NCBI RefSeq assembly: GCF_037996765.1 | Contig: NZ_JBBNAD010000004.1 | Coordinates: 558,001 to 622,000, forward strand | Source of the DNA: Bdellovibrio sp. GT3 | GTDB lineage: Bacteria > Bdellovibrionota > Bdellovibrionia > Bdellovibrionales > Bdellovibrionaceae | DNA length: 64,000 nucleotides | Reading direction: 5' to 3' | In this document: piece by piece, positions 1 through 64,000 of the stretch | Layout of the letters: the number at the start of each line of letters is the position of its first letter | Numbering within the stretch: the stretch's first letter is position 1 | Translations under genes and position numbers: made by a program | The notes under the pieces: generated by a model | The model's database searches: none | Told to the model about the DNA's origin: nothing | Seen by the model: only the letters and a program-made list of their open reading frames with translations

Positions 1-2
1 TT

Positions 3-1049
3 GCTGTCAACACTCCGGCGCCGATGACGATTGATTCCAAAGGTCGTTTGTATATTTCCCGTGAACTGGCTCAGGTCTATGACCGTGCCTCCATGGCACA
101 GCTGAATTTGAATCGTATGTTGGCGCGTGTGATGATGCGCTCGTTTGCTGGCAATCTGTCCCGTATCAAGGCCTATGCGGGCGTGACGCTGGAGGAAGTA
201 AACGCCGTATTTAAAACGGTGAAACCATTCTTTGTGGATCTTGAGATGCTGGAACCGGAAAACGACACCTTCGGGGATGCGCGCTTCCGTGATGCCAATA
301 TCTTTATGGGGCATTCAGACGGCAACAAGTACGCTTCATTTACTGAGCTGACGGATTTGGTCGGGATGTTGTGGTCCGGTGTGACTGTGAATACCATGCT
401 GACAGAAACTTTGCCTAAAGACTGTCAGTTTGAAGAGTGGGTAAAGAACAAGAAAACCGGCAAAGCCAAGCTTGAGAAAATGGTGAAGGTTGATTGCGCA
501 GCCAATGCGTATCGATTCTCATTGATGGATTCCATGACGGCGACACCGGCATTCCGCAGTTACCTGAAGTCTGCGAACAAAGAACTGACTTTGGAGTTTA
601 TCAATAACATCTTCAAGTCCTCGGGCTATATTCCGAACAAATCCCGCACGACGAAGCTTGCGGATTTGGGGCAGGTTCCTCATGCCATCCAGTACGTGGA
701 AATTCTATTTGCACGCTTTGATATGGATAACGACGGTTATTTGACTCAGTACGAAGCGTCCAAGGCCTTTGATCTGTTCGCGGATTTGCTAAAGCAATAC
801 GCCGGTGATCAAGTGGCTCCGAAAGATTTGGAATCCGTGTTCATGTTCCTGCTTCGTTACGGAAAAGCCCCAACAACGCTAAAAGAAAAAGCGACGTGGT
901 TCCTGCGTTGGAAGGGCAAGCCCCACAACTGGCAAGTGGCCGCAGATCGCGGTCAGCTGGCACGCATCCTGGGCTACATCGCCGACATGAGCAACGCCTC
1001 AACAGCCGCATCAGTGCCAGAAATCTCCGAACAGGATCTGGCTCTTTAA
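3..1049 (+). CDS. EF-hand envelope protein, C-terminal part (5' end outside window)
   Basis: The frame is open from base 3, with an ATG at 24 but no stop before it, so this is probably the 3' part of a longer gene. Counting from that ATG, residues 233-244 (DMDNDGYLTQYE) form a canonical EF-hand loop with acidic residues at positions 1, 3, 5 and 12. The region around residues 90-125, the EF-hand, and a C-terminal tryptophan-rich segment (FMFLLRYGK, later TWFLRW) line up in order with the C-terminal third of the 784-residue lipoprotein at 34953-37307. The two are therefore paralogues. The job is unknown; a Ca2+-binding periplasmic or outer-membrane role is inference. The stop codon overlaps that of the convergent gene by a few bases. 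Confidence 0.8.
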   Translation, partial: AVNTPAPMTIDSKGRLYISRELAQVYDRASMAQLNLNRMLARVMMRSFAGNLSRIKAYAGVTLEEVNAVFKTVKPFFVDLEMLEPENDTFGDARFRDANIFMGHSDGNKYASFTELTDLVGMLWSGVTVNTMLTETLPKDCQFEEWVKNKKTGKAKLEKMVKVDCAANAYRFSLMDSMTATPAFRSYLKSANKELTLEFINNIFKSSGYIPNKSRTTKLADLGQVPHAIQYVEILFARFDMDNDGYLTQYEASKAFDLFADLLKQYAGDQVAPKDLESVFMFLLRYGKAPTTLKEKATWFLRWKGKPHNWQVAADRGQLARILGYIADMSNASTAASVPEISEQDLAL

Positions 1050-1861
1050 ACTTCCAGCCAATCTAAATTTAAAAGATACAGGGTTTCCGACGGTGATGGG
1101 TCGGAAACTTCGCGGACTTTTTTGATGGAATCCAAAAGCAGGCTGCGCACTTTCGATACGTCCTCTTTGGAAAGGCAAATCGCCAAACTATAGGCAAGCT
1201 CGCTGGTGCTTTCCATTGATGCGTGACGGGACATCGCTTGCAGGCGCCACTGACTGTGATGGGTGCCGATCTGATAAGAGTCATGACCCAAGTGCATGTG
1301 CGTGGGGCCTACGTTAAAGCGCGTGCCTTCCTGTATGCAAAGTCCTTTGTCCAACAGAAAGTCCATGGCATCGGAGCATTCTTTAACTGGTATACCCAGG
1401 CGTTTTGCAATGTCTTCGATGGAGTTGCACTCGGGGAGCACGGACGCCAGGCGAATGGCTGCATAAACCCAGGAAGAATAAAATCGAGTGTTGTCTTCCG
1501 AAGACAATAAAACATTTTCATGGGGAACAACGCCGGAAATTTGATTGTGCTTCAATCTGAGCTCTTCAAGTTCACGGGACAACTCCTGACGAAGTTCTTC
1601 GGAACCTGCGCGATCGTAGTCAGCCATTCGTAAGAAATAACGTTTTTGCCATGTACCCAGACTCATATAGTTTGCGATGCCCAGGGCTTGTTCTGCATTT
1701 AATGAGCGCTCGCCGCTTAAAATCAGACTGAAATACGACGGGAAGACGCCAGCGGCTTTTGACAGACGTCCATTGATTCCACGACGTTCCGTCGGTGAAA
1801 GGCTTTCGATATAGGCCTTCACGAAATCGACGGGTTTTTTGAAAAGGAAGATGTCAGTCAT
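1046..1861 (-). CDS. TIGR02147-family putative transcriptional regulator
   Basis: A 271-residue cytoplasmic protein. Residues 1-100 carry the pattern of the TIGR02147 family: an FxxAYIESL-type helix, an HTH-like stretch with PSYFSLILSGERSLN, then WQKRYFLRMADYDRA. The C-terminal half contains a winged-helix-like segment (EDIAKRLGIPVKECSDAMDF) followed by LDKGLC. The family is abundant in Bdellovibrio and Fibrobacter and is presumed to regulate transcription; targets are unknown. I chose the ATG at 1861; an upstream TTG at 1870 is the only longer option and would run into the palindrome. The gene is divergent from a secreted hexapeptide-repeat protein, across an AT-rich palindromic region, which suggests autoregulation and control of that neighbour. 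Confidence 0.8.
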   Translation of the reverse strand: MTDIFLFKKPVDFVKAYIESLSPTERRGINGRLSKAAGVFPSYFSLILSGERSLNAEQALGIANYMSLGTWQKRYFLRMADYDRAGSEELRQELSRELEELRLKHNQISGVVPHENVLLSSEDNTRFYSSWVYAAIRLASVLPECNSIEDIAKRLGIPVKECSDAMDFLLDKGLCIQEGTRFNVGPTHMHLGHDSYQIGTHHSQWRLQAMSRHASMESTSELAYSLAICLSKEDVSKVRSLLLDSIKKVREVSDPSPSETLYLLNLDWLEV

Positions 1862-1869
1862 GGCGCGCA

Positions 1870-1918
1870 ATTAATCAAATGATTAATGAAAACACAATTA
1901 ATTAGTTAATAATTAATT
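1870..1918. promoter_or_regulatory. AT-rich palindromic operator candidate
   Basis: ATTAATCA (1870-1877) and TGATTAAT (1880-1887) form a perfect inverted repeat with a 2-base spacer. It is followed at 1896-1918 by AATTAATT repeated at both ends of a 23-base AT stretch. The cluster lies between the regulator start (1861) and the divergent secreted-protein start (1973). An operator for the regulator is inference from position and symmetry. Confidence 0.45.
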
Positions 1919-1972
1919 TACGCGCATCGCAGCACTGTGCTAGAACCCTTCTCATTCAAGGAGTTCAAGGTG

Positions 1973-3553
1973 ATGAAGCATCTTTTGCTAACGGCAGTTC
2001 TGACTGCATTTTCCGTAACTACATTCGCACAAATGGGCCCAAGCAATGGCGGCGGGGGCGACGTAGTGGTTCTTCCGAACGACGATGTGGTTTTGGCAGA
2101 TCCATTTTTGGATCACGGCGGTAATCAACCGAACAACATGCCTCCAGTGCGTTCATTGAATCCGCGCATCCTTCAAGCGGTTCAGCAATATGCAAAGTAT
2201 TCCGAAGGCGTGCTGAATCGACTGTCCGTAAAAACCAGCGAAATTTGGGCGGAGATGGGTAAGCTGGCAACCAGAAAAAATGATTTAAGAATTTATGCGG
2301 TTCAGTCGGTTCAAGAATTGAATAATTTCTGCGCGCCAGGAGGGAAGAAAAGCTATCAATTGCCAGATGGAGCTCTCGTGCAGAACGTTGCTTGCACAGC
2401 AGGCAATGAAACATTTTTGATCGAGCCTATGTTTTTACGACTGACTATACGTGATCAAGCCTTGTTGATGATTCACGAGCGTTTAACTACTTTGCGTGAT
2501 GCAAATGGCGGGAAGAACTATTCTGCTATCGCACGTTTTACGACAGGACTTCGAACCTTTTTGGAGGTTGGTAAAGAACAGCTTACTGGCAAGTATAGAC
2601 AACTTTCTGAAAACGAAGTTCACCGTTTGACTGAGTTTTATATCGCGACGGAGGAGATCGAAAAGCGTAACAGTGAAGTGGGTGAAGACTCATTCATGTG
2701 GCGCGCACATTCAATGGGCGGTGGAATGGTTCAATCAGATACAGCTATCGGAGCAAATGTATTGGTGAATCTTCGTTCCCGGGTAAATGCAGGTGTTGTC
2801 ATTGGTGATAATGTTCGTTTGGTAAATACTGTCGTGGGTGAAGGCGTTAAAATTGGCAACGGAACGTTGATTGAAGACAGTTTTGTTGTCGACAAGTCCA
2901 TTGTAGGTGCTGGCGCTTTCCTAAAGAACTTCACATTTGTTTCTAGTTGGAATGATAAATCTTCCAAGGTAGAGATTGAATCTGGAGTTCAGGCTCAGAA
3001 TGTTACAATTCGTTGTAAATACAATGGACCTTGCATTCGTAACTTTGTGATCGGTCAAGGCACATACCTTAATAATGTTGTTATGGAAGTTGACGAGCAA
3101 ACAAAAATCGCATCGGGTCAACGCTTGAGTAACGCGGAAGTTGATCGTGAAGCGAATGCCTACGCACCAGTTGGTTATAAACTTAAAGAAATGAATTCTG
3201 AAAATTCAGTAGCATGTCCTACAGGCGGAAAAAACTGGGGATCAGGTGAAAGTCGAATTGAAATCATCACGACCAAACTTATTGGCAAAGAGAAGGTGTT
3301 TGGTACGGATTGGAAGTACAGTAAGTGCAGTGTGAAAATCCACACAAGCAACTCGCTGTCCCCGAAAGGCTCAGGCAATCTATATGGTCTGAACATGGAT
3401 GGAGTTCTGTATAAAGCTGGAGTTAAAATCCGCTATAGAATGGTAGAAGCTCAATATCCAGCCATGATAAACTTTTTGCGGTCCCAGGGTTTTGGCTTTG
3501 TTGAAGACCATCAAGGTCTGTTGTTTATCGATGCTCCAGTCGTTAAAGAATAA
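1973..3553 (+). CDS. secreted protein with left-handed beta-helix (hexapeptide) repeats
   Basis: About 526 residues. The ATG at 1973 is preferred: a CAAGGAG lies about 10 bases upstream and the protein then opens with a clean signal peptide (MKHLLLTAVLTAFSVTTFAQ). An upstream GTG at 1937 would put charged residues before it. After a Gly-rich linker (SNGGGGD), residues of roughly 40-240 form a helical domain without recognised relatives. From about 245 to 390 there are hexapeptide-type repeats (IGANV, IGDNVRL, VGEGVKIGNG, VGAG), as in left-handed beta-helices. The C-terminal ~130 residues contain two cysteines and are unclassified. Export to the periplasm or outside is expected. The function is unknown; similar helices occur in acyltransferases, but no transferase domain is recognisable. 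Confidence 0.75.
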   Translation: MKHLLLTAVLTAFSVTTFAQMGPSNGGGGDVVVLPNDDVVLADPFLDHGGNQPNNMPPVRSLNPRILQAVQQYAKYSEGVLNRLSVKTSEIWAEMGKLATRKNDLRIYAVQSVQELNNFCAPGGKKSYQLPDGALVQNVACTAGNETFLIEPMFLRLTIRDQALLMIHERLTTLRDANGGKNYSAIARFTTGLRTFLEVGKEQLTGKYRQLSENEVHRLTEFYIATEEIEKRNSEVGEDSFMWRAHSMGGGMVQSDTAIGANVLVNLRSRVNAGVVIGDNVRLVNTVVGEGVKIGNGTLIEDSFVVDKSIVGAGAFLKNFTFVSSWNDKSSKVEIESGVQAQNVTIRCKYNGPCIRNFVIGQGTYLNNVVMEVDEQTKIASGQRLSNAEVDREANAYAPVGYKLKEMNSENSVACPTGGKNWGSGESRIEIITTKLIGKEKVFGTDWKYSKCSVKIHTSNSLSPKGSGNLYGLNMDGVLYKAGVKIRYRMVEAQYPAMINFLRSQGFGFVEDHQGLLFIDAPVVKE

Positions 3554-3570
3554 TCTTATAAAAATAAAAA

Positions 3571-3594
3571 GAGAGCCTATGTGCTCCCTTTTTT
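3571..3594. terminator. bidirectional terminator candidate
   Basis: GAGAGC (3571-3576) pairs with GCTCCC (3583-3588) with one mismatch, with an A-run before and a T-run after. It lies between two convergent genes and could serve both. Confidence 0.5.
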
Positions 3595-4285
3595 ACTGGA
3601 ATGCGTAAACGAAGGATGCTCCGACAATGTGATTGCTTACAGAGGTGACGGGAACGTCGAAGCCTTGTGAGGCATCTAAAGCCTTATTCCATACGTTCTC
3701 GTCTTCCGTAATCATGCGGGCGAATACTTTTACGATCGCTGATTCAGTTAAGTAAGTGTAGTAGCCTAAAGTCAGGATGATATTTTTATTAACGGCGGCG
3801 ATACTGCCACCGGAAGCCGGTGAGGACCAAGAGATCCAGCTGTATGCCATACCAACTCCCCCGGACACAAAGGGAGTGCCCCAGTCCGTCTTGTAGTTTA
3901 ACTCAGACGAAATGCCCAGGCTGGTTCTAAGGATCTGAAAATCAGTGCTGTCCAGAAGGGCGGCATCAGATGAAAAATGAAGATTGTTAAAGGCAAAGGT
4001 CACTTCCGGGCCGGTTTTAAATCCGAATCCCTTGGCTTGGTTTCGGGGAGGCGCGATGGCAAGGCTTATCGCATTAGCAAATTGTCCAACGCCGTCGCTG
4101 TTCGAAGCACTTGCATTCGGTGATTTGATGCTCTCCCGATCCAGCAAAAAGACGGTCGTGCTATTCATTGCTAAATCAAAAGAAACTGAGTTTGGCAGAT
4201 AGGATGTGATCTTCTCTGTAAGAGAAGTCTCCTGCGCCAAAGCAGACTGAGAAAATAGCATTAATAAAGCGATCAAGGATTTCAT
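3593..4285 (-). CDS. small outer-membrane beta-barrel-like protein
   Basis: 230 residues with a signal peptide (MKSLIALLMLFSQSALAQ). The rest alternates polar and hydrophobic residues in short strands separated by Gly/Ser/Asn turns, as in 8-stranded outer-membrane barrels, and the chain ends in an aromatic-rich strand (ASFVYAFQ). No enzyme motif is visible. It starts 5 bases after the stop of the upstream lipoprotein gene on the same strand, so the two are likely co-transcribed. Barrel assignment is from pattern only; the specific family is not recognised. Confidence 0.65.
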   Translation of the reverse strand: MKSLIALLMLFSQSALAQETSLTEKITSYLPNSVSFDLAMNSTTVFLLDRESIKSPNASASNSDGVGQFANAISLAIAPPRNQAKGFGFKTGPEVTFAFNNLHFSSDAALLDSTDFQILRTSLGISSELNYKTDWGTPFVSGGVGMAYSWISWSSPASGGSIAAVNKNIILTLGYYTYLTESAIVKVFARMITEDENVWNKALDASQGFDVPVTSVSNHIVGASFVYAFQ

Positions 4286-4290
4286 CAGGT

Positions 4291-5043
4291 TTACTTTGTC
4301 TGTGCTCTTGTGTCCAACTCGGTCTTCATTTGTTTGGCGATTTCGACAAACATATATGCCAGTGCTGGGAAGTCTTTAACCGCACTATTGAAGTTCGGAA
4401 TGCCAAAGCCTTCGTACCTTGTACCCAGCTCAAGGATGCGGGAGGCGTTGTTTATGCCGTCTTGGGTTGAAGCAATACAGGCAGTAAGCACTTCAGAACT
4501 CATGGTTTTTATAACAGTAGCGGATGTTTTATTAGCCAGAACATCTTGAGTGATGCCGTTCCCAGTGAATGTTCTAACCATTAAAAAGAAGAGCCTAAAA
4601 CGTATTTCCATTTCAACGTTGGATACATCGCGATTCTCTACGGCTAGAGTGATGTTATTAACATTCTGTCTGGCATACACATCACCCAGAAAGCGATAGG
4701 CTTTCTTTCTGGAATTGATGATTCGTTCTTTCTCGGGAAAAAGAACCACTCTGGTGTCACCCAGTTCAATCAGCTTGTCGGCTTTTAAAATATACTTTTC
4801 CAAAAGCACCTGAACGGTTTCTAACTCTGGAATTGGAGGAACTGGTTCATTTTCTGGAAGGGGTTTTAGTGCCGCATTCAAATCCATCTCATGCTGTTTC
4901 AATTCCGCAGCGATTTGATCCAGGTTTGCAACTCCATCAGAATGTACTTGAGTGTCTTCAGTCTTTTTAACGCCCTCTTGGCAGGCCGTTGTGAACGAAA
5001 TCATTAGCGCAGAAATGGCGATCAAAAGTACCGGCTTTTTCAT
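4291..5043 (-). CDS. predicted lipoprotein, unknown function
   Basis: 250 residues starting with a lipoprotein signal: MKKPVLLIAISALMISFTTAC, the lipobox being TTAC, so Cys21 would be lipidated. The mature part is mostly helical and charged, with no recognised domain. A GAGGGA ribosome-binding site precedes the ATG. It is the first gene of a probable two-gene unit with the small barrel protein just downstream, which suggests a joint outer-membrane role. Promoter signals were not assigned in the upstream 120 bases. Confidence 0.7.
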   Translation of the reverse strand: MKKPVLLIAISALMISFTTACQEGVKKTEDTQVHSDGVANLDQIAAELKQHEMDLNAALKPLPENEPVPPIPELETVQVLLEKYILKADKLIELGDTRVVLFPEKERIINSRKKAYRFLGDVYARQNVNNITLAVENRDVSNVEMEIRFRLFFLMVRTFTGNGITQDVLANKTSATVIKTMSSEVLTACIASTQDGINNASRILELGTRYEGFGIPNFNSAVKDFPALAYMFVEIAKQMKTELDTRAQTK

Positions 5044-5160
5044 AAGTCATTCCCTCAGGATTTTGGATGGTCGATTTTACCATTTTCCTTAGGAGTTCTC
5101 TTGTTTTGAGTATGTGCTGGTAGATAAGTAAAAAGGTGTAGATAAGTTCGACAGAGACGA

Positions 5161-5853
5161 TTAGTTCAGGATTTTAGCGGTGCCGATAGCGGCACCTGTG
5201 ACGCGGGCTTGGTTTACTATCAAGCCGGTATAGATTCCTGCCGCCTGCTGGCTGGCTGGATAAGCGCTGTTAAGGTCGCCGGAGCTGTTAGTATCCAGAT
5301 CCGCAGTGGCTGCGGCGTAAGGGGTGTATCTCCAGATCAGAACGCGGGTTTTATTGCTGCCACCGGTGTCGTTATGGATGTCGATCACGAAATCCAAAGC
5401 CAGGGGCGCATACATATTGGTGATGGAACTTGCGACCGTCACCCAGTTGCCATTCACGCCGACTTGCACACCGACATTGATGCCGTTGCGAGTGAACTTA
5501 ACGGCAATCCCGGAATTTTCCGTAACATTCAGATCGTTGGAATTAAAAACCAAAGTGGTCGTGGCAGTCATGCTGCCGTCCAGTTGGCCTTTGAAGACGA
5601 AGGAGTTGTTGGTCAGAACTCCCGCCAGGGGAGTCATAAATCTGACTTTGCCGATGCCATTGATTTCAGTCGCGGTGGCCGTGGTTAAGGTGCCGCCGAT
5701 TTGTGTGTAGGAATCGATGCCGGTGAATTCGTCGGAAGTGGAACCGCCGCAGGCGCTTAAAAATAGAAAAGGCGAGAGGACAAGTCCACTCACCAATACA
5801 GTTGATAACGCATTTGCAGCTTTTCGAGAGAATCTTAGAACGAATTTTTCCAC
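5161..5853 (-). CDS. predicted lipoprotein, beta-rich
   Basis: 230 residues. The only usable start is a GTG at 5853, which overlaps the end of dcd by 19 bases. The N-terminus has positive charges, a long hydrophobic stretch and the lipobox LSAC, followed by a GGSTSD linker. The mature part is rich in Thr, Val, Asn and Gly and appears to be a beta-sandwich (for example FVIDIHNDTGGSNKTRVLIW). No family is recognised. The overlap suggests co-transcription with dcd, though a functional link is not obvious. Confidence 0.65.
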   Translation of the reverse strand: MEKFVLRFSRKAANALSTVLVSGLVLSPFLFLSACGGSTSDEFTGIDSYTQIGGTLTTATATEINGIGKVRFMTPLAGVLTNNSFVFKGQLDGSMTATTTLVFNSNDLNVTENSGIAVKFTRNGINVGVQVGVNGNWVTVASSITNMYAPLALDFVIDIHNDTGGSNKTRVLIWRYTPYAAATADLDTNSSGDLNSAYPASQQAAGIYTGLIVNQARVTGAAIGTAKILN

Positions 5854-6371
5854 ATCATTGATTCCACTGGTAAAGGAAGCTTCTCGTTGTACTTAGCAGA
5901 AGGCTTCACGTTATACGGCGTGAGGATTTCACCTTTTACTTCAAAGTAGATCAACTGCCCAACGGGCATTCCAGTGTAAACTCTGACGGGTTGTTTTACG
6001 GAGATTTCAAGAGTCCAGAAGTTGCAAAAACCAACATCGCCCTTACCAGCTGTCGCATGGATATCGATACCAAGGCGACCGACACTGGATTTACCTTCAA
6101 GGAATGGAACGTGTTTCAAAGTCTCAGTGTATTCCTGAGTAACGCCCAAATACAAAGTATCCGGCATAAGGACAAAGCCCTCATCCGGAATCTCGAAGGT
6201 ACGAATCTTGTTATGCTTCTTAGCGTCCAGCACTTCGTCTTCATACACTGCAAGAGTTTTACCCAAGTGAACATCGTAAGAGTTCGTACCCAGGCATTCT
6301 CTGCGGAAGGGCTCAACCTTGATTGTGCCAGCTTCCATGTGTGAGAGAATCTGCTGATCCGTAAGAATCAT
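5835..6371 (-). CDS. dcd: dCTP deaminase
   Basis: 178 residues, close to the usual length for deoxycytidine triphosphate deaminases, which convert dCTP to dUTP (or directly to dUMP in bifunctional forms) for thymidylate synthesis in the cytoplasm. Visible family motifs are ILTDQQI at the start, LGTNSYDVHLG, the phosphate-binding GKSSVGRLGI, IHATAGKGDVGF, and TLEISV carrying the conserved catalytic Glu. The C-terminal PSAKYNEK tail resembles the nucleotide-covering tail of the family. Mono- versus bifunctional activity cannot be decided from sequence. The start overlaps the stop of rpmG as TAATG, so translation is likely coupled. Confidence 0.93.
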   Translation of the reverse strand: MILTDQQILSHMEAGTIKVEPFRRECLGTNSYDVHLGKTLAVYEDEVLDAKKHNKIRTFEIPDEGFVLMPDTLYLGVTQEYTETLKHVPFLEGKSSVGRLGIDIHATAGKGDVGFCNFWTLEISVKQPVRVYTGMPVGQLIYFEVKGEILTPYNVKPSAKYNEKLPLPVESMMWKNSF

Positions 6372-6550
6372 TACTTAGTTTCTCTGTGAACCGTGTGACG
6401 TTTCAAGTTTGGATTGTATTTTTTCTTTTCAAGACGGCTTGGAGTCTTAGTTTTGTTTTTCGTTGTAGTGTAACGAGAAACTGGTTTGCCTTCACCGCGA
6501 GCTTCAGTGCACTCAAGAGTGATGATGATTCTTCCTGATTTTTTAGCCAT
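6371..6550 (-). CDS. rpmG: 50S ribosomal protein L33
   Basis: A 59-residue basic protein beginning [17 protein letters not shown] and ending [11 protein letters not shown], with the diagnostic central [22 protein letters not shown] pattern of L33. It lacks the paired Cys-X2-Cys zinc ligands (only one Cys, in LECTEA), so it is the zinc-independent C-minus form. AAGAGG lies about 6 bases before the ATG at 6550. The stop overlaps the dcd start (TAATG). The product is part of the large ribosomal subunit near the E site. Confidence 0.95.
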
Positions 6551-7005
6551 TTCGTACCTCTTAAACTTATATGTATTGCCTCGCGGAATATGCGAGAAAT
6601 GACAATACCTTTTCGAAGGGGCTCAAGGTATCAAAGGAAAATAGAAACTTCAACAGACAATTTCACCTCTTACGAGGGAAATCGTAATGACCTTCCCTCG
6701 TACATGCCTAATCTAAGGGCAGCTCCGAGGGGAAAGGTGGAGTTCGCTCGGGTCTGTGAACCATACTCCAGAAGAGGGTGGATTTCCAGAGCAGTAGCGT
6801 CATACGCCTAAGGCCTGTCTGGTATTATTTACAGGCCTGTTTCCTAAAAACAATGAGTTCACTCCATACCAAGAGTATGGAGTCCGGGCTGGTTATCTAT
6901 AGCTGGAGCCCGCAAAAAGTCCAGCCCCAGAGAGGGACATGTGAAATCGGTTGTTAATTGACCGAGGAATTTTCTAAAATAGGGGAACCGTTTGAAGGAG
7001 TCCCA
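6551..7005. other. gene-free stretch between rpmG and the CheY-like gene
   Basis: About 455 bases without a credible protein gene; the 73-codon frame at 6590 has no coding character. It holds several inverted repeats: ATACCTT/AAGGTAT (6605-6611/6625-6631), the cluster listed as a candidate RNA (6653-6845), and CTCCATAC/GTATGGAG with a 5-base loop (6862-6869/6875-6882). No tRNA, tmRNA, SRP or RNase P signature was found. Promoters for rpmG (minus) and the CheY-like gene (plus) must also lie here; TTGTTA and TAAAAT spaced by 18 bases near 6950-6980 is a weak candidate for the latter. Confidence 0.6.
6653..6845 (+). ncRNA. candidate structured small RNA
   Basis: ACAGAC (6653-6658) pairs with GTCTGT (6752-6757). 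Inside lies a perfect 10-bp stem, TACGAGGGAA (6671-6680) with TTCCCTCGTA (6693-6702), loop 12 bases. At the right end AGGCCTGT (6811-6818) pairs with ACAGGCCT (6831-6838), a possible but T-poor terminator. The ~190-base size would suit a 6S-like RNA, but I cannot match the 6S consensus, and the strand is uncertain. Confidence 0.3.
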
Positions 7006-7413
7006 ATGTTTCCCCTCGAAACCCGCATCTTGGTAATTGATGACATGCCCTCTATCAGAGACTTGGTGAAAAACACACTCAAGGCGATGGGCTTTAAAAA
7101 TATTCAGGAAGCCGGCGATGGAGAGGAAGGATTGAAAGTCCTTATGCAAACCAATGTGCCGGGTTCCAGCATTCAACTGGTTATTTCTGACTGGAATATG
7201 CCGAAAATGAAGGGCTTGGAATTGTTGAAGCACGTTCGCGCGACAGCGGAATGGCAAAACCTACCATTTGTACTTTTAACTTCTGAGTCAGAACGCGATC
7301 AGGTGACAGAGGCGGTACTTGCCGGTGTCTCCCAATATATCGTGAAACCATTTTCAGCGAAAATTTTTGAAGACAAACTTAAAGCAGCTTGGACTAAACA
7401 CAATCCAAAATAA
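7006..7413 (+). CDS. CheY-like response regulator (single receiver domain)
   Basis: 135 residues from the ATG at 7006, chosen because GAAGGAG sits 5 bases upstream; the frame continues to 6958 without a ribosome site. It is a lone receiver domain: acidic pair Asp12-Asp13, phospho-acceptor Asp62 in SDWNMP, a conserved Thr in LLTSES, and Tyr plus Lys in QYIVKPFS. The SDWNMP motif is typical of chemotaxis CheY proteins, which bind the flagellar switch when phosphorylated. It directly precedes a membrane-protein gene. No chemotaxis kinase of standard CheA architecture is in the window; the HPt kinase at 8319-10268 is the nearest possible phosphodonor, which is inference. Confidence 0.88.
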   Translation: MFPLETRILVIDDMPSIRDLVKNTLKAMGFKNIQEAGDGEEGLKVLMQTNVPGSSIQLVISDWNMPKMKGLELLKHVRATAEWQNLPFVLLTSESERDQVTEAVLAGVSQYIVKPFSAKIFEDKLKAAWTKHNPK

Positions 7414-7422
7414 GTGAGGGGT

Positions 7423-8313
7423 ATGGAACAATCCCAAACATTTTCTCCACGGGCCGGTCTGAAAAGAACACTTTCGGACAGAGCGCTGTTAAAGCTTTTC
7501 TACTATCTTCTGATCCCGGTGGCATTGGCATTTGTACTGCCATTTGTGCCGATGATCCTGATGGCGCTGGAAGATGGAACTCCTCTGACGGCTATTAGTT
7601 TCGTGGCTTTGGCGATTCCAATGCCGGCAATCATTCTATTTCAGGCATTTTCGTTCTTCAAGCCTTTGGCATTTTCACAAGTAACGATTTTTCCGGATCG
7701 TTTGCAAATGTTGGGCAAAGACAAAAAGAATATCGACGTGAGTTTCGCTGATATCAAGGAAGTGAAGCTGTCTCATCTGCCATATCAAGGCGGTTCTTTT
7801 ACCCTGGTGATGAAGGATGATACCAAATACAGATTCACAGTGATTCTGGAGCGCAGTGAATATGTGCTGGAGGCAATTTCCTCTTTCAACCCTGAGTTGT
7901 TACCACCGACATCATTTGAAACTTACCGCCGCACGGCCATCTGTGCGGATCACAACTACACTCGTATGAACGATTCTTTGAAAAACTGGCGCATGCTGGT
8001 TGTGAAGTACATGTTGCTGCCGGTGATTATCTCGGTGGTGGTTCTGCTACTGGCTCCATATGTGGGGCACGTGTCCATCACAGATGACCTGGACAACGTA
8101 TTTCGCAAGATTACGCTGGTAAATTTGATCTTAGGAGTGGCGAGCTTCCTGATTCCTGCTTTGTACATCACGGGTTTGACCAACCAGGCTTTGATAAAAG
8201 AACCGAACAACGCTCGCCGTAACATGGCCCTGGAAGGCAAAGTTTATAAAATAGCGACTGTCGTCCATTGGGTGACATTTGTTGCTTTTGTTATTTACAT
8301 TGTCATGCGCTAA
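7423..8313 (+). CDS. membrane protein with PH-like cytoplasmic domain
   Basis: About 296 residues. The ATG at 7423 is chosen over an in-frame GTG at 7414. Two hydrophobic segments (roughly residues 20-50 and 55-80) are followed by a soluble beta-rich stretch of about 70 residues (TIFPDRLQMLGK to FTVILERSEYVLEAI) that resembles a bacterial PH-like domain. Further segments follow around 190-215, 230-250 and 275-296. No catalytic motif is seen. It follows the CheY-like gene by 9 bases and is probably co-transcribed. Function unknown. Confidence 0.7.
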   Translation: MEQSQTFSPRAGLKRTLSDRALLKLFYYLLIPVALAFVLPFVPMILMALEDGTPLTAISFVALAIPMPAIILFQAFSFFKPLAFSQVTIFPDRLQMLGKDKKNIDVSFADIKEVKLSHLPYQGGSFTLVMKDDTKYRFTVILERSEYVLEAISSFNPELLPPTSFETYRRTAICADHNYTRMNDSLKNWRMLVVKYMLLPVIISVVVLLLAPYVGHVSITDDLDNVFRKITLVNLILGVASFLIPALYITGLTNQALIKEPNNARRNMALEGKVYKIATVVHWVTFVAFVIYIVMR

Positions 8314-8318
8314 GCGGA

Positions 8319-10268
8319 TTAAGCGGCTTTGATTTTTTTTGCCGGCAATAGCTCGGTGATATAAGGCACTTCAACCAATAGGGAAGTGCCTTTTCCATTT
8401 TCAGAGGTGACGCTGACGACACCGCCCAGATTTTCTGCAGCGTATTTAATCGCATCCATACCCACGCCACGCCCTGAGGTTTCAGTGACCTGTTCGCGGG
8501 TGGAGAACTGGCTGTCAAAGATATGCTGAATCACTTGTTCATCTGACTCTGCGGAAACATCCAGGCCCTTGGCTGTCAGTTTCTTGCGAATGATTTCCGG
8601 ATTCACCCCAGCACCATCATCTTTGATGCGGATTTGCAGCCAATCGACGTCCGGTTTTCTTAGAACATCAAACTGCACGGTGATCGTGCCGGCTGCTGAT
8701 TTGCCGGATTCCTCGCGCTGAGAAGGGGCTTCAATTCCATGATCCACAGAGTTGCGGAAGGAGTGCACGAAAGTCGCAAACAAACCGGAATAGATCTCTG
8801 GCAATACTTTGATCTCAGAATTATTGAAGATCACCGGATTTAGTTGCTTATCCTGCTTTTCAGCAAGCCTCAGAGCGACATCACTATAGGAAGTAAAGAA
8901 TGAACCAATCGGTTCCATCAAAAAGTCATTCATGATCATGCGGGCAGCAGCGCCGCCTTGTGGAAGATTTTTTAACTCATCCAATGTGTGCTGCAATTTG
9001 CTGACAGGGATTTCCAGCTGGCGTTCCTGTGACAGCGCTTTGTGACCCAGGATCTCCGTGGTTTTATCCAGGAATTGCGCAAAGGATTTTTCCACCAAGT
9101 GGCTTTCCTGTTGCAGCTTCTGGTATTGTTCAGCACTGCGGGATTCTTTGAACTCTGCAAGCAGAGTCTCGGCCTTGTGGCAGTATTCCGTCATGTCCTG
9201 GATAGAGAACAGAGCGGCTCCGCCTTTCAGGGTGTGCAGCTGGCGGAAAAGGGATTCGTCGTCAGCGGACTCCCAAGAGGCAGTAAGATCATTTTTCAAT
9301 TCCTGCAGCATGGATTCAGACTCGCGCACAAAGCGACCGATCTGGTTTTTATTCTGAACCATGTTGATGATAAGGTTTGCATAGGCACGGTCTTTTTCCG
9401 CCTGCTCCTGTGCTTCCACCAGTCGGGTGATATCAGAAGCCACCATCACGATGCCTTCCATTTTCCCTTCGCTATTGCGAAGAGGGAAGTACTCAAGGGA
9501 AATATGGTTGCCTTGGGAATGAGGGTATTTTTCCGGGCCCAATGGTGCCAGATCCTCAAAAGGCAGCATCTCCATAAAAACGGTTTTCATCCATTTTTGG
9601 AAGCCATCCACTTTTTTCTCTGGAAGTTTCAAAACATCCCAGATGTTTTTTCCCTGAGGGCGGTCCTCGATGGTGTTTTCACAGGCGCGGGAAGTGATTT
9701 CCAGTACGCGGCCTTCTTCGTTGAAGATCAGGAAGCCCTGATTCAAACTGTCGAGGAGGGCAGTCATCATTTGATTCAAACGGGACAATTCGGCCGTGCG
9801 ATCCGCCACCATCTTTTCGAGATTTTTAGAGTAGTTTTCAAGCTGAACTTTGGCGTCTTCAAGATCTTTGATGACGTCCTCTTTTTGCTCCAGCTCCGCA
9901 CGATATTTTTTTTGCAGACGTTCTTCCAAAGTCACGTCGCGCACGAAGACGATCCAGTTCTTATCGCCCATGGAATCGAACACCGGTTGCAGGGTCAGTT
10001 GAACCTTGCCTTCGCCGCCTTGGGGTGTTTGGAAAGTGACTTCCTTGTAGGGAGTCGGATCGCAGATATGTATAAGTTTATCCAGGCTCTCGATCGGTTC
10101 GCTGAAGGTGAACAAGTCCAAAAACTTCATTGTCCCGCGAGTGATCTTTCGGACGGAAAGACCGCAGACAATCGCCGCTGTTTCGTTGCAATAGATGACC
10201 CGTTGTTCTGCATTCAGAACAAATACGGGCTCTAGCAAGGTGTCGAACAGCGAGTATTGTATTTTCAT
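8319..10268 (-). CDS. PAS-PAS-HPt-ATPase histidine kinase (CheA-like core)
   Basis: 649 residues, soluble. A PAS domain spans ~5-115, a coiled coil 115-165, a second PAS ~165-290, then an HPt domain with LHTLKGG in which His345 is the predicted phosphorylated residue. A helical dimerisation-like segment (~410-470) precedes a CheA-type ATPase with N-box HSFRNSVDHGIEAP (~502-515), DDGAG (550-554) and SGRGVGMDAI (598-607). The CheA regulatory (CheW-like) domain and a receiver domain are both absent, so phosphate must pass to a separate protein. Its start overlaps the stop of the upstream FecR gene (ATGA), so the pair is likely translated together. The partner regulators are inferred to be the nearby CheY-like or REC-PATAN proteins. 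Confidence 0.88.
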   Translation of the reverse strand: MKIQYSLFDTLLEPVFVLNAEQRVIYCNETAAIVCGLSVRKITRGTMKFLDLFTFSEPIESLDKLIHICDPTPYKEVTFQTPQGGEGKVQLTLQPVFDSMGDKNWIVFVRDVTLEERLQKKYRAELEQKEDVIKDLEDAKVQLENYSKNLEKMVADRTAELSRLNQMMTALLDSLNQGFLIFNEEGRVLEITSRACENTIEDRPQGKNIWDVLKLPEKKVDGFQKWMKTVFMEMLPFEDLAPLGPEKYPHSQGNHISLEYFPLRNSEGKMEGIVMVASDITRLVEAQEQAEKDRAYANLIINMVQNKNQIGRFVRESESMLQELKNDLTASWESADDESLFRQLHTLKGGAALFSIQDMTEYCHKAETLLAEFKESRSAEQYQKLQQESHLVEKSFAQFLDKTTEILGHKALSQERQLEIPVSKLQHTLDELKNLPQGGAAARMIMNDFLMEPIGSFFTSYSDVALRLAEKQDKQLNPVIFNNSEIKVLPEIYSGLFATFVHSFRNSVDHGIEAPSQREESGKSAAGTITVQFDVLRKPDVDWLQIRIKDDGAGVNPEIIRKKLTAKGLDVSAESDEQVIQHIFDSQFSTREQVTETSGRGVGMDAIKYAAENLGGVVSVTSENGKGTSLLVEVPYITELLPAKKIKAA

Positions 10269-12115
10269 TTTACGAATGTTTCGTTCTTCTGATGGTAAAC
10301 CGTAAATTCGCGTTTATCCGCCCATTGCGATGGACTGTCGCCCTGTGCTTCCGCGCGCACGCGCCAGTAGATTTTGCCCAATGGAATTTTGGACTTAATC
10401 AGGAAGCGGTTGGTCGGCATTGTCGAAGTGTAAAGGATCCTGGAGAAGTCCTCCGTATTGGAAACTTCCACTGTGTATCCAGTGGCACCGGCCACTTTTT
10501 TCCATTCAAGCCAGATGAATGGTTCCTGTTGTGTTTGCAGGAAGATGGACATGTTGTTAAACGGTTCCATCAATTGCGGCACAGTCAGAATCGGGCGCAT
10601 GTCATCGACATTGATATGTCCGATATCACTTGGAGGACTTAGTTGTCCTTTAGGGCTGACAGCATAAACACGGTAGTAGTGCTGGCCTTTTTCCACTTGC
10701 GACCACAAAGTCTCGGTGTTTGGCACGTCATAAGTTTGTGGGGTTTGGAAATTAAGATCTTTGGAGACCTGCACGCGATAGCCACGGGTTTTCGCCACGG
10801 GTTTCCATTCCAGTTTCGGTGCCATTTCGCTTGCCGGGCGACGCTCTTCAGGACGTGGCAGGCGGAATTTGATGTCTTTGGCAATCAACTCTGGACGATC
10901 CGGGATCGGTTCTTTCTTCGCAGTCACTTGAACAGTGAAGGGAACTGATGCAGACCATGCGGAATTTTTCTTGTCAGTTGTAGCGCCACTGACACGAACC
11001 CAGTAAGTGCCTGTTGCCAGGCGGGGCGTCAGGATACTTTGAACGCCAGCATTGCCTTCTTTAACGATGGCAGAGAACTGTTCATCCCTGGAAATTTGCC
11101 AGTGATAGGATTTTAGCAAAGGAGCCGCGGACCAGCGAACCTCGGTGGAGATAGCCAGTTGTGACGGATCATTCGTTTCAATTTCCATCTGGAAGCGGGC
11201 GTCAGTGGTTGGGGACGTAATGACCGGAGCATCCAAATGCGCCAGAGTCATCTGACGAATTTCCGAAAAGCCCACAGTTCCATTTTTATCGTAAGCTTTC
11301 ACGCGCCAGAAATAAGGACCTGGCTCCAAAGGTTCGACGACATCCGTTTTGCCTTCAGCGGTTTCTTTAAGTACAGCCACATGGTCAAACTGACCGTTTG
11401 GTGAAACTTCCATTTCAAAGCGGGTGATGTTGCCATTACCTCTCCATGCAAATGGCATGGCGTCGTCAGGATTTTCTCTGACAAACACTGTGTTGTTCGG
11501 AGTTTGCAGCTCGATGGTTGGTTTTACCAAAGGCTTCATACCTTGCTGAGATACGGCAACAGGTTGGGACTTTTGCAGAACTTTGCGCTCTTTCTTGTCC
11601 TGATAATTCAAGTCGCCGGAAAGCAGGCGAAGATCGACGTTTCCAGAATGCGATTTTTTGAATTCGATTTTACCGGAACCATCCAGGTTGAACTCTTTTT
11701 CGCCGGATTTGATCTTAAGCGCGGTGCCTTTGGTGATATCACCCACCAAGTTACCATAACGAAGGTCCAGCATCATCTGACCGTTCTTCATGTTCAAAGT
11801 GATCAATGAGTTCGGAGAGATGCGGATGATAGTGCCATCCTGAAGACGAATTTGAGCTTCGGATCTTTCACCAGTATAAATGGAATCGTTATCAAAGATC
11901 TGGTCTTCGCGATTGGCTGGCAACCAGCTGAATGTGTCCAGATTTTTTCGACGCACGTCATTTTGAGAAGTGGCGACAGAGCCAATTAAATCCAGCTGAC
12001 TGTTGTTGGATTTAGGGAATAGCAAAGAGTCATCGTACAAGAAGTACGAAAAGAGCAGTAGAACAAGTACTGCGATTGTAAATATGGTTTTCTCAGTTTT
12101 GCCTAAACGTGACAT
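10265..12115 (-). CDS. FecR-domain protein with fibronectin-III-like repeats
   Basis: 616 residues. One membrane segment (~9-28) anchors a periplasmic protein. A FecR domain follows (~60-180, with SIYTGERSEAQIRLQDGT and ISPNSLITL). From ~205 to 605 there are four Fn3-like modules, each with a W and a YFWRVKA/TYWVRVS/YYRVYAV/IYWRVRA strand. FecR domains sense or transmit signals across the periplasm, and related proteins bind peptidoglycan. Here the gene is translationally coupled (ATGA) to a cytoplasmic PAS-HPt kinase, so it may be an envelope sensor or scaffold feeding that kinase; this is inference because the cytoplasmic tail is only about 8 residues. Confidence 0.82.
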   Translation of the reverse strand: MSRLGKTEKTIFTIAVLVLLLFSYFLYDDSLLFPKSNNSQLDLIGSVATSQNDVRRKNLDTFSWLPANREDQIFDNDSIYTGERSEAQIRLQDGTIIRISPNSLITLNMKNGQMMLDLRYGNLVGDITKGTALKIKSGEKEFNLDGSGKIEFKKSHSGNVDLRLLSGDLNYQDKKERKVLQKSQPVAVSQQGMKPLVKPTIELQTPNNTVFVRENPDDAMPFAWRGNGNITRFEMEVSPNGQFDHVAVLKETAEGKTDVVEPLEPGPYFWRVKAYDKNGTVGFSEIRQMTLAHLDAPVITSPTTDARFQMEIETNDPSQLAISTEVRWSAAPLLKSYHWQISRDEQFSAIVKEGNAGVQSILTPRLATGTYWVRVSGATTDKKNSAWSASVPFTVQVTAKKEPIPDRPELIAKDIKFRLPRPEERRPASEMAPKLEWKPVAKTRGYRVQVSKDLNFQTPQTYDVPNTETLWSQVEKGQHYYRVYAVSPKGQLSPPSDIGHINVDDMRPILTVPQLMEPFNNMSIFLQTQQEPFIWLEWKKVAGATGYTVEVSNTEDFSRILYTSTMPTNRFLIKSKIPLGKIYWRVRAEAQGDSPSQWADKREFTVYHQKNETFVK

Positions 12116-12155
12116 AAATCTCCCGTGAATCTCTTCGGTTAAGTGGGGAAATTAA

Positions 12156-12184
12156 TTTACAGACCTTTGGCTAACTTATATGAG
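12156..12184 (+). promoter_or_regulatory. possible sigma-70-like promoter
   Basis: TTTACA (12156-12161) and TATGAG (12179-12184) are spaced by 17 bases, about 40 bases before the GTG of the SpoIIE gene. Both hexamers deviate from consensus, so this is weak evidence. Confidence 0.25.
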
Positions 12185-12225
12185 AATTTCTTTTCGGGAT
12201 TCCTGTTACGGGGCATACTAACTCT

Positions 12226-14061
12226 GTGAAAAAACGTGGATTATCAATAAGATATAAAGTTCTTTTGCTACTAACTTCCATCCCTTTGATTACATTGACG
12301 GCATATCTGGTGCTGGCAATGCGAATCTTTGAAGATGATAAAATTGCTTACGTATTTGACTCATCAAGTACCATGTCGGGCACAATGGCGGCTCAAATTA
12401 AGACACAGCTTAATGCCGTGTTGGGCACAGCCAAACCGATCTATCAGGATTATTTGTCCGTGTATAAGTTCACACCCGTGGCGAAATCCATTTTCGACAA
12501 TGAAGACAACATCGAGAATGTGATCGTCTTTACTCCGAATGAGCAGGGGCAATATCAAAAAGCTGCGTTCCTGGAAAAGATAGCTGGTGGTTCAGACGGT
12601 TTTCTGAATTCCATTCAGAGCAAGCTGCCAATGTATTTCACAGAGGTGGATGCGAGCCAGCGTATCGTGAAAGTTCCCTTCAACGATGATCGCGTGTTGA
12701 TCATGGATAAAGTCTGGAATCAGGATAAAACCAAAGCGACGATTTTCGTTATTCTGGTCAGAATGGGCGAAACGGCGGAGATGTTTAAAGGTGCGACTTC
12801 GCAGCACATGTATCTGGTTTCCGCGGATGGAACTGTTTTGTTCGGGCCAGAGAATCTGGTGGGGCAAAACCTGAAAACAACGGTGGCACCGAATTTCCTG
12901 ACGGACCCGACAAGCAGAATCCCGCAAGGGGCGGAAACTGTGAAAGCCGCAAATGGTGTGGATTATCTGGTGTCATTTTCAAAAGCCGGCTTCGGTGATC
13001 TGACAGTTGTCACGACCATTGAAAAATCCAAAGCTTTGAGTGCGGTTCAGATCCTGATCCGAAAATCTTTGATCTTCTTTGGTATCTTGATTTCCCTGAC
13101 AGTGATCATCAGCTTGTTTGCCTCCACGGGATTGACTCAGGCTTTGACTCAGTTGTTCACCGCAACCAAAAAAGTTTCGGAAGGTGATTTCAACGTGCGT
13201 GTAAAAGTGGACTCCAACGATGAAGTGGGCAGCCTAGCTGACAACTTCAATCTGATGGCGGCCGAAGTGTCCCGTCTTTTGGAGCAAACTGCTGAAAAAG
13301 CCCGTATGGAATCCGAGCTGCAAACTGCCAAAACGGTGCAGGAAACTCTGTTTCCGGAAGCACGCGCCAAGATCGGTCCACTTTCAATTGCAGGTTTTTA
13401 CGAGCCGGCATCTGAGTGCGGTGGCGACTGGTGGCATTACTGCAAAGTTGGCGAAAAAATCTTCCTGTGGATCGGGGATGCAACTGGACACGGAGCCCCT
13501 GCCGCTTTGATCACAAGTGCCGCGAAATCCGCTTCGACAATCATCGAACAACTGGATATTTCTCCGGCAAAGGCGATGGAACTGTTGAATCGTTCGATTT
13601 ATGATGTTTCCAAAGGGCGCATTATGATGACGTTCTTTTTGGCCTCTTTTGATTTGCAGACGGGACGCCTGGTCTATTGTAACGCTTCTCACGAGGCGCC
13701 ATTCCTGATCAAGAAATCAGATGATCCATTGAAGAAGAAGGATCTGGTGGCTTTGAATGAAGTGAACAATCCAAGATTGGGTCAGTCACGTGAATCGGTT
13801 TATGAACAAACCAGCATTCAGGTCTCTGAGGGTGATGCCGTTTTCTTCTATACAGATGGAATTCCGGATATTCAGGATCCCGCAAAAACATCCTGGGGTG
13901 AACGTGAGTTCATCAAGGCTTTGATCGCTGCAAACAAGGATTTTCCTTCTGTGGCGGATTCCGTGGATCGTTTTGCAACAAGTTTCCAGACGCATCGCCA
14001 AGGAGCGCCTTTGGTCGATGACGTGACATTTTTTGTGGTTAAAAACGACGGCATTCAGTAA
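12226..14061 (+). CDS. membrane SpoIIE/RsbU-type PP2C serine phosphatase with HAMP
   Basis: 611 residues, GTG start. Membrane segments at ~11-33 and ~270-295 flank a periplasmic sensor region that looks like a Cache domain. A HAMP domain follows (~298-350; SEGDFNVRVKVDSNDEVGSL), then a coiled linker and a SpoIIE-type PP2C phosphatase (~385-605). Metal-binding motifs are seen in ECGGDWW, WIGDATGHGAPAAL, FYTDGIPDI and VDDVTFF. The family dephosphorylates STAS proteins in partner-switch systems; the next gene encodes exactly such a STAS-like protein 33 bases downstream. No HPK-like anti-sigma kinase of the RsbW type is nearby, so the third partner is unknown. Confidence 0.9.
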   Translation: MKKRGLSIRYKVLLLLTSIPLITLTAYLVLAMRIFEDDKIAYVFDSSSTMSGTMAAQIKTQLNAVLGTAKPIYQDYLSVYKFTPVAKSIFDNEDNIENVIVFTPNEQGQYQKAAFLEKIAGGSDGFLNSIQSKLPMYFTEVDASQRIVKVPFNDDRVLIMDKVWNQDKTKATIFVILVRMGETAEMFKGATSQHMYLVSADGTVLFGPENLVGQNLKTTVAPNFLTDPTSRIPQGAETVKAANGVDYLVSFSKAGFGDLTVVTTIEKSKALSAVQILIRKSLIFFGILISLTVIISLFASTGLTQALTQLFTATKKVSEGDFNVRVKVDSNDEVGSLADNFNLMAAEVSRLLEQTAEKARMESELQTAKTVQETLFPEARAKIGPLSIAGFYEPASECGGDWWHYCKVGEKIFLWIGDATGHGAPAALITSAAKSASTIIEQLDISPAKAMELLNRSIYDVSKGRIMMTFFLASFDLQTGRLVYCNASHEAPFLIKKSDDPLKKKDLVALNEVNNPRLGQSRESVYEQTSIQVSEGDAVFFYTDGIPDIQDPAKTSWGEREFIKALIAANKDFPSVADSVDRFATSFQTHRQGAPLVDDVTFFVVKNDGIQ

Positions 14062-14094
14062 AATTGTAGATGGATTTTTTAGGGAGAATTAGGG

Positions 14095-14565
14095 ATGAGT
14101 AAACTCGACGTAAAAATGAACAAAGCATCTGATAAGTTGTCTGTACAGATGACGGGCACAATTGACGAAGACGTTGATTTTGCACAGTTTGATTTGGGCG
14201 GAAATCAGCAGATCGAAATGGAACTGGCTGGCGTTAAGAGCATCAATTCTTGCGGTATTCGTGAGTGGATCAAATGGATGGGCACAGCGGGAGCTGCAAA
14301 CATCACTTTTGCCAACTGCCCGAAGGTGATCGTTGATCAAATCAACATGGTGGATGGCTTTTTGCCGAGTTCTGCGAAAGTTTCTTCGTTCTTCGTTCCT
14401 TATTACAACGATGATTCCGGTGCGGAAAAGAATGTCTTATTCCGATACGGTACTGAATTCAAAGAGGGTTCAGTGACGCCACCACAAGGTATTAAGGACG
14501 AAGAAGGTAACGAAATGGAAATGGACGTTATCGAAGCCAAATACTTTAAGTTCATCAAGAAGTAA
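14095..14565 (+). CDS. STAS-like anti-anti-sigma-type protein
   Basis: 156 residues; AGGGAG lies 8 bases before the ATG. The first ~100 residues match the STAS fold pattern: a beta hairpin, then AGVKSINSCGIREWIKWM, where Ser52 occupies the place of the phosphorylatable serine in DSxG motifs. The usual Asp before it is replaced by Asn51. A C-terminal extension of ~55 residues (two acidic stretches, ending YFKFIKK) is not typical of the family. Location right after the SpoIIE phosphatase suggests it is that enzyme's substrate. A hairpin terminator follows. Confidence 0.75.
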   Translation: MSKLDVKMNKASDKLSVQMTGTIDEDVDFAQFDLGGNQQIEMELAGVKSINSCGIREWIKWMGTAGAANITFANCPKVIVDQINMVDGFLPSSAKVSSFFVPYYNDDSGAEKNVLFRYGTEFKEGSVTPPQGIKDEEGNEMEMDVIEAKYFKFIKK

Positions 14566-14570
14566 AAACC

Positions 14571-14591
14571 CCAGACAAGAGTCTGGTTTTT
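14571..14591 (+). terminator. intrinsic terminator
   Basis: CCAGAC (14571-14576) pairs with GTCTGG (14581-14586), loop AAGA, followed by five T. It lies directly after the STAS gene stop. Confidence 0.8.
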
Positions 14592-14682
14592 GGGTCCAGA
14601 AAACGAAGCGAGTGCTGCAGTCCAGCCTCGCTTTTTTAATTTCCTCCTTAATTTACGCAAGGTTATTACCGACAAGTGAGTC

Positions 14683-16620
14683 GTGAGCGAAAATAAAAGT
14701 AAAATCCTTATTTTGGAAGATGACGAATCGGTCTCTGCGGCACTGAAGGAAATTCTGGGCCGGGCAGGTCATACCGTCTTCGTGGCAAGTCGTCCTGATG
14801 AAGCGACGACCTTGCTGACTTCCAATAATATCGAATTTTTATTTTGTGACTGTATGTTGCCGCAAATGACGGGGATTGATTTCATCACTCGTGTGCGCAC
14901 CGAACATCCTAATTTGCGTTTTAAAGTCGTTTTGATGAGCGGTATCTTCACGGATAAAGCATTCATTCAGGAATCCACGAATAAAACCCAGGCCCTGGCG
15001 TTCTTGCGTAAACCGTTTGAAATGGATCAGGTGTTGAAGCTGGTTAAAAGCGAATCCTCTTCCAAGGAAGAAACGGCCAGCGCGCGTAAACTTTTATATC
15101 AAATGTTTTCAAATCCCAAAGTCACCAATCGTCAAAAGCGCAAGGTGATCGAGTCCATCGAGGAGGTCAGTGGCTTTGACTTGCCATTCCTGTATTCCTT
15201 GCTGGTCGAGACGAAGAGCTCCGGGTATTTGAATATCTATAACTCTGACGGTTCTGTCTCCGGTATTTCCTTCTGCAATGGCAACATTGTGGGAGTGGAC
15301 GTGGATGACAAGACAACATTCCTGGGTGAGATGCTGATTCAAAGTGGTTATGCCACTCCGGAAGACGTGCAGACGGCATTGCGTGACAAGAACAATCGCC
15401 GAATTGGTAATTATCTTATTCAGAACAATCAACTAAGTCCTCATGCTTTTGACGTGATCCTGATGGAGCAAATGAATATCCGTCTGGTAAAAACGATCGT
15501 GGATGAAAAAATCCGCGTGAATTTTGCGGCAGCAGAGGTTGAAATGTCGAATCCAAGCATCGATGCCGATGCGTTGTCATACTATCTGCATGACTGGATT
15601 GCTTCGAAGCTGTCTTTGAATTGGTTGAAGTCGTTCTATATGATCTGGACGGGCAACGTGATTGCCAAGAGTCCGACCTATGTGGATGATCACCCGGCAT
15701 TGAGTATGTCGATGCTTAAATCCCTTGATGGATTCATGGCTAAAATTGACGGGGAAACCACGATCAATAAACTTTTGGATGTTAAAGGTTACACCGAGAT
15801 CGGTGTTTACAAAGCGGTTCACTTCTTGTTGACGAAGGGTTTGATTGTGTTTGCTCAAAGAGCGGCATTTGAAAGTCCGGAAGTGCAGATGAAGTCCTTG
15901 CAAAAAATCTGGAGCAATCTGGAAGGCAAGAATGGCTTTGAAATCGTCACCTACATGGAAAGCGGTACGATGGGATCGTCGCTGGAAAGTGTGCTTGAGG
16001 ATTTCCTGACGACTTTGGGGCCGGCTCCTGCAGATGACAGATCTGAAGTGGCTGCTCTTTGGAGAAAAATCAAAAAAGAAGCTGAAGATGCAGTTCTAGT
16101 TGCACAGGACTCCAATAAAGCGACACAGTTCCGTCAGGAAGCTCAGCGTTCTGAGGCCGAGAATAAACTGAAAGCCAATAGTTTGATGGAAGACATCAAG
16201 AAGGCATTGCAGTACACGCAATACGCGAAGGCAATGCCGATGGTTGCAGAAGTCAGCAAGCTCAATCCATCCCAGGCGCAAATCCATCTTTATGGATCGT
16301 GGGCTAAACTGGGTGTGGCGGAAAAAGCAGACGGTGTTCGCCGTGCAGCTCTGTGCAAAGAAGTTGAAATGGATATGATGCAGATTCCACCGGATGAGCG
16401 CTATGATGCCCTTTATCCGTTTGTCTCTGGTTTGTTCCAAAAAGTTCGTGGTGATGTTGTGGGAGCACGCAAGCAGTTTGAAAAGGCGATTGCGATGGAT
16501 GCATCCTTCATGTCGGCTCGTCGTGAGTTGGCGTCACTGGGAGCTTCGAAACAACAAAAGCAGGATGTCTTCAACATGGACCTGAAACAAATGGTTTCAG
16601 GGTTCTTCAAAAAGAAATAA
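14683..16620 (+). CDS. response regulator with PATAN (DUF4388-like) and TPR-like regions
   Basis: 645 residues, GTG start. An N-terminal receiver domain (~1-125) has acidic Asp13-Asp14, phospho-acceptor Asp56 in LFCDCMLP and Lys in FLRKPF. Residues ~165-300 resemble a PATAN/DUF4388 domain (SGYLNIYNSDGSVSGISFCNGNIVGVD, then FLGEMLIQSGYAT and IGNYLIQNNQLS). A helical region and a C-terminal TPR-like segment (~520-620: AKAMPMVAEVSKLNPS, ARKQFEKAIAMD) follow. PATAN domains are linked to motility and polarity control in deltaproteobacteria and cyanobacteria. It is probably an output of the neighbouring kinase, which is inference from position. Confidence 0.85.
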   Translation: MSENKSKILILEDDESVSAALKEILGRAGHTVFVASRPDEATTLLTSNNIEFLFCDCMLPQMTGIDFITRVRTEHPNLRFKVVLMSGIFTDKAFIQESTNKTQALAFLRKPFEMDQVLKLVKSESSSKEETASARKLLYQMFSNPKVTNRQKRKVIESIEEVSGFDLPFLYSLLVETKSSGYLNIYNSDGSVSGISFCNGNIVGVDVDDKTTFLGEMLIQSGYATPEDVQTALRDKNNRRIGNYLIQNNQLSPHAFDVILMEQMNIRLVKTIVDEKIRVNFAAAEVEMSNPSIDADALSYYLHDWIASKLSLNWLKSFYMIWTGNVIAKSPTYVDDHPALSMSMLKSLDGFMAKIDGETTINKLLDVKGYTEIGVYKAVHFLLTKGLIVFAQRAAFESPEVQMKSLQKIWSNLEGKNGFEIVTYMESGTMGSSLESVLEDFLTTLGPAPADDRSEVAALWRKIKKEAEDAVLVAQDSNKATQFRQEAQRSEAENKLKANSLMEDIKKALQYTQYAKAMPMVAEVSKLNPSQAQIHLYGSWAKLGVAEKADGVRRAALCKEVEMDMMQIPPDERYDALYPFVSGLFQKVRGDVVGARKQFEKAIAMDASFMSARRELASLGASKQQKQDVFNMDLKQMVSGFFKKK

Positions 16621-16647
16621 AAAAAGGCTCCTCTCAGGAGCCTTTTT
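16621..16647. terminator. bidirectional intrinsic terminator
   Basis: AAAAAGGCTCCT (16621-16632) pairs with AGGAGCCTTTTT (16636-16647), loop CTC. A and T runs on either side let it serve both convergent genes, which end at 16620 and 16650. Confidence 0.88.
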
Positions 16648-16649
16648 CA

Positions 16650-18410
16650 TTAGAATTTCCAGAATGCCATACCGTTAAGTTCGATTTGCATTTCTTCTTT
16701 CGGAGCAGCGGGATCGTATTTGTAATCCGTCAGCCCCAAGCCATATTTAAGATAGAAATCCTTTTTGATCGGGTAGTAGCCGTTGCCTTCAACTCGGTAG
16801 GCACTGCTGACTTTGAAGTCGCTGCCAGAGCCACTTAGGTAATATTGAAGCTTAAGCTCAGACCACTCCATGGCTTTTTTCAACCAAGCCGCCGTGGGTT
16901 TGTTTTGCACAAACACTCCCAAGCCGTATGCCATGGAGCTGCCATCCTTGCCCTGAACCATTTGCATCGGGATGCTGAGGCCCCAAGTCTCGTCGATCAG
17001 ATGGAAGCCCGGAGTTGCGCGCCAGAACAGTTCAGCCGTTGTCAGGTCCACTTCTGGATAATCAGCATTCGTTGTTAAGTGTTGATCACGGCTGATCGCA
17101 AGACCCCAATGAAGGCGAGTTGCTGAGCTGTTAATACCCAGGAAGTTTTCAAACCACCATTCAAAACCCAAGGTTCCGAAGGCAATGCCAGAAGGTGTTT
17201 GGTAGCGAGCGCCCAACCATCCTGAGAATGGATTGCCGCGTTCGATGTCGAATCCCGCCATGAATGCATTTTCACCACTTTGCACCTGAAGGTAGTGACG
17301 AGTGCTTTTGCCTGCTGGCAGATTGCTCAGGTTCCAGCGGAATTTGCTGCCTTCACTTTGAAAAAGGGCATCTTTATCAGAGCCGTCGCCAGAAACCGTG
17401 ACGCCCGCAGGAACTGCACCTTCCAGTTGTACATTGGAAGAGTAGGTTTTAGTCACAGAGGCTGATGCCAATGAAGGCCGGATTGTTGCCGGTGGAATTG
17501 CTCCACGCACATAAAATTCCTGGCGCATTGGAATATCGCCGTCGCCTTTAAGGTAAATGATAGGGCGTTCTTTATTTAGAACAGTTTGCCAGCTTCCATC
17601 GGAAAGGCGACGTGCTTTACTGCCATCTGCGGGATCTGCACCGGCTGCGGTAATGACAATGCGTTGACCATTTTCCGTCTGAACCGCATCCTTGAAATCC
17701 ACTTCATTCATACGTGTTTCGATTTCCAGGAAGGCGCCTGACTGAGTCAGGGCTTTAAAAGAAACGCTCTCAGAGCGGTCATTCAGATAAATGATCCCTT
17801 GATTGCCGACCACTTTGCCGTTGATTTCAACCTGCGCGGCCTTTTTTGAAGAAGAGCGCGGAAGGACTTCAAGTTGGCCTTTTGCTGAAGTCAGATAAAG
17901 CTCTTTTGAGCACAGATAAGTTTGAGTGTCTTCACCTTGGCGATAAATACAAAAAGTCATGAATGGCAGGTACTTCATGTCTTCAACGATTTTGGAGTCT
18001 TTCAGTTCAACCGTCAGACTTGCCAGATCCGAGCGAAGATTTTCCTCGCCACGTTCGTTTTTGGAGAGCTTGACGTTCTCCTGATCCAGACGTGTCGTGA
18101 AGATGGCTTTACCCGCATTGTTTTTGATCGCCAACTCGCCATCTTTTAAAAGGTCCGCGGGCCACGTGAATCGCACTTTGTAAGGAGCATCGTTCTTGGT
18201 GGGAGCCTGAAGGTCGAAGGTGACTTTAGTTGAATCGATCAAAATATCGCCGACTTTAAGGCGGTCTTCATCGACCAGAGTGTATTCAAAACGTTGCGGT
18301 AAAACCTGCAGGTTGTTTTTACTGGCTTGAAAAAGCATTGGTTTGCGGGCATCCGCATGGGAGATCGAGCTTGCGATAAGAGCTAAAAACAAGACACTGT
18401 ACTTTTTCAC
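16650..18410 (-). CDS. outer-membrane protein with C-terminal beta-barrel
   Basis: 586 residues. The GTG at 18410 has AAGGAG 8 bases upstream, followed by a signal peptide (VKKYSVLFLALIASSISHA). Residues ~20-380 form a beta-rich periplasmic or surface part, with two cysteines around CIYRQ and YLCSK. From ~395 on, strands such as SGWLGARYQTPSGIAFGTLGFEWWF indicate a barrel, and the last residue is Phe (MAFWKF), as recognised by the BAM machinery. The start overlaps the upstream NTPase stop by 4 bases (GTGA). Function unknown. Confidence 0.72.
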   Translation of the reverse strand: MKKYSVLFLALIASSISHADARKPMLFQASKNNLQVLPQRFEYTLVDEDRLKVGDILIDSTKVTFDLQAPTKNDAPYKVRFTWPADLLKDGELAIKNNAGKAIFTTRLDQENVKLSKNERGEENLRSDLASLTVELKDSKIVEDMKYLPFMTFCIYRQGEDTQTYLCSKELYLTSAKGQLEVLPRSSSKKAAQVEINGKVVGNQGIIYLNDRSESVSFKALTQSGAFLEIETRMNEVDFKDAVQTENGQRIVITAAGADPADGSKARRLSDGSWQTVLNKERPIIYLKGDGDIPMRQEFYVRGAIPPATIRPSLASASVTKTYSSNVQLEGAVPAGVTVSGDGSDKDALFQSEGSKFRWNLSNLPAGKSTRHYLQVQSGENAFMAGFDIERGNPFSGWLGARYQTPSGIAFGTLGFEWWFENFLGINSSATRLHWGLAISRDQHLTTNADYPEVDLTTAELFWRATPGFHLIDETWGLSIPMQMVQGKDGSSMAYGLGVFVQNKPTAAWLKKAMEWSELKLQYYLSGSGSDFKVSSAYRVEGNGYYPIKKDFYLKYGLGLTDYKYDPAAPKEEMQIELNGMAFWKF

Positions 18411-19012
18411 TTCAAAAGCTCCTTGTTAATTTCATCGGCACTTTTATGAGTCATGATTGCATTGATAACGGAAAGGGCCGTGGTCATTTTCGAAAGAAAA
18501 TCCCGGTTGTGACCGATCACGATACGGCGCGGGTGACCCTCCCAGGCTTCCATGATTTTGGCGTTCAGATTGGCTGCCTCTGGGAATGTTTCCGTGCGAA
18601 TTGGATTGGAAGTGTCGTAGTCATCCATGTCGGCAGTGTCCAGGTGCAGAACCCAATCGTAACGGGAAAACTCTGCGGTTTTGTCGGATTGAATGCTGTC
18701 AAAAAAGTGGCTGGGCTCAGAAGGCCAATATGCAAGTGCATCCACAGAGCCGCGATCACAAACGATCAGAGGTTTTTGACTGACCTTGCAGATCATGTCT
18801 TCAAGTTCTTTTTGAGTGAAATAAATTGCCCGCTGAGCGTTGATGATACCTTGGGCTTCCTTGTAGCGGGGGAATCCACCACGGTACAGGATGCTGGCTG
18901 CTTCAGGGACGATGGCGCATTTCTGTCCCAACTCTTTTTTCAAAGCTTCAATCAATGTGGTTTTGCCGCCTGAGGGGCCGCCGGTAATAACGATTTTTAC
19001 GTACTGTTTCAT
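18407..19012 (-). CDS. AAA_28-type P-loop NTPase
   Basis: 201 residues, cytoplasmic. The Walker A motif is GGPSGGKTTL at residues ~11-20, and LIVCDRGSVDALAYW is the Walker-B/lid-like DRG motif of AAA_28 (NadR-kinase-like) proteins. PEAASILYRGGFPR is also typical of this family. These are probably nucleoside/nucleotide kinase-like or thiamine triphosphatase-associated ATPases; the substrate cannot be named. It overlaps the outer-membrane protein gene by 4 bases, an odd pairing that suggests shared expression more than shared chemistry. Confidence 0.8.
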   Translation of the reverse strand: MKQYVKIVITGGPSGGKTTLIEALKKELGQKCAIVPEAASILYRGGFPRYKEAQGIINAQRAIYFTQKELEDMICKVSQKPLIVCDRGSVDALAYWPSEPSHFFDSIQSDKTAEFSRYDWVLHLDTADMDDYDTSNPIRTETFPEAANLNAKIMEAWEGHPRRIVIGHNRDFLSKMTTALSVINAIMTHKSADEINKELLK

Positions 19013-19057
19013 AAAACTAGGATCGGATACAACAGAGCCTTAGGTCAAAGCAAAAAA

Positions 19058-20200
19058 TCACAGCATGTAGCGCAGTCGAAAAGCGATTTTGGCAAGGACT
19101 CGGGTGAGCCACGAGGAGCTTCGCGCGGTAATGTTTTTTGAGTGACCCAGGTCCGTTTCCCACTGAGTGAGCATGTTGCCAAGAGTGTGAGAGTCCCTGA
19201 AGTGAGCGATCACTTCCAAATCGTGAAACAGGCTGCGGTAATTCAAGTTAAACGAGCCCACGTAGACATCATCATCAATCACCATGGTTTTGGCGTGCAA
19301 AATAGACTTCTGATACTCAAAGACCGGGATTTTCTTCTCGATCAGGAAGCGAACCAGAAAAAAAGCGGCCCATTGAGAAAATGGGAGGTCTGATTTTTCC
19401 GGGATCAGAAGCTTAATGTCCACGCCGCGCTCTTTGGCGCGAATCAAAACTCGCAGTAGGGAACGTTTCGGCAGAAAGTAGGCCGTAGTGATATAGACGC
19501 GGGTTTTTGCGTGTGAAATACGGCGAAGTATGTCGCGATAAAGATGTTTGCGCATTTTTTGCGTCGTATTCAGTTGAACCGCCGAGTTGAGAGGGGTTTG
19601 CGGAATTCTCCTGCGGCTGATCCAGGATAAAATGCCTTTATAAATAGTGCGCAGATAGGTGATCTGGGTGGCTGTGACGAGTTGTTTGACCGCTGGTCCC
19701 TGCATTCTGGCGCCCGTGTCTCTCCAGGCTTTGGCGCCGACGTATTTTTCACAGTGAATCTGGGTGAAGTTCAAACTGCCGACATAGGCGGTTTTTTCAT
19801 CGATGATCACAATTTTACGGTGATTGCGGCGGTTCATGCGGCGCCACCAGCTGGCTTTGCCTAAAATCTCGAATGCGGGCATGCGACGGAGCCATGATGA
19901 GGGATATGGCAGGATATGAAACACCCGCAGCTCAATGCCATGATGTTGGCAGAATTTTAAAATTTGTGGAATCGAAGTGTAGGATCCAAAGCCGTCCAAA
20001 ATGAGTTTTACGGAAACGCCTCTCTTAACTGCATGGGAGAGCTCGTGAAGGATGTTATCCGTCAGCTTGTCCATATCAAAGATGTAGCTTTCAATGGTGA
20101 TGTTTTCTTGAGCATTTTGAATGTCTTCAGTCAGACTTGCAAAGAACTCATCACCAGTATGAAACAGCTTAACGTCGCTCCATGAATCCATATGCTGCAT
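19058..20200 (-). CDS. phospholipase-D-superfamily cardiolipin synthase-like protein
   Basis: 380 residues. Two HKD motifs are present: HRKIVIIDEKTAYVGSLNF (~residue 135) and HAKTMVIDDDVYVGSFNL (~residue 305), each with the His-X-Lys-X4-Asp pattern and GSxN that make the two halves of the active site. Unlike Cls proteins with N-terminal membrane helices, it starts directly with the catalytic part, like ClsB-type enzymes. Expected reaction: phosphatidyl transfer to make cardiolipin at the inner membrane; a phospholipase role is also possible. The start at 20200 or 20191 cannot be decided, as neither has a clear ribosome site. Confidence 0.85.
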   Translation of the reverse strand: MQHMDSWSDVKLFHTGDEFFASLTEDIQNAQENITIESYIFDMDKLTDNILHELSHAVKRGVSVKLILDGFGSYTSIPQILKFCQHHGIELRVFHILPYPSSWLRRMPAFEILGKASWWRRMNRRNHRKIVIIDEKTAYVGSLNFTQIHCEKYVGAKAWRDTGARMQGPAVKQLVTATQITYLRTIYKGILSWISRRRIPQTPLNSAVQLNTTQKMRKHLYRDILRRISHAKTRVYITTAYFLPKRSLLRVLIRAKERGVDIKLLIPEKSDLPFSQWAAFFLVRFLIEKKIPVFEYQKSILHAKTMVIDDDVYVGSFNLNYRSLFHDLEVIAHFRDSHTLGNMLTQWETDLGHSKNITARSSSWLTRVLAKIAFRLRYML

Positions 20201-20261
20201 TGTTCAATAATAAATTAAAAAAGTCGACAGCAAAGCAGGGGCGAGGGCAAACTTGAAATCT

Positions 20262-20972
20262 ATGGCATCAAGCAAAATAAGTATTATTAGAAAAGTTATG
20301 ACAGTAAGTCTTCTGGGTGCAATGTGTTGGGGGAGTGCTTTGGCGCAAGCTTCTGTTCCAACCACAAAAACTCGCGTGATCTATTTTGGATTGCAGAATC
20401 AAGCGGACTTTGAGTTAAAAGTGAAGCCGGTCTTCGATTCCACGGCGAATTGCAAGTCTTGTGAGATTTTAAACTACACTCCGTATACAACAGAGGGTGC
20501 GGTCGATGAGCCTGCTATGCATGAGCGCATTGCAAATCTTCCGGCTGATACCAGCTTTGTGTTTTTTGATTATAATTTAAGATCCAATGAACAAAGCAAA
20601 GCTTTGCTGGAGGCTTTGAATAAAAGAGCCGACAGTGGGATGATTGTTGTTGGAACTGCTGGAGCTCCCAGAGAAAATGAGGCTTCTGGACCGCTGACTC
20701 GCACGGTTCTGGGGCAGGTTCATAATGCCGTTATCATCGGTGAATTGGGTGATCGCGATCGTTTGATGCCAGCAGCTTTTTATGGGCCAGAGATGCTTAC
20801 CGCTCTTCGTCCACCAAAAGATAAAATGGGCCAAGGGCAGGCTCCTTTGATTTTTGCTGCTAATTTGGCAGAAAACTGGAACAAGCGCTCTCCTCAACAG
20901 TGGACGGATCATTTCAAAATCAAAAAGTCCAAAAACCGCAAAATCTGGATGGATCTGAACGATCTGTTCTAA
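20262..20972 (+). CDS. secreted protein of unknown function
   Basis: 236 residues from the ATG at 20262 (an in-frame TTG at 20253 and ATG at 20298 are alternatives). The N-terminus carries a signal peptide ending near GSALAQA. The mature part appears alpha/beta (RVIYFGLQ, TSFVFFDYN, GMIVVGTAG, NAVIIGELG), with two cysteines close together (CKSC) near residue 70. The strand-loop order loosely recalls subtilase or receiver-like Rossmann folds, but no catalytic triad can be placed. A strong terminator follows. Confidence 0.6.
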   Translation: MASSKISIIRKVMTVSLLGAMCWGSALAQASVPTTKTRVIYFGLQNQADFELKVKPVFDSTANCKSCEILNYTPYTTEGAVDEPAMHERIANLPADTSFVFFDYNLRSNEQSKALLEALNKRADSGMIVVGTAGAPRENEASGPLTRTVLGQVHNAVIIGELGDRDRLMPAAFYGPEMLTALRPPKDKMGQGQAPLIFAANLAENWNKRSPQQWTDHFKIKKSKNRKIWMDLNDLF

Positions 20973-20975
20973 AAG

Positions 20976-21002
20976 CAAAAGGCACCTCCGGGTGCCTTTT
21001 TT
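20976..21002. terminator. bidirectional intrinsic terminator
   Basis: GGCACC (20981-20986) pairs with GGTGCC (20991-20996), loop TCCG, with eight T downstream and an A-rich stretch upstream. It sits between convergent genes. Confidence 0.88.
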
Positions 21003-21845
21003 TTATCTTCCGGGGAAGACGACGACACGGGATTGGTGTTCCAGTGGGATTTTGTGTTTCAGGATGCGGGCGATTTCGTGATCTGGGTAGCGGCTGGAAA
21101 TGTGAATCAGAACGATTTGTTCAGATTCGATTTCGTCCAGGCGCGGGATGATCTCGTCGATATGGGTGTGACCCCATTCGCGGGCGTTCGCGATAGTTCT
21201 TTTGTTGTCCAGATAGGTGGATTCCAGGATTAGAATTTTGGATTTTTTAATCCAAGGACGGGAATCCAAAAATTCAATTTGAGTGTCGCCGGTAAAGCTG
21301 ACTGCCGGGGAGTGATGGATCTCGTTCACTTCCTCACCCTTACGGCGCAGGTTTACAATTTCTTCCTGGCTCAGTCCCTGAAGGTCCGCGCGCAGCTTTT
21401 TTGAAGTTTCAAATAGCGTAAAGCCGTAAGATTCAATCCGGTGGGTGGTCGGAAAGACCTTAACATAATTATTTTGATTGAGTTCGATTTCGTCATCGGC
21501 TTTGATCGGGATGAATTCAAACTTATATTGATGACCCTCGATTTTTTCCCATTCCCGCATGATTTTGGTCATCGGTTCAACCAACGAGCCCGGCATATAA
21601 AAATGACCTGCGTTTTGCGAGGTCATGGCTTTTTGGGAGATGATGTAGGGGATTCCAGCGGCATGGTCCAGGTGACCATGGCTGATGAAAAACTTTTTAA
21701 GGTTCAGCAGGTAAGGGTAACCTTGAGCCACGTCGAAACTTAAAGAAAGTTCCGGCATGGCGATGGCAGTGCGGATGCCCGACAGCGAAAGACCATGGAA
21801 TTTATATTTTTGATAACTCCAGCTTTCTCCCGCCTGAACGGACAT
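21003..21845 (-). CDS. metallo-beta-lactamase-fold hydrolase, RNase Z-like
   Basis: 280 residues. The zinc-binding HGHLDH motif is at about residue 56-61, followed by SFTGDTQ, ILESTYLD and a C-terminal HISSRY. This series (HxHxDH, GDT, HxSxRY) is the tRNase Z/ElaC branch of the fold. The long exosite arm that grips tRNA is not evident, so it may act on another phosphodiester. An AAGGGG ribosome site precedes the ATG. It lies 21 bases downstream of the FabMG-like gene and is probably co-transcribed. Confidence 0.82.
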   Translation of the reverse strand: MSVQAGESWSYQKYKFHGLSLSGIRTAIAMPELSLSFDVAQGYPYLLNLKKFFISHGHLDHAAGIPYIISQKAMTSQNAGHFYMPGSLVEPMTKIMREWEKIEGHQYKFEFIPIKADDEIELNQNNYVKVFPTTHRIESYGFTLFETSKKLRADLQGLSQEEIVNLRRKGEEVNEIHHSPAVSFTGDTQIEFLDSRPWIKKSKILILESTYLDNKRTIANAREWGHTHIDEIIPRLDEIESEQIVLIHISSRYPDHEIARILKHKIPLEHQSRVVVFPGR

Positions 21846-21866
21846 GGTGACCCCTTTTTAAGTATG

Positions 21867-23159
21867 TTACATGCAACGCGCGACGATGTCGTGGCCCAAC
21901 CAAGCAACCGGTGCTTTCGGCTCCCAGGAATCATGAAGCATCACGTAGCCGCATGATTTGAAGACAACTTCAGACAAAACGGCAGTGATCAGATTCTTCT
22001 GATCCTTATGTAAATCAAATAGATAGTCAGAACACTTCAACATGTACTCCATCTGATCCTGACGAGTATGTTGAGGCCATTGCTCGTACTTTGTAAACTC
22101 CAAAGTCAGCGGGTTTGTCAGATACTCATCCGTGAAGGCTTTGATTTGTTCAAAGGTCACGCCGTCTTTAAGAAGCTCTTGGCATTGCTTCAAAACTTGT
22201 TCGCCGTGTTTCTTATCTCCGGCGTCTTTATGGATAGCTGCAACCAAAGGATAAAGTGATACTTCAACTCCTTGGAAAACTGAAGACGAGTTCGTCAAGA
22301 TCTCCGGGCAGTTGTAAACGCAGCAATGAACGCCAGTTTTAGCGAAAGCGGTGGAGTAGTCCTCCAACGCCATTTTCGCCCAACCTTGGAAGTAACACGT
22401 GTAAGTCTGCCATTTGTAATCGTTTTTAATCAAAATCTCTGTGCCGTGGTATCCGTAAGCTGTGTAAGAAACGTGGCTGCCAGAAGCTTCCAATTTTTTA
22501 CGAAGTGGGGTGGAAATTTCGACCAGGTGTTTGAAAGTTTCAGCCGTCACTTCTTTAAAGTTGCGTAGGCAGAACTGACCGATTTCAGAATCCATCAAAG
22601 TTTTGGAGCCCACGTGGCGGTCGCCCGTGCCTTTGCAAACGCGATTTAAAATCGGCATTACGATTTTAGTGCGGGGAACGCCGCCAGCCATCAAATGCGC
22701 AAACAGGACGTTCGCACCCGCTGGGATGTGCTTTTCCAGTTCTTTTACGAAAAGTTCGGTGTTCTTTTTAAAACGCTCGGTTCCGGCTTTTTGTGATTCG
22801 TCGATAGCTTTCCAGTCCAGTTTCGCGTTTTCCCACTCGCCCAATTTGATGCCTGCCAATTGGTCACAAGGAGTTTGGCCGTTGGCTGCTGGCTCCATGT
22901 CAAAGCCGGCTTCAAGGGGAACGTTGATGAAAGGTTGGGGGATGTTGGCTGTTTCTTCAGCATTCAATGCGCGCAAAGTACCGTCTTTTTCACGTCTGCC
23001 GACAGTGGCGCGAACGATCGTCATTCCACGACGTTCAGCTTCTTCAACCAAACCGTTGGCATAACCACGGGAGAAAAGTTCGCCAAACAACACAAGAACG
23101 TCGCCCTTTTTGTAGGGACTCAATGCTGGCTTTTCTTGGATTGGGAATAGTTGCGTCAT
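21867..23159 (-). CDS. FabMG-like putative enoyl-ACP reductase
   Basis: 430 residues, no signal peptide. The start has a nucleotide-binding-like pattern (GDVLVLFGELFSRGYANGLV) followed by EAERRGMTIVRATVGRR. I recall this pattern from proteins named enoyl-ACP reductase FabMG family in Bdellovibrio-like genomes, which would place it in fatty-acid synthesis, but the recall is not firm. Many cysteines and histidines are conserved-looking (HCCVYNCPEIL, GYHGTE). An alternative is an unrelated oxidoreductase. Function should be treated as provisional. Confidence 0.5.
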   Translation of the reverse strand: MTQLFPIQEKPALSPYKKGDVLVLFGELFSRGYANGLVEEAERRGMTIVRATVGRREKDGTLRALNAEETANIPQPFINVPLEAGFDMEPAANGQTPCDQLAGIKLGEWENAKLDWKAIDESQKAGTERFKKNTELFVKELEKHIPAGANVLFAHLMAGGVPRTKIVMPILNRVCKGTGDRHVGSKTLMDSEIGQFCLRNFKEVTAETFKHLVEISTPLRKKLEASGSHVSYTAYGYHGTEILIKNDYKWQTYTCYFQGWAKMALEDYSTAFAKTGVHCCVYNCPEILTNSSSVFQGVEVSLYPLVAAIHKDAGDKKHGEQVLKQCQELLKDGVTFEQIKAFTDEYLTNPLTLEFTKYEQWPQHTRQDQMEYMLKCSDYLFDLHKDQKNLITAVLSEVVFKSCGYVMLHDSWEPKAPVAWLGHDIVARCM

Positions 23160-23331
23160 TTTTACCTCGCTTTTGCAAAGGGGACATAGTCATCCGCCTC
23201 TGTGAAAGAATCAAGTTTTCAATCTATTTTCGCTCTGCGGGGTTAACAAAACTCTGACAATGAAGCGCCGAATCTTTTCTGGCTTTGTCCGCAGAAATGT
23301 CGGACCATTTTTATATGCAAAGGAGTGCATT

Positions 23332-23865
23332 ATGAAACGGATTTTAGCGTCGGTTTTGGGTCTGGTATTGTCGGGATCCATCGCATTCGCAACAGAGGCA
23401 GCGCCGGATTGCATCGCAAATGGACAAGTCCTTCCTGTCAACAATGAGCAGATCCTGCTTTGGAAGAAGCAAACCAAGAACCAATATAAAAATCGTGGCC
23501 ATATCCACGGAGTAGTGACGAATATTTATCCTGGCAAAAAGAGTCACCAGCATTTTCAGGTAAAAATCGGCGAGGGGTCTCGCGATACGATTGAAGTGAT
23601 TTACAATGTCAGCTTTCGCGAAATTGACAATTTAAGAGTGGGCGCAACAGTGGAGTCCTGTGGTGACTATATCACTTCCAACGCAAAGGCGGGTCACTAT
23701 AAACCATCTCCAGATGGCGCGATTTTGCACTGGGTGCATCAATCCACAAACAATCGCCACGATTCTGGGTATGTGATGGTGGATGGTGTGTTGCATGGAA
23801 TGCCATATGGTCGTGAGTTCTATCAGTGGGAACCAGATTTTGACTACATAGCACCAGCCATGTAA
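23332..23865 (+). CDS. DUF3465 secreted protein
   Basis: 177 residues from the ATG at 23332, with AAGGAG 6 bases upstream; the longer frame from 23260 has no ribosome site. A signal peptide (MKRILASVLGLVLSGSIAFA) is followed by the DUF3465 pattern: RGHIHGVVTNIYPGKKSHQHFQV, then ILHWVHQSTNNRHDSGYVMVDG. The His-rich and HWVH motifs suggest metal or nucleic-acid contact, but the family has no settled role. It starts an apparent three-gene unit with the receptor-like and Nudix genes. Confidence 0.78.
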   Translation: MKRILASVLGLVLSGSIAFATEAAPDCIANGQVLPVNNEQILLWKKQTKNQYKNRGHIHGVVTNIYPGKKSHQHFQVKIGEGSRDTIEVIYNVSFREIDNLRVGATVESCGDYITSNAKAGHYKPSPDGAILHWVHQSTNNRHDSGYVMVDGVLHGMPYGREFYQWEPDFDYIAPAM

Positions 23866-23886
23866 TCTTCTTTTAAGGAGATAAAA

Positions 23887-24621
23887 ATGCGTGTGGTTTG
23901 CATGGTCCCATCGTGGACAGAGACATTGTTAAGAGCGGGAATCAATGTTGTCGGCCGCACGCGTTTTTGTATTCATCCTGCCAAAATGATCACAAACATT
24001 CCCATCGTCGGTGGTACCAAGGAAGTTTCCTGGGACCTGGTGATGGATCTGAAACCTGATATCGTTCTTTTGGATCAGGAGGAAAATCCGCTGGAAATGG
24101 CGGAGGAATGTCCAGTGAAATATCTCGCAACCCATGTTCACTCGCTGGAGTCCCTGCAGCAGGAACTGATAAAGCTGGGTGAGTTTTTTGAAAATGCGGC
24201 GTTGCTGGAAATGGCCGTCGATGTTTTGGATATTCTTGAAAAGCCCAACGCAAAATTTGATGCCATGAAAGTTCCCGGATTTATGGAGTGGGTGAAGATG
24301 CCTTCCCAGAATTACTCCGAGGTTCTTTATCTGATCTGGAAGCAGCCGTGGATGGCAGTCAGTGGTGAAACCTATATTGGTTCCGTTTTGCAGAAGCTGG
24401 GTATGAAGCCGGTGGAATTTCCGGAAGGCGAAAAATACCCTGTCATTGAACTTGAAGATCATCCCAATGCTCTTTGTCTGTTTTCATCAGAGCCCTTTCC
24501 TTTTGCAAAAAAAGTTTCTGACTTAAAAGGTCTTGGTATTGAAGGCGCCGTGGTGAACGGGGAGTCGTTCTCGTGGTTTGGTCATCGCTCCATCGAATTT
24601 TTGAAAGAGACTTTAAAGTGA
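23887..24621 (+). CDS. BtuF/TroA-like helical-backbone metal receptor without signal peptide
   Basis: 244 residues; AAGGAG lies 7 bases before the ATG. It has the pattern of the cobalamin/ferric-siderophore binding-protein fold: MVPSWTETLLRAGINVVGRTRFC at the start, then VGGTKEVSWDLVMDLKPDIVLL and a long linking helix (~95-125). There is no signal peptide or lipobox, unlike periplasmic binding proteins of ABC transporters, and no transporter genes are near. A cytoplasmic, non-transport role is therefore likely. It is 21 bases after the DUF3465 gene and overlaps the Nudix gene by 4 bases (GTGA). Confidence 0.78.
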   Translation: MRVVCMVPSWTETLLRAGINVVGRTRFCIHPAKMITNIPIVGGTKEVSWDLVMDLKPDIVLLDQEENPLEMAEECPVKYLATHVHSLESLQQELIKLGEFFENAALLEMAVDVLDILEKPNAKFDAMKVPGFMEWVKMPSQNYSEVLYLIWKQPWMAVSGETYIGSVLQKLGMKPVEFPEGEKYPVIELEDHPNALCLFSSEPFPFAKKVSDLKGLGIEGAVVNGESFSWFGHRSIEFLKETLK

Positions 24622-25070
24622 CGCGGCCTCCGCGCACCTTATCTGCTGGTATTGTTCCTTTTAAAATCACTGATCAAGGCGTGCGCTTTTTGATTTTGCG
24701 CAGTTTTAATTACTGGGATTTTCCCAAAGGGGAAGTCGAGCCGGGCGAGGATCCTCTTGAGGCGGCTGTTCGCGAAATGCAGGAAGAGTCGGGTTTGGTA
24801 GACCCGCAGTTTGTTCATGGAAAAAACTTTTATGACACCGAACCCTATAGCAAGGGTAAAGTCGCGCGCTATTTTTTGGCGCAAATATCTGCGGATCAAA
24901 AAGTCGTGATGGGAATCAGCAAGGTTCTGGGAGTGCCCGAGCATCAGGAATATCGCTGGGCCAGTGCTGAAGAGTGCGAATACTTGTTTGGCCCAAGACT
25001 CTTTCGAGTTTTAGCTTGGGCCAAGGGGAAGTTGGGGATTGCACCACCAAATGGCGGTGCTGGGAATTAG
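24618..25070 (+). CDS. Nudix hydrolase
   Basis: 150 residues, starting at the GTG at 24618 that overlaps the previous stop (GTGA). The Nudix box is complete: G-X5-E-X7-REMQEESGL at residues ~37-59, with the metal-binding Glu residues in REMQEESG. The fold opening SAGIVPFKI and the YWDFPKGEVEPGE run resemble Ap4A/diadenosine hydrolases. It hydrolyses a nucleoside diphosphate linked to another group; the substrate is not predictable. The last codons lie inside a dispersed palindrome (25041-25060). The stop overlaps that of the convergent lipoprotein gene. Confidence 0.9.
   Translation: MTRPPRTLSAGIVPFKITDQGVRFLILRSFNYWDFPKGEVEPGEDPLEAAVREMQEESGLVDPQFVHGKNFYDTEPYSKGKVARYFLAQISADQKVVMGISKVLGVPEHQEYRWASAEECEYLFGPRLFRVLAWAKGKLGIAPPNGGAGN
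25041..25060. repeat. dispersed palindrome, copy 1 (inside Nudix 3' end)
   Basis: GCACCACC-AAAT-GGCGGTGC, arms with one mismatch. Same core as the four copies listed below. Confidence 0.55.
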
Positions 25071-28000
25071 TTTCTGAACATGCCCGGAGTTGCCGGTAAG
25101 CCAAGTTTGAAGATTTTGATCAAGGCCTGATTTGCATCTTTAATCACGTCTTCAGAAGTGCTCGAAGTTTGAGGCATGATTGTATTGCCCTTGATTGCCG
25201 TCACAAACTTATGGAAGTCTGCAGCGGAACGCAATGCCAGGAAGAAAGTACGATTGCGGGCATCACCGTTGTCCTGCATCTGCGCGCTCGACGTTTCCTG
25301 AGCAATCATATAGTAGTCTTCAGTCACATCCACCGGAAGAGTGCGGTCCGAACCTTCACAAAGCATCAAACCACGAGTCACGGAAGCCGCGATTTCGTTT
25401 TCACTTAGGCGTGGATTCAATACGTTCATATAGTCAGAGCGGCTGAAGTCATACCAGTTCTTTTGACCCTTTACGAAAAGAGCCGGGTTCAAGTTTACAA
25501 CCACGCACTGTTCGTATTTGGCAACGCGAACCTTGATCTTGCTTTGTTGAACGGTCAAAGTTTGAGTCGTGTTCACGCCCACACCGTTGGATGTCGCGTT
25601 AGCATCAGTCGTTGCCCAGCTGATTGTGTAACCATAGTCCGCGCCGACGTTGAACAAATCCAAAAACTTTTTACCCAATCCAGCCTTCATGGAAACACTG
25701 TGGGAGTGAGTTTTTGCAGTCGAGTGCGCTCGGCTCATACCGAAGCTTGTACCTACGCTCAAACCTTGATTGTAGCCTTGCAAGTAACGGCTGCCGATCA
25801 CTTGTTTTGCAACCATGCGACGCTCAAGTTGGAAGAATCTTGTTGGATCTTTTTTTACGCCGTTAAAGCAATCAGAAGCCAAAACCTGCGCCGTCTGAGG
25901 ATCCAGCGTGCCGCCTTTGTCCTTATTCATGCGAGGCAAGTAGTCTTGCACCCAGAAAGCACAAAGTTTTTGCGCCACTTCACCAGAAAGTTTACCGGAA
26001 GCAATCGTCGCCATCAGGTCCTTCTTGGTTGTCAGCAAACGGGGAGCACGCCCTGTAAGAGCTGGAACCAGGCCACCTAAAGTGTTTTTGTCAGCAGCTG
26101 TTTTTAAGTTGATCAAATCCAGATTGTTTTGCTGAGCAAAAGTCGCCGCATTTGCCATTGCCGCCAGATTCTTCATACGCTGGGACTGTTCAATCTGTCC
26201 TTGAGCGATGATTTGGGCGATGCCATTTTTCTGAGTGTTTGCGCCTTGGCCTTCAAGCAGGAACTTGTTAACCGCTGTGGCATCAGCGATGCGCACGTTA
26301 CGACCGGCTTCATCCACATTCAGAACAATCGGACCCATGAAGGTAGGTGTTTCAAGACCTGTTGTCGTGTCGATGGCAGAATCCAAAGATGCTTTTGCGT
26401 CTTTCAAAGTCAATTGAGAGTCAGCACCCACTTGAACTTTTGCCTCGTCCACCGGGAAGATCTCAATCAGCATGGTGTTACGGTTGCCCAGGGCCTGAAG
26501 GTCCTGAGTTTGGAATTTCATTTCCGTATTGATTTGACCGGAAAGAACCGTCACCAGTTTTTGCGATGCCGTTACAAACGTTCTTTTCGTGTCGTAGTCA
26601 GCGTTTTTAACCACGGCCATTTTCAACAAGTAAGTACCATCACGAAGTTTTTGAACTTCGGAACGACCATTGGACAAGCTTGAATACACCAACAAGTGTG
26701 GATCCATGCGAACCTGGATTTTCTTGGTTACCGTCATGTTGAACATCGTGTCCACAGAGTAGTTGTAAGAAACCGTGTTGTAAGAGTAAGAATCCAGCAT
26801 CACCTGAGTGCGAGGACGGTTTTCCTGACGGCAATCCAAAACCAATTTTTCAGTTGGATCCACGTAGCGAAGATCACGAGCCATCGGGCCCCAGTTTTCC
26901 CAAGGGTTTACCAGCATGCCGATAGTTTCACTCATACCCAGTTCTGGGTTGGAGATCTTCACAGAGCCTTTGATGAAGCGCTGGCAGTCAAAGTATTTGA
27001 ATTTGATGCTCTCGTCCCAAGTGACGCAAGAGTTGTTGTCTGTTTTGATGCTGACAGTTTTTTCCGGCTCAGATTCGCTTTGGCGGAACTTGCTGATTGT
27101 GAATGTGTGAGCACGCGTGGTCTTTTGATCCAGACCATTTTTAACACAGGCTTTTACGCTGTAGATAGCTTCACGCATAGAAGTTGTTTCTTCACCGACG
27201 CGGATGAACTTGAATTCCAGTTGGGAAACTTCGATTTTTGGTTTTTGATAAGTTTCATCATCAATCGTGTTTGCATTGGCTTTTGAAACCTGAATCATCT
27301 CGGCATTGATGTACTCAGACAATTTAAAGTCTTTGGTTTGTACTACTTGAGAACCGATTTTTAGGAAATTGGATCCTTTGATTTGGTCATATTCATTCAG
27401 CATGTAAATGCCTTCGAAAGGAGTCAGACCTTCCGGTGCATTAACGGCAGACAATTCCAATCCAAACGCGATTTGGCCACGGGTCGGGATCGCTTGCAAC
27501 GTCATTGGTGCCTTAAGCGCCAAGCTGCCGTTTTCCATTTTAACCTGGATCTCTTCAGTCTGACCCAAGCGACGGTGGATTTCCTTGTTTTTCTCCGTGT
27601 AAATGTGGATCAGGCTCATGCGGGCTTTGAATGAACCTGCAGTCAGGTTTTTCAAAACGAACTCACCATTCATTTTAGTCAATTGAATCGACGGCGCACT
27701 ACGGAATTCCAAAGACAGAGTCACTCCTTGAGTCGACATCTTCTGTTCGATCACGAACAAACGACCGTCTTCCATCCACAACTTACGTGGACGAACTTTC
27801 TCGTCAGTGCCATAGCCTTTAAGGGCCAATTCTTTGGCGTTTTCATCTTTTACCAGGGAATCAACCTGTTCTTTGCGCAGGTCAACCACTGCCGGAAGAT
27901 TTTCCCCATGGGACCATGGGTTGATAGCAAGCTCGATTTCACGAGTGCCTTTTTGCAGACCCAGGCCTTGGATATTGCGATTCATTTGAATGTACTGGGA

Positions 28001-28351
28001 GTCAGCCAGGTAGTTGTACTTGATTTTTTCAGACCAATTCAGGCAGCCAGCCGTATCGGAAGTGACTTCCTGGTTGATTTCTTTGATAAGGAATTTGTGA
28101 CCTTTGATCACTCTGTTGTAAGCCACATCTTTTACGCACACAGAGAAGTTGAAAGCTTTGGATTCCGGCAATGCGAAAACACCCGCAGTTTGTTCTGCAG
28201 AAGCGGTGCCCTTGATGCTATCAACCGTGAATGTTGCAGCTTCAGTGGTGTTGGAAGCTTTGTCTTTGGGCGCAGGCAGGTTACATGCTGCCAGCGTCAT
28301 AAGACTCATGCCCAGGATCAGTTTTGCAAAGATCATTTTAGATGTTTGCAT
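25067..28351 (-). CDS. large lipoprotein with an internal duplication
   Basis: 1094 residues. The ATG at 28351 has GGAG about 9 bases upstream; the lipobox is TLAAC. Two homologous segments are visible: SVCVKD to INPWSHGENLPAVVDLRK (about residues 50-165) and KACVKN to VNPWENWGPMARDLRY (about 400-510), each with a Cys pair and an NPW motif. The C-terminal half contains a stretch of about 200 residues with SLSVGTSFGMSRAHS and a beta-rich part. No enzyme domain is visible. It follows the barrel gene on the same strand with a 14-base overlap, so the two are probably coupled at the outer membrane. Confidence 0.75.
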   Translation of the reverse strand: MQTSKMIFAKLILGMSLMTLAACNLPAPKDKASNTTEAATFTVDSIKGTASAEQTAGVFALPESKAFNFSVCVKDVAYNRVIKGHKFLIKEINQEVTSDTAGCLNWSEKIKYNYLADSQYIQMNRNIQGLGLQKGTREIELAINPWSHGENLPAVVDLRKEQVDSLVKDENAKELALKGYGTDEKVRPRKLWMEDGRLFVIEQKMSTQGVTLSLEFRSAPSIQLTKMNGEFVLKNLTAGSFKARMSLIHIYTEKNKEIHRRLGQTEEIQVKMENGSLALKAPMTLQAIPTRGQIAFGLELSAVNAPEGLTPFEGIYMLNEYDQIKGSNFLKIGSQVVQTKDFKLSEYINAEMIQVSKANANTIDDETYQKPKIEVSQLEFKFIRVGEETTSMREAIYSVKACVKNGLDQKTTRAHTFTISKFRQSESEPEKTVSIKTDNNSCVTWDESIKFKYFDCQRFIKGSVKISNPELGMSETIGMLVNPWENWGPMARDLRYVDPTEKLVLDCRQENRPRTQVMLDSYSYNTVSYNYSVDTMFNMTVTKKIQVRMDPHLLVYSSLSNGRSEVQKLRDGTYLLKMAVVKNADYDTKRTFVTASQKLVTVLSGQINTEMKFQTQDLQALGNRNTMLIEIFPVDEAKVQVGADSQLTLKDAKASLDSAIDTTTGLETPTFMGPIVLNVDEAGRNVRIADATAVNKFLLEGQGANTQKNGIAQIIAQGQIEQSQRMKNLAAMANAATFAQQNNLDLINLKTAADKNTLGGLVPALTGRAPRLLTTKKDLMATIASGKLSGEVAQKLCAFWVQDYLPRMNKDKGGTLDPQTAQVLASDCFNGVKKDPTRFFQLERRMVAKQVIGSRYLQGYNQGLSVGTSFGMSRAHSTAKTHSHSVSMKAGLGKKFLDLFNVGADYGYTISWATTDANATSNGVGVNTTQTLTVQQSKIKVRVAKYEQCVVVNLNPALFVKGQKNWYDFSRSDYMNVLNPRLSENEIAASVTRGLMLCEGSDRTLPVDVTEDYYMIAQETSSAQMQDNGDARNRTFFLALRSAADFHKFVTAIKGNTIMPQTSSTSEDVIKDANQALIKIFKLGLPATPGMFRN

Positions 28352-29471
28352 AGAAGGTCTCCAACTTAATCATGATAGTTTTCTCGCGTGATTGAACTGT
28401 ATTTGAGAACATGACTTCTGAATCTCTGTAAGAAGCACCGATATTAAATCCATGCTTTTTAAAGCTGAAAACACTGTCAACACGGTAACCGATACGATTT
28501 GTTTCGTATCCACCCGCATTGAAGTAGGCAACTGCCGCCTCTGGTGCCACCGAGAAATACTTGCCGGTCAGAGAGAAATCCAGAGTAGACGACATATGGA
28601 CAATGGTTCCCAGGGAAAGATTGTAGGCTGTGTTTACGTCTTCTGCAGCCTTTTGATTCTTAAGGTATTCAGCGCCCAATGTGATATCGAACAAAGTGGC
28701 CACGGGAATTTGCAGTTCAGTGCTGGCTTCGATGCCGGCATATTCGTTGATGAACTCATAGTGAGCGTCTGAGATCGTGTTCACTTCGTTTCCTAATAAC
28801 ATCGAACTTTGTGCAACCGATGATGGAAGGTTGCTAAATACAAAGTAACCCACGCTGTTTTTCCAGAATGCAGATTTGGATGGGATATAGTTCACATGAA
28901 TGGCTGCTGTGTTAAGACCCGGAGTTGGCTCTTTTTCCTGGGTGTTTGTGCTTAAAGATGTGGACGTTGGAATCGCAGTTTCAATGACCAGGCCGGTAAT
29001 TGTGGAACCCATACGAGCCAGTGCCTGAGCGCGCGCCGATGGGAAGGCCATGGAGTCCACCAACAATGAAGTGTGATTGTAGCTTTGGTTCAGGGCACCA
29101 GCTGCGAATTGCAGGCTGCTCACCGGTTTAAACATCACCGCCGCCTGATTCAACAGCAGGGCATTTTTCATGCTGTCAGCGCCATCGATAGTTTGCGCCT
29201 GACCTGAGATCAGGCGGATAGCTGGTTGCATATCAAGATAGAGGGAATTCGTAAGAATATACTTGGATTTAACTTCCATACGCAGATCCACGTATTTGGA
29301 TTGCGTTTGATCGTCGCTTTCATCCTGACCCTTCATAGACAAACGCCATTCTGCTGAGAAGCGAGACTTCTCAGAGCTTTCTGATACGTTTAAAGATGAC
29401 GTGCCTTGAGCGAAGACATCCGTCGCCAGTATCAAAATGAGACAAATTGTTGTAAAGGCGGACCTTTTCAT
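28338..29471 (-). CDS. outer-membrane beta-barrel protein
   Basis: 377 residues with a signal peptide (MKRSAFTTICLILILATDVFAQ). Repeated amphipathic strands ending in aromatic residues (SAEWRLSM, KYVDLRMEV, FAAGALNQSYN, LSLGTIVHMSS, DFSLTGKYFSV, INIGASY-type) indicate a barrel of perhaps 14-16 strands. It has no recognised family. The downstream large lipoprotein gene overlaps its end, a layout repeated at 33602-37307. Confidence 0.72.
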   Translation of the reverse strand: MKRSAFTTICLILILATDVFAQGTSSLNVSESSEKSRFSAEWRLSMKGQDESDDQTQSKYVDLRMEVKSKYILTNSLYLDMQPAIRLISGQAQTIDGADSMKNALLLNQAAVMFKPVSSLQFAAGALNQSYNHTSLLVDSMAFPSARAQALARMGSTITGLVIETAIPTSTSLSTNTQEKEPTPGLNTAAIHVNYIPSKSAFWKNSVGYFVFSNLPSSVAQSSMLLGNEVNTISDAHYEFINEYAGIEASTELQIPVATLFDITLGAEYLKNQKAAEDVNTAYNLSLGTIVHMSSTLDFSLTGKYFSVAPEAAVAYFNAGGYETNRIGYRVDSVFSFKKHGFNIGASYRDSEVMFSNTVQSREKTIMIKLETFYANI

Positions 29472-29586
29472 AAAACCCCGTTTGCTGTTGATCCTTCAAG
29501 TTCCGTGCACGCTTTGTAATCTTTAAAACAAATATAGGAGGTTTAATAATGCGAGATTCCGTAGGGTGCCAAAAATTGCTCAACAG

Positions 29587-29698
29587 CGGCTGACTTTGGG
29601 GAGCTAGAGCAGGACCTCTAGGTGGTGCCAAGCAGGCATCCAGCCGACGGTTTCCAGAGAGGGCTTCGCATCGGCGGGATGGCGGGTTTGTAGCGAAG
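29587..29698. other. three-hairpin structured element, unknown
   Basis: CGGCTG (29587-29592) pairs with CAGCCG (29641-29646) and encloses two hairpins: CTAGAG/CTCTAG (29604-29609/29616-29621) and TGCC/GGCA (29626-29629/29635-29638). A further stem CTTCGC (29663-29668) with GCGAAG (29693-29698) follows. I could not match any known riboswitch, ribozyme or attachment site. The strand of a transcript, if any, is undecided. Confidence 0.4.
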
Positions 29699-29770
29699 GT
29701 ATTCTGTAGGAAAACTCACTCACTCATATGCAATTTATTGTCTGTCTGTCGCGCGCGAAACTATTCGAGT

Positions 29771-29788
29771 CACCGCCAAATGGCAGTG
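29771..29788. repeat. dispersed palindrome, copy 2 (upstream of HNH gene)
   Basis: CACCGCCA-AA-TGGCAGTG, one mismatch between the arms. It lies 239 bases before the HNH gene; it is the only copy not between convergent genes. Confidence 0.6.
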
Positions 29789-30027
29789 GGAATGAAAAAC
29801 ATGTAACAGCCGATTTGAATAATTTGTTTGACGTGATTTTCTAATCGCTACGTCTTCAATTGCCTGGTGAATTGCACTAATAGTGAAAATAGAAAATAAA
29901 TTTCAAGATCGTTCAATGGCGACGATTCTCAAGAGAATAAAACGACATTAAAACAAACCATCGCTGCTCGAAAATAGAACGCCAAAAATACCATGATATG
30001 TTGTTTCAACTTCAAGGAGTACTAAAG

Positions 30028-30984
30028 ATGAATCTGAAAACACTAAGTCTTAATGAGTTGGATCAAAGAATCAAAGTCCTAGCCCAAAAGGAGCGCGAGA
30101 TTCTGCACGAAGTTTTACAAGCGATTAAAGAGGTTGATTCACGCAGAAGTTACTTGAATCAAGGGTTTGGGAGTTTGTTTGAATATTTAGTTCGCGGTGT
30201 TGGATATTCTGAAGGCAGCGCTCAGCGCCGAATCGATGCAGCACGATTGATTCGCGAGCTGCCGCAGTTGGCTGATAAAATACAAGCTGGCGAAATCAAA
30301 TTGAGTCAGATTTCGGTTGTCCAGAAAGCAGTGCGTGAAGTGGCTAAATCCAAACCGGACATCAGGGTTTCAACGATGGAAAAAGCCGAACTCATTGAAA
30401 GTTTGATCAGTAAAAGTCACGCGCAAACCCAGCACATGATGGCAGAGTTTTTTGAATTGCCAGTGCTGAATTCGCAAAGCCTTAAAGTTCAGGCCGATGA
30501 AAGCGTGCGGGTGGAGATGACTCTTACGAAAGAGGCATTTGATAAAATCAAACGCGCACAGGAGTTGCTTTCACACTCATTGCCGAATCAGGATATGGGG
30601 TTATTTCTAGAGTTCTTGGCTGGTAAAGTAATTAAGCAAAAGACAGGTTCTAGTGAGATATATGGACCCGGTAAATCGCAGTTGTCCGCTAAAAAAGCTA
30701 AGTCAATTTTCGAGACCGCCGGAGGCGCTACAAAGTTTTCAAACAAAAGAATAGCTTTATTGGCGAAAGATAAAAAACGGGTGTTGTCGACGCAAAGTGG
30801 TTGTCAATTTGTAGATCCAGTCACGGGTCACAAATGCCAAAGTAAATGGAAAGTACAGATTGATCACAAGCAAAGCCTCTGGGCGGGTGGTGGAAATGAC
30901 GTTATGAATCTTCAGCAGCTGTGCGCAGGTCACAACAAATTGAAGTACAGAAATGAAGCTGGAATTCGACTGATGGGTAATTAA
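30028..30984 (+). CDS. HNH endonuclease-domain protein
   Basis: 318 residues from the ATG at 30028, with AAGGAG 8 bases upstream. The first ~120 residues are helical (DVQ-type coiled stretches; a segment SAQRRIDAARLIRELPQL). The C-terminal ~60 residues hold an HNH fold: CQFVDP, HKCQSKWKVQIDHK with the Asp-His, then GNDVMNLQQLCAGHN. HNH proteins cut or nick DNA. The gene has lower GC content than its neighbours and is bracketed by palindrome copies 2 and 3, which suggests transfer. It could be a homing-type nuclease, a toxin-like nuclease or a restriction-type enzyme; sequence alone does not decide. Confidence 0.85.
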   Translation: MNLKTLSLNELDQRIKVLAQKEREILHEVLQAIKEVDSRRSYLNQGFGSLFEYLVRGVGYSEGSAQRRIDAARLIRELPQLADKIQAGEIKLSQISVVQKAVREVAKSKPDIRVSTMEKAELIESLISKSHAQTQHMMAEFFELPVLNSQSLKVQADESVRVEMTLTKEAFDKIKRAQELLSHSLPNQDMGLFLEFLAGKVIKQKTGSSEIYGPGKSQLSAKKAKSIFETAGGATKFSNKRIALLAKDKKRVLSTQSGCQFVDPVTGHKCQSKWKVQIDHKQSLWAGGGNDVMNLQQLCAGHNKLKYRNEAGIRLMGN

Positions 30985-31050
30985 TGGGCCGGAAGCTGGT
31001 TTTTGAACTTGGAAGTAGATTTACTGAATGCCAACTTAGTTCTGAATCAG

Positions 31051-31070
31051 CCACCGCCATTTGGCGGTGG
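31051..31070. repeat. dispersed palindrome, copy 3 (downstream of HNH gene)
   Basis: CCACCGCCA-TT-TGGCGGTGG, a perfect 9-bp palindrome with 2-base spacer. It sits between the HNH gene and the convergent waaA gene, where it could also act as a terminator-like hairpin. Confidence 0.75.
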
Positions 31071-31150
31071 AGATTGCGTTGATGAAAATATGCTTTTTAC
31101 TTTAAGGATCGATATGGCTGAAACGGACATGGCAAAGCGTGGAGCAAGCA

Positions 31151-32431
31151 CTAAAAGAAGCTATTGATCACGCGCTGAGTGGAGTTCTTGTTTTTGCCAA
31201 TTTCAGAGCGGATTTCTTCTTTGATGTGGGGGAAAGCGAAGGAGCGTTTGCGCATGCGATCCATCAGGACCACGATGTCATCGTCGGAATGAACGACTTG
31301 CACGATCATGCCCGAGGAGAAATTGCGTTTTTGGTAAAACAAGGCTTCGCGATTGTTCTGATGATGAGGTCCCACCAGGACGGGAAGTCCTGCAGCCAGG
31401 GCTTCCATCACGGAGTGCACTTGTTTTTTAAAGCTGCCGCCGATAAATGCGATATCTGCCCAAGTGTACAACTCAGCCAGGATGCCCACTTTATCGATCA
31501 ATAAAATACTGCCCACGGGCCATTGATTGGATTTGGAATAAAGCACATACGGAAGGCCGGCATCGCTGAATTGTTTTTCCAATTTTTCCAGATGTTCAGT
31601 CGTAGTTTCATGGGGGGCGAGGATAATCTTCAAATTATCACGCTTCATTTTAGCCAGAGCTGGCACCAAAACAGCTTCGTCCTCGGGCCAGGTGGAACCC
31701 GCAATAAATACAAACTCATCCGTCGAAGGCATAAGTTCATTTTTCAATTGTTTTGGGTTCTCCAGGCGATGGAAAACCTGATCAAAGCGAGTGTCGCCAC
31801 TGACTTCAATGCGGGTTTTAATTCCCAGACGATACAAGTTCTGACGATCCTCTTCAGAAACACAATGAATCTCTTCCAGTTGGTTCATCGCGTACTTTGT
31901 AAGAAATTTGGAAAGCCCTTTGAGGCGTGAGGAGTTATCCGCAAAAGTCGCTGAAAACAAACCGGTCGTCAGGCGCTTTTTTCTGGCGGTGCGAGCCAGC
32001 ACCGGCCACACATCCGTGCGGGAAAATAAAAGTGCCCGCGGATTCCATTTGGCAATAAAGGCAGAAATCAAAAAATCAAAATCCCAAGGAAGAGCGGCCC
32101 ACATGTCGATGTCGTGCATGCTTTCCAGAATTTTTTTGGCAGACGGGGAGGAGTAAGTGACAATCACCGGAATGTCCGGGTGCATTTTTTTGAATTCGCG
32201 GATCACGGGACGCGCGTATTCAATCTCACCACTGGCCGCGTGGATCCACAGTGGGCGATGCAGGGGAATCAGTTTTTCTGTTCCGGTGTGGGTCATTTTA
32301 TAAAAGCTTTTATTTTTGTCCTCGATCATCTCGCGCATTTTGCCGCTGATGAAAGGGCGCAGTACCTGAAGAATGATCCACGCCAAGGGAACCAGAATGA
32401 ATTTATACAGCCAAAAAACCAACAGGCTCAT
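31151..32431 (-). CDS. waaA: 3-deoxy-D-manno-octulosonic acid transferase
   Basis: 426 residues. One N-terminal membrane anchor (~2-25) is followed by the GT-B fold of Kdo transferases: WIHAASGEIEYARPVI (the GExxxxxP region), FSRTDVWPVL, the central SGDTRFDQV, then GSTWPEDEAVL and GGSFKKQVHSVMEAL-AGLPVL in the nucleotide-binding half. It attaches Kdo from CMP-Kdo to lipid A at the cytoplasmic face, starting the LPS core. It overlaps the heptosyltransferase gene by 4 bases in the same operon. Confidence 0.93.
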   Translation of the reverse strand: MSLLVFWLYKFILVPLAWIILQVLRPFISGKMREMIEDKNKSFYKMTHTGTEKLIPLHRPLWIHAASGEIEYARPVIREFKKMHPDIPVIVTYSSPSAKKILESMHDIDMWAALPWDFDFLISAFIAKWNPRALLFSRTDVWPVLARTARKKRLTTGLFSATFADNSSRLKGLSKFLTKYAMNQLEEIHCVSEEDRQNLYRLGIKTRIEVSGDTRFDQVFHRLENPKQLKNELMPSTDEFVFIAGSTWPEDEAVLVPALAKMKRDNLKIILAPHETTTEHLEKLEKQFSDAGLPYVLYSKSNQWPVGSILLIDKVGILAELYTWADIAFIGGSFKKQVHSVMEALAAGLPVLVGPHHQNNREALFYQKRNFSSGMIVQVVHSDDDIVVLMDRMRKRSFAFPHIKEEIRSEIGKNKNSTQRVINSFF

Positions 32432-33477
32432 ATCGTTTCCTCAAGGATGCGTCGAAGTTGTTCAGCCACTTGTTCAGGGGTGATGTCGACCAGACATTTA
32501 TGGAATTTTTCCTTGTTCACACAAGGTCCCTGGCCGTGCTTGCTGCAAGGACGGCAGGAGAGTTCCAGCTCCATGATTTTAGTGGTGGGACGAGACGGAA
32601 ATCCAAAGGGAGCCGGTCCCATCAATGCGATCGTGCGTTTACCCAGTTGCTCTGCCACATGCAAAAGACCCGTGTCATTGCTGATCACAACTCGCGACAA
32701 GCCCACAACAGCTGAACTCACTTGCAAAGAAGTTTTGCCCGCAAGATTCATTACGCGTTCTGGAGCGATGGCGTGGATGTCTTCGATAAAAGAATCCTCA
32801 GGTCCGCCGAGCAAAATAAATTTTTGCCCAGGCATCAGAGCGATCAACTGTTTCCAATAATCTTTGGGCCAGCGTTTTAAAAAATAAGCTGCCGAAGGTG
32901 CCAAGGAAACAGCTCCCGCGTATTCATCTCCCAGGATGCCGCGAGCTTTTTCAATGACCTCAGAGCTTGGGAAAATCTGCGGAGCTGGAGGTGCTATCTT
33001 GGATACACCCCAAGGAGCCAGGGGCTCCAGTAAATCGCGTTGGCCATTGAAGGGTTGTTCAAACTTATTGATGCGAAATTTAAACAGCAAAAATCTTTTC
33101 CAGCGACGGATGGATCTGCGAATGAACTTGGGACCAATTCCTAAAAACCCCAGAGGGCGCAGGATCATCGCAATGACGCGTGAGCGACTATTGTTGTGTG
33201 CATCATAAATATGAGTGAAGTTTTCACCGCGCATGGACCAGACAAGTTTAATCAAACCCAGCATTCCAGCTTTGCGATTAAACTCCCACACCTTGTGAAT
33301 GTGGGGATGATTGCGCAGTAACGGAGCCATGTCCTTACGGGTAATCCATTGAACTTCGGCCCCGGGAAACGCATTAGCTAACGCAGAAGCCACGCTCAAT
33401 GTCTGTACGACATCGCCAAACGCTGAAAAGCGAATGATTAAAAATTTAGCACCACGAGGCGTCTCATTTTGAAACAT
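32428..33477 (-). CDS. glycosyltransferase family 9 heptosyltransferase
   Basis: 349 residues. GT9 hallmarks are FLIIRFSAFGDVVQTL near the start, SLAPSAAYFLKRWP, FILLGGPEDS and VISNDTGLLHVAEQLG, the last being the donor-binding motif. Such enzymes add heptose from ADP-heptose to the LPS inner core. Adjacency to and 4-base overlap with waaA supports that role; whether it is the first or second heptosyltransferase (WaaC or WaaF) is not clear. An HGQGPC cysteine pair near residue 318 is also visible. Confidence 0.88.
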   Translation of the reverse strand: MFQNETPRGAKFLIIRFSAFGDVVQTLSVASALANAFPGAEVQWITRKDMAPLLRNHPHIHKVWEFNRKAGMLGLIKLVWSMRGENFTHIYDAHNNSRSRVIAMILRPLGFLGIGPKFIRRSIRRWKRFLLFKFRINKFEQPFNGQRDLLEPLAPWGVSKIAPPAPQIFPSSEVIEKARGILGDEYAGAVSLAPSAAYFLKRWPKDYWKQLIALMPGQKFILLGGPEDSFIEDIHAIAPERVMNLAGKTSLQVSSAVVGLSRVVISNDTGLLHVAEQLGKRTIALMGPAPFGFPSRPTTKIMELELSCRPCSKHGQGPCVNKEKFHKCLVDITPEQVAEQLRRILEETI

Positions 33478-33601
33478 GAGGGGAGTTTAGCAAGAGCGCC
33501 CAAAAAGGTCACATGATTAAAACGTTCCATGGCATTCCCGCTTAAAATGGCTCTCGACAAGGCATGACCTTTGATGAATAAGGGTCAGGATAGGGAGAAC
33601 T

Positions 33602-34963
33602 ATGTTATTTAGGCATCCCCAAAAAGGGGCCTCTATATTTCATTTGATGATAATTTGGGCAGTATTTATGCTCCCAGGTTTCGCCGTGGCGCAGGTGCGC
33701 ACGGAGATGAAGTTATTCTCTGACTCCTTTATTAGCCCTGAATTTGAAGCTACGCAGAAAACCAATTACCAATTCATAGGTGCCGCGATCAAGACAGAGC
33801 CTTTCTCTGACGCGAATCTGCGTATGGACATCTCCGGCGGGGTCGCCATGGGTGCTCCACTTTTGAATTATTTGAATATCTCGGAACTTTACGTGCAAAC
33901 CCGCCAAAGCGATTCCGAAACTTTCTTTATCGGTCGTAAAAAGCTTCTGTGGAGCGAACTTGATGCGCGCTGGGAAATGGGCGTTTGGGAACCACTATTT
34001 AAATGGAATCCACTTCAAGCGGAGCGCCAGGGACTTTCTGGTATTTTCTGGCAGGTGCAATCTAAGAACGCCTCATTCACCCTGTTTGCGACACCTATTT
34101 ATATTCCAAGTCAGGGACCCAGCTTTGAAATCGAAGGCGGGGACTTTGTTAAAGGGAATCCATGGTTCCACCAGCCACCTAAAAGTGTGCGCATCTGGGA
34201 TGAAGCCACGGAGATGCAATATAATATGAACCAACCGTCAACCACAGAAATCGTGATGCAAAACTCCTATGGAGCGAAGCTGGCGTTCGGTGATCCAAAC
34301 GGATTTAAAGCTCAATTAAGCTATCTATATAAGCCTGATAACACGCTGGCGATTGGTTATCAGGGCAGTCTGGATTTGAGTACGCTTAAGGGCAATGTCG
34401 AGTTGCGCCCGCAAGTGTTCTATCATTCTTTGGCCGGTGCCGATGTGACTTATAAAATGACAAATCTTCGTCTGGGCGTCAGTTCCGTGTGGGATCGTCC
34501 GACCAAGGATAAATTGATCGACGAACCTGATTGGACTCAGCCGACCTTTGAAGATGCCCTGTTAGTCAGTCCTTTTGTTGAATGGGATGGAGGCAATTGG
34601 GCCGTAAGCCTGATGCGTCTTGATATCTATGGTGGCCGTGTGAAGGAAGTCGGTGCCGATCTGGCCAATGAGCCGCTTACAAATCTGTATCCTTTCTATC
34701 AGGCCAATCAGATTTCATTCTTAAATAATTTCAGTCTGGGGAAAGCGCGCCGCTTGATTTCCAAGGTGAGCTTCACGCAATCCGATAAGAATGATTTCCA
34801 ACTTCTGCGTCTGAATTCACGTCTGCGCTTGACGGGTGACTGGACGATCTTTGGCGAAATGCAAATGCTAAAGGCCGGTTCAACAACTGAAGACAACCGA
34901 AATGAATTGGCTCAATTTGCAAACAACGACCGACTGATGGTGGGGGCTGCTTATGTCTTTTAA
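33602..34963 (+). CDS. outer-membrane beta-barrel protein coupled to EF-hand lipoprotein
   Basis: 453 residues. GGGAG lies just before the ATG; the signal peptide ends near FAVAQ. The rest is a series of amphipathic strands with aromatic girdles (for example FFIGRKKLLW, IFWQVQS, SYGAKLAF, YLYKPDNTLAIGYQGS), ending in VGAAYVF with a terminal Phe. No known transporter family is recognised. The last 11 bases overlap the start of the downstream lipoprotein gene, so their translation is probably coupled and the products may interact. Confidence 0.78.
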   Translation: MLFRHPQKGASIFHLMIIWAVFMLPGFAVAQVRTEMKLFSDSFISPEFEATQKTNYQFIGAAIKTEPFSDANLRMDISGGVAMGAPLLNYLNISELYVQTRQSDSETFFIGRKKLLWSELDARWEMGVWEPLFKWNPLQAERQGLSGIFWQVQSKNASFTLFATPIYIPSQGPSFEIEGGDFVKGNPWFHQPPKSVRIWDEATEMQYNMNQPSTTEIVMQNSYGAKLAFGDPNGFKAQLSYLYKPDNTLAIGYQGSLDLSTLKGNVELRPQVFYHSLAGADVTYKMTNLRLGVSSVWDRPTKDKLIDEPDWTQPTFEDALLVSPFVEWDGGNWAVSLMRLDIYGGRVKEVGADLANEPLTNLYPFYQANQISFLNNFSLGKARRLISKVSFTQSDKNDFQLLRLNSRLRLTGDWTIFGEMQMLKAGSTTEDNRNELAQFANNDRLMVGAAYVF

Positions 34964-37307
34964 GAGCAAGTTCTCCATGTTCATGGCCGTCGTTATGCTG
35001 ATTTCAACGGTGGGTTGCAGTGACTTTATCAATGGTCAGCAAACCGAGGAAGAAGAGCTGAAATTCGCAAATGACAAACTGGTTTGTTTAAAATCAGTGC
35101 CGGCTGCCTTGCAGCGATTGACAACGGGTGAAGCTGCAAAATCTGAAATCACCGATTCGGTGGATTGTCTGCGTCAGGCTTTGCTGTATTTTCAGAAAAA
35201 GACTTACGGAGCCCAGGCCAACGCTTATACCGTCGAGGAAATGCGCCGATTCTTTAGTAAGTACTTCCTGAAAGAGAACGTCGTAACACCAGAGTTTGCT
35301 CTGGAATTGATGAAAATTAAAAAAGCCCTTTTGGGCGGATCCAGCAATCACCTGACTAAAGACGAAATCACGCGTTTGGTGGATGTTTTGGCGATTGTTC
35401 GCGACGAGGCAGTTGACTTGGCTCCGCATATCAGACTGCTATTGTTGAAAGTTGAAAAAGATGGTGCTGACTGGCAAAGGGTTTCCGCTGCAGTGGAACA
35501 GTTGCGCATCAGCTTGCAACGTTTGCTTGAGAAAACTGAAGTCACACGCTCGGACTATTCTTTTGAGGATGGAAAAAAAGCGATCAAGGGATTCAAAGAG
35601 TTCGTTAAAGAAGAGGACACGAATGCCCGTGTTTCCCAATGGATGCCGGTTGTAGAGGTGGTTAAAAATGTGTTGATGGGTCGCGAGGCTCAGTTGGGCA
35701 CGCACACCCAGTGGAAGAGCAGCCTGAACAGTTTGATTGATCTATATGGCCTCTTCCTGAAGTATCACTACGTCATTCATAATTTCGATACTGGAAATCA
35801 GGATAAGGTTCGTGAGGTGAGCCAGTTTATCGGGCAAGCTCTGGATCTATTGGAAGGCAGTCCGCAAATCAACGCTGGTGGCATCATCCCTCTGGAAGAC
35901 ATCGACAGTCTGCTTGAAACCGTATTGAATTTGCCTCAAGTAAAATCCCAGTTGAATGTTCGACCGGAATCCATTGAGATCCTTTATCGTGCGGCGATAC
36001 TTCGTCTGCTTGAGCCGGGTCGCAATGGTGACTCCCGAGGAATATTGGGACTTGAGAAAAAACATATCGTGGCCCTACGTCGCGAATACAACGTGTGGCG
36101 CCTGGTGCAGCGATTTATCGATGCACAGGTGGCAGCGGGTGTGAAATTGACCACGCCGATTAAGAAAGAGGATCTGCTAAGAAATTATGCGGAATTCCGC
36201 AGTGACGATGCGATTCGCATGGGATTTGCGATTGATCCCTATGAGCAAACCGCGTTTGCAAACGCATGGCAGGATTTTGGTGACTTGCTGAAGTCAGATG
36301 TGCTGATCACTTATAATGAAAATGGCCGGGTAAAAGCCTTCAATAACAACGAGCCCATTACAACGGATTGGCTGGGGTTGACCCGCGCCAATTTAATGCG
36401 CGCTATGACTCGTGCTTTGATTCTGGCCTACGGGAAAGACACAACGGGTGAGTTGAAAAAAGCCGCGATCGAACCGCAGGGCTTGTACACGTGGTACGAG
36501 GACTTTAAAGAGTTGATGTTCGATCTTAAAGCTTTTGACCGACGCACTGGCAATACGGCGAGCCGCAGTTTCCAGGAAGCAAATTTCTTTACTTTCAGTG
36601 GTAATGGCGATGCTTTGATGAATCAAAAGGAAACTTATGAATTTATCAGCCTGTTGTTCAGCGCGGGATTGTCATCGTCAGCTTCGATCTACAATGACAT
36701 GCAGGCCTGTCAGACCTCTGACAAAGCTGTCGATCCTTTGGGATTCAACTATCTGCAAAATGATTGTTTTGAAACGCAGTTTAGACAGCGCTTTGGCACT
36801 TACTTTAATAACCTGCCAGAGATGGTGAAATACGTCGCTAAATTGAATCAGGAAGAGTGGCGTGAGTTTTATGGAATTCTGCGACTGGTGGCGCGCGTGT
36901 CCCCGCAGGAACCTTCTGAACGGGTTGAGATCGCTAATATTCGTACCATGGTGACGATCACGCACTATCTTGAGTCCATCATGGTGACTTATGACAAAGA
37001 TCGTTCTCAGACTTTGTCATTGGCAGAAGTGCAGGCGGCCACGCCGCGGTTCTTGCCATTTATTAAAGCTAATACGACGGTGAAATTTGAAACGCTTTTA
37101 AACGAAGGTTTCGCGTATCTGGTTTTCTACGGAAAAGAAGGCAGCGCGACGGAGCTTGCCTGGTTCCAGGCACAAAAAATGTGGATGAAGGACGCCAGCC
37201 GTTTGAACCTGCTTAGAGTTATCAAGGTCATGAAGGACAAGGAGATCGTCAAAGCCCAGCTCCGTGCCCTGTCAGCTCAAAATAAAGCGAATACCAGTAA
37301 AAAATAG
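34953..37307 (+). CDS. EF-hand-containing large lipoprotein
   Basis: 784 residues with a lipoprotein signal (MSFKSKFSMFMAVVMLISTVGC). The mature chain is mostly helical and charged. Residues 681-692 (DKDRSQTLSLAE) form a degenerate EF-hand with Gln instead of Gly at position 6. The C-terminal ~220 residues match the truncated protein at 3-1049 in order, including EANFFTFSGNGD, the EF-hand and a LVFYGKEGS/WMKDASR end. Ca2+ binding is plausible but not shown. Its start overlaps the barrel gene by 11 bases. Function unknown. Confidence 0.75.
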   Translation: MSFKSKFSMFMAVVMLISTVGCSDFINGQQTEEEELKFANDKLVCLKSVPAALQRLTTGEAAKSEITDSVDCLRQALLYFQKKTYGAQANAYTVEEMRRFFSKYFLKENVVTPEFALELMKIKKALLGGSSNHLTKDEITRLVDVLAIVRDEAVDLAPHIRLLLLKVEKDGADWQRVSAAVEQLRISLQRLLEKTEVTRSDYSFEDGKKAIKGFKEFVKEEDTNARVSQWMPVVEVVKNVLMGREAQLGTHTQWKSSLNSLIDLYGLFLKYHYVIHNFDTGNQDKVREVSQFIGQALDLLEGSPQINAGGIIPLEDIDSLLETVLNLPQVKSQLNVRPESIEILYRAAILRLLEPGRNGDSRGILGLEKKHIVALRREYNVWRLVQRFIDAQVAAGVKLTTPIKKEDLLRNYAEFRSDDAIRMGFAIDPYEQTAFANAWQDFGDLLKSDVLITYNENGRVKAFNNNEPITTDWLGLTRANLMRAMTRALILAYGKDTTGELKKAAIEPQGLYTWYEDFKELMFDLKAFDRRTGNTASRSFQEANFFTFSGNGDALMNQKETYEFISLLFSAGLSSSASIYNDMQACQTSDKAVDPLGFNYLQNDCFETQFRQRFGTYFNNLPEMVKYVAKLNQEEWREFYGILRLVARVSPQEPSERVEIANIRTMVTITHYLESIMVTYDKDRSQTLSLAEVQAATPRFLPFIKANTTVKFETLLNEGFAYLVFYGKEGSATELAWFQAQKMWMKDASRLNLLRVIKVMKDKEIVKAQLRALSAQNKANTSKK

Positions 37308-37356
37308 CCTCAACCATAAATTGAACAAGCCCCCAAATTGAGCTAATGTCGTTCAG

Positions 37357-38439
37357 ATGTTGGGGCTGCGCTTTTGGGGAATTATTTTGCTTTGTTTTGT
37401 CTGGGGTATGTCTGCCCAGGCGAATACCTATTATGCGATGGACGAAGAGGTTCAAATCGCGGTTCGTGCGCCCGCATCAGAGCCCGAGGTGGATGTCGAT
37501 CCCAAGTCCTTGGCGCGAATCAATAGCATATTGGATAATAAAACAATCAAGGCCACCACGAACTTCAAAGACTGGCGCGTCGGCGAGACAGTTTCGGTGG
37601 AGTCGCAAAAAAGTGGTGTGGGTATTATTGGCTTCATGGAGGTCATTGGTATCAGCAATAGCGAAGACGGGACTTATCAGCTGACTGCGGAGTTGTTGCG
37701 TCAGTCCCGCTTGCACTTCATCCAAATCGGGGATGAGATTTCCCATATCGACTTGTCCTCGGATAATGAAAAGTACAAGGGCACCACGGATCTTCTTGTT
37801 AAAAGCCGTGGGAAGAATATTTCTTCCAAGTACAAGCCTCTTTATACCCAAGGGGTCTCAGTCGGGGAGACTGCAGAAACTTTGTGGAAAGAAGAGTTTC
37901 TGGTTACGTGGTTCGGGTCGGTGAGCTATGGTCTGACAGATCGCCTCTCGGTCAATACCATTGTTCTGGCGGACCTTGCCGATGCTCCCAATGCGGCAGC
38001 GAAGTACCGTCTGTATCAATCAGATTCCAATGTTTTTTCATTCGGAACAAATGCGGCTTATGTTCCTAAAGATTCATCCACCACTCTGAATTTTACCGTT
38101 TTCTGGGATTCGGTTTCCTCTGAAAGCGTGATTTCCCATACTTTGTTTACGGTCGCCGCCATGTCATTTGAGAGCGCCGAAGATATTACCGCCGTTAAAT
38201 CACTGGGTACAACGTCCTTCCAGACAGGTTATGAATTTATTTTGGACAACTGGGACCGTGTTCTTCTGGGCCCCAGTTACAACTTCGAGACCAAAGCGCT
38301 GGGTGGCTATTTGACCTATGTGAAAATCTGGGATCGGTTTCATTTCAGTTTGTCGCTCAATTCCACAGACGTGTCGTCGTTTAAAATTTCGCCGGTGGAT
38401 GGTTACTTCTTCCTGTTCGATGCTTATTGGAGATTTTAA
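37357..38439 (+). CDS. secreted barrel-like protein
   Basis: 360 residues with a signal peptide (up to about MSAQANTYY). Residues ~40-140 are a soluble beta-rich domain (KDWRVGETVSVESQ, IIGFMEVIGISNS); from ~190 on the pattern resembles outer-membrane strands, with a terminal Phe (AYWRF). It follows the EF-hand lipoprotein gene by 49 bases on the same strand and may complete that operon. No family recognised. No clear ribosome site is seen before the ATG. Confidence 0.65.
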   Translation: MLGLRFWGIILLCFVWGMSAQANTYYAMDEEVQIAVRAPASEPEVDVDPKSLARINSILDNKTIKATTNFKDWRVGETVSVESQKSGVGIIGFMEVIGISNSEDGTYQLTAELLRQSRLHFIQIGDEISHIDLSSDNEKYKGTTDLLVKSRGKNISSKYKPLYTQGVSVGETAETLWKEEFLVTWFGSVSYGLTDRLSVNTIVLADLADAPNAAAKYRLYQSDSNVFSFGTNAAYVPKDSSTTLNFTVFWDSVSSESVISHTLFTVAAMSFESAEDITAVKSLGTTSFQTGYEFILDNWDRVLLGPSYNFETKALGGYLTYVKIWDRFHFSLSLNSTDVSSFKISPVDGYFFLFDAYWRF

Positions 38440-38441
38440 GA

Positions 38442-39629
38442 GTGAATCGTTTTTTCGTATCAACACCCATTGGATTTGAAAATACCGCCTTGCTGGAAAT
38501 GAAAGAGGTGTGGCCGTACCTGTTGGGTAAGGATGCCAAGACGCATTCTTTAAGTTTTCCGGAAGTCACTGTTCACATGGGTGGACTTGAATTTGAAACG
38601 GAAATGTTTCAAGCCTTGCAGTTGAATTTCTTTTTAAAAACGGCGAATCGTGTGTTGTTGCGTATGACTTCGTTTCGCACCAAGGATCTGCCAAAATTTT
38701 ATCAAAAATTCAAATCCCTGCCGTGGAAGGAATTTCTGCAAAACGGAAACGTCGAGTGGGAAGTGGCCGCGCAAAAAAGCCGTTTGAATAACGAAAAGCG
38801 CCTGCAGGAATCCGCTGAAAAAGCCTTGGCTGAAATTTTCCAAGGACAATCCGGCGAAGTGCCTTGTGCTTCCATTTATATTCGTATGGAAGACGATCTG
38901 TGCACGATCAGTCTGGATGCCACGGGCGAGCACATGCATAAACGTGGTTGGTCGGTTCTTAAAGGCGAAGCGCCGATGCGTGAAACCATCGCGGCCGAGC
39001 TACTAAGAGAACTGATCGGCGAAGCAACTCCGGGCGAAGTGGCCTCTGTCACGTTATGTGATCCAATGATGGGCTCTGGAACTTTCCTGACCGAGGCCCG
39101 TGCCCTGTGGGCGGGACAATTCCAAAGAGATTTCGCGTTCAAGCAATGGAAGAAGTGCCCAAAGCTTTTCTTGTCGCCAAGTTTTGCATTCAATTACGAG
39201 CTTCCGGTGCGCGCACCATTCAAGTCCTTGATTGGCTTCGACATCAATGACGAAATGCCTGAGATCGCACAGAAGAACTTCGAGGAAGTGGAAAGCCAAC
39301 TCAAGGCCTACCAAAGAGCGGAGTTCCAATCCCAAGCCCATCAGTTCTCAGTACAAGACGCCCTCAATCCTAAAGTGGACGGTTTACCGGGCTCCCTGTG
39401 GATGGTCGTAAATCCCCCATATGGCGAGCGTCTGCCGGTCGCAGGCAAAGGGGGCCTAAAGACCCTGGCTGCCGAGCTTTGCCGCCTTTACAAGCCCCTG
39501 AAGCTGGGAATCCTGTATCCAGAGAAGGAAAAGGTCCAACCAGCGCCAAATGGCTATAAAATCGAAAAGGAGCTCAAAATTAACAATGGCGGCATCCGCT
39601 GTCTGTTCACGATTTTGACACCCCTGTAA
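38442..39629 (+). CDS. THUMP-type RNA methyltransferase (RlmL/Trm14-like)
   Basis: 395 residues from the GTG at 38442 (GGAG about 11 bases upstream). An N-terminal THUMP-like part (~1-160: FFVSTPIGFENTALLEMKEVW, NRVLLRM, FKSLPWKEF) precedes a class I methyltransferase domain with DPMMGSGTFLTEA and the catalytic NPPYGERL. NPPY marks N6-adenine or N2-guanine methylation; RlmL makes m2G in 23S rRNA and Trm14-type enzymes act on tRNA. Which one applies is not decidable here. The gene begins three bases after the upstream stop. Confidence 0.85.
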   Translation: MNRFFVSTPIGFENTALLEMKEVWPYLLGKDAKTHSLSFPEVTVHMGGLEFETEMFQALQLNFFLKTANRVLLRMTSFRTKDLPKFYQKFKSLPWKEFLQNGNVEWEVAAQKSRLNNEKRLQESAEKALAEIFQGQSGEVPCASIYIRMEDDLCTISLDATGEHMHKRGWSVLKGEAPMRETIAAELLRELIGEATPGEVASVTLCDPMMGSGTFLTEARALWAGQFQRDFAFKQWKKCPKLFLSPSFAFNYELPVRAPFKSLIGFDINDEMPEIAQKNFEEVESQLKAYQRAEFQSQAHQFSVQDALNPKVDGLPGSLWMVVNPPYGERLPVAGKGGLKTLAAELCRLYKPLKLGILYPEKEKVQPAPNGYKIEKELKINNGGIRCLFTILTPL

Positions 39630-39681
39630 AAGAGGATTTGTCTCTGGCGGAATCGGCAGGATCAAGGTAGATTCTGCCTCC

Positions 39682-40656
39682 ATGAAAAGCCTAAAAGTCC
39701 TTTCCGCACTATTTTTGTCTTCCGCACTCCTAACGACAGCTTGTACGCCTCAGGATAAAGAGGTCGGTCCTCCTGAATTGATGGCAAAAATCCCAAAGCC
39801 AAAAGGCACAAAAAAGAAGCCGGACATCAAGCAAACCAGCAATCCGAATGCATTTGATTTCGGTTCGTTCTCTGCGGCTTCCGTGATGATGGAAAAGCAG
39901 ATCGAAGCAGTCGAGATGTTGCAAATCGTTTTGGGCAATACGGATATCACAAAAACACTGTATACCCTCACTGAAGGTGAAACTAAGGATGGCAATAAGT
40001 ATCTGTCTTTGAAATCAATCAAGGACGAGACAAAGTTCTCGAACAAATTGGGTGAGATCACTGGCACGGTTGATAAGGATTTTAAAGTTGCTGTAGTTCT
40101 TCCTTCTGAAGGCAATAAGGTCGTAGGTGCTGCGCCTAAGGAAGTTTTGGCAATGGTAGGCAAAAACATCTACATGAACAACGGCTCTGGTGATGCAAAG
40201 GTTCGTTCGTTCCTGAATACGTTTGAAGTTTATGATATGAAGGTAAGTAAAGTTCCTGGTGACGACAGTCTTCTGATTGTTCGCATTGATACTGAGGGGA
40301 ATTTTAACTACCGTGCTGGCAAAGGCTATCAGAAACAGGACTTCAACTATCAATCAACATTCTATGTTGATGTTGCTAGTTTGAAGGAGAGTCAGGTTAA
40401 GATTTTTGATTCAAGCATGTTCTTGGATTTGGGTTCGAAGCGTTTCAATGTAAAAGCTGATGAGTTTTCAGTAAAAGTTGAAGGTCGTTGCAGCGAAATC
40501 AACGGAGCTGCAAAAATCAACATGGGCAAAGGTAAAACAACTGAAATCACTTTTGGCCAAGAGCTGATCAAGATCACTGATAAAGACTGGGAACAGAAGA
40601 TCGCAACTTGCGGTCAACGTCCAACAGTCGACGTGATGAGACTTCTGGTTTACTAA
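39682..40656 (+). CDS. predicted lipoprotein, unknown function
   Basis: 324 residues with a lipoprotein signal (MKSLKVLSALFLSSALLTTAC). A Pro/Lys-rich linker (PKPKGTKKKPD) follows, then a Lys-rich mixed domain with strands such as DSLLIVRIDTEGNFNYRAG. The mature part has two cysteines (GRCSE and ATCGQ), possibly a disulfide. No family is recognised. A strong terminator follows. Confidence 0.7.
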   Translation: MKSLKVLSALFLSSALLTTACTPQDKEVGPPELMAKIPKPKGTKKKPDIKQTSNPNAFDFGSFSAASVMMEKQIEAVEMLQIVLGNTDITKTLYTLTEGETKDGNKYLSLKSIKDETKFSNKLGEITGTVDKDFKVAVVLPSEGNKVVGAAPKEVLAMVGKNIYMNNGSGDAKVRSFLNTFEVYDMKVSKVPGDDSLLIVRIDTEGNFNYRAGKGYQKQDFNYQSTFYVDVASLKESQVKIFDSSMFLDLGSKRFNVKADEFSVKVEGRCSEINGAAKINMGKGKTTEITFGQELIKITDKDWEQKIATCGQRPTVDVMRLLVY

Positions 40657-40688
40657 GATTCAAAAAAAAGCAAGGGTGCTAGGGTAAA

Positions 40689-40719
40689 AAAAAGCCGCGA
40701 TAGATTCGCGGCTTTTTTT
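40689..40719. terminator. bidirectional intrinsic terminator
   Basis: AAAGCCGCGA (40691-40700) pairs with TCGCGGCTTT (40706-40715), loop TAGAT, with A-run and T-run on either side. It lies between convergent genes. Confidence 0.92.
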
Positions 40720-40726
40720 ATTTGTG

Positions 40727-41914
40727 TTATTTCTTTTTCGCCTTCGGAGCTGCTTTTGATTTCGCAGCTTTTTCCGTTTTTACCGGTTCATCTTTCACCG
40801 GAGTTTTAGCTTGGCTTCTTTGTTTCAAACGAACATAAAGCGGGAAGTGATCGGCGACTCCTGTGTAGTTGTCGTAGTCCCAGCGATTTGGGTACTTGCC
40901 CTTTTTCAAGTGCAATGGATTGTAGCGGATCACATCAATCGTTTGCGGCATCATTTGGTAGCTGCCAGTGCCATCAGCCAATAGGGCTGGGCTGTACACA
41001 TGGGCATCCAGGAAAGACCAACTGCGACGGTAATTGTGAGTACCCGGGCAGTCCTTGCAACCCACGAAGTGAGAAACCGCGCCGCCCTTGGATAGGATGT
41101 CGCGGAAGATGTGGGCACTGTTTTCCTCTTCAGCAGAGATATTCAAGTCTCCACCAAAAACCACCATGGCATTCGGTCCTTTGGACTTTATCAAATCCGC
41201 TGCAAAAGTAGCGATCTGTTCACGCCAATAAGTCGGGTTTGCCTGGGACGGGAAGTGAGCCGCCAGGAAAGTGATAGGGTCACCATTTGGTGCCTTCACA
41301 GTCACTTCCAGGATGCGACGGGACGCCTCCATCCATTTTTGGTCTTCTTCATTTTTGCCTTTCCATGGGATCGGATGCAAAACAGGTTTGCCAACCAAAG
41401 GGAAGCGGGACAAGAAAGCCAGATTGATGCCGCGTTTATCCGGGCCATCGATAATCACTTCAGTGATGTATTTAGCCGGCGCCAACGCCTGATTTAATTG
41501 CTTTAGAACCACATCAGATTCGATCTCCATGATCATCAGATTTTCAGGACCATTGCCATCGACATCCAGGATCACTTTGGAGAGGTTTGCCAGCTTCTGT
41601 TCCAGGGCATGGTCATCCCAGTCAGTGGTAAGGCATTCGTTTTGGCGATAAGTGCTGTCGTTGTTAGCCACACAAGCCGCGCGCAATTTGGCGTCTTTTT
41701 TCTTCGAGGCAGCAGGTAGATAGGTCTCGTCGTTATGCCCTGCAGTCTTTACAGTATCGAACAGATTTTCGACGTTAAAGGACATCACGCTGATTTCGTT
41801 ATCGGCCTTCGGTGGCAGATCCCATTGTTTTTTAGTGAAGGAAACGGCACAGCCTGTAATGAGGGCCAATACCAGAGACAGAATCAGATTCTTAAGCAAT
41901 GTGTACTTTTTCAT
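40727..41914 (-). CDS. lipoprotein endonuclease/exonuclease/phosphatase-family enzyme
   Basis: 395 residues. Lipobox ITGC (Cys22) anchors it. EEP-fold motifs are MSFNVENLFD, MIMEIES, a VFGGDLNIS stretch with the catalytic Asp-Asn, and GVADHFPLYVRL with the terminal His. The family hydrolyses phosphodiesters or phosphomonoesters, including DNA, sphingomyelin and inositol phosphates; a membrane-tethered enzyme could degrade prey nucleic acids or lipids, which is speculation. The last ~25 residues are Lys/Ala-rich (KAAPKAKKK). Confidence 0.85.
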   Translation of the reverse strand: MKKYTLLKNLILSLVLALITGCAVSFTKKQWDLPPKADNEISVMSFNVENLFDTVKTAGHNDETYLPAASKKKDAKLRAACVANNDSTYRQNECLTTDWDDHALEQKLANLSKVILDVDGNGPENLMIMEIESDVVLKQLNQALAPAKYITEVIIDGPDKRGINLAFLSRFPLVGKPVLHPIPWKGKNEEDQKWMEASRRILEVTVKAPNGDPITFLAAHFPSQANPTYWREQIATFAADLIKSKGPNAMVVFGGDLNISAEEENSAHIFRDILSKGGAVSHFVGCKDCPGTHNYRRSWSFLDAHVYSPALLADGTGSYQMMPQTIDVIRYNPLHLKKGKYPNRWDYDNYTGVADHFPLYVRLKQRSQAKTPVKDEPVKTEKAAKSKAAPKAKKK

Positions 41915-42049
41915 AGGCCCACACAGTAGAGGTTTTGGCCACTCTGCTCAAGTCAAAAGACTGTCTAAATTTTGACTATTGTTTAATGCAAGGCGCTATG
42001 GCATAACTTCGGGGACTTCGTCGTAAGCTTCCGTAATTAGGAGTGAAAA

Positions 42050-42979
42050 ATGTTAAAAAAGGCGACCGGATTTTTGATCGCAAGCTTGTTCGTTTCAACG
42101 TCTGTATTTGCAGCGGTTCTGGATGGTGACGATTTCGTTTCCGCGACTTCTGTGACTGGTCGAGCGAATGATTGGTCTCTGACATTTTTCTCCGTGGCTT
42201 CTCAAGGCAACATGAAGCCAGGAAAGATCGCAACGCAAACTCGTTCTATTGAAACTTACGACTACCTTTCTGTCAGATATGAATTAGACAAAGACCAGAA
42301 GGTCGCATTGAATTTGCCATTTGCTTACAATACAGCAGGGCAAAATCCCTACGGTGATTCAGTGACGTCGGATTTTGAATTGCGTGATGTTCACTTCGTG
42401 TATTCTAACTATGACTTGGGCTACTTCGGTCCCATCGATTATTCCGGTAAAGTGAAATTGTATTTGCCGACAAGTAAAGTGGCTCAGAATTCAGGCTTGA
42501 TCACCAAGATCCGTCTTGAAGGATACGCGGACTGGCAGTTTGCACACTCCTGGTCAGTGGCCTACGTCGCAAAACCGGATATTTACTGGCAAAGCCAAAC
42601 AGCTAGCATCAATGAGCAAATTGGTTACCGTGATGACGGTTTCTATTTCTCAGATCCTCGTCAAACCAACAAACAATTCGGTTTGGAGCACTATCTGCAA
42701 TTCCAATGGAACATCAGCGAAATGTTCCAAGTATCCACTAAAACAGGTTTCGAAGAGAGCTGGTACCACGCTTCTGCGGTGGAGCAGCTGGAAGCCAATC
42801 ACACAACGAAGTTCCGCTCTGGTCTTAACCTTTGGATCAAACCAGCCCGTGGTTTCTCGTTCTCTTTGGGGATGAGCAACGACACTATTCTGGATAGTGG
42901 TAGCCGTGGTGAAGGTGTGAAATTCTGGGAACCACAGAATACTCAATACAGCCTAATGACCAACATCTACGTTCTTTAG
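42050..42979 (+). CDS. outer-membrane barrel-like protein
   Basis: 309 residues; AGGAG precedes the ATG. Signal peptide ends near VFAAV. The mature sequence shows alternating strands (WSLTFFSVASQGN, YLSVRYELDKDQKVALNLPFAYN, FGLEHYLQFQWNIS, GFSFSLGMSND) consistent with a 12-ish strand barrel. No enzyme motif. The stop overlaps that of the convergent pseudouridine synthase gene by 4 bases. Confidence 0.68.
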   Translation: MLKKATGFLIASLFVSTSVFAAVLDGDDFVSATSVTGRANDWSLTFFSVASQGNMKPGKIATQTRSIETYDYLSVRYELDKDQKVALNLPFAYNTAGQNPYGDSVTSDFELRDVHFVYSNYDLGYFGPIDYSGKVKLYLPTSKVAQNSGLITKIRLEGYADWQFAHSWSVAYVAKPDIYWQSQTASINEQIGYRDDGFYFSDPRQTNKQFGLEHYLQFQWNISEMFQVSTKTGFEESWYHASAVEQLEANHTTKFRSGLNLWIKPARGFSFSLGMSNDTILDSGSRGEGVKFWEPQNTQYSLMTNIYVL

Positions 42980-43824
42980 ATTTTAAAGTGATGTCGTTCG
43001 CCTGTGAGGGGATTCGTGAATTCCAACTCGCAGGCGGTCAGTTCGATTCTTTCCTCGTCCCATCTTTTTTCAGCCCCATAGGCGTGATCGCCGATGATCG
43101 GGGATTTTTCATAACCCAGCTGTGCGCGAATTTGATGAGTGCGTCCTGTATGCAGATGAATTCTTAATTCTGTATAGGAATCCTGTTTCTTAACTTCTAA
43201 AATTTCCAGCACACATTCCTGCCATTTTTCTTTGGCCTCGTGGCTGACAACTTTCGGAGCGCGGGGCGACGGCTCCATGTAGTGTTTCAAAATTTTTGCA
43301 GCAGGAGCTTCGCCTTCGATCTTTGCGCGGTAGATTTTTTTAATCTCACGCGCGATCAGAAGTTTATTGAAGGCGGTTTGGAACTCCACAGTTTTCGCAT
43401 AGACAATCAAACCATTGGTAGGCACGTCCAAGCGGTGAGTGACATACAATTTCTGAGCAAGCGCCTCTTCCATGTAGGATTGCAGGTTTTCTCGAATGTT
43501 ATCAACGCTGCCATGAACAGGAATTCCAGAAGGTTTGTTAACAACCACGAAGTGTTCGTTCTCAAAAAAAGTACAATTTGTGAAGATGATATTACCTTTT
43601 GGGAACCTTCGCGGTTTCGTATGCACTCTTAGATAGTCACCCGAAGATACCGAAACATTTTCGTGAATACGACTATGGTTGAGATAAATGGAACCAAGGT
43701 GGATCAGGAACTCAATTTCGTCGGAAGAAAGCTGTAGAATGCTTAATAAAACATCACGCACCGACCCGGACGTCGGGCTGATTATGTGTTTTACGCCGTA
43801 TTCAAATCCTCTTTCGCTCTGCAT
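42976..43824 (-). CDS. RluA-family pseudouridine synthase
   Basis: 282 residues from the ATG at 43824; a longer frame to 43896 lacks family sequence. After an S4-like N-terminal part (~40-85) come the RluA motifs: VVNKPSGIPVH, the catalytic THRLDVPTNGLIVYAK with Asp in HRLD, and RIHLHTGRTHQIRAQL. The enzyme isomerises uridine in rRNA or tRNA. Which site cannot be told; the catalytic Asp and GRTHQIR are intact, so activity is likely. Confidence 0.9.
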   Translation of the reverse strand: MQSERGFEYGVKHIISPTSGSVRDVLLSILQLSSDEIEFLIHLGSIYLNHSRIHENVSVSSGDYLRVHTKPRRFPKGNIIFTNCTFFENEHFVVVNKPSGIPVHGSVDNIRENLQSYMEEALAQKLYVTHRLDVPTNGLIVYAKTVEFQTAFNKLLIAREIKKIYRAKIEGEAPAAKILKHYMEPSPRAPKVVSHEAKEKWQECVLEILEVKKQDSYTELRIHLHTGRTHQIRAQLGYEKSPIIGDHAYGAEKRWDEERIELTACELEFTNPLTGERHHFKI

Positions 43825-43915
43825 ACTATTCCTTATTGCGGAAAGTGAACATAGCACAGTGTGACGTGGGTGTTCAAGTGGGGCGGATGCCTGCATAGTA
43901 GGGAACCTAGGAGAT

Positions 43916-44596
43916 TTGCTTTTGGAATTTGCAAACGAGCCGATATTTCAGTGGCTGGCACAGTTCGCCTATCAACCATACATGGTGTACGCCGGTTTGG
44001 TGGGGATGATGTTGCTTTCTGCGTTCGGTTTGCCACTTCCTGAAGAGGTGACCCTGATCAGCGTGGGCATCCTGGCTTTCATGGGCGCGCACCCTGATCA
44101 TTTTCCTCCGCCATATCCTGGGGCTCCCGTCGTCAATGTTCACACCGCAGCCTTCGTGGCCTTTTTGGCGGTCTTTTTAAGTGATGTTCTTATTTATACA
44201 ATTGGAAAGGTTTTCGGGCGCAAGCTCCTGTACCATCCACGTGTTCATAGAATGTTTCCCCCGCACCTGATGAAGCGTGTGGAGGAGTGGACTCACAAAT
44301 ACGGAGCGTATGCTTGTGGTATTTTTCGTTTCACTCCAGGCATTCGCTTTCCGGGTCATTTGGCCTGCGGGATGTTGCATTTTCCTGTTTGGAAGTTCCT
44401 GGTGATTGATGGCCTTGCTGCGGCGATCAGTGTTCCGACTCAGATTTATCTGTTGGCTCACTTCGGCGAGCCGATCCTGAATAAGCTGCGTCAGTTTAAG
44501 CTGGTGGTGTTCGGGATTATCGCCCTGTTGCTGGTCTACTTCGTAGTTAAAAAGATTCGCGAAAAAATGCAGCAAAAGAAAAAAGCCGCCGTCTAA
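43916..44596 (+). CDS. DedA-family membrane protein
   Basis: 226 residues, TTG start at 43916 with AGGAG close upstream (a second TTG at 43922 is spaced better). The DedA signature is seen: GLPLPEEVTLISVGIL near residue 40, and FRFTPGIRFPGHLACGM, the arginine/proline-rich helix typical of the family. Four to five membrane helices and a basic C-terminus. DedA proteins are implicated in phospholipid scrambling and membrane homeostasis. A terminator follows. Confidence 0.88.
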   Translation: MLLEFANEPIFQWLAQFAYQPYMVYAGLVGMMLLSAFGLPLPEEVTLISVGILAFMGAHPDHFPPPYPGAPVVNVHTAAFVAFLAVFLSDVLIYTIGKVFGRKLLYHPRVHRMFPPHLMKRVEEWTHKYGAYACGIFRFTPGIRFPGHLACGMLHFPVWKFLVIDGLAAAISVPTQIYLLAHFGEPILNKLRQFKLVVFGIIALLLVYFVVKKIREKMQQKKKAAV

Positions 44597-44598
44597 AA

Positions 44599-44624
44599 AA
44601 ACCTGGTTAAGCCAGGTTTTTTTA
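44599..44624. terminator. intrinsic terminator
   Basis: ACCTGG (44601-44606) pairs with CCAGGT (44612-44617) within an A-run and a long T-run; it can serve both convergent genes. Confidence 0.85.
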
Positions 44625-44646
44625 TTTGTACAATTGGCGGATAGTT

Positions 44647-46765
44647 TTAGTTCGGAACAATTGGTGACGGCTGGAACATTTGTTGACCGATACCATTTTC
44701 ACCGAAGAACTCTTGGCCCCAGCATTTCACAGTATTGGTGGTATCAGAGATCGCGCAGAGATTGTAATTACCCAGTCCGACGTCTTTATAAGTATCAGTG
44801 GCATCCATTATAGTCGGATTAACAACGTTTGAACTCCAGTAACCCCAGCATTTCAAAACATTGCCTGTCGTAAGGCCACACGTTCTGTTGCCAGTTATGA
44901 ATATTTTTGAATATGTTACGCCCGAGTCTGTGACCGTGGGCACTCGATTGGTCGTTGTTGAACCTTGTCCTAATCGGCCATTGCTTCCGTCGCCCCAGCA
45001 TTTCAATGCGCCGGTAGTCGTAATGCCGCAGACGATATCACTTCCGACTGCGACTTTGCTGTAGGACTCAGATGCATCCACGGCAGTTTGTGTTGTTGCG
45101 ATACTGTTTGTGGTTGTCTCATAGCCCCAGCAAAAAAGTTTGTTGGAGGTATTAATTGCGCAGGTTTGAGTGGCACTGACCCTTACGTAAGACCAAGTGC
45201 CAGCCACCGCAGTCGGTGAGAGAAAGGCCGCACCTGTGCCGTCGACTTGATTGTATATATTTAAACCCCAGCATTTGATTGTCGTTCCGGTAAGGCCACA
45301 AGTATGCATATCATCTCCCACAGAAACGTCCGAATATGTGCTTGAAGAGTCAATCGCTTGCGGAGTGTTTTTCGTTGAGGATGACCCGTTACCCAGATAG
45401 CCAGTACCCCAACAGTAAAGTTTCCCATCGGAACGAATGGCACAAGTGGATTTGGTTCCCATGCTGATTTTTGAGTAGTTATTGGCGCTGTCGATAAATC
45501 GCGGATAAGGCTGTGAGGTAAATCCACCATCACCCAAATTACCATTTTCATTATGACCCCAACATTTCAACTTGCCGGCGCTTGTAATCCCGCAATTGGC
45601 CGGTGCGAAGTTAGAAATGTAACTGCTTGCAGTCACTGAATTATAGGTGGCACCTTGATCAATAGTCACAGGGGCACTAGGGTAGCTGTTGGCACCATTT
45701 GCCAGCTCTCCGTAAAGATTTGAACCCCAACATTTTAACATTCCATTTGTGGTCAACGCGCAGGCTGAGATACCTGTTAATATATTTGGACTTGTTAATC
45801 CAACGAAGGAGACCGACGCTTGCGCGTAATTGACTCCGGAGTCGATGACGATAGGTGCGCCCGAAGTCGCGGAGTTAAGGGCAGGGCGTAGGCGCCCCAA
45901 AGGTAACATCCCATAAGCTCCATTACCCCAGCATTTTAAAACATTCGTGGAAGTGATGCCGCAAGAGTACTGATATCCTGCAGTGACTGAAGTGTAGACC
46001 ACGCCATTGTCCATTTGATATGGATATCCCTTCAAGGTAGCTGGGCTCGTGCTTCCTGCAGCACCAAAATTGTTATTTCCCCAACAGTACAGTTGCCCGG
46101 TCGTGGAAATTGCGCAGGTATGTTCGTTTCCAGCTGCAACTTTATTGAATGCCGTGGTGGATAATATCGAAATGGGGGAAGTGCTGTCGGTTGTGGAATT
46201 GTTTCCTAGCCGTTTAAAGTCATTTTCTCCCCAACAGCGCAGCAGATTTGTTGTTGTAACGCCGCAGGTGTGAATATACCCAAGGGAAATATCCTGGTAC
46301 TTGTTGGGAGAATCAATAACTTTTGCAACACTCACTGAGCTTGTACTTGCATCCCCAACTTGTCCGGAACTGTTGAAGCCCCAGCAAATCAAGGTTCCGT
46401 CTGTGCGAATGGCGCAGCCGTGGTTGTTTCCAAGTGAAACTTTTTGATAGGTATTGGTGTCATCAATAAGTAAAGGAGTGGTAGAGCTATTCACACCAGA
46501 TTTACCAAATGAATTGGCGGCGCCCCAACAATACAAAGCGCTTGCCGGTGACGCGGCGGCATCACTGATCGCACAAGCCCAGCTTTGACTTGTTGCCACT
46601 TGTGCCCAGGTAATTCCCCCTGACACAGTCGTTGGTGACGAGCGCTGTGTGGTTGTACCGTCACCCACTTGTCCGTTTTGATTTCGCCCCCAGCACTTCA
46701 TGGATTTATCACTAAGAATTCCACATGTGTTGCCGGTGCTGGCACTGATAGAGGTAAATTTTAAG
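44647..46765 (-). repeat. RCC1-type blade repeats (14 CWG units), coding
   Basis: Fourteen units each with a Cys in an AC/GC-x-I strand and a CWG motif, average about 50 residues. Fourteen equals two rings of seven. Divergent at the DNA level, so not a recent amplification. Confidence 0.8.
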
Positions 46766-49700
46766 TTTGACGTTTGGTCAAAGACCAGACGGCGGCTAAT
46801 CTGCGTGGCTACGCCCGGAACGGCGCCGGTTGCAGTGACATCAGTAATAGCCAGTTGAATAGTTTTTGAACTACCAGCTGTGCTATTACCAACATAAGTT
46901 GCCGCTAATGAAGCTGTCGTAGAACCTGCGGGGATAGTGACAGTTGTTGCCCCCAAGGTGTAGTCACTACCATAAACTGCTGAAGTGAATAATGAAACCG
47001 GCTGGACTTGTAAAGTCACATCATAAGCCAGTGCCTGATTTAAAGTAACCGCGAAAGGCTGGGAATTTGAAGAAGTTCCTTTTTGAGTAACTTCAGCAGG
47101 GTTTGTCCAACCAACCGTGACTGGATTGGTTACTGTGACACTGGTTCCGGCCGTGGCCGACGCAGAATTAAGGCCACTGTTTTGTGCTGCACCCGCGGCG
47201 ATGGTAAAGGATAGTGTGCCGTTGATTGCGGTACAATTGGTTATGTCGACATAGGCAGACGCTAGGGGGTCGCTACCGCTGGCAATAGATACAGAGCATC
47301 CCTGGGTTCCAGTGCCCGTGAGGGTGATATCAGCGGGGTTTAAAGTCACAATAGTGGCACCCGTAATGGTGATGGTACTGCTAAACTGAGCTGCCACACT
47401 TCCCGTCGATAGAGAGGAAGTTCCATTGTAATATCTTAAATTACCAATAGAGATTGTCGGTGCCGTGGGGGTCGCCACAGCTGCATTACTGGATGTGGAC
47501 GATGCATTCGCAGAATTACCAGCAGCGTCGGTGGCTGTGTTCGCAGCCAGCGTGATATTCAGAGTTCCTGCGCTAGAGCATCCGGAAACACTCACGGTTC
47601 GGGTTGTTGATCCCGTACCTGCAACCACAGCACTGCATCCGGTTGTCGTACCACCTAAAGTGATGTCAGTTGCTGCTAAAGTAATCGTACTGGCACCAGA
47701 GTAGGTGACTGTCCAAACGTAAGTGGTTGCATAGTAGCCGGAGGTTGGTGACGGAGAAGACAAAGACAACGTCGGCTTGGTGTTATCCACAGTGACTGTT
47801 CTAGTCGAACCGCTTGCCGCTGCAGCTTGAAGTCCACTCGGACTCTCCGCCGAGTTTGCTGCAATATTAAAGTAAAGGGAGCCACTACCAGTACAACCGG
47901 AGACGGATACTTTATTTTGGGTTGAATTTAACGAGGTCGTGTTGATACTGCAACCGGCACTCGCACCCGAGAGAGTAATGTAGGAATTGTCCAACAAGAT
48001 GGTACTTGCCCCAGTGTATGTCACAGTCCATTCAAATGTTGCTGAGGAATTGCCTGTCGTCGGTGTTGCTGTCGCAATGCTAATTGTCGGAGCCGCGTTA
48101 CTAATCGTTGCAGTGCTTGCCGCCGTAGATGCCGTTTGATTTCCGATGGAATCTGCAGCGGCTCCTGCAGCCACTGTAAAGCCCACGTTGCCAGTTCCTG
48201 TACAACCCGAAACAGTCACAGTACGTTGTGACAGACCAGAACCCGTGATTGAAGTCGAACAACCAGCGGTGGTCCCTGTTAAAGTGACAGAGCTTAGATT
48301 TACGGAAGCCGCGTTCGTCATATCCACAGTCCAAACAAAGCTGGTCGCACTAGAACCCAATGCAGGGGTCGGACCATTGATCGCTAATCCAGGAGGAGTG
48401 TTGTCTACGGTCGCACTGGCAGAGGGACCCGTTGCCGCACTGGCAACACTGGTTGCACTTTGCGCAGAATTTGCAGCCACGGAAATATTCACAGTTCCAT
48501 CGCCAGAACAACCGCTGACAGTCACAGTTCTGGTTGTCGTGCCGGAACCAGACACCACAGCAGAACAACCTGCCGTCGCAGTGCCACCGAACGAAATATC
48601 AGAATTTGCCAAGGATACTGTCGCGGCACCAGAGTAAGTAACCGTCCAAACAAATGAAGTGGAGCTGTTACCTGTGCTTGGAGATGGTGAAGAGAAGCTT
48701 AATGTTGGTGCACTGTTATCCACAGTCGCTGCGGTGCCTGCGGAGCCTGCTGCTGCGGAATTTCCTGCAGCGTCCACTGCGCTGTTCGCAGCCACTGAAA
48801 TATTGACTGTACCGTTTGCGGCAGAACAACCACTCACGCTGACGGTGCGTGTGGTCGTACCCGTACCAGCAACCACGGCGGAACAGTCCGTTGTAGCAGT
48901 TCCCGTCAGGGAAATATCTGTATTCGTTAAAGTGACAGACGAAGCGCCTGTATAAGTAATTGTCCAAACGAAAGTGGCCGAGCTTCCACCAGTTGTTGGT
49001 GAAGGGGAGGAGAATGCCAAAGTCGGAGCCGTGTTATCCACAGTCGCAGACGTTCCGGCAGTTTGTGCAATTGCCTGATTGCCCGCTAAGTCTGACGCTG
49101 AATTTGCTGCCACTTGAAGACCAACTGTGCCCGTGCCTGTACAGCCAGAAACCGTGATAGTGCGAGTGGTAGTACCACTGCCAGTTACAGCAGCGCTGCA
49201 ACCTGTGGATGTCCCAGTCAACGTGATGTCCGTATTTGCCAAGCTAACAGTGTTTGCACCTGAATAAGTGGCCGTCCAAACAAAGCTCGTAGCACTGGTG
49301 CCAAGAGCAGGGGTCGGGCCAGTAAGACTTAATGTTGGCGCAACGGTATCTACTGAAAAGCTTAAAGTACTTGAAGCATCATTCGCGTTCGAGAATGAAT
49401 CATGAAATTGACCAGCCGCAATTGCAACGCTTGTGGTGCCGTCGCCTTGGGGAATCAAGTTAAATGAATAAGAACTTCCTGAACCCGTAAACCCAGTCAC
49501 GGTCGCATTGACTAACGTCAAATCAGCAGAAGTTAAGTCTGTGGTACTAGCCGTCGTCGTCAAAGTCACAGGAATGCTGGTTGCATTCGTGTTAGTGTTC
49601 GTTACCGAGGAAAGGCTAGCCATTAAGCTTGTGCTATTAATAGTGGCCGTTGAAGAAGGACCCGCCGCTGCAGAACTATTGCCAGCAGAATCTTGTGAGG

Positions 49701-51579
49701 ATCCCGCTGCCACTGAAATTCCCAAGGTACCATCATTCGTACAACCACTGATTGTCACGGTGCGAGTTGCCGTGCCCGTACCTGTGACGTTTTTCAAACA
49801 TCCAGCCGTAGCCGTGCCGTTTAAAGTGATGTCAGCCGCACTTAAAGTAACGCTGTCAGCATTCGTGTAAGTCACAGTCCATACATAACTCGCACTCGAG
49901 TTCCCAGCAGAAGGTGAAGGGTTTGAGATTGCAAGTGTTGGAGCGATATTATCTATCGTAACAGAAGCAGAAGGACCTGCTGCCAAACTTTGATTTCCAA
50001 TCGTGTCTGTTGCGGTATTGGCTGCCACAGAAACTGCAAGACTTCCATTGCCGGTACAGCCACTGACGGAAATCACTCGGCTGGTCGTGCCGCTGCCACT
50101 TACGGAAGTAGAACAACCCGCCGTCGCAGTGCCACTTAAAGAGACATCACCGTTAGCAAGGCTGACGGCATTTGCACCTGTATAAGTCACTGTCCAAGTG
50201 AAAGATTGCGAGCTGTTGCCAACAGACGGTGAACCAGCAGAAATTACGACAGCAGGGCCCGTGTTATCTGCCGTCGCATAAGTCGCAGTGTTGTTGGCCG
50301 CTGTAGTATTGCCTGCAACATCCGTCGCAGTTCCGGCAGCAATTGCAATTCTAAAAGTGCCATCACCCGTACAACCCGTCACAGTCACTGTGCGAGAAGC
50401 CGTTCCCGTACCACTGACACTCGCAGAGCATCCCGTGGTCGAGGTTCCATTAAACGTGATATCGCCAGCAACCAAACTGATTGCGGAAGCACCACTGTAG
50501 GAAACTATATATTCGAAGCTGGTGTCTTTATTGCCAGATGTTGGCGAAGGTGCGCCAATCGCCAACGTAGGCGCCGTACGGTCACTATTAAAGGACAAGG
50601 TGTTAGATGCCAGGTTGTCAGAGCCCAATGCATTTTGAACTCGTGTGGAAGGCAGCTGAAGCGTAACCGGGCCATCAGAACTTGGGAGAAGATTTAAGGT
50701 ATAAGAACTTCCTGAACCTGCAAGCCCGCTCACGGTGCCGTTGGTCACTGTGAAGTCACTAAGTGCCAAACCAAAGACCGAAACAGTACCGAAATCAATC
50801 GTGACCGGGATTGAAGCTAAATTATTTGTGGAAGTTGCAACCGAAGAAAGTGTTGGCAGGGGAGTGTTCACGTCATAAATCCAGATCATGGCGTTGGAGG
50901 CAAAACTAGTGTTGCCTGCAGCATCGTGGGTTGCGCCTTGAGGTAATGTCACCGTGATATTTGCAGAAACCGCAGGCAACACGGTGAGCTGATATTGAAC
51001 GCCACTTCCAGTCAGAGATGTTGCGACTGCGCCACCACCAACAAGATTAAAGCTGCTTAAATCCAAACCCTCTACCGGTTCGCTGAAGGTAATGTCCAGG
51101 ATGTGGGCCGCTACATTAGTAGGTGAGGGTTGGGAGCTTGTGATATTCACCGTGGGACGAACAGTGTCGACCACGACCACCACTTGTTCAGCAGCAACAG
51201 GAGTGTTCTGTGACTTTTTTTCCAAGGTCACGTTTTGATCGGGGAAGTTAATGGATACCGGACCGTCATTCGTGGCAGTGACATCAAAATCGTATTTACT
51301 ACCTGAACCCGTGAAATTAGAAATAGTACCGTTATCAACTGCGATGGAGGATTGGGTGATACCCGTCACAGGTTCTGAAAAGACCAAAGACACAGGGATT
51401 ACGGACTGATTGGAGACGGTGTCGGTATTAATGATGATTTTTACGCTGGCAGAGGAAGTCAATGAAGAGATTGCAAGATCCAGGCTGCAACCTGCAAAAC
51501 CAAAAAGAAACACTGTCGCCAGGGCGACGTGAAACACGCGTGTTTTCATGAATGAGGCAAGACGTTCCAGATTATCCAT
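44647..51579 (-). CDS. giant lipoprotein with Ig-like modules and RCC1-type propellers
   Basis: 2310 residues. The start may be 51579 or the ATG at 51549, which begins directly with a lipoprotein signal (MKTRVFHVALATVFLFGFAGC); neither has a clear ribosome site. After two to three Big-like modules (residues ~40-330), ten modules of about 95 residues follow (DNTAPTLAxSSPSP opener, FVWTVTYSGA, AGCSAxVxGTGTTTRTVTVSGC with paired cysteines, and VAANTATDxAGN). A Calx-beta-like part precedes ~700 residues with 14 repeats of C-x-I ... CWG, an RCC1-type pattern that fits two seven-bladed propellers. The protein is probably surface-exposed and could mediate attachment or binding; this is inference. 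Confidence 0.88.
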   Translation of the reverse strand: MDNLERLASFMKTRVFHVALATVFLFGFAGCSLDLAISSLTSSASVKIIINTDTVSNQSVIPVSLVFSEPVTGITQSSIAVDNGTISNFTGSGSKYDFDVTATNDGPVSINFPDQNVTLEKKSQNTPVAAEQVVVVVDTVRPTVNITSSQPSPTNVAAHILDITFSEPVEGLDLSSFNLVGGGAVATSLTGSGVQYQLTVLPAVSANITVTLPQGATHDAAGNTSFASNAMIWIYDVNTPLPTLSSVATSTNNLASIPVTIDFGTVSVFGLALSDFTVTNGTVSGLAGSGSSYTLNLLPSSDGPVTLQLPSTRVQNALGSDNLASNTLSFNSDRTAPTLAIGAPSPTSGNKDTSFEYIVSYSGASAISLVAGDITFNGTSTTGCSASVSGTGTASRTVTVTGCTGDGTFRIAIAAGTATDVAGNTTAANNTATYATADNTGPAVVISAGSPSVGNSSQSFTWTVTYTGANAVSLANGDVSLSGTATAGCSTSVSGSGTTSRVISVSGCTGNGSLAVSVAANTATDTIGNQSLAAGPSASVTIDNIAPTLAISNPSPSAGNSSASYVWTVTYTNADSVTLSAADITLNGTATAGCLKNVTGTGTATRTVTISGCTNDGTLGISVAAGSSQDSAGNSSAAAGPSSTATINSTSLMASLSSVTNTNTNATSIPVTLTTTASTTDLTSADLTLVNATVTGFTGSGSSYSFNLIPQGDGTTSVAIAAGQFHDSFSNANDASSTLSFSVDTVAPTLSLTGPTPALGTSATSFVWTATYSGANTVSLANTDITLTGTSTGCSAAVTGSGTTTRTITVSGCTGTGTVGLQVAANSASDLAGNQAIAQTAGTSATVDNTAPTLAFSSPSPTTGGSSATFVWTITYTGASSVTLTNTDISLTGTATTDCSAVVAGTGTTTRTVSVSGCSAANGTVNISVAANSAVDAAGNSAAAGSAGTAATVDNSAPTLSFSSPSPSTGNSSTSFVWTVTYSGAATVSLANSDISFGGTATAGCSAVVSGSGTTTRTVTVSGCSGDGTVNISVAANSAQSATSVASAATGPSASATVDNTPPGLAINGPTPALGSSATSFVWTVDMTNAASVNLSSVTLTGTTAGCSTSITGSGLSQRTVTVSGCTGTGNVGFTVAAGAAADSIGNQTASTAASTATISNAAPTISIATATPTTGNSSATFEWTVTYTGASTILLDNSYITLSGASAGCSINTTSLNSTQNKVSVSGCTGSGSLYFNIAANSAESPSGLQAAAASGSTRTVTVDNTKPTLSLSSPSPTSGYYATTYVWTVTYSGASTITLAATDITLGGTTTGCSAVVAGTGSTTRTVSVSGCSSAGTLNITLAANTATDAAGNSANASSTSSNAAVATPTAPTISIGNLRYYNGTSSLSTGSVAAQFSSTITITGATIVTLNPADITLTGTGTQGCSVSIASGSDPLASAYVDITNCTAINGTLSFTIAAGAAQNSGLNSASATAGTSVTVTNPVTVGWTNPAEVTQKGTSSNSQPFAVTLNQALAYDVTLQVQPVSLFTSAVYGSDYTLGATTVTIPAGSTTASLAATYVGNSTAGSSKTIQLAITDVTATGAVPGVATQISRRLVFDQTSNLKFTSISASTGNTCGILSDKSMKCWGRNQNGQVGDGTTTQRSSPTTVSGGITWAQVATSQSWACAISDAAASPASALYCWGAANSFGKSGVNSSTTPLLIDDTNTYQKVSLGNNHGCAIRTDGTLICWGFNSSGQVGDASTSSVSVAKVIDSPNKYQDISLGYIHTCGVTTTNLLRCWGENDFKRLGNNSTTDSTSPISILSTTAFNKVAAGNEHTCAISTTGQLYCWGNNNFGAAGSTSPATLKGYPYQMDNGVVYTSVTAGYQYSCGITSTNVLKCWGNGAYGMLPLGRLRPALNSATSGAPIVIDSGVNYAQASVSFVGLTSPNILTGISACALTTNGMLKCWGSNLYGELANGANSYPSAPVTIDQGATYNSVTASSYISNFAPANCGITSAGKLKCWGHNENGNLGDGGFTSQPYPRFIDSANNYSKISMGTKSTCAIRSDGKLYCWGTGYLGNGSSSTKNTPQAIDSSSTYSDVSVGDDMHTCGLTGTTIKCWGLNIYNQVDGTGAAFLSPTAVAGTWSYVRVSATQTCAINTSNKLFCWGYETTTNSIATTQTAVDASESYSKVAVGSDIVCGITTTGALKCWGDGSNGRLGQGSTTTNRVPTVTDSGVTYSKIFITGNRTCGLTTGNVLKCWGYWSSNVVNPTIMDATDTYKDVGLGNYNLCAISDTTNTVKCWGQEFFGENGIGQQMFQPSPIVPN
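47130..50580 (-). repeat. ten Ig-like modules of ~95 residues, coding
   Basis: Each carries two conserved cysteines (TAGCS and VSGC) about 15-20 residues apart. One unlike module without the cysteine pair interrupts the row near 49350-49640. DNA identity is moderate, with similar stretches around the TVSGCTG coding segment. Confidence 0.8.
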
Positions 51580-51931
51580 ATCTGTTTCATCGGCCTAAAT
51601 ACGAGTTTTCTACAGAGTGATGTCTTAACTTGAGCCGGGTGATTTAGCTATTGTAATGAAACTTGCTGTGTTCACATTTGCGATCGGCTGAGAGAGAATA
51701 TAGCCGTGCTAATTTGCGGCAGTATTTAGAAATGACTTTATATTTGGATACTTACTCAGATCTCCTGTGAGGTATTTTTTAAAAAGTCGCCGTCACTTTG
51801 GGACTTGTCTATTCTACAGCCGTGATAATTGCCGCCTGACACACTTCTGTACCACAGTTCGAATATTGACTAAATTGTGCAAAAAAAAAGGGAGCCAAGG
51901 CTCCCTTATAGTTTTGTATTTACGTTGAAAA
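51580..51931. other. gene-free stretch upstream of the giant lipoprotein
   Basis: About 350 bases, AT-rich, with no coding frame of note. It contains the terminator at 51881-51906 for the minus-strand gene beginning at 51932; promoters for the giant gene should be here but I could not place hexamers. Confidence 0.6.
51881..51906 (-). terminator. intrinsic terminator
   Basis: GGGAGCC (51890-51896) pairs with GGCTCCC (51899-51905); read on the minus strand, a run of nine T follows. It ends the 51932-52990 gene. Confidence 0.88.
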
Positions 51932-52990
51932 CTAAGCGGCTTTCACACCGTGAACCAACTCTTCAGTCACTTCACATGATAAGTGCAACGCCACTGGTTT
52001 GTTGTGGTGTTTCGGCTCGATGTCCTTCCAGAAGATTTTTTCATAGCCATTTTGCAAGGCAAAGACCTCTTCGCGGATTTTGAACAACAAACCAGCCGGG
52101 GAGCCCAACAACCAATCAATTTGCACCAGATAGAAAGCCTCTTCCAGCTCCACCGGATTCATTGATGTGATGAAGGATTTTGGCAGATTGTTCACCAGAT
52201 GGCAGGCATTATGTGAATATTTTTGGAAGGCCTTCTCCATTGGGTGAGCGAACAGCTTTTCCACGCGGGCATCCGGAGTGCCACGACCCGTGAACGGCTC
52301 AGAGAAACGTTTGAAGTTCCAATACAACAAAGCGTCGTTTACAACGTATTCCACGCGTGGCAAGTAGTCTGTCACGGCGTCGACCTTCACAGCTTCATGG
52401 GAAGCGTCCTGAACATGGGCATTGTGATCAATCGCCACAAGGCTGCGCAGGTTGTAAAGGAAAGAGTAAAGCGTGTGTAGCTTATCCATAAACGGTTTAG
52501 AGAAATTCAAACCGAAATTGTAAAGCAAAGGCGCTCCGACTTTATTTTCAAACCAAGAGAATGTTTCAAGCAAAGGTCCTAAAGCTGTCAGATCCATTCC
52601 AGATGGCGTCATGGCAACTTCAAAAGTTTCATTGAAATGTTCTTCAAACAAAGCGCACAGTTTTGGATCTACCACAGGAATCAGGGATTGCAAGGAGCGA
52701 ACGCGCTCATGGGAGCGGGAGTAGATCTCAACATGGGGATCCAAAGTTGACCAGGCATCCATCGCAAAAGGATAATTCATGTGCTTAGTTGCGAGAGGGG
52801 ACTTGATATAGGAGTTCAATTTGACAAGTGACAAACCCACCAGGGCATCACTCATGTATTTGAATGGAGCGTGTGGTTTGAATGTCTTAAAGTTCGCTTC
52901 GTCATTCCAGAAATGAACTTTCTCGGGCTTCAGTGTGGCGCCCTTAGCCATAGAAACGTCAAAACCCAAACGCAATCCGTTGTGCTTCAT
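51932..52990 (-). CDS. conserved-looking protein of unknown function
   Basis: 352 residues from the ATG at 52990, which has GAAGGAG 9 bases upstream; a longer frame to 53014 has none. No signal peptide, no membrane segment. The sequence is rich in aromatic and His residues, with helical stretches (LETFSWFENKVGAPLLYNFGL, KLHTLYSFLYNLRSLVAI). No family or catalytic motif is recognised. It is monocistronic, with a strong terminator. Confidence 0.65.
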   Translation of the reverse strand: MKHNGLRLGFDVSMAKGATLKPEKVHFWNDEANFKTFKPHAPFKYMSDALVGLSLVKLNSYIKSPLATKHMNYPFAMDAWSTLDPHVEIYSRSHERVRSLQSLIPVVDPKLCALFEEHFNETFEVAMTPSGMDLTALGPLLETFSWFENKVGAPLLYNFGLNFSKPFMDKLHTLYSFLYNLRSLVAIDHNAHVQDASHEAVKVDAVTDYLPRVEYVVNDALLYWNFKRFSEPFTGRGTPDARVEKLFAHPMEKAFQKYSHNACHLVNNLPKSFITSMNPVELEEAFYLVQIDWLLGSPAGLLFKIREEVFALQNGYEKIFWKDIEPKHHNKPVALHLSCEVTEELVHGVKAA

Positions 52991-53100
52991 AGAAAAATAC
53001 TCCTTCGCAATCACATTTATCGGAGCAAGTCGGGGGTTGTTCGAGTCCTGAAATTATGCAAGTCTATAGGCCAGTAGGCTGACCTGTGGGGGACGCGAAT

Positions 53101-53934
53101 ATGGTGGCTTTTGGTAGATGGATCGATGCGCATGGACATTTGGCAGATCAACGCTGGGACGGTCAGCAAGCAGAGATCATTGAATCTGCCCAAGCCAAGG
53201 GCATTCATTTCTTTATGCAAGGTGGTGTCGGGCCTGAGGATTGGGAAAGGCAAAGACGCCTGAAGGCACGCTTTCCGCACCATATTGGGCTTTGTTATGG
53301 AGTGCACCCTTATTGGGTGGCAGACCACTCAGATGAAGAGTTGGAAGAAGCAATCAACCTGTTGGCGCAGGAACTTCCCGAAGCCATGGGCTTGGGGGAG
53401 GTCGGTTTGGATTTCCGCCCTCATATCATGAAGGATTCTCAAGAGCGCCAGATCACCGCCTTCGAGGAACAGTTGGAACTGAGCCATATCGCCAGTCGTC
53501 CGCTGGTGCTTCATTTGGTGCAGGCCCACGAGCAATCGCTTACCATCATGGACCTGTTTGGACTGCCTCCACAAAAAGGCATGGTACACTCCTTCAATGG
53601 AAGTGTGGGCAAAGCACAGGATTTCCTGAAAAGAGGGTTGCACCTTTCTGTCGGAGGCCCGGTGTGTCGAGAAGACAACCAAAAGCTGCATCAAGCCGTA
53701 CGTGAAATCCCGTTGGAGTTTTTATTGATCGAAAGTGACAGCCCTGATCAAGGCCCGCCGGCCTTCCAAGGACGTCTAAATCCACCTGAATCCATTTGGG
53801 AGGTGGCAAAGACTATAGGGAAGCTAAAATCCCTTGATCCTTTGGAAATATTAGATATCACTACGGGGAACTTTCACCGTCTTTTTGGCTCGACCGACAC
53901 GATCTTTACGGGTCCCAAAGACAGCGTGCATTGA
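53101..53934 (+). CDS. TatD-family metal-dependent hydrolase
   Basis: 277 residues from the ATG at 53101. TatD-type metal ligands are present: DAHGHLAD near the start (usually D-x-H-x-H), MGLGEVGLDF with the Glu, LVLHLVQAHEQS with the His, HSFNGS and LIESDSPDQ with the Asp. Family members are DNases or RNases that trim 3' ends. It lies 21 bases before tcdA and is probably co-transcribed. Confidence 0.87.
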   Translation: MVAFGRWIDAHGHLADQRWDGQQAEIIESAQAKGIHFFMQGGVGPEDWERQRRLKARFPHHIGLCYGVHPYWVADHSDEELEEAINLLAQELPEAMGLGEVGLDFRPHIMKDSQERQITAFEEQLELSHIASRPLVLHLVQAHEQSLTIMDLFGLPPQKGMVHSFNGSVGKAQDFLKRGLHLSVGGPVCREDNQKLHQAVREIPLEFLLIESDSPDQGPPAFQGRLNPPESIWEVAKTIGKLKSLDPLEILDITTGNFHRLFGSTDTIFTGPKDSVH

Positions 53935-53955
53935 TCCCTTTTGGGGGCAGGATAA

Positions 53956-54870
53956 ATGGATACTACTGAATCACAAACACCGACAGCACCAACACTGAAC
54001 CAAAACCCGCAACAACCGCCGGAAACGGAATACGTTCTGCACCGTCGTTTTGATCGCATGGGCCGTTTGGTGGGCGATGCGACGATGAAAAAACTGATGA
54101 ACACCCACGTGATGGTGGTGGGCATTGGTGGCGTTGGATCTTGGGCGGCAGAGTCCCTGGCACGTTCAGGTGTGGGTCACATCACGGTTGTTGATTTCGA
54201 CGAAGTTTGTATCACCAACACCAATCGTCAGTTGCACGCGGTACAAGGCATGGTCGGCAAGAAAAAAGCCGAAGTCATGGGCGAGCGCCTGCGCAAAATC
54301 AATCCGCAGATGAAAGTCACCGTGATTCCTGAATTTTACAACGCTGATAATTCAGATCGCATGTTGGCGGATAAACCTGATTTCTTGATCGATGCTATCG
54401 ATAATCTGACAGCGAAAGCGCACTTGCTTGCGACTTGCGTAAAAGAAAATATCAAAGTGATCACGTCAGCGGGGTCAGCGGCAAAAATGGATCCACTACG
54501 CATTCAGAAAAAAGATCTGGGTGTTACGCATACGTGTCCATTGGCGCATCAGCTGCGTAAAATTCTTCGTCAAAAATATGACTTCCCGGAAAAAGAATTC
54601 GGTATTCCTTGCGTGTTCTCTGATGAACCCGTGATGATGCCCGAGGAGCTGACTTACGATAAAGGCATGGGCTTTAAATGTGTGTGCCCTAAGACCAATG
54701 ATTTCCATGGTTGCGATAACCGCAATATGATTTACGGGTCTGCAAGTTACATCACAGGGGCTTTTGGTCTGGTGATGGCATCACACATCGTGAATGAAGT
54801 ACGCACGGCAGTGAGCAGTGCTGTGGCGCCGGTCGGCGCGGAAGCTGAAGCAACTAAAGGAGTTCAGTAA
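53956..54870 (+). CDS. tcdA: tRNA threonylcarbamoyladenosine dehydratase
   Basis: 304 residues, slightly longer than usual because of a Thr/Gln-rich N-terminal ~25 residues. The E1-like fold has the ATP-binding GIGGVGSW at ~54-61 and VVDFDEVCITNTNRQLHA, followed by IDAIDNLTAKAHLL. The C-terminal half has GVTHTCPLAHQLRKILR and IPCVFSDEP, typical of TcdA (CsdL). The enzyme cyclises t6A at position 37 of certain tRNAs. Its stop overlaps the start of the following small gene (TAATG). Confidence 0.92.
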   Translation: MDTTESQTPTAPTLNQNPQQPPETEYVLHRRFDRMGRLVGDATMKKLMNTHVMVVGIGGVGSWAAESLARSGVGHITVVDFDEVCITNTNRQLHAVQGMVGKKKAEVMGERLRKINPQMKVTVIPEFYNADNSDRMLADKPDFLIDAIDNLTAKAHLLATCVKENIKVITSAGSAAKMDPLRIQKKDLGVTHTCPLAHQLRKILRQKYDFPEKEFGIPCVFSDEPVMMPEELTYDKGMGFKCVCPKTNDFHGCDNRNMIYGSASYITGAFGLVMASHIVNEVRTAVSSAVAPVGAEAEATKGVQ

Positions 54871-55001
54871 TGATCGTAGCAATGTGGTTTACCATGGTAG
54901 GACTTGTGATCGTTGCGGGCTTGGTGCTGCTGGGTTTAACATTTAGAAATTGGGCACAACAAAAGAAGGTGACCAATGCAACGGAAGCATCTCAAAAATA
55001 A
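54870..55001 (+). CDS. 43-residue single-pass membrane protein
   Basis: Starts at the ATG overlapping the tcdA stop (TAATG), with AAAGGAG 7 bases upstream. Sequence: MIVAMWFTMVGLVIVAGLVL, then LLGLTFRNWAQQKKVTNAT and a Ser/Lys-rich end. Residues ~5-25 form one hydrophobic helix followed by a basic stretch. The 3' end overlaps the next gene by 26 bases in another frame. Coupled overlap on both sides supports a real gene; function unknown. Confidence 0.6.
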   Translation: MIVAMWFTMVGLVIVAGLVLLGLTFRNWAQQKKVTNATEASQK

Positions 55002-56028
55002 GCTCAAGCTGGGCTATTCCTTAGCCCGCTCCGCGCACTTCACCGCGCAACAGTTCACTTTGCCTTTGCTTGAAGCTCTTGTGACCAGATCCATGAAAGA
55101 TCGCCCGTCGCTAGAGCTTAAGAACATCAAAAAGTCCTATAAAGAACTTTATAATCTGCTTAAAAAAGACACCGACAATATCGATAAGGGACTGTACCCA
55201 ATCGAGGTCCTTTATCCCGAAAACTTTGCAAAGCACGCGCTTCGTTATCCAAAGATCTTAGTCGATGGACTGCATATTTCCCGCCGCCGGCACGAACACG
55301 ACGCCAAAGAATTCAATCAAGAAGCCCGCGAATACCTGGCGGACTTGCCCGAATACTATCAGCGCAATTTTCACTATCAAAGTGGCGGTTACTTAACTGA
55401 AAAATCCGCGGAACTTTACGAACATCAAGTTGAAATCTTATTTGCTGGTGCTGCTGATGCCATGAGACGGCTGATCATTCCTTTGGCCAAAGATGTTTTT
55501 CTAAACGAAGGCGAAGGACTTAGATTTTTAGAAGTGGGCGCGGGAACGGGGCGCTTGACGCGGTTTATGAAGCTCGCCTTTCCAAAAGCCCACATTACGG
55601 TTTTGGATTTAAGCGAGCCCTATTTGAAGCAAGCCCGCAAAAACTTAATCAATTTTCGCGGAATGGATTTTGTTCAAGGCGCAGCGGAAGAACTGCCTTT
55701 TAAAGATGCACATTTTGACTTCGTCTATTCTTGCTTCTTATTTCACGAACTTCCGCAGGAAGTCAGGGAAGCGGCGGTTCTGGAGGGCTTGCGCGTCCTG
55801 AAAACGGGTGGATTTTATGGCCTGGTCGACTCTGTGCAAAAGGGGGAGACAGAGGGGTTGGATTGGGCCCTGGAGCAGTTTCCCCGGGACTTTCACGAGC
55901 CGTTCTATAAGAACTACAGCCAAAACCCCGTTGAGGATTTGTTAAAAGCCGTGGGCTTTTCAGACCTACGAAAAGACACGGGATTTTTCAGTAAGGCTGT
56001 TCTTGCACAAAAGCCATTCTCTGCTTGA
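54976..56028 (+). CDS. class I SAM-dependent methyltransferase
   Basis: 350 residues. A ~170-residue N-terminal helical part (no known domain) precedes a Rossmann methyltransferase: motif I FLEVGAGTGRLTRFM (~residue 185), motif II VLDLSEPYLKQARK, then AEELPFKDAHFDFVYSCFLFHEL. This resembles UbiE-type and other small-molecule methyltransferases. The substrate is unknown. AAGGTG is 4 bases before the ATG. Confidence 0.82.
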   Translation: MQRKHLKNKLKLGYSLARSAHFTAQQFTLPLLEALVTRSMKDRPSLELKNIKKSYKELYNLLKKDTDNIDKGLYPIEVLYPENFAKHALRYPKILVDGLHISRRRHEHDAKEFNQEAREYLADLPEYYQRNFHYQSGGYLTEKSAELYEHQVEILFAGAADAMRRLIIPLAKDVFLNEGEGLRFLEVGAGTGRLTRFMKLAFPKAHITVLDLSEPYLKQARKNLINFRGMDFVQGAAEELPFKDAHFDFVYSCFLFHELPQEVREAAVLEGLRVLKTGGFYGLVDSVQKGETEGLDWALEQFPRDFHEPFYKNYSQNPVEDLLKAVGFSDLRKDTGFFSKAVLAQKPFSA

Positions 56029-56082
56029 GTTTTGCCCTAAACATGCTACTTTTGCGCCTCTTCGCATTAACAGGAGCATGTA

Positions 56083-57054
56083 ATGGGACCGATTTCCAAA
56101 TTTATCGAGCATCACTATCGTCATTTCAACGCCGCTGCACTTAAAGACGCAGCTGTTGGTTATAAAAAACACATCGATAACAAAGGCCAAATGCTTGTGA
56201 CACTTGCAGGTGCAATGTCCACGGCTGAATTGGGTCTTTCTTTGGCTGAAATGATCCGCCAAGGTAAAGTTCATGCGATCTCTTGCACAGGTGCGAACCT
56301 TGAAGAAGACGTGTTCAACTTGGTTGCTCACGATCACTACGTGCGCATCCCGAACTACCGTGATTTGACTCCGGCTGATGAACAAAAACTTTTGGAAAAA
56401 CATTTGAACCGCGTAACTGACACTTGCATCCCTGAAGAGGAAGCAATCCGTCGTATCGAAAACGTAGTTCTTGAATACTGGCAAGATGCTGACCAAAAAG
56501 GTGAGTCTTACTTCCCACACGAATTCATGTACAAAATCCTTCTTTCCGGGAAATTGAATCAGTACTTCCAAATCGATCCAAAAAATTCTTGGTTGTTGGC
56601 TGCTGCTGAAAAAAATCTTCCAATGGTTGTTCCAGGTTGGGAAGACTCCACTTTGGGTAACATCTTCACTGGTCACATCATCAAAGGTGACATCAAAAAA
56701 TCGACTACTGTTAAAGGTGGTATCGAATACATGAAAACTTGGGCTGAGTGGTATATGTCAGCTTCAAGAAAAGCTCCAGTAGGCTTCTTCCAAATCGGTG
56801 GTGGTATCGCTGGTGACTTCCCAATTTGCGTAGTTCCAATGTTGGAACAAGACTTGGGTCACGAAGACATTCCTCTATGGAGCTACTTCGCGCAAATTTC
56901 TGACTCTACTACTTCTTACGGTTCGTACTCTGGTGCGATCCCGAACGAGAAAATCACTTGGGGTAAACTAGCTCCAACGACTCCTTCGTACATCGTTGAG
57001 TCCGATGCAACTATCGTTGCACCGTTGATCTTCTCTTACGTACTAGGCCTATAG
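56083..57054 (+). CDS. deoxyhypusine synthase-like enzyme (possible homospermidine synthase)
   Basis: 323 residues; CAGGAG precedes the ATG by 7 bases. The deoxyhypusine synthase fold is clear: LVTLAGAMSTAELGLSLAEMI, FQIGGGIAGDFPI, and SGAIPNEKITWGKLAP, in which Lys295 corresponds to the catalytic lysine of the WGK motif. Bacteria lack eIF5A, so the bacterial members are thought to act on polyamines, for example making homospermidine from putrescine and spermidine-derived aminobutyl groups. Codon use is strongly A/T-ending and uniform, suggesting high expression. A terminator follows. Confidence 0.87.
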   Translation: MGPISKFIEHHYRHFNAAALKDAAVGYKKHIDNKGQMLVTLAGAMSTAELGLSLAEMIRQGKVHAISCTGANLEEDVFNLVAHDHYVRIPNYRDLTPADEQKLLEKHLNRVTDTCIPEEEAIRRIENVVLEYWQDADQKGESYFPHEFMYKILLSGKLNQYFQIDPKNSWLLAAAEKNLPMVVPGWEDSTLGNIFTGHIIKGDIKKSTTVKGGIEYMKTWAEWYMSASRKAPVGFFQIGGGIAGDFPICVVPMLEQDLGHEDIPLWSYFAQISDSTTSYGSYSGAIPNEKITWGKLAPTTPSYIVESDATIVAPLIFSYVLGL

Positions 57055-57110
57055 TCTTTCGCCTTGCATCCGAACCATTTTGACCGCTCTTGGTTTTGTG
57101 GTTCGAAATT

Positions 57111-57141
57111 AAAACCCCAGCTGGTGAGGCTGGGGTTTTTT
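57111..57141 (+). terminator. intrinsic terminator
   Basis: CCCCAGC (57115-57121) pairs with GCTGGGG (57129-57135), then six T. It follows the deoxyhypusine-synthase-like gene. Confidence 0.9.
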
Positions 57142-57221
57142 ATTTTGTGCATTGCCGCACCCGTAGCGGGTGTGCGTTTGGCAATTTAGGACGCATTTAT
57201 TGGGTAGCTTCGGCGGATGTG

Positions 57222-57239
57222 GCCGCCTATTGGCGGTGC
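57222..57239. repeat. dispersed palindrome, degenerate copy 4
   Basis: GCCGCC-TATT-GGCGGT; the arms match over CCGCC/GGCGG only. It lies between convergent genes. Confidence 0.4.
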
Positions 57240-57727
57240 TAACGCAGGCTTTTCATCAGCTTTTCCAATTGATCGGCGCAGATGCCCCAGCCTTGGTGAA
57301 AGCCCATGTCTTCGTGTTTTTTGCGATCGGTTTCATCCCGGTGCATGGCGATCGCTGTGTATTTGGTTTTTCCGCCACCAGCTGCTTCCATCATTATCGT
57401 CGCTGTGAAGTGAAGATCTGCACCTGATACGATATTCTCTACCGGTCGGAAATCCGGCAGCAGACAATCCGTCCAAGTCAGTTTCTTGTTTGGAATCACT
57501 TCCAAGAAACAACCCGCATTCGGAAACTTTTCTCCTTCAGGGGACTGCATCACGGTTTTAAAAATACCACCCGGGCGAAGATCCACTTCTGCCTCAGTCA
57601 CTTTCCAAGGTTCCGGGCAAAACCATTTGCAGAGTAACTCTGGCGTGGTCCAGCCTTTCCATGATTCTTCAGGGGTTATGTCCAAAGTGCGTTCAAGTAC
57701 CAAATCCAGTTTCGGGTTGATTTTCAT
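57239..57727 (-). CDS. SRPBCC/AHSA1-domain protein
   Basis: 162 residues from the ATG at 57727, with AGGAG 6 bases upstream; an in-frame extension to 57844 overlaps the next gene's start and lacks family sequence. It matches Aha1/SRPBCC proteins (LERTLDITPEESWKGWTTPELLCKWF, LRPGGIFKTVMQSPEG, HQGWGICADQLEKLM). The helix-grip fold binds hydrophobic ligands; the specific role is unknown. Confidence 0.88.
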   Translation of the reverse strand: MKINPKLDLVLERTLDITPEESWKGWTTPELLCKWFCPEPWKVTEAEVDLRPGGIFKTVMQSPEGEKFPNAGCFLEVIPNKKLTWTDCLLPDFRPVENIVSGADLHFTATIMMEAAGGGKTKYTAIAMHRDETDRKKHEDMGFHQGWGICADQLEKLMKSLR

Positions 57728-57823
57728 GGTGGCTCCTAAATTGGTGTTGCGAGTTTCCTTTGAAAGCTTAAAATGATTTTTACAAGTGCGCGAGAAAATA
57801 ATCGAATCTTCAGGACGGTCTTC

Positions 57824-58192
57824 ATGAACTTTCAAATGCATCAAAAAGGAAATCAGAAAATTGCAGAGGTTGTTGGGGAAGGTTTATTCATCAGCTCTGC
57901 GGCCGACGCCTTTCAGGCGATGATGGACATTTCCTATGAAGCTGGCGTGAAGAAGATGGTTTTTCATCAAGCTAATATGGGTCCTGATTTCTTTGATCTT
58001 AAAACAAAAGTTCTGGGCGAGCTGATGCAAAAGGCTGTCAATTATCAAATTCAGGTGGCCTTTGTCGGGAGTTTTTCGAAGATGGAAAGCAAAAGTCTTA
58101 AAGATCTAATCTACGAAAGTAACAAAGGCCATCAGCAATTCTTCGCCGAAGACCTTGAAACGGCGTTGGAGCTATTGGCCACTCACGAGTAA
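57824..58192 (+). CDS. DUF4180 protein
   Basis: 122 residues from the ATG at 57824 (a longer frame to 57773 overlaps the divergent SRPBCC start region). DUF4180 hallmarks are AADAFQAMMDISYEAGVKKMV, FHQANMGPDFFDLKTKVLGE and YQIQVAFVGSF. A small cytoplasmic protein of unknown role. The downstream palindrome copy separates it from the convergent qorB gene. Confidence 0.82.
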   Translation: MNFQMHQKGNQKIAEVVGEGLFISSAADAFQAMMDISYEAGVKKMVFHQANMGPDFFDLKTKVLGELMQKAVNYQIQVAFVGSFSKMESKSLKDLIYESNKGHQQFFAEDLETALELLATHE

Positions 58193-58203
58193 GTTCTTAT
58201 ATC

Positions 58204-58225
58204 GCCACCGCCGTTTGGCGGTGGC
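58204..58225. repeat. dispersed palindrome, copy 5
   Basis: GCCACCGCC-GTTT-GGCGGTGGC, perfect 9-bp arms. It lies between convergent genes, 12 bases after one stop and 12 before the other, so it may also work as a terminator-like hairpin. Confidence 0.75.
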
Positions 58226-58236
58226 TTTGATAGGTG

Positions 58237-59085
58237 CTATAGTGCTTTCTTGATTGCGGATTCCAAGGTTGTTAATGGACGACCAATCAGGTTCTTCAAG
58301 TCAGGGCTTTTCGTGAAGAGTTCCCCTTTGGAGATTCCAACATCAGAGTCAGCCAATGCTTCGGCGAATTGAGTTGGCAAACCGAAACTCATCAACAGTT
58401 TCGTGTATTCACCTGCGGGCATATTTTTGTATTCAATTTTTTTGCCGCTTACTTTTGAAACCAGCGCTGCGTATTCCTGCATGGTCATAACATCACCACC
58501 CAGTTCGTAAACTGATTTACCGGATGCTTTGTCTGTAATAACAGTCGCGGCAGCTGCGGCGTAGTCCGAACGGGTGGCTGGGTTGAATTTTCCTTCACCT
58601 GCGCTGCCGACAACGGCGCCATTTTGCAATGCGCCCGCAAGCTGTTCGGTGTAGTTTTCTATGTACCAGCCATTTCTTAAGAACGCATAAGGAATGCCGG
58701 AATCCTTGATCATCTTTTCGGTAAGTTGGTGTTCCTTCGCCAACAGCAGGTGACTGCTGTCTGCATTTAGAATGCTTGTGTAAGCAATAAATTTAACTCC
58801 GGCCGACTGGGCCGCTTTCAAAATATTCGTGTGCTGAGCGACTCGTTGGCCCACTTCGCTGCCAGAAATAAACAACAATTTCTCAACGCCCTGAAGAGCC
58901 TTGGTCAATAGTTCTGTATTTCCGTAATCAGCTTCGCGAACTTCGATTCCTTTTGAGACAAGGTCCTGGGCTTTGCCTTTGTTTCTGACGATGCCTACAA
59001 TTTGATTGGCCTTATTGCCTTTGTTCAATAGTTCATCGATGGCCAGTTTACCCAAATGTCCAGTGGCTCCTGTTACTGCGATCAT
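58237..59085 (-). CDS. qorB: NAD(P)H quinone oxidoreductase, QorB/YtfG-like
   Basis: 282 residues; AGGAG precedes the ATG. NmrA-like Rossmann protein: nucleotide-binding AVTGATGHLGKLAIDELL at the N-terminus, then LLFISGSEVGQRVAQH and FLRNGWYIENYTEQL. These are the features of QorB (YtfG), which reduces quinones with NADPH. In E. coli the gene is divergent from an HxlR-family regulator (ytfH), and the same pairing occurs here with the damaged HxlR gene at 59124-59409. Confidence 0.88.
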   Translation of the reverse strand: MIAVTGATGHLGKLAIDELLNKGNKANQIVGIVRNKGKAQDLVSKGIEVREADYGNTELLTKALQGVEKLLFISGSEVGQRVAQHTNILKAAQSAGVKFIAYTSILNADSSHLLLAKEHQLTEKMIKDSGIPYAFLRNGWYIENYTEQLAGALQNGAVVGSAGEGKFNPATRSDYAAAAATVITDKASGKSVYELGGDVMTMQEYAALVSKVSGKKIEYKNMPAGEYTKLLMSFGLPTQFAEALADSDVGISKGELFTKSPDLKNLIGRPLTTLESAIKKAL

Positions 59086-59123
59086 AAATTCTCCTGTTCT
59101 TTAGGTCCCGAAAAACGTATCCA

Positions 59124-59409
59124 TGCCCGGTTTTAACGACGATGGAAATCATCGGTGGGAAGTGGAAGCCGATGATTTTGTTTAATCTGCTTTCTGGCAC
59201 AAAACGTTTCAACGAATTGCAAAGACTGGCGGGGAATCCCTCAGCTCGTGTACTGACTTTACAACTTCGTGAACTTGAAGACGACAAGATTATCAAACGG
59301 CATGTCTATGATCAGATACCACCACGTGTAGTATTCTTTGACAAAGAAAGGCCATAGCCTGCATCAGGTATTGGAAACCATGGCAGCGTGTGGCGCTGCC
59401 AATACTTAA
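59124..59409 (+). pseudogene. HxlR-family regulator, frameshifted and without a start codon
   Basis: Reading from 59124 gives CPVLTTMEIIGGKWKPMILF, the exact HxlR opening with its redox-type Cys. The frame then runs to GNPSARVLTLQLRELEDDK and PPRV, but stops at 59357. From 59332, one frame over, the expected continuation YSLTKKGHSLHQVLETMA runs to a stop at 59407. A 2-base loss (or 1-base gain) after PPRV explains this. Upstream of the Cys, only ATT or CTG codons precede a stop at 59085, so no normal start exists. It is divergent from qorB, its probable former target. Confidence 0.8.
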
Positions 59410-59856
59410 TTAGAAACCTTGGGAAAGAAGAGCCAACGCTGGCTCTTCTGATTTTTGAGGAGCGACAGTCACATGCATAGTCTGATTTTCTGAATGCAAC
59501 ACAGTAGCCACTTCATTACGAGCAACCACGTGGCAATTTAATCCTGTAGCTGGGAAGTGCAGATCGACCACTTTACCGGATTGAGCCAATGCCAAAGCCG
59601 CATCAGACCACTGAACCGCATGCTCGCAAGGAATGGTTTTCTTAACAGGTTTGTAGTTGGAGAAACGAACGACAATCAACATGCCGACGAAGATGCAAAC
59701 TGCAAACAGGGGAGATAGCGAAATCAACGTCAGGTGATTCATGATGTTTTGAGATTCCTCTTTGTTAAAGAAGAAATCAAAAATTGCCAAACTGCTGCCG
59801 ACAATGAAAACCACCCAAAGTGCCAGGGTGCTTGTTGTTTCAATTATTTTTCGCAT
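59410..59856 (-). CDS. pgaD: PgaD-like poly-N-acetylglucosamine biosynthesis protein
   Basis: 148 residues from the ATG at 59856, preceded by GGTGGAG. Two hydrophobic helices (~8-30 and ~47-68) precede a cytoplasmic C-terminal tail with two Cys, longer than in E. coli PgaD. PgaD stabilises and activates PgaC at the inner membrane in response to c-di-GMP. The assignment depends mainly on the operon position, overlapping PgaC by 17 bases. Its stop directly abuts the restored frame of the HxlR remnant. Confidence 0.7.
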   Translation of the reverse strand: MRKIIETTSTLALWVVFIVGSSLAIFDFFFNKEESQNIMNHLTLISLSPLFAVCIFVGMLIVVRFSNYKPVKKTIPCEHAVQWSDAALALAQSGKVVDLHFPATGLNCHVVARNEVATVLHSENQTMHVTVAPQKSEEPALALLSQGF

Positions 59857-61069
59857 AAGTAACTCCACCGCGGTCAGGACTCACCCAAGAACTAAATTGG
59901 CGTTTAGGGCCAAATAGAACTTTCGGGATTGCCACGAATAACACAAAACTATTAATCATCCAATAAGCAAACGGATACCAGATCGCCACGAAACCAAGTC
60001 TTGAATCGCGCTCGTAACGACCATGCAGGAACATACCGACCACGAACTGTGTGAAGCTCATGATCCCAGTCAAAAGAATGGCGTAGCTCAAATTCATTTC
60101 ATGAAGATTGGTACCAAAGATTGCGAAGGCAATTGTCACCGGCAACATGAAAGCCCATAGGACTGAGAATACGTATTCCAACAGAATCAAACGAAGACCG
60201 GTGTCGCGACCATTCAGAACGGAACGACCGTGCTTCAACATGACCTCGAATCCACCTTGAGCCCAACGCAGGCGTTGCTTCCAAAGACCTTTCAAAGTGT
60301 CTGGCATAAGAACGTCACACTTGGCTTTCGGTTCATACTTAAGAGCCCAGCCCGAGGTTTGCAGCTTCCAACTGATACCCACGTCTTCTGTCACTGTATC
60401 CGTGTCCCAGTAGCCGACACTTTCAACTGCTGACTTGCGGAACATCACCAATACACCTGATAGCGCAAACAAGCGGCCAAGAGATTGGTGATAACGTTTG
60501 ATCATGCCGACCAAAGCTGAAAATTCCCCGACCTGAAGTCGGCCCACTAAAGTACCGCGGTTTTTAACGCGGGGATTGCCCGTAACACCAGCCACTTCGG
60601 GATTTGCAAAATGCTCCATCATGATTCTTGGGGCATCCGCCTCAAGTTCGGAATCGGCATCCAGACAAAGAATGAATTCATGACGACTGGCCATAGTGCC
60701 TAAAGTCAGTGCAGCCGCTTTACCGCGGTTTTGCACCAGATTGATGACACGCATATTGGGACGTGTGATTGCCAGTTTTTCCAATACGGCCTGGGTTTTG
60801 TCACGGCTGCCATCATTGATGGCGATAATTTCGCATTGATCCACTGGCAAAATATCCAAAGAACGGATGGTGGCCTCGGCGGTTTTTTCCTCGTTATAGC
60901 AAGGAATCAAAATCGTGTAGCGCTGTTCTGAAAACTCCGTCAAAGTCTGACGTTTGCGTTCACGCTTAAAGTAAAAAACCAAAGCTCCCATGATCCAAAT
61001 CAACGGCAGCACAAACGGGGTTGTCAGGAATAGGAATTTAAAAATGGCGGGCAGATATGATAAAATCAT
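59840..61069 (-). CDS. pgaC: PgaC-like poly-beta-1,6-N-acetylglucosamine synthase
   Basis: 409 residues. GT2-family: N-terminal membrane helices (~10-35), nucleotide-binding YTILIPCYNEEKT and NDGSRDK, LDADSELE, the catalytic TED in TVTEDVGISWK, and QRLRWAQGG for acceptor/processivity. Three or four C-terminal helices (~285-390). It polymerises UDP-GlcNAc into an exopolysaccharide across the inner membrane. Overlap with pgaB and pgaD indicates one operon. Confidence 0.92.
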   Translation of the reverse strand: MILSYLPAIFKFLFLTTPFVLPLIWIMGALVFYFKRERKRQTLTEFSEQRYTILIPCYNEEKTAEATIRSLDILPVDQCEIIAINDGSRDKTQAVLEKLAITRPNMRVINLVQNRGKAAALTLGTMASRHEFILCLDADSELEADAPRIMMEHFANPEVAGVTGNPRVKNRGTLVGRLQVGEFSALVGMIKRYHQSLGRLFALSGVLVMFRKSAVESVGYWDTDTVTEDVGISWKLQTSGWALKYEPKAKCDVLMPDTLKGLWKQRLRWAQGGFEVMLKHGRSVLNGRDTGLRLILLEYVFSVLWAFMLPVTIAFAIFGTNLHEMNLSYAILLTGIMSFTQFVVGMFLHGRYERDSRLGFVAIWYPFAYWMINSFVLFVAIPKVLFGPKRQFSSWVSPDRGGVTYAKNN

Positions 61070-62718
61070 TTCGCCTCTCCGCGTGGATGTTGGGGAATTG
61101 TTGGCAGGACCGAGAACAAGTTCTTGAAATCCTCGTCCGGTGTGTACCCTTTAAAGTTCACATCAAAAAACAAATTCAAATATCCCTGAGCAATCAGGTG
61201 AGAGGCGTCGTGCTTGTAGTCCTTCGGCAGAGCTACAATCAATTTTGCCGGATTGCCAGGCAGGGACTGGTCTTTCTCAAGTTGTTGCGGAGTGATCAAT
61301 GCGAAATCAAACATCGCCGGATCCACGTTTTTTTGACCGATCAGTCCAAATTGCAGTTGTGGGCGGATGGATCGTGCGGCTTCAATCAAAGCGGCGAAAG
61401 GAATCGTCTTCAGATCGTCCTTGGCAGACACTTCAAAAAAGATTCCGTCGAAATCCGTGTATTTAGCAAGATCGCGGATCGCGCCTTTGGCTGCTTCCGT
61501 GTCTTTGATGAATGAGCGTGGCAGGTGAGCATAGGTGTACAGAACCTGCGCGCGGTTCTTGATGGTGTGAGCGGCCCGGCTTAAGTAGTCGCCGCGAACT
61601 TTTAGATGAGTCGTTACAAAATAAGCCTCACCGGAATCAGACACTGCTTGAATCATGGCGGCGTTGGGTCCCAAAGCGATGGTGTCTTCCAGAAGATCCC
61701 CAAGGCCTTTTTCTGTTTCGCCTTCGGTTTTTTTCCAAAGACTGTCCAAATCAACGCGAATCATGCGCAGCGGGGCTTTGTCGACGAAGGCGTGTTCCAA
61801 GGCTGTCGCAAATTTCGAGATGTCCATGTTGGCCAGTACCAGGCCACGGCCAATTTGGGAGATGTCGCTTGCATAGTTAAGGCCTGGACGAAGACTCATT
61901 TGAGTCGTGATGCCTGCGGCTTTCGCAGCCTGGCTGGAAAGTTCATTGTATTTGCCATAAGGCCAAACCATGACGGTGTTGTCTTTGCCCAGGTGCTTTT
62001 TAAGAACCTCGTTGTTCTTTTGGATGTCGTTCAGGATGATGCTCGAAAACTCTTCCTCGGACTGATAGGTCTTGGAGGCGAAATCGAATTTGAAGTAGCT
62101 GGCCATGGCAGCCTGATTGCCCTGCGGGTTGAAAATCTGTCCCTGATGAAGGTTGTAGGAGTGCGAAACCACCTCTACCAAACCGGATTTCATCATTTCC
62201 TTAAGCTGCTTCCAAGAGCTCATTTTAGGATTTGAATCCTTAAAACCGTAATCAGGGGCCGCGCCTTCTTCGGTCCATTTACCAACGACTGCGAAGACCG
62301 CCGGGAACTTATAAGTTTTCAGTAATGGATATACGTTGTCATGGAAAGAGCTCAAGCCATCATCGACAGTGATCAGAACCGCTTTGGGTGGAAGATTCTT
62401 TTTGCCTTGGTTGGAATCGCGAACATCCTGGAGGCTGATGACGTTGTAGTGCGCCTTTAGATATTCGAACTGTTCGACAAGGTCTTTGGTGCGAATGCTG
62501 AAGGAGTTGCCGATAAAGCCGTTGTTCACATCGTGATAGCACAAAGCCACGAAAGAGTTTGCTGGAACATCAGGAGTCAGCAGTGGAGAGTTCGGAACGA
62601 GTTCTTGTGGTTGCGCGTTCGCGAATACACCAAAGAACGCGATAAGCGATGAAAGGAGTAAAAATCGGGCTGATTTCAGCATCAATTTTGGAAGGCTCAC
62701 GTCGTGGACGGAATTCAT
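61066..62718 (-). CDS. pgaB: PgaB-like polysaccharide deacetylase with C-terminal hydrolase-like domain
   Basis: 550 residues, shorter than E. coli PgaB (about 670). A signal/anchor (~15-35) is followed by a family-4 esterase domain: VALCYHDVNN, LITVDDGLSSFHDNVYP (catalytic Asp-Asp), VVSHSYNLHQG (metal His) and VMVWPYGKYNE. The C-terminal ~220 residues (DSLWKK, MIRVDL) resemble the PgaB glycosidase-like part. It partially de-N-acetylates the polymer in the periplasm, for export by PgaA. PgaA is not in this window. Confidence 0.88.
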   Translation of the reverse strand: MNSVHDVSLPKLMLKSARFLLLSSLIAFFGVFANAQPQELVPNSPLLTPDVPANSFVALCYHDVNNGFIGNSFSIRTKDLVEQFEYLKAHYNVISLQDVRDSNQGKKNLPPKAVLITVDDGLSSFHDNVYPLLKTYKFPAVFAVVGKWTEEGAAPDYGFKDSNPKMSSWKQLKEMMKSGLVEVVSHSYNLHQGQIFNPQGNQAAMASYFKFDFASKTYQSEEEFSSIILNDIQKNNEVLKKHLGKDNTVMVWPYGKYNELSSQAAKAAGITTQMSLRPGLNYASDISQIGRGLVLANMDISKFATALEHAFVDKAPLRMIRVDLDSLWKKTEGETEKGLGDLLEDTIALGPNAAMIQAVSDSGEAYFVTTHLKVRGDYLSRAAHTIKNRAQVLYTYAHLPRSFIKDTEAAKGAIRDLAKYTDFDGIFFEVSAKDDLKTIPFAALIEAARSIRPQLQFGLIGQKNVDPAMFDFALITPQQLEKDQSLPGNPAKLIVALPKDYKHDASHLIAQGYLNLFFDVNFKGYTPDEDFKNLFSVLPTIPQHPRGEAK

Positions 62719-62927
62719 TTTATTTCACCGCTTGGGGCACTATGCACCCGTTCTATTTGTGGCAAATCTGTAATCCAAATTGGACTGGGCGTCAATGGGT
62801 CAAATAGCGGCTGCCGCGGCTCTGAAAAGAACCTCGCAAATGGGGTTGATTGTAATATCGGGAATGGCCCTAATTGCTTGCGGGAAGGGCCGGGGAATTT
62901 GGATGTGTTAAGCGGTGTGAAATAATT

Positions 62928-63815
62928 CTACTGGCTGGTAGAGACCTTGTCGGAGATGTTCAGGATCCCGTTCGCATAGTCCCGGCTGTTGTTATATTTC
63001 ATTAGAGCCGTGATTTGAGCTTCCAGATTTTTCGCCTGCCAGCCGCTTTGCTTTAGATAGTTCGCCACAGACATGATGGCGTCGGCGGGGTTTGATAGAT
63101 TTGGCGTTGCATCAGGTTTGAGCGAGGCTGAAAAGTCACGGTAGCTGGAAGGGATGAATTGCGGAAGCCCAAAAGCACCCGCATAGGAACCGCGAAGTTC
63201 CGTCAGGTTCAGGTGCTTTTTCTTACGAACCTCAGCCAGAGCTATGAGTTGCTCCTCCGCCCATTTTGATTTGCTTTCAACGCGCTTTTTCATCAAGGCC
63301 ACCAATTCGGGGCGCGTATATTTTTTTACTGACTTGTTTTTAAGCAAAGCCATTTGCGTCAGGATTTTCAGGTTCTCAGGATTGCGGGATTGGATCAGAT
63401 GCAGATAGACGCTAACAATGTGAAAGGAACCGGTGTCTTCGCCGTGGCGGGTTTCGATCCATAGCAGGGAGGAAACCACTTCAGCTGGAACGCCAAACTG
63501 TTGTTGGGCAGTTTTGAATGCTTCGCTGTTTTCTTTGATAAAACTTGCGGCTTTTCGAACGGCTTTAGGATCAAGCTCCGTCAGGTGAGCGCCGGAGGGA
63601 GTCAGAAAACCCAACAGGTTCAGAGAAACCACTCGGCCAAAGGATTTTGGTTCATAGTTAGTCACGGATTCTTCCGTGAAGGATTTTGAAAATCCAAAGC
63701 GAAGCATGTATTGGCGCAGCCAATCGGCGTCCTGTGCTTGCAAATCTTTGTGAGTGGGGGCGGCACTTGCTGTGCATGCCAGAACTGTGAAGATCAAAGC
63801 TAGTAATGTCCGCAC
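62928..63815 (-). CDS. MltB-like lytic murein transglycosylase
   Basis: 295 residues from the GTG at 63815, preceded by AGGAG 7 bases upstream, which then gives a signal peptide (VRTLLALIFTVLACTASAA). The SLT_2 domain has LLWIETRHGED, where the Glu is the predicted catalytic acid, and SYAGAFGLPQFIPSSYRDF. It cleaves peptidoglycan with 1,6-anhydro-muramic ends, in the periplasm. It lies upstream of pgaB on the same strand with a 209-base gap, so co-transcription is uncertain. In predators such enzymes also act on prey walls; here there is no direct evidence. Confidence 0.9.
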   Translation of the reverse strand: MRTLLALIFTVLACTASAAPTHKDLQAQDADWLRQYMLRFGFSKSFTEESVTNYEPKSFGRVVSLNLLGFLTPSGAHLTELDPKAVRKAASFIKENSEAFKTAQQQFGVPAEVVSSLLWIETRHGEDTGSFHIVSVYLHLIQSRNPENLKILTQMALLKNKSVKKYTRPELVALMKKRVESKSKWAEEQLIALAEVRKKKHLNLTELRGSYAGAFGLPQFIPSSYRDFSASLKPDATPNLSNPADAIMSVANYLKQSGWQAKNLEAQITALMKYNNSRDYANGILNISDKVSTSQ

Positions 63816-63960
63816 TGAAAATCTCCTGACCCCTTCAGATTCCCTAAAGCTCCATCCTAGTATATTCGCATCTTGATGGCTTCCAATGAATGAAAAACGG
63901 ACCTGAAGTCGCAAAGACTAAGGTCTTGTGTCCATCTACAGGCGCTGCTACGCTTTGGAT

Positions 63961-64000
63961 ATGATTTCAATGAATGAAGCCCAAAGAAAAAAAGCGCTGA
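63961..64000 (+). CDS. possible start of a gene running off the window
   Basis: ATG at 63961 and 63970 in the same frame read MISMNEAQRKKAL to the edge. No clear ribosome site. Only the first residues are visible, so identity is unknown. Confidence 0.3.
   Translation, partial: MISMNEAQRKKAL

Follow-up and report, generated by a model that had tools for sequence, protein, structure and literature searches.

A conserved signalling block of Bdellovibrionota, proposed to couple partner switching with a CheA-like phosphorelay in envelope sensing

How is a periplasmic FecR/Fn3 protein of Bdellovibrio sp. GT3 connected to the signalling proteins encoded around it, and is the circuit that these proteins would form a complete one? 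The window analysed here, a stretch of 64,000 nucleotides of this 3.58-Mb Bdellovibrio genome, carries at 7006-16620 six signalling proteins, which were confirmed where the original prediction had put them. Their domain readings also stood up, on the basis of Pfam matches, of CheA structural relatives and of the fold predicted for the STAS protein. A CheY-like gene and a membrane protein gene lie on the + strand, followed by a FecR/Fn3-then-kinase pair on the - strand and by the SpoIIE, STAS and REC-PATAN genes on the + strand. The features are listed below, the last two being located elsewhere in the genome.

7006-7413, + strand: CheY-like single-domain response regulator (Response_reg, E 7e-24); a TTG at 6958 is an alternative start
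7414-8313, + strand: membrane protein with several transmembrane segments, to which we assign no function
8319-10268, - strand: PAS-PAS-HPt-HATPase kinase, CheA-like and without CheW/P5 (Pfam; CheA structures are its best relatives)
10265-12115, - strand: periplasmic FecR/Fn3 protein, anchored in the membrane by a single N-terminal segment (FecR, E 2e-7; Fn3-like array)
12226-14061, + strand: serine phosphatase of the dCache-HAMP-SpoIIE (PP2C) type, its gene divergent from that of FecR (SpoIIE, E 9e-34; HAMP)
14062-14094: short gap between SpoIIE and STAS, where other Bdellovibrionaceae genera have the gene of a GHKL kinase of about 275 aa
14095-14565, + strand: STAS protein with a C-terminal extension (predicted fold matching RsbV/SpoIIAA structures)
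14683-16620, + strand: REC-PATAN (DUF4388) response regulator with a long C-terminal region (Response_reg, E 1e-16; DUF4388, E 2e-5)
Contig 4, about 243.5-248.8 kb (L072:4475-9791, genome G000): second FecR/Fn3 protein, then an outer-membrane-like protein and a dCache-HAMP guanylate/adenylate cyclase
Contig 5, about 114.7-115.4 kb (L090:7684-9114, genome G000): cNMP-REC-GHKL protein of 476 aa (GHKL profile, E 7e-23)

Conservation of this gene order beyond close relatives had been set beforehand as a condition on the original prediction. When the proteins of the window were mapped onto 46 loci, the order CheY - kinase - FecR - SpoIIE - STAS - REC-PATAN was found to be kept in most genera of the Bdellovibrionaceae, often together with flanking genes for dCTP-deaminase-like, outer-membrane-like, NTPase and phospholipase D-like proteins, and components of the block are still linked in further Bdellovibrionota families. 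As judged from these comparisons, the conservation of order and residues in the block is far beyond chance. The original proposal of a phosphorelay beside a partner switch is supported. No description of the module in Bdellovibrio was found in the literature searched, most subscription journals lying outside its coverage.

Other elements in and around the block show distributions of their own. The membrane protein between the CheY and kinase genes, which the original prediction passes over, is confined to the nearest relatives of the window (L038, L039, L040), and is apparently a recent insertion into the conserved block. Beyond REC-PATAN, a 586-aa protein with a barrel-like C-terminus and zero Pfam or NCBIfam matches (16650-18410) is retained beside the block by most Bdellovibrionaceae genera and is possibly part of the system; its homology to the outer-membrane-like protein of the FecR-cyclase operon was rejected, the similarity not being significant. 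At the other end, the intergenic stretch 6563-6683 shows 81-93% identity among Bdellovibrio loci and lies beside a small ribosomal-protein-like gene (which reads as L33, - strand). The stretch has no Rfam match. The idea of a non-coding RNA ahead of the CheY gene was likewise dropped, Rfam giving no match even with a relaxed threshold.

Regarding the phosphorelay arm, Pfam finds in the kinase two PAS domains, Hpt (E 8e-12) and HATPase_c (E 3e-16), and the closest solved structures are the P4 and P1 domains of CheA. There is no match to a CheW/P5 domain, the protein stopping just past HATPase_c, and no transmembrane segment is predicted. The HPt residue His345 and the N/G-box ATPase residues are invariant in 32 sequences. 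In a metagenome-assembled genome the reading frame of the HPt kinase is broken (L002:6498-8451), which could be an assembly error. Each of the receiver proteins keeps its Asp invariant in 29 sequences, Asp78 in the CheY-like protein (counted from 6958) and Asp56 in REC-PATAN, where DUF4388 scores 25.1 bits for a cut-off of 25. For the CheY-like protein the domain originally predicted holds, but the TTG at 6958, the start then assumed, probably lies 16 codons too far upstream: its homologues are mostly of 134-136 aa and most begin near the ATG at 7006, which is therefore the likelier start. Loci of family f9 have GHKL, STAS, kinase, CheY and REC-PATAN in a row on one strand (L160, L164 and partly L159), the last three genes being contiguous in all three loci, and this row supports the CheY-like and REC-PATAN proteins as putative phosphotransfer targets of the HPt kinase; neither SpoIIE nor FecR was found within about 8 kb of this operon, a point against the joint circuit proposed below. 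Cyanobacterial PATAN response regulators have been associated with type IV pili (PMC7690835), and a pilus or motility output of the relay arm can be taken here as a lead, not as a result.

A further question is with which partner FecR would signal. The protein has a membrane segment at about residues 7-34, with some six N-terminal residues in the cytoplasm and its body in the periplasm. Its predicted structure, a low-confidence model (mean pLDDT 65, pTM 0.31), finds the best matches in Fn3 chains, and nothing was read from it beyond an Fn3-like array. In the clade of the window the protein has 616 aa, as against about 720 aa in most of the genus, and this difference of about 100 residues is consistent with the loss of one Fn3-like repeat. 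The translational coupling with the kinase that was originally predicted is confirmed by the sequence, where the end of FecR overlaps the kinase start by ATGA, and by the distance between the FecR stop and the kinase start, which in some 30 Bdellovibrionaceae genomes lies between -4 and +6 bases. Such co-translation through most of the family could point to a direct signal from FecR to the HPt kinase, in a sensor complex that would feed the CheY-like and REC-PATAN proteins, SpoIIE-STAS being a separate neighbour. However, between a kinase without a membrane segment and the very short cytoplasmic end of FecR there is no evident contact surface. Moreover, most of the loci that contain FecR in other families have it divergent from SpoIIE, and so do duplicate module copies within the Bdellovibrionaceae (L155, L161, L163, L165, L166, L169, L183, L184). 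Outside the family FecR adjoins SpoIIE without the HPt kinase, with the exception of L162, where the kinase lies between FecR and SpoIIE, and in a genus inside the family (g17) FecR also adjoins SpoIIE with no HPt kinase alongside. Judging from these arrangements, the most widely kept neighbour of FecR is the dCache-HAMP-SpoIIE phosphatase, not the HPt kinase, a point missed by the emphasis of the original prediction on FecR and the HPt kinase. A further argument against the direct link comes from the second FecR/Fn3 protein, which shares its operon with the outer-membrane-like protein and the dCache-HAMP cyclase in all 11 genomes checked, and for this reason FecR probably works through periplasmic dCache-HAMP transducers. 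A FecR-domain protein clustered with a CHASE2 adenylate cyclase has been described in Campylobacterota (PMC9239204), and we infer that FecR/Fn3 proteins modulate membrane transducers bearing extracytoplasmic sensor domains. Direct signalling from FecR to the HPt kinase is ranked second, as a rather unlikely reading, behind a circuit that runs via SpoIIE.

The phosphatase of this circuit has two transmembrane segments, a sub-threshold dCache_1 match in Pfam and a catalytic site whose six checked metal-site residues are all invariant (n=36 sequences). SpoIIE-type phosphatases of the RsbU kind have been reported to be controlled via dimeric linkers common to HAMP and PAS proteins (PMC12143880). 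The protein encoded at 14095-14565 is unrecognised by Pfam and NCBIfam, and a PDB sequence search gave no meaningful match; its assignment as a STAS fold is supported by the structural model. Ser52, proposed from the start as its phospho-site, is invariant in 39 of 39 sequences and stands as the candidate phospho-acceptor, at what we take to be the position of SpoIIAA Ser58. In two other loci (L175:5128-5628 and L157:4979-6517) the C-terminal extension of the STAS protein holds two CxxC pairs, and the extension in the window may therefore be a degenerate zinc ribbon. The window genome has on contig 1 a paralogous STAS protein with the motif INSLGIR (L174:5290-7417), downstream of an ECF-sigma-like gene and a possible anti-sigma gene (read by eye), a more conventional setting for a STAS protein of this kind.

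The opposing kinase had been declared missing, and the circuit incomplete. It is incomplete in this lineage alone: the block of the window indeed has no STAS kinase, but other genera carry the candidate gene at this position, and this same genome encodes a relative in trans. In nine loci of other genera (L050, L051, L055, L056, L061, L064, L065, L066, L070), SpoIIE and STAS are separated by about 850 bp, filled by the ORF of a kinase. The in-locus protein, of 263-310 aa, escaped recognition in Pfam, NCBIfam and PDB sequence searches. It contains an N-box-like ExxxNA and the motifs DPFGSLD and GGAGLG, and a profile of 27 members, in a profile-profile comparison, matched the HATPase_c of the histidine kinases of the window genome with a probability of 94.8% (P 4.9e-8), while two negative-control profiles reached 0.1-0.2%. 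In more distant families the protein occurs in a single ORF with either STAS (L154, L155, L156) or SpoIIE (L162, L165), and 42 of its 50 best matches have a STAS gene at 500 bp or less on the same strand. Of 369 genomes from the phylum, 241 are matched by the STAS profile and as many by the GHKL profile, with about 237 in common according to a comparison of the two match tables. The statistic of this co-occurrence is inflated by shared ancestry, so that fusions and adjacency are what carry the argument for the pair. On the strength of motifs, profile match, fusions and adjacency, this GHKL protein is a candidate for the cognate STAS kinase.

In a tree of the concatenated module proteins (FastTree), the kinase disappears from the locus once on the basal branch of a six-genus clade that includes Bdellovibrio, with a local support of 0.98, and separately in genera g16 and g17. 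The ancestral order is SpoIIE - GHKL kinase - STAS, and the lineage of the window no longer has the kinase gene at this place. After this loss, Ser52, the catalytic residues of SpoIIE and the Asp of both receivers stay invariant. The only relative of this GHKL family in the window genome is the cNMP-REC-GHKL protein of contig 5, composed of a cNMP_binding domain, a weak receiver (E 1e-5, below the Pfam cut-off) and a C-terminal GHKL domain, the gene of which adjoins those of a histidine kinase and a response regulator. The idea that the in-locus kinase had moved to contig 5 was rejected, given that proteins of the cNMP-REC-GHKL type coexist with it in other genera. For the same reason, the protein is an old paralogue that need not have taken over the function. 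In any case, with one GHKL protein left and both Ser52 and SpoIIE invariant, the paralogue is the likely candidate for a replacement kinase that would phosphorylate STAS in this genome.

The opposite reading is that the switch of Bdellovibrio is no longer cycled by phosphorylation, the STAS protein being a constitutively unphosphorylated adaptor and SpoIIE having another substrate. That 26 loci of the clade are without a kinase gene at this position would fit such a dead cycle, as would the fact that the paralogue in trans is not specific to the kinase-less clade, but the invariance across this clade of Ser52 and of the SpoIIE catalytic residues would then be unexpected, and we regard the reading as improbable, slightly more so than a direct link between FecR and the HPt kinase. 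That FecR could be a classical FecI/FecR anti-sigma regulator minus its sigma factor, placed beside the switch incidentally, has the FecR domain match in its favour and is scarcely credible in the face of a membrane segment that starts at about residue 7 and leaves no cytoplasmic anti-sigma domain, of an Fn3 array instead, of the lack of any sigma factor among the neighbouring proteins scanned, and of a position next to SpoIIE that is conserved phylum-wide.

The preferred reading, to which we give a probability of about 0.6 as a whole, is that the block constitutes a conserved envelope-sensing system in which a partner switch is joined to a CheA-like phosphorelay. The periplasmic FecR/Fn3 protein would read a condition of the envelope and act on the periplasmic dCache domain of SpoIIE, from which the HAMP domain and the linker would relay the signal to the phosphatase. 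SpoIIE would then strip the phosphate from Ser52 of STAS, and the unphosphorylated STAS protein would bind a partner, thereby switching the output. The opposing kinase would be the divergent GHKL protein, encoded in the locus in many relatives and, in the window genome, most likely replaced by the cNMP-REC-GHKL protein acting in trans. The HPt kinase, co-translated with FecR, would sense a cytosolic cue via its PAS domains and phosphorylate the CheY-like and REC-PATAN proteins, giving rise to a second output arm, possibly directed to motility or pili. A more elaborate version, in which the cNMP-REC-GHKL protein became the STAS kinase and two FecR/Fn3 sensors set the switch, one via SpoIIE and the other via a cyclic nucleotide made by the cyclase and controlling the kinase, is speculative and appears unlikely.

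Among known systems, the switch is similar to RsbU/RsbV/RsbW and SpoIIE/SpoIIAA/SpoIIAB of Bacillus in having a SpoIIE-type phosphatase with an intact active site, a STAS protein with a conserved Ser and, in relatives of the window, an adjacent or fused GHKL kinase. However, this kinase belongs to a family that Pfam and NCBIfam miss and is gone from the window locus, the STAS protein has a C-terminal extension, the locus lacks a sigma factor, no other partner of STAS being recognised among the neighbours scanned either, and the switch is linked to FecR and to a CheA-like relay. The relay resembles the CheA/CheY/PATAN-REC proteins of type IV pilus systems (PixG, PixE, tax; PMC7690835) in its HPt and ATPase, with the P1/HPt phosphorylatable His and the P4 ATPase of CheA both present, and in its CheY-like and REC-PATAN proteins, whereas CheW/P5 and a chemoreceptor are lacking and PAS domains are found instead. 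The nearest known joining of an HPt phosphorelay with a PP2C/STAS switch in one pathway is that of HptB, PA3346 (HsbR) and PA3347 (HsbA) in Pseudomonas aeruginosa (PMC2904497), although its architecture differs: there the PP2C phosphatase itself carries the receiver and HPt stands as a protein of its own, whereas in Bdellovibrio the phosphatase is of the dCache-HAMP type, HPt is inside the PAS kinase and the receivers are free. The FecR-CHASE2 cyclase pair of Campylobacterota (PMC9239204) likewise sets FecR next to a membrane transducer whose sensor domain is extracytoplasmic, with a cyclase as output in place of the SpoIIE phosphatase of the block, a dCache-HAMP cyclase being found in the second operon. 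SiaABC is a poorer match, the SpoIIE protein failing the SiaA equivalog (58.9 bits for a cut-off of 700, limited to HAMP-SpoIIE), and FecIRA differs in its cytoplasmic anti-sigma domain and adjacent ECF sigma factor. By these comparisons, the block is an RsbU/V/W-like partner-switching system joined to a CheA/CheY/PATAN relay, and not a FecI/FecR anti-sigma system.

A signalling module thus appears to have been retained across Bdellovibrionota, the predatory Bdellovibrio included, and it has likely been overlooked in annotation because neither Pfam nor NCBIfam recognises the STAS protein or the GHKL kinase, both of which belong to its core. It offers an example of how a partner switch may lose its local kinase yet retain the phospho-site, and suggests that FecR/Fn3 proteins are periplasmic partners of Cache-HAMP transducers rather than anti-sigma factors. 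In this way, the block provides a concrete circuit proposal for how Bdellovibrionota would read their own envelope.
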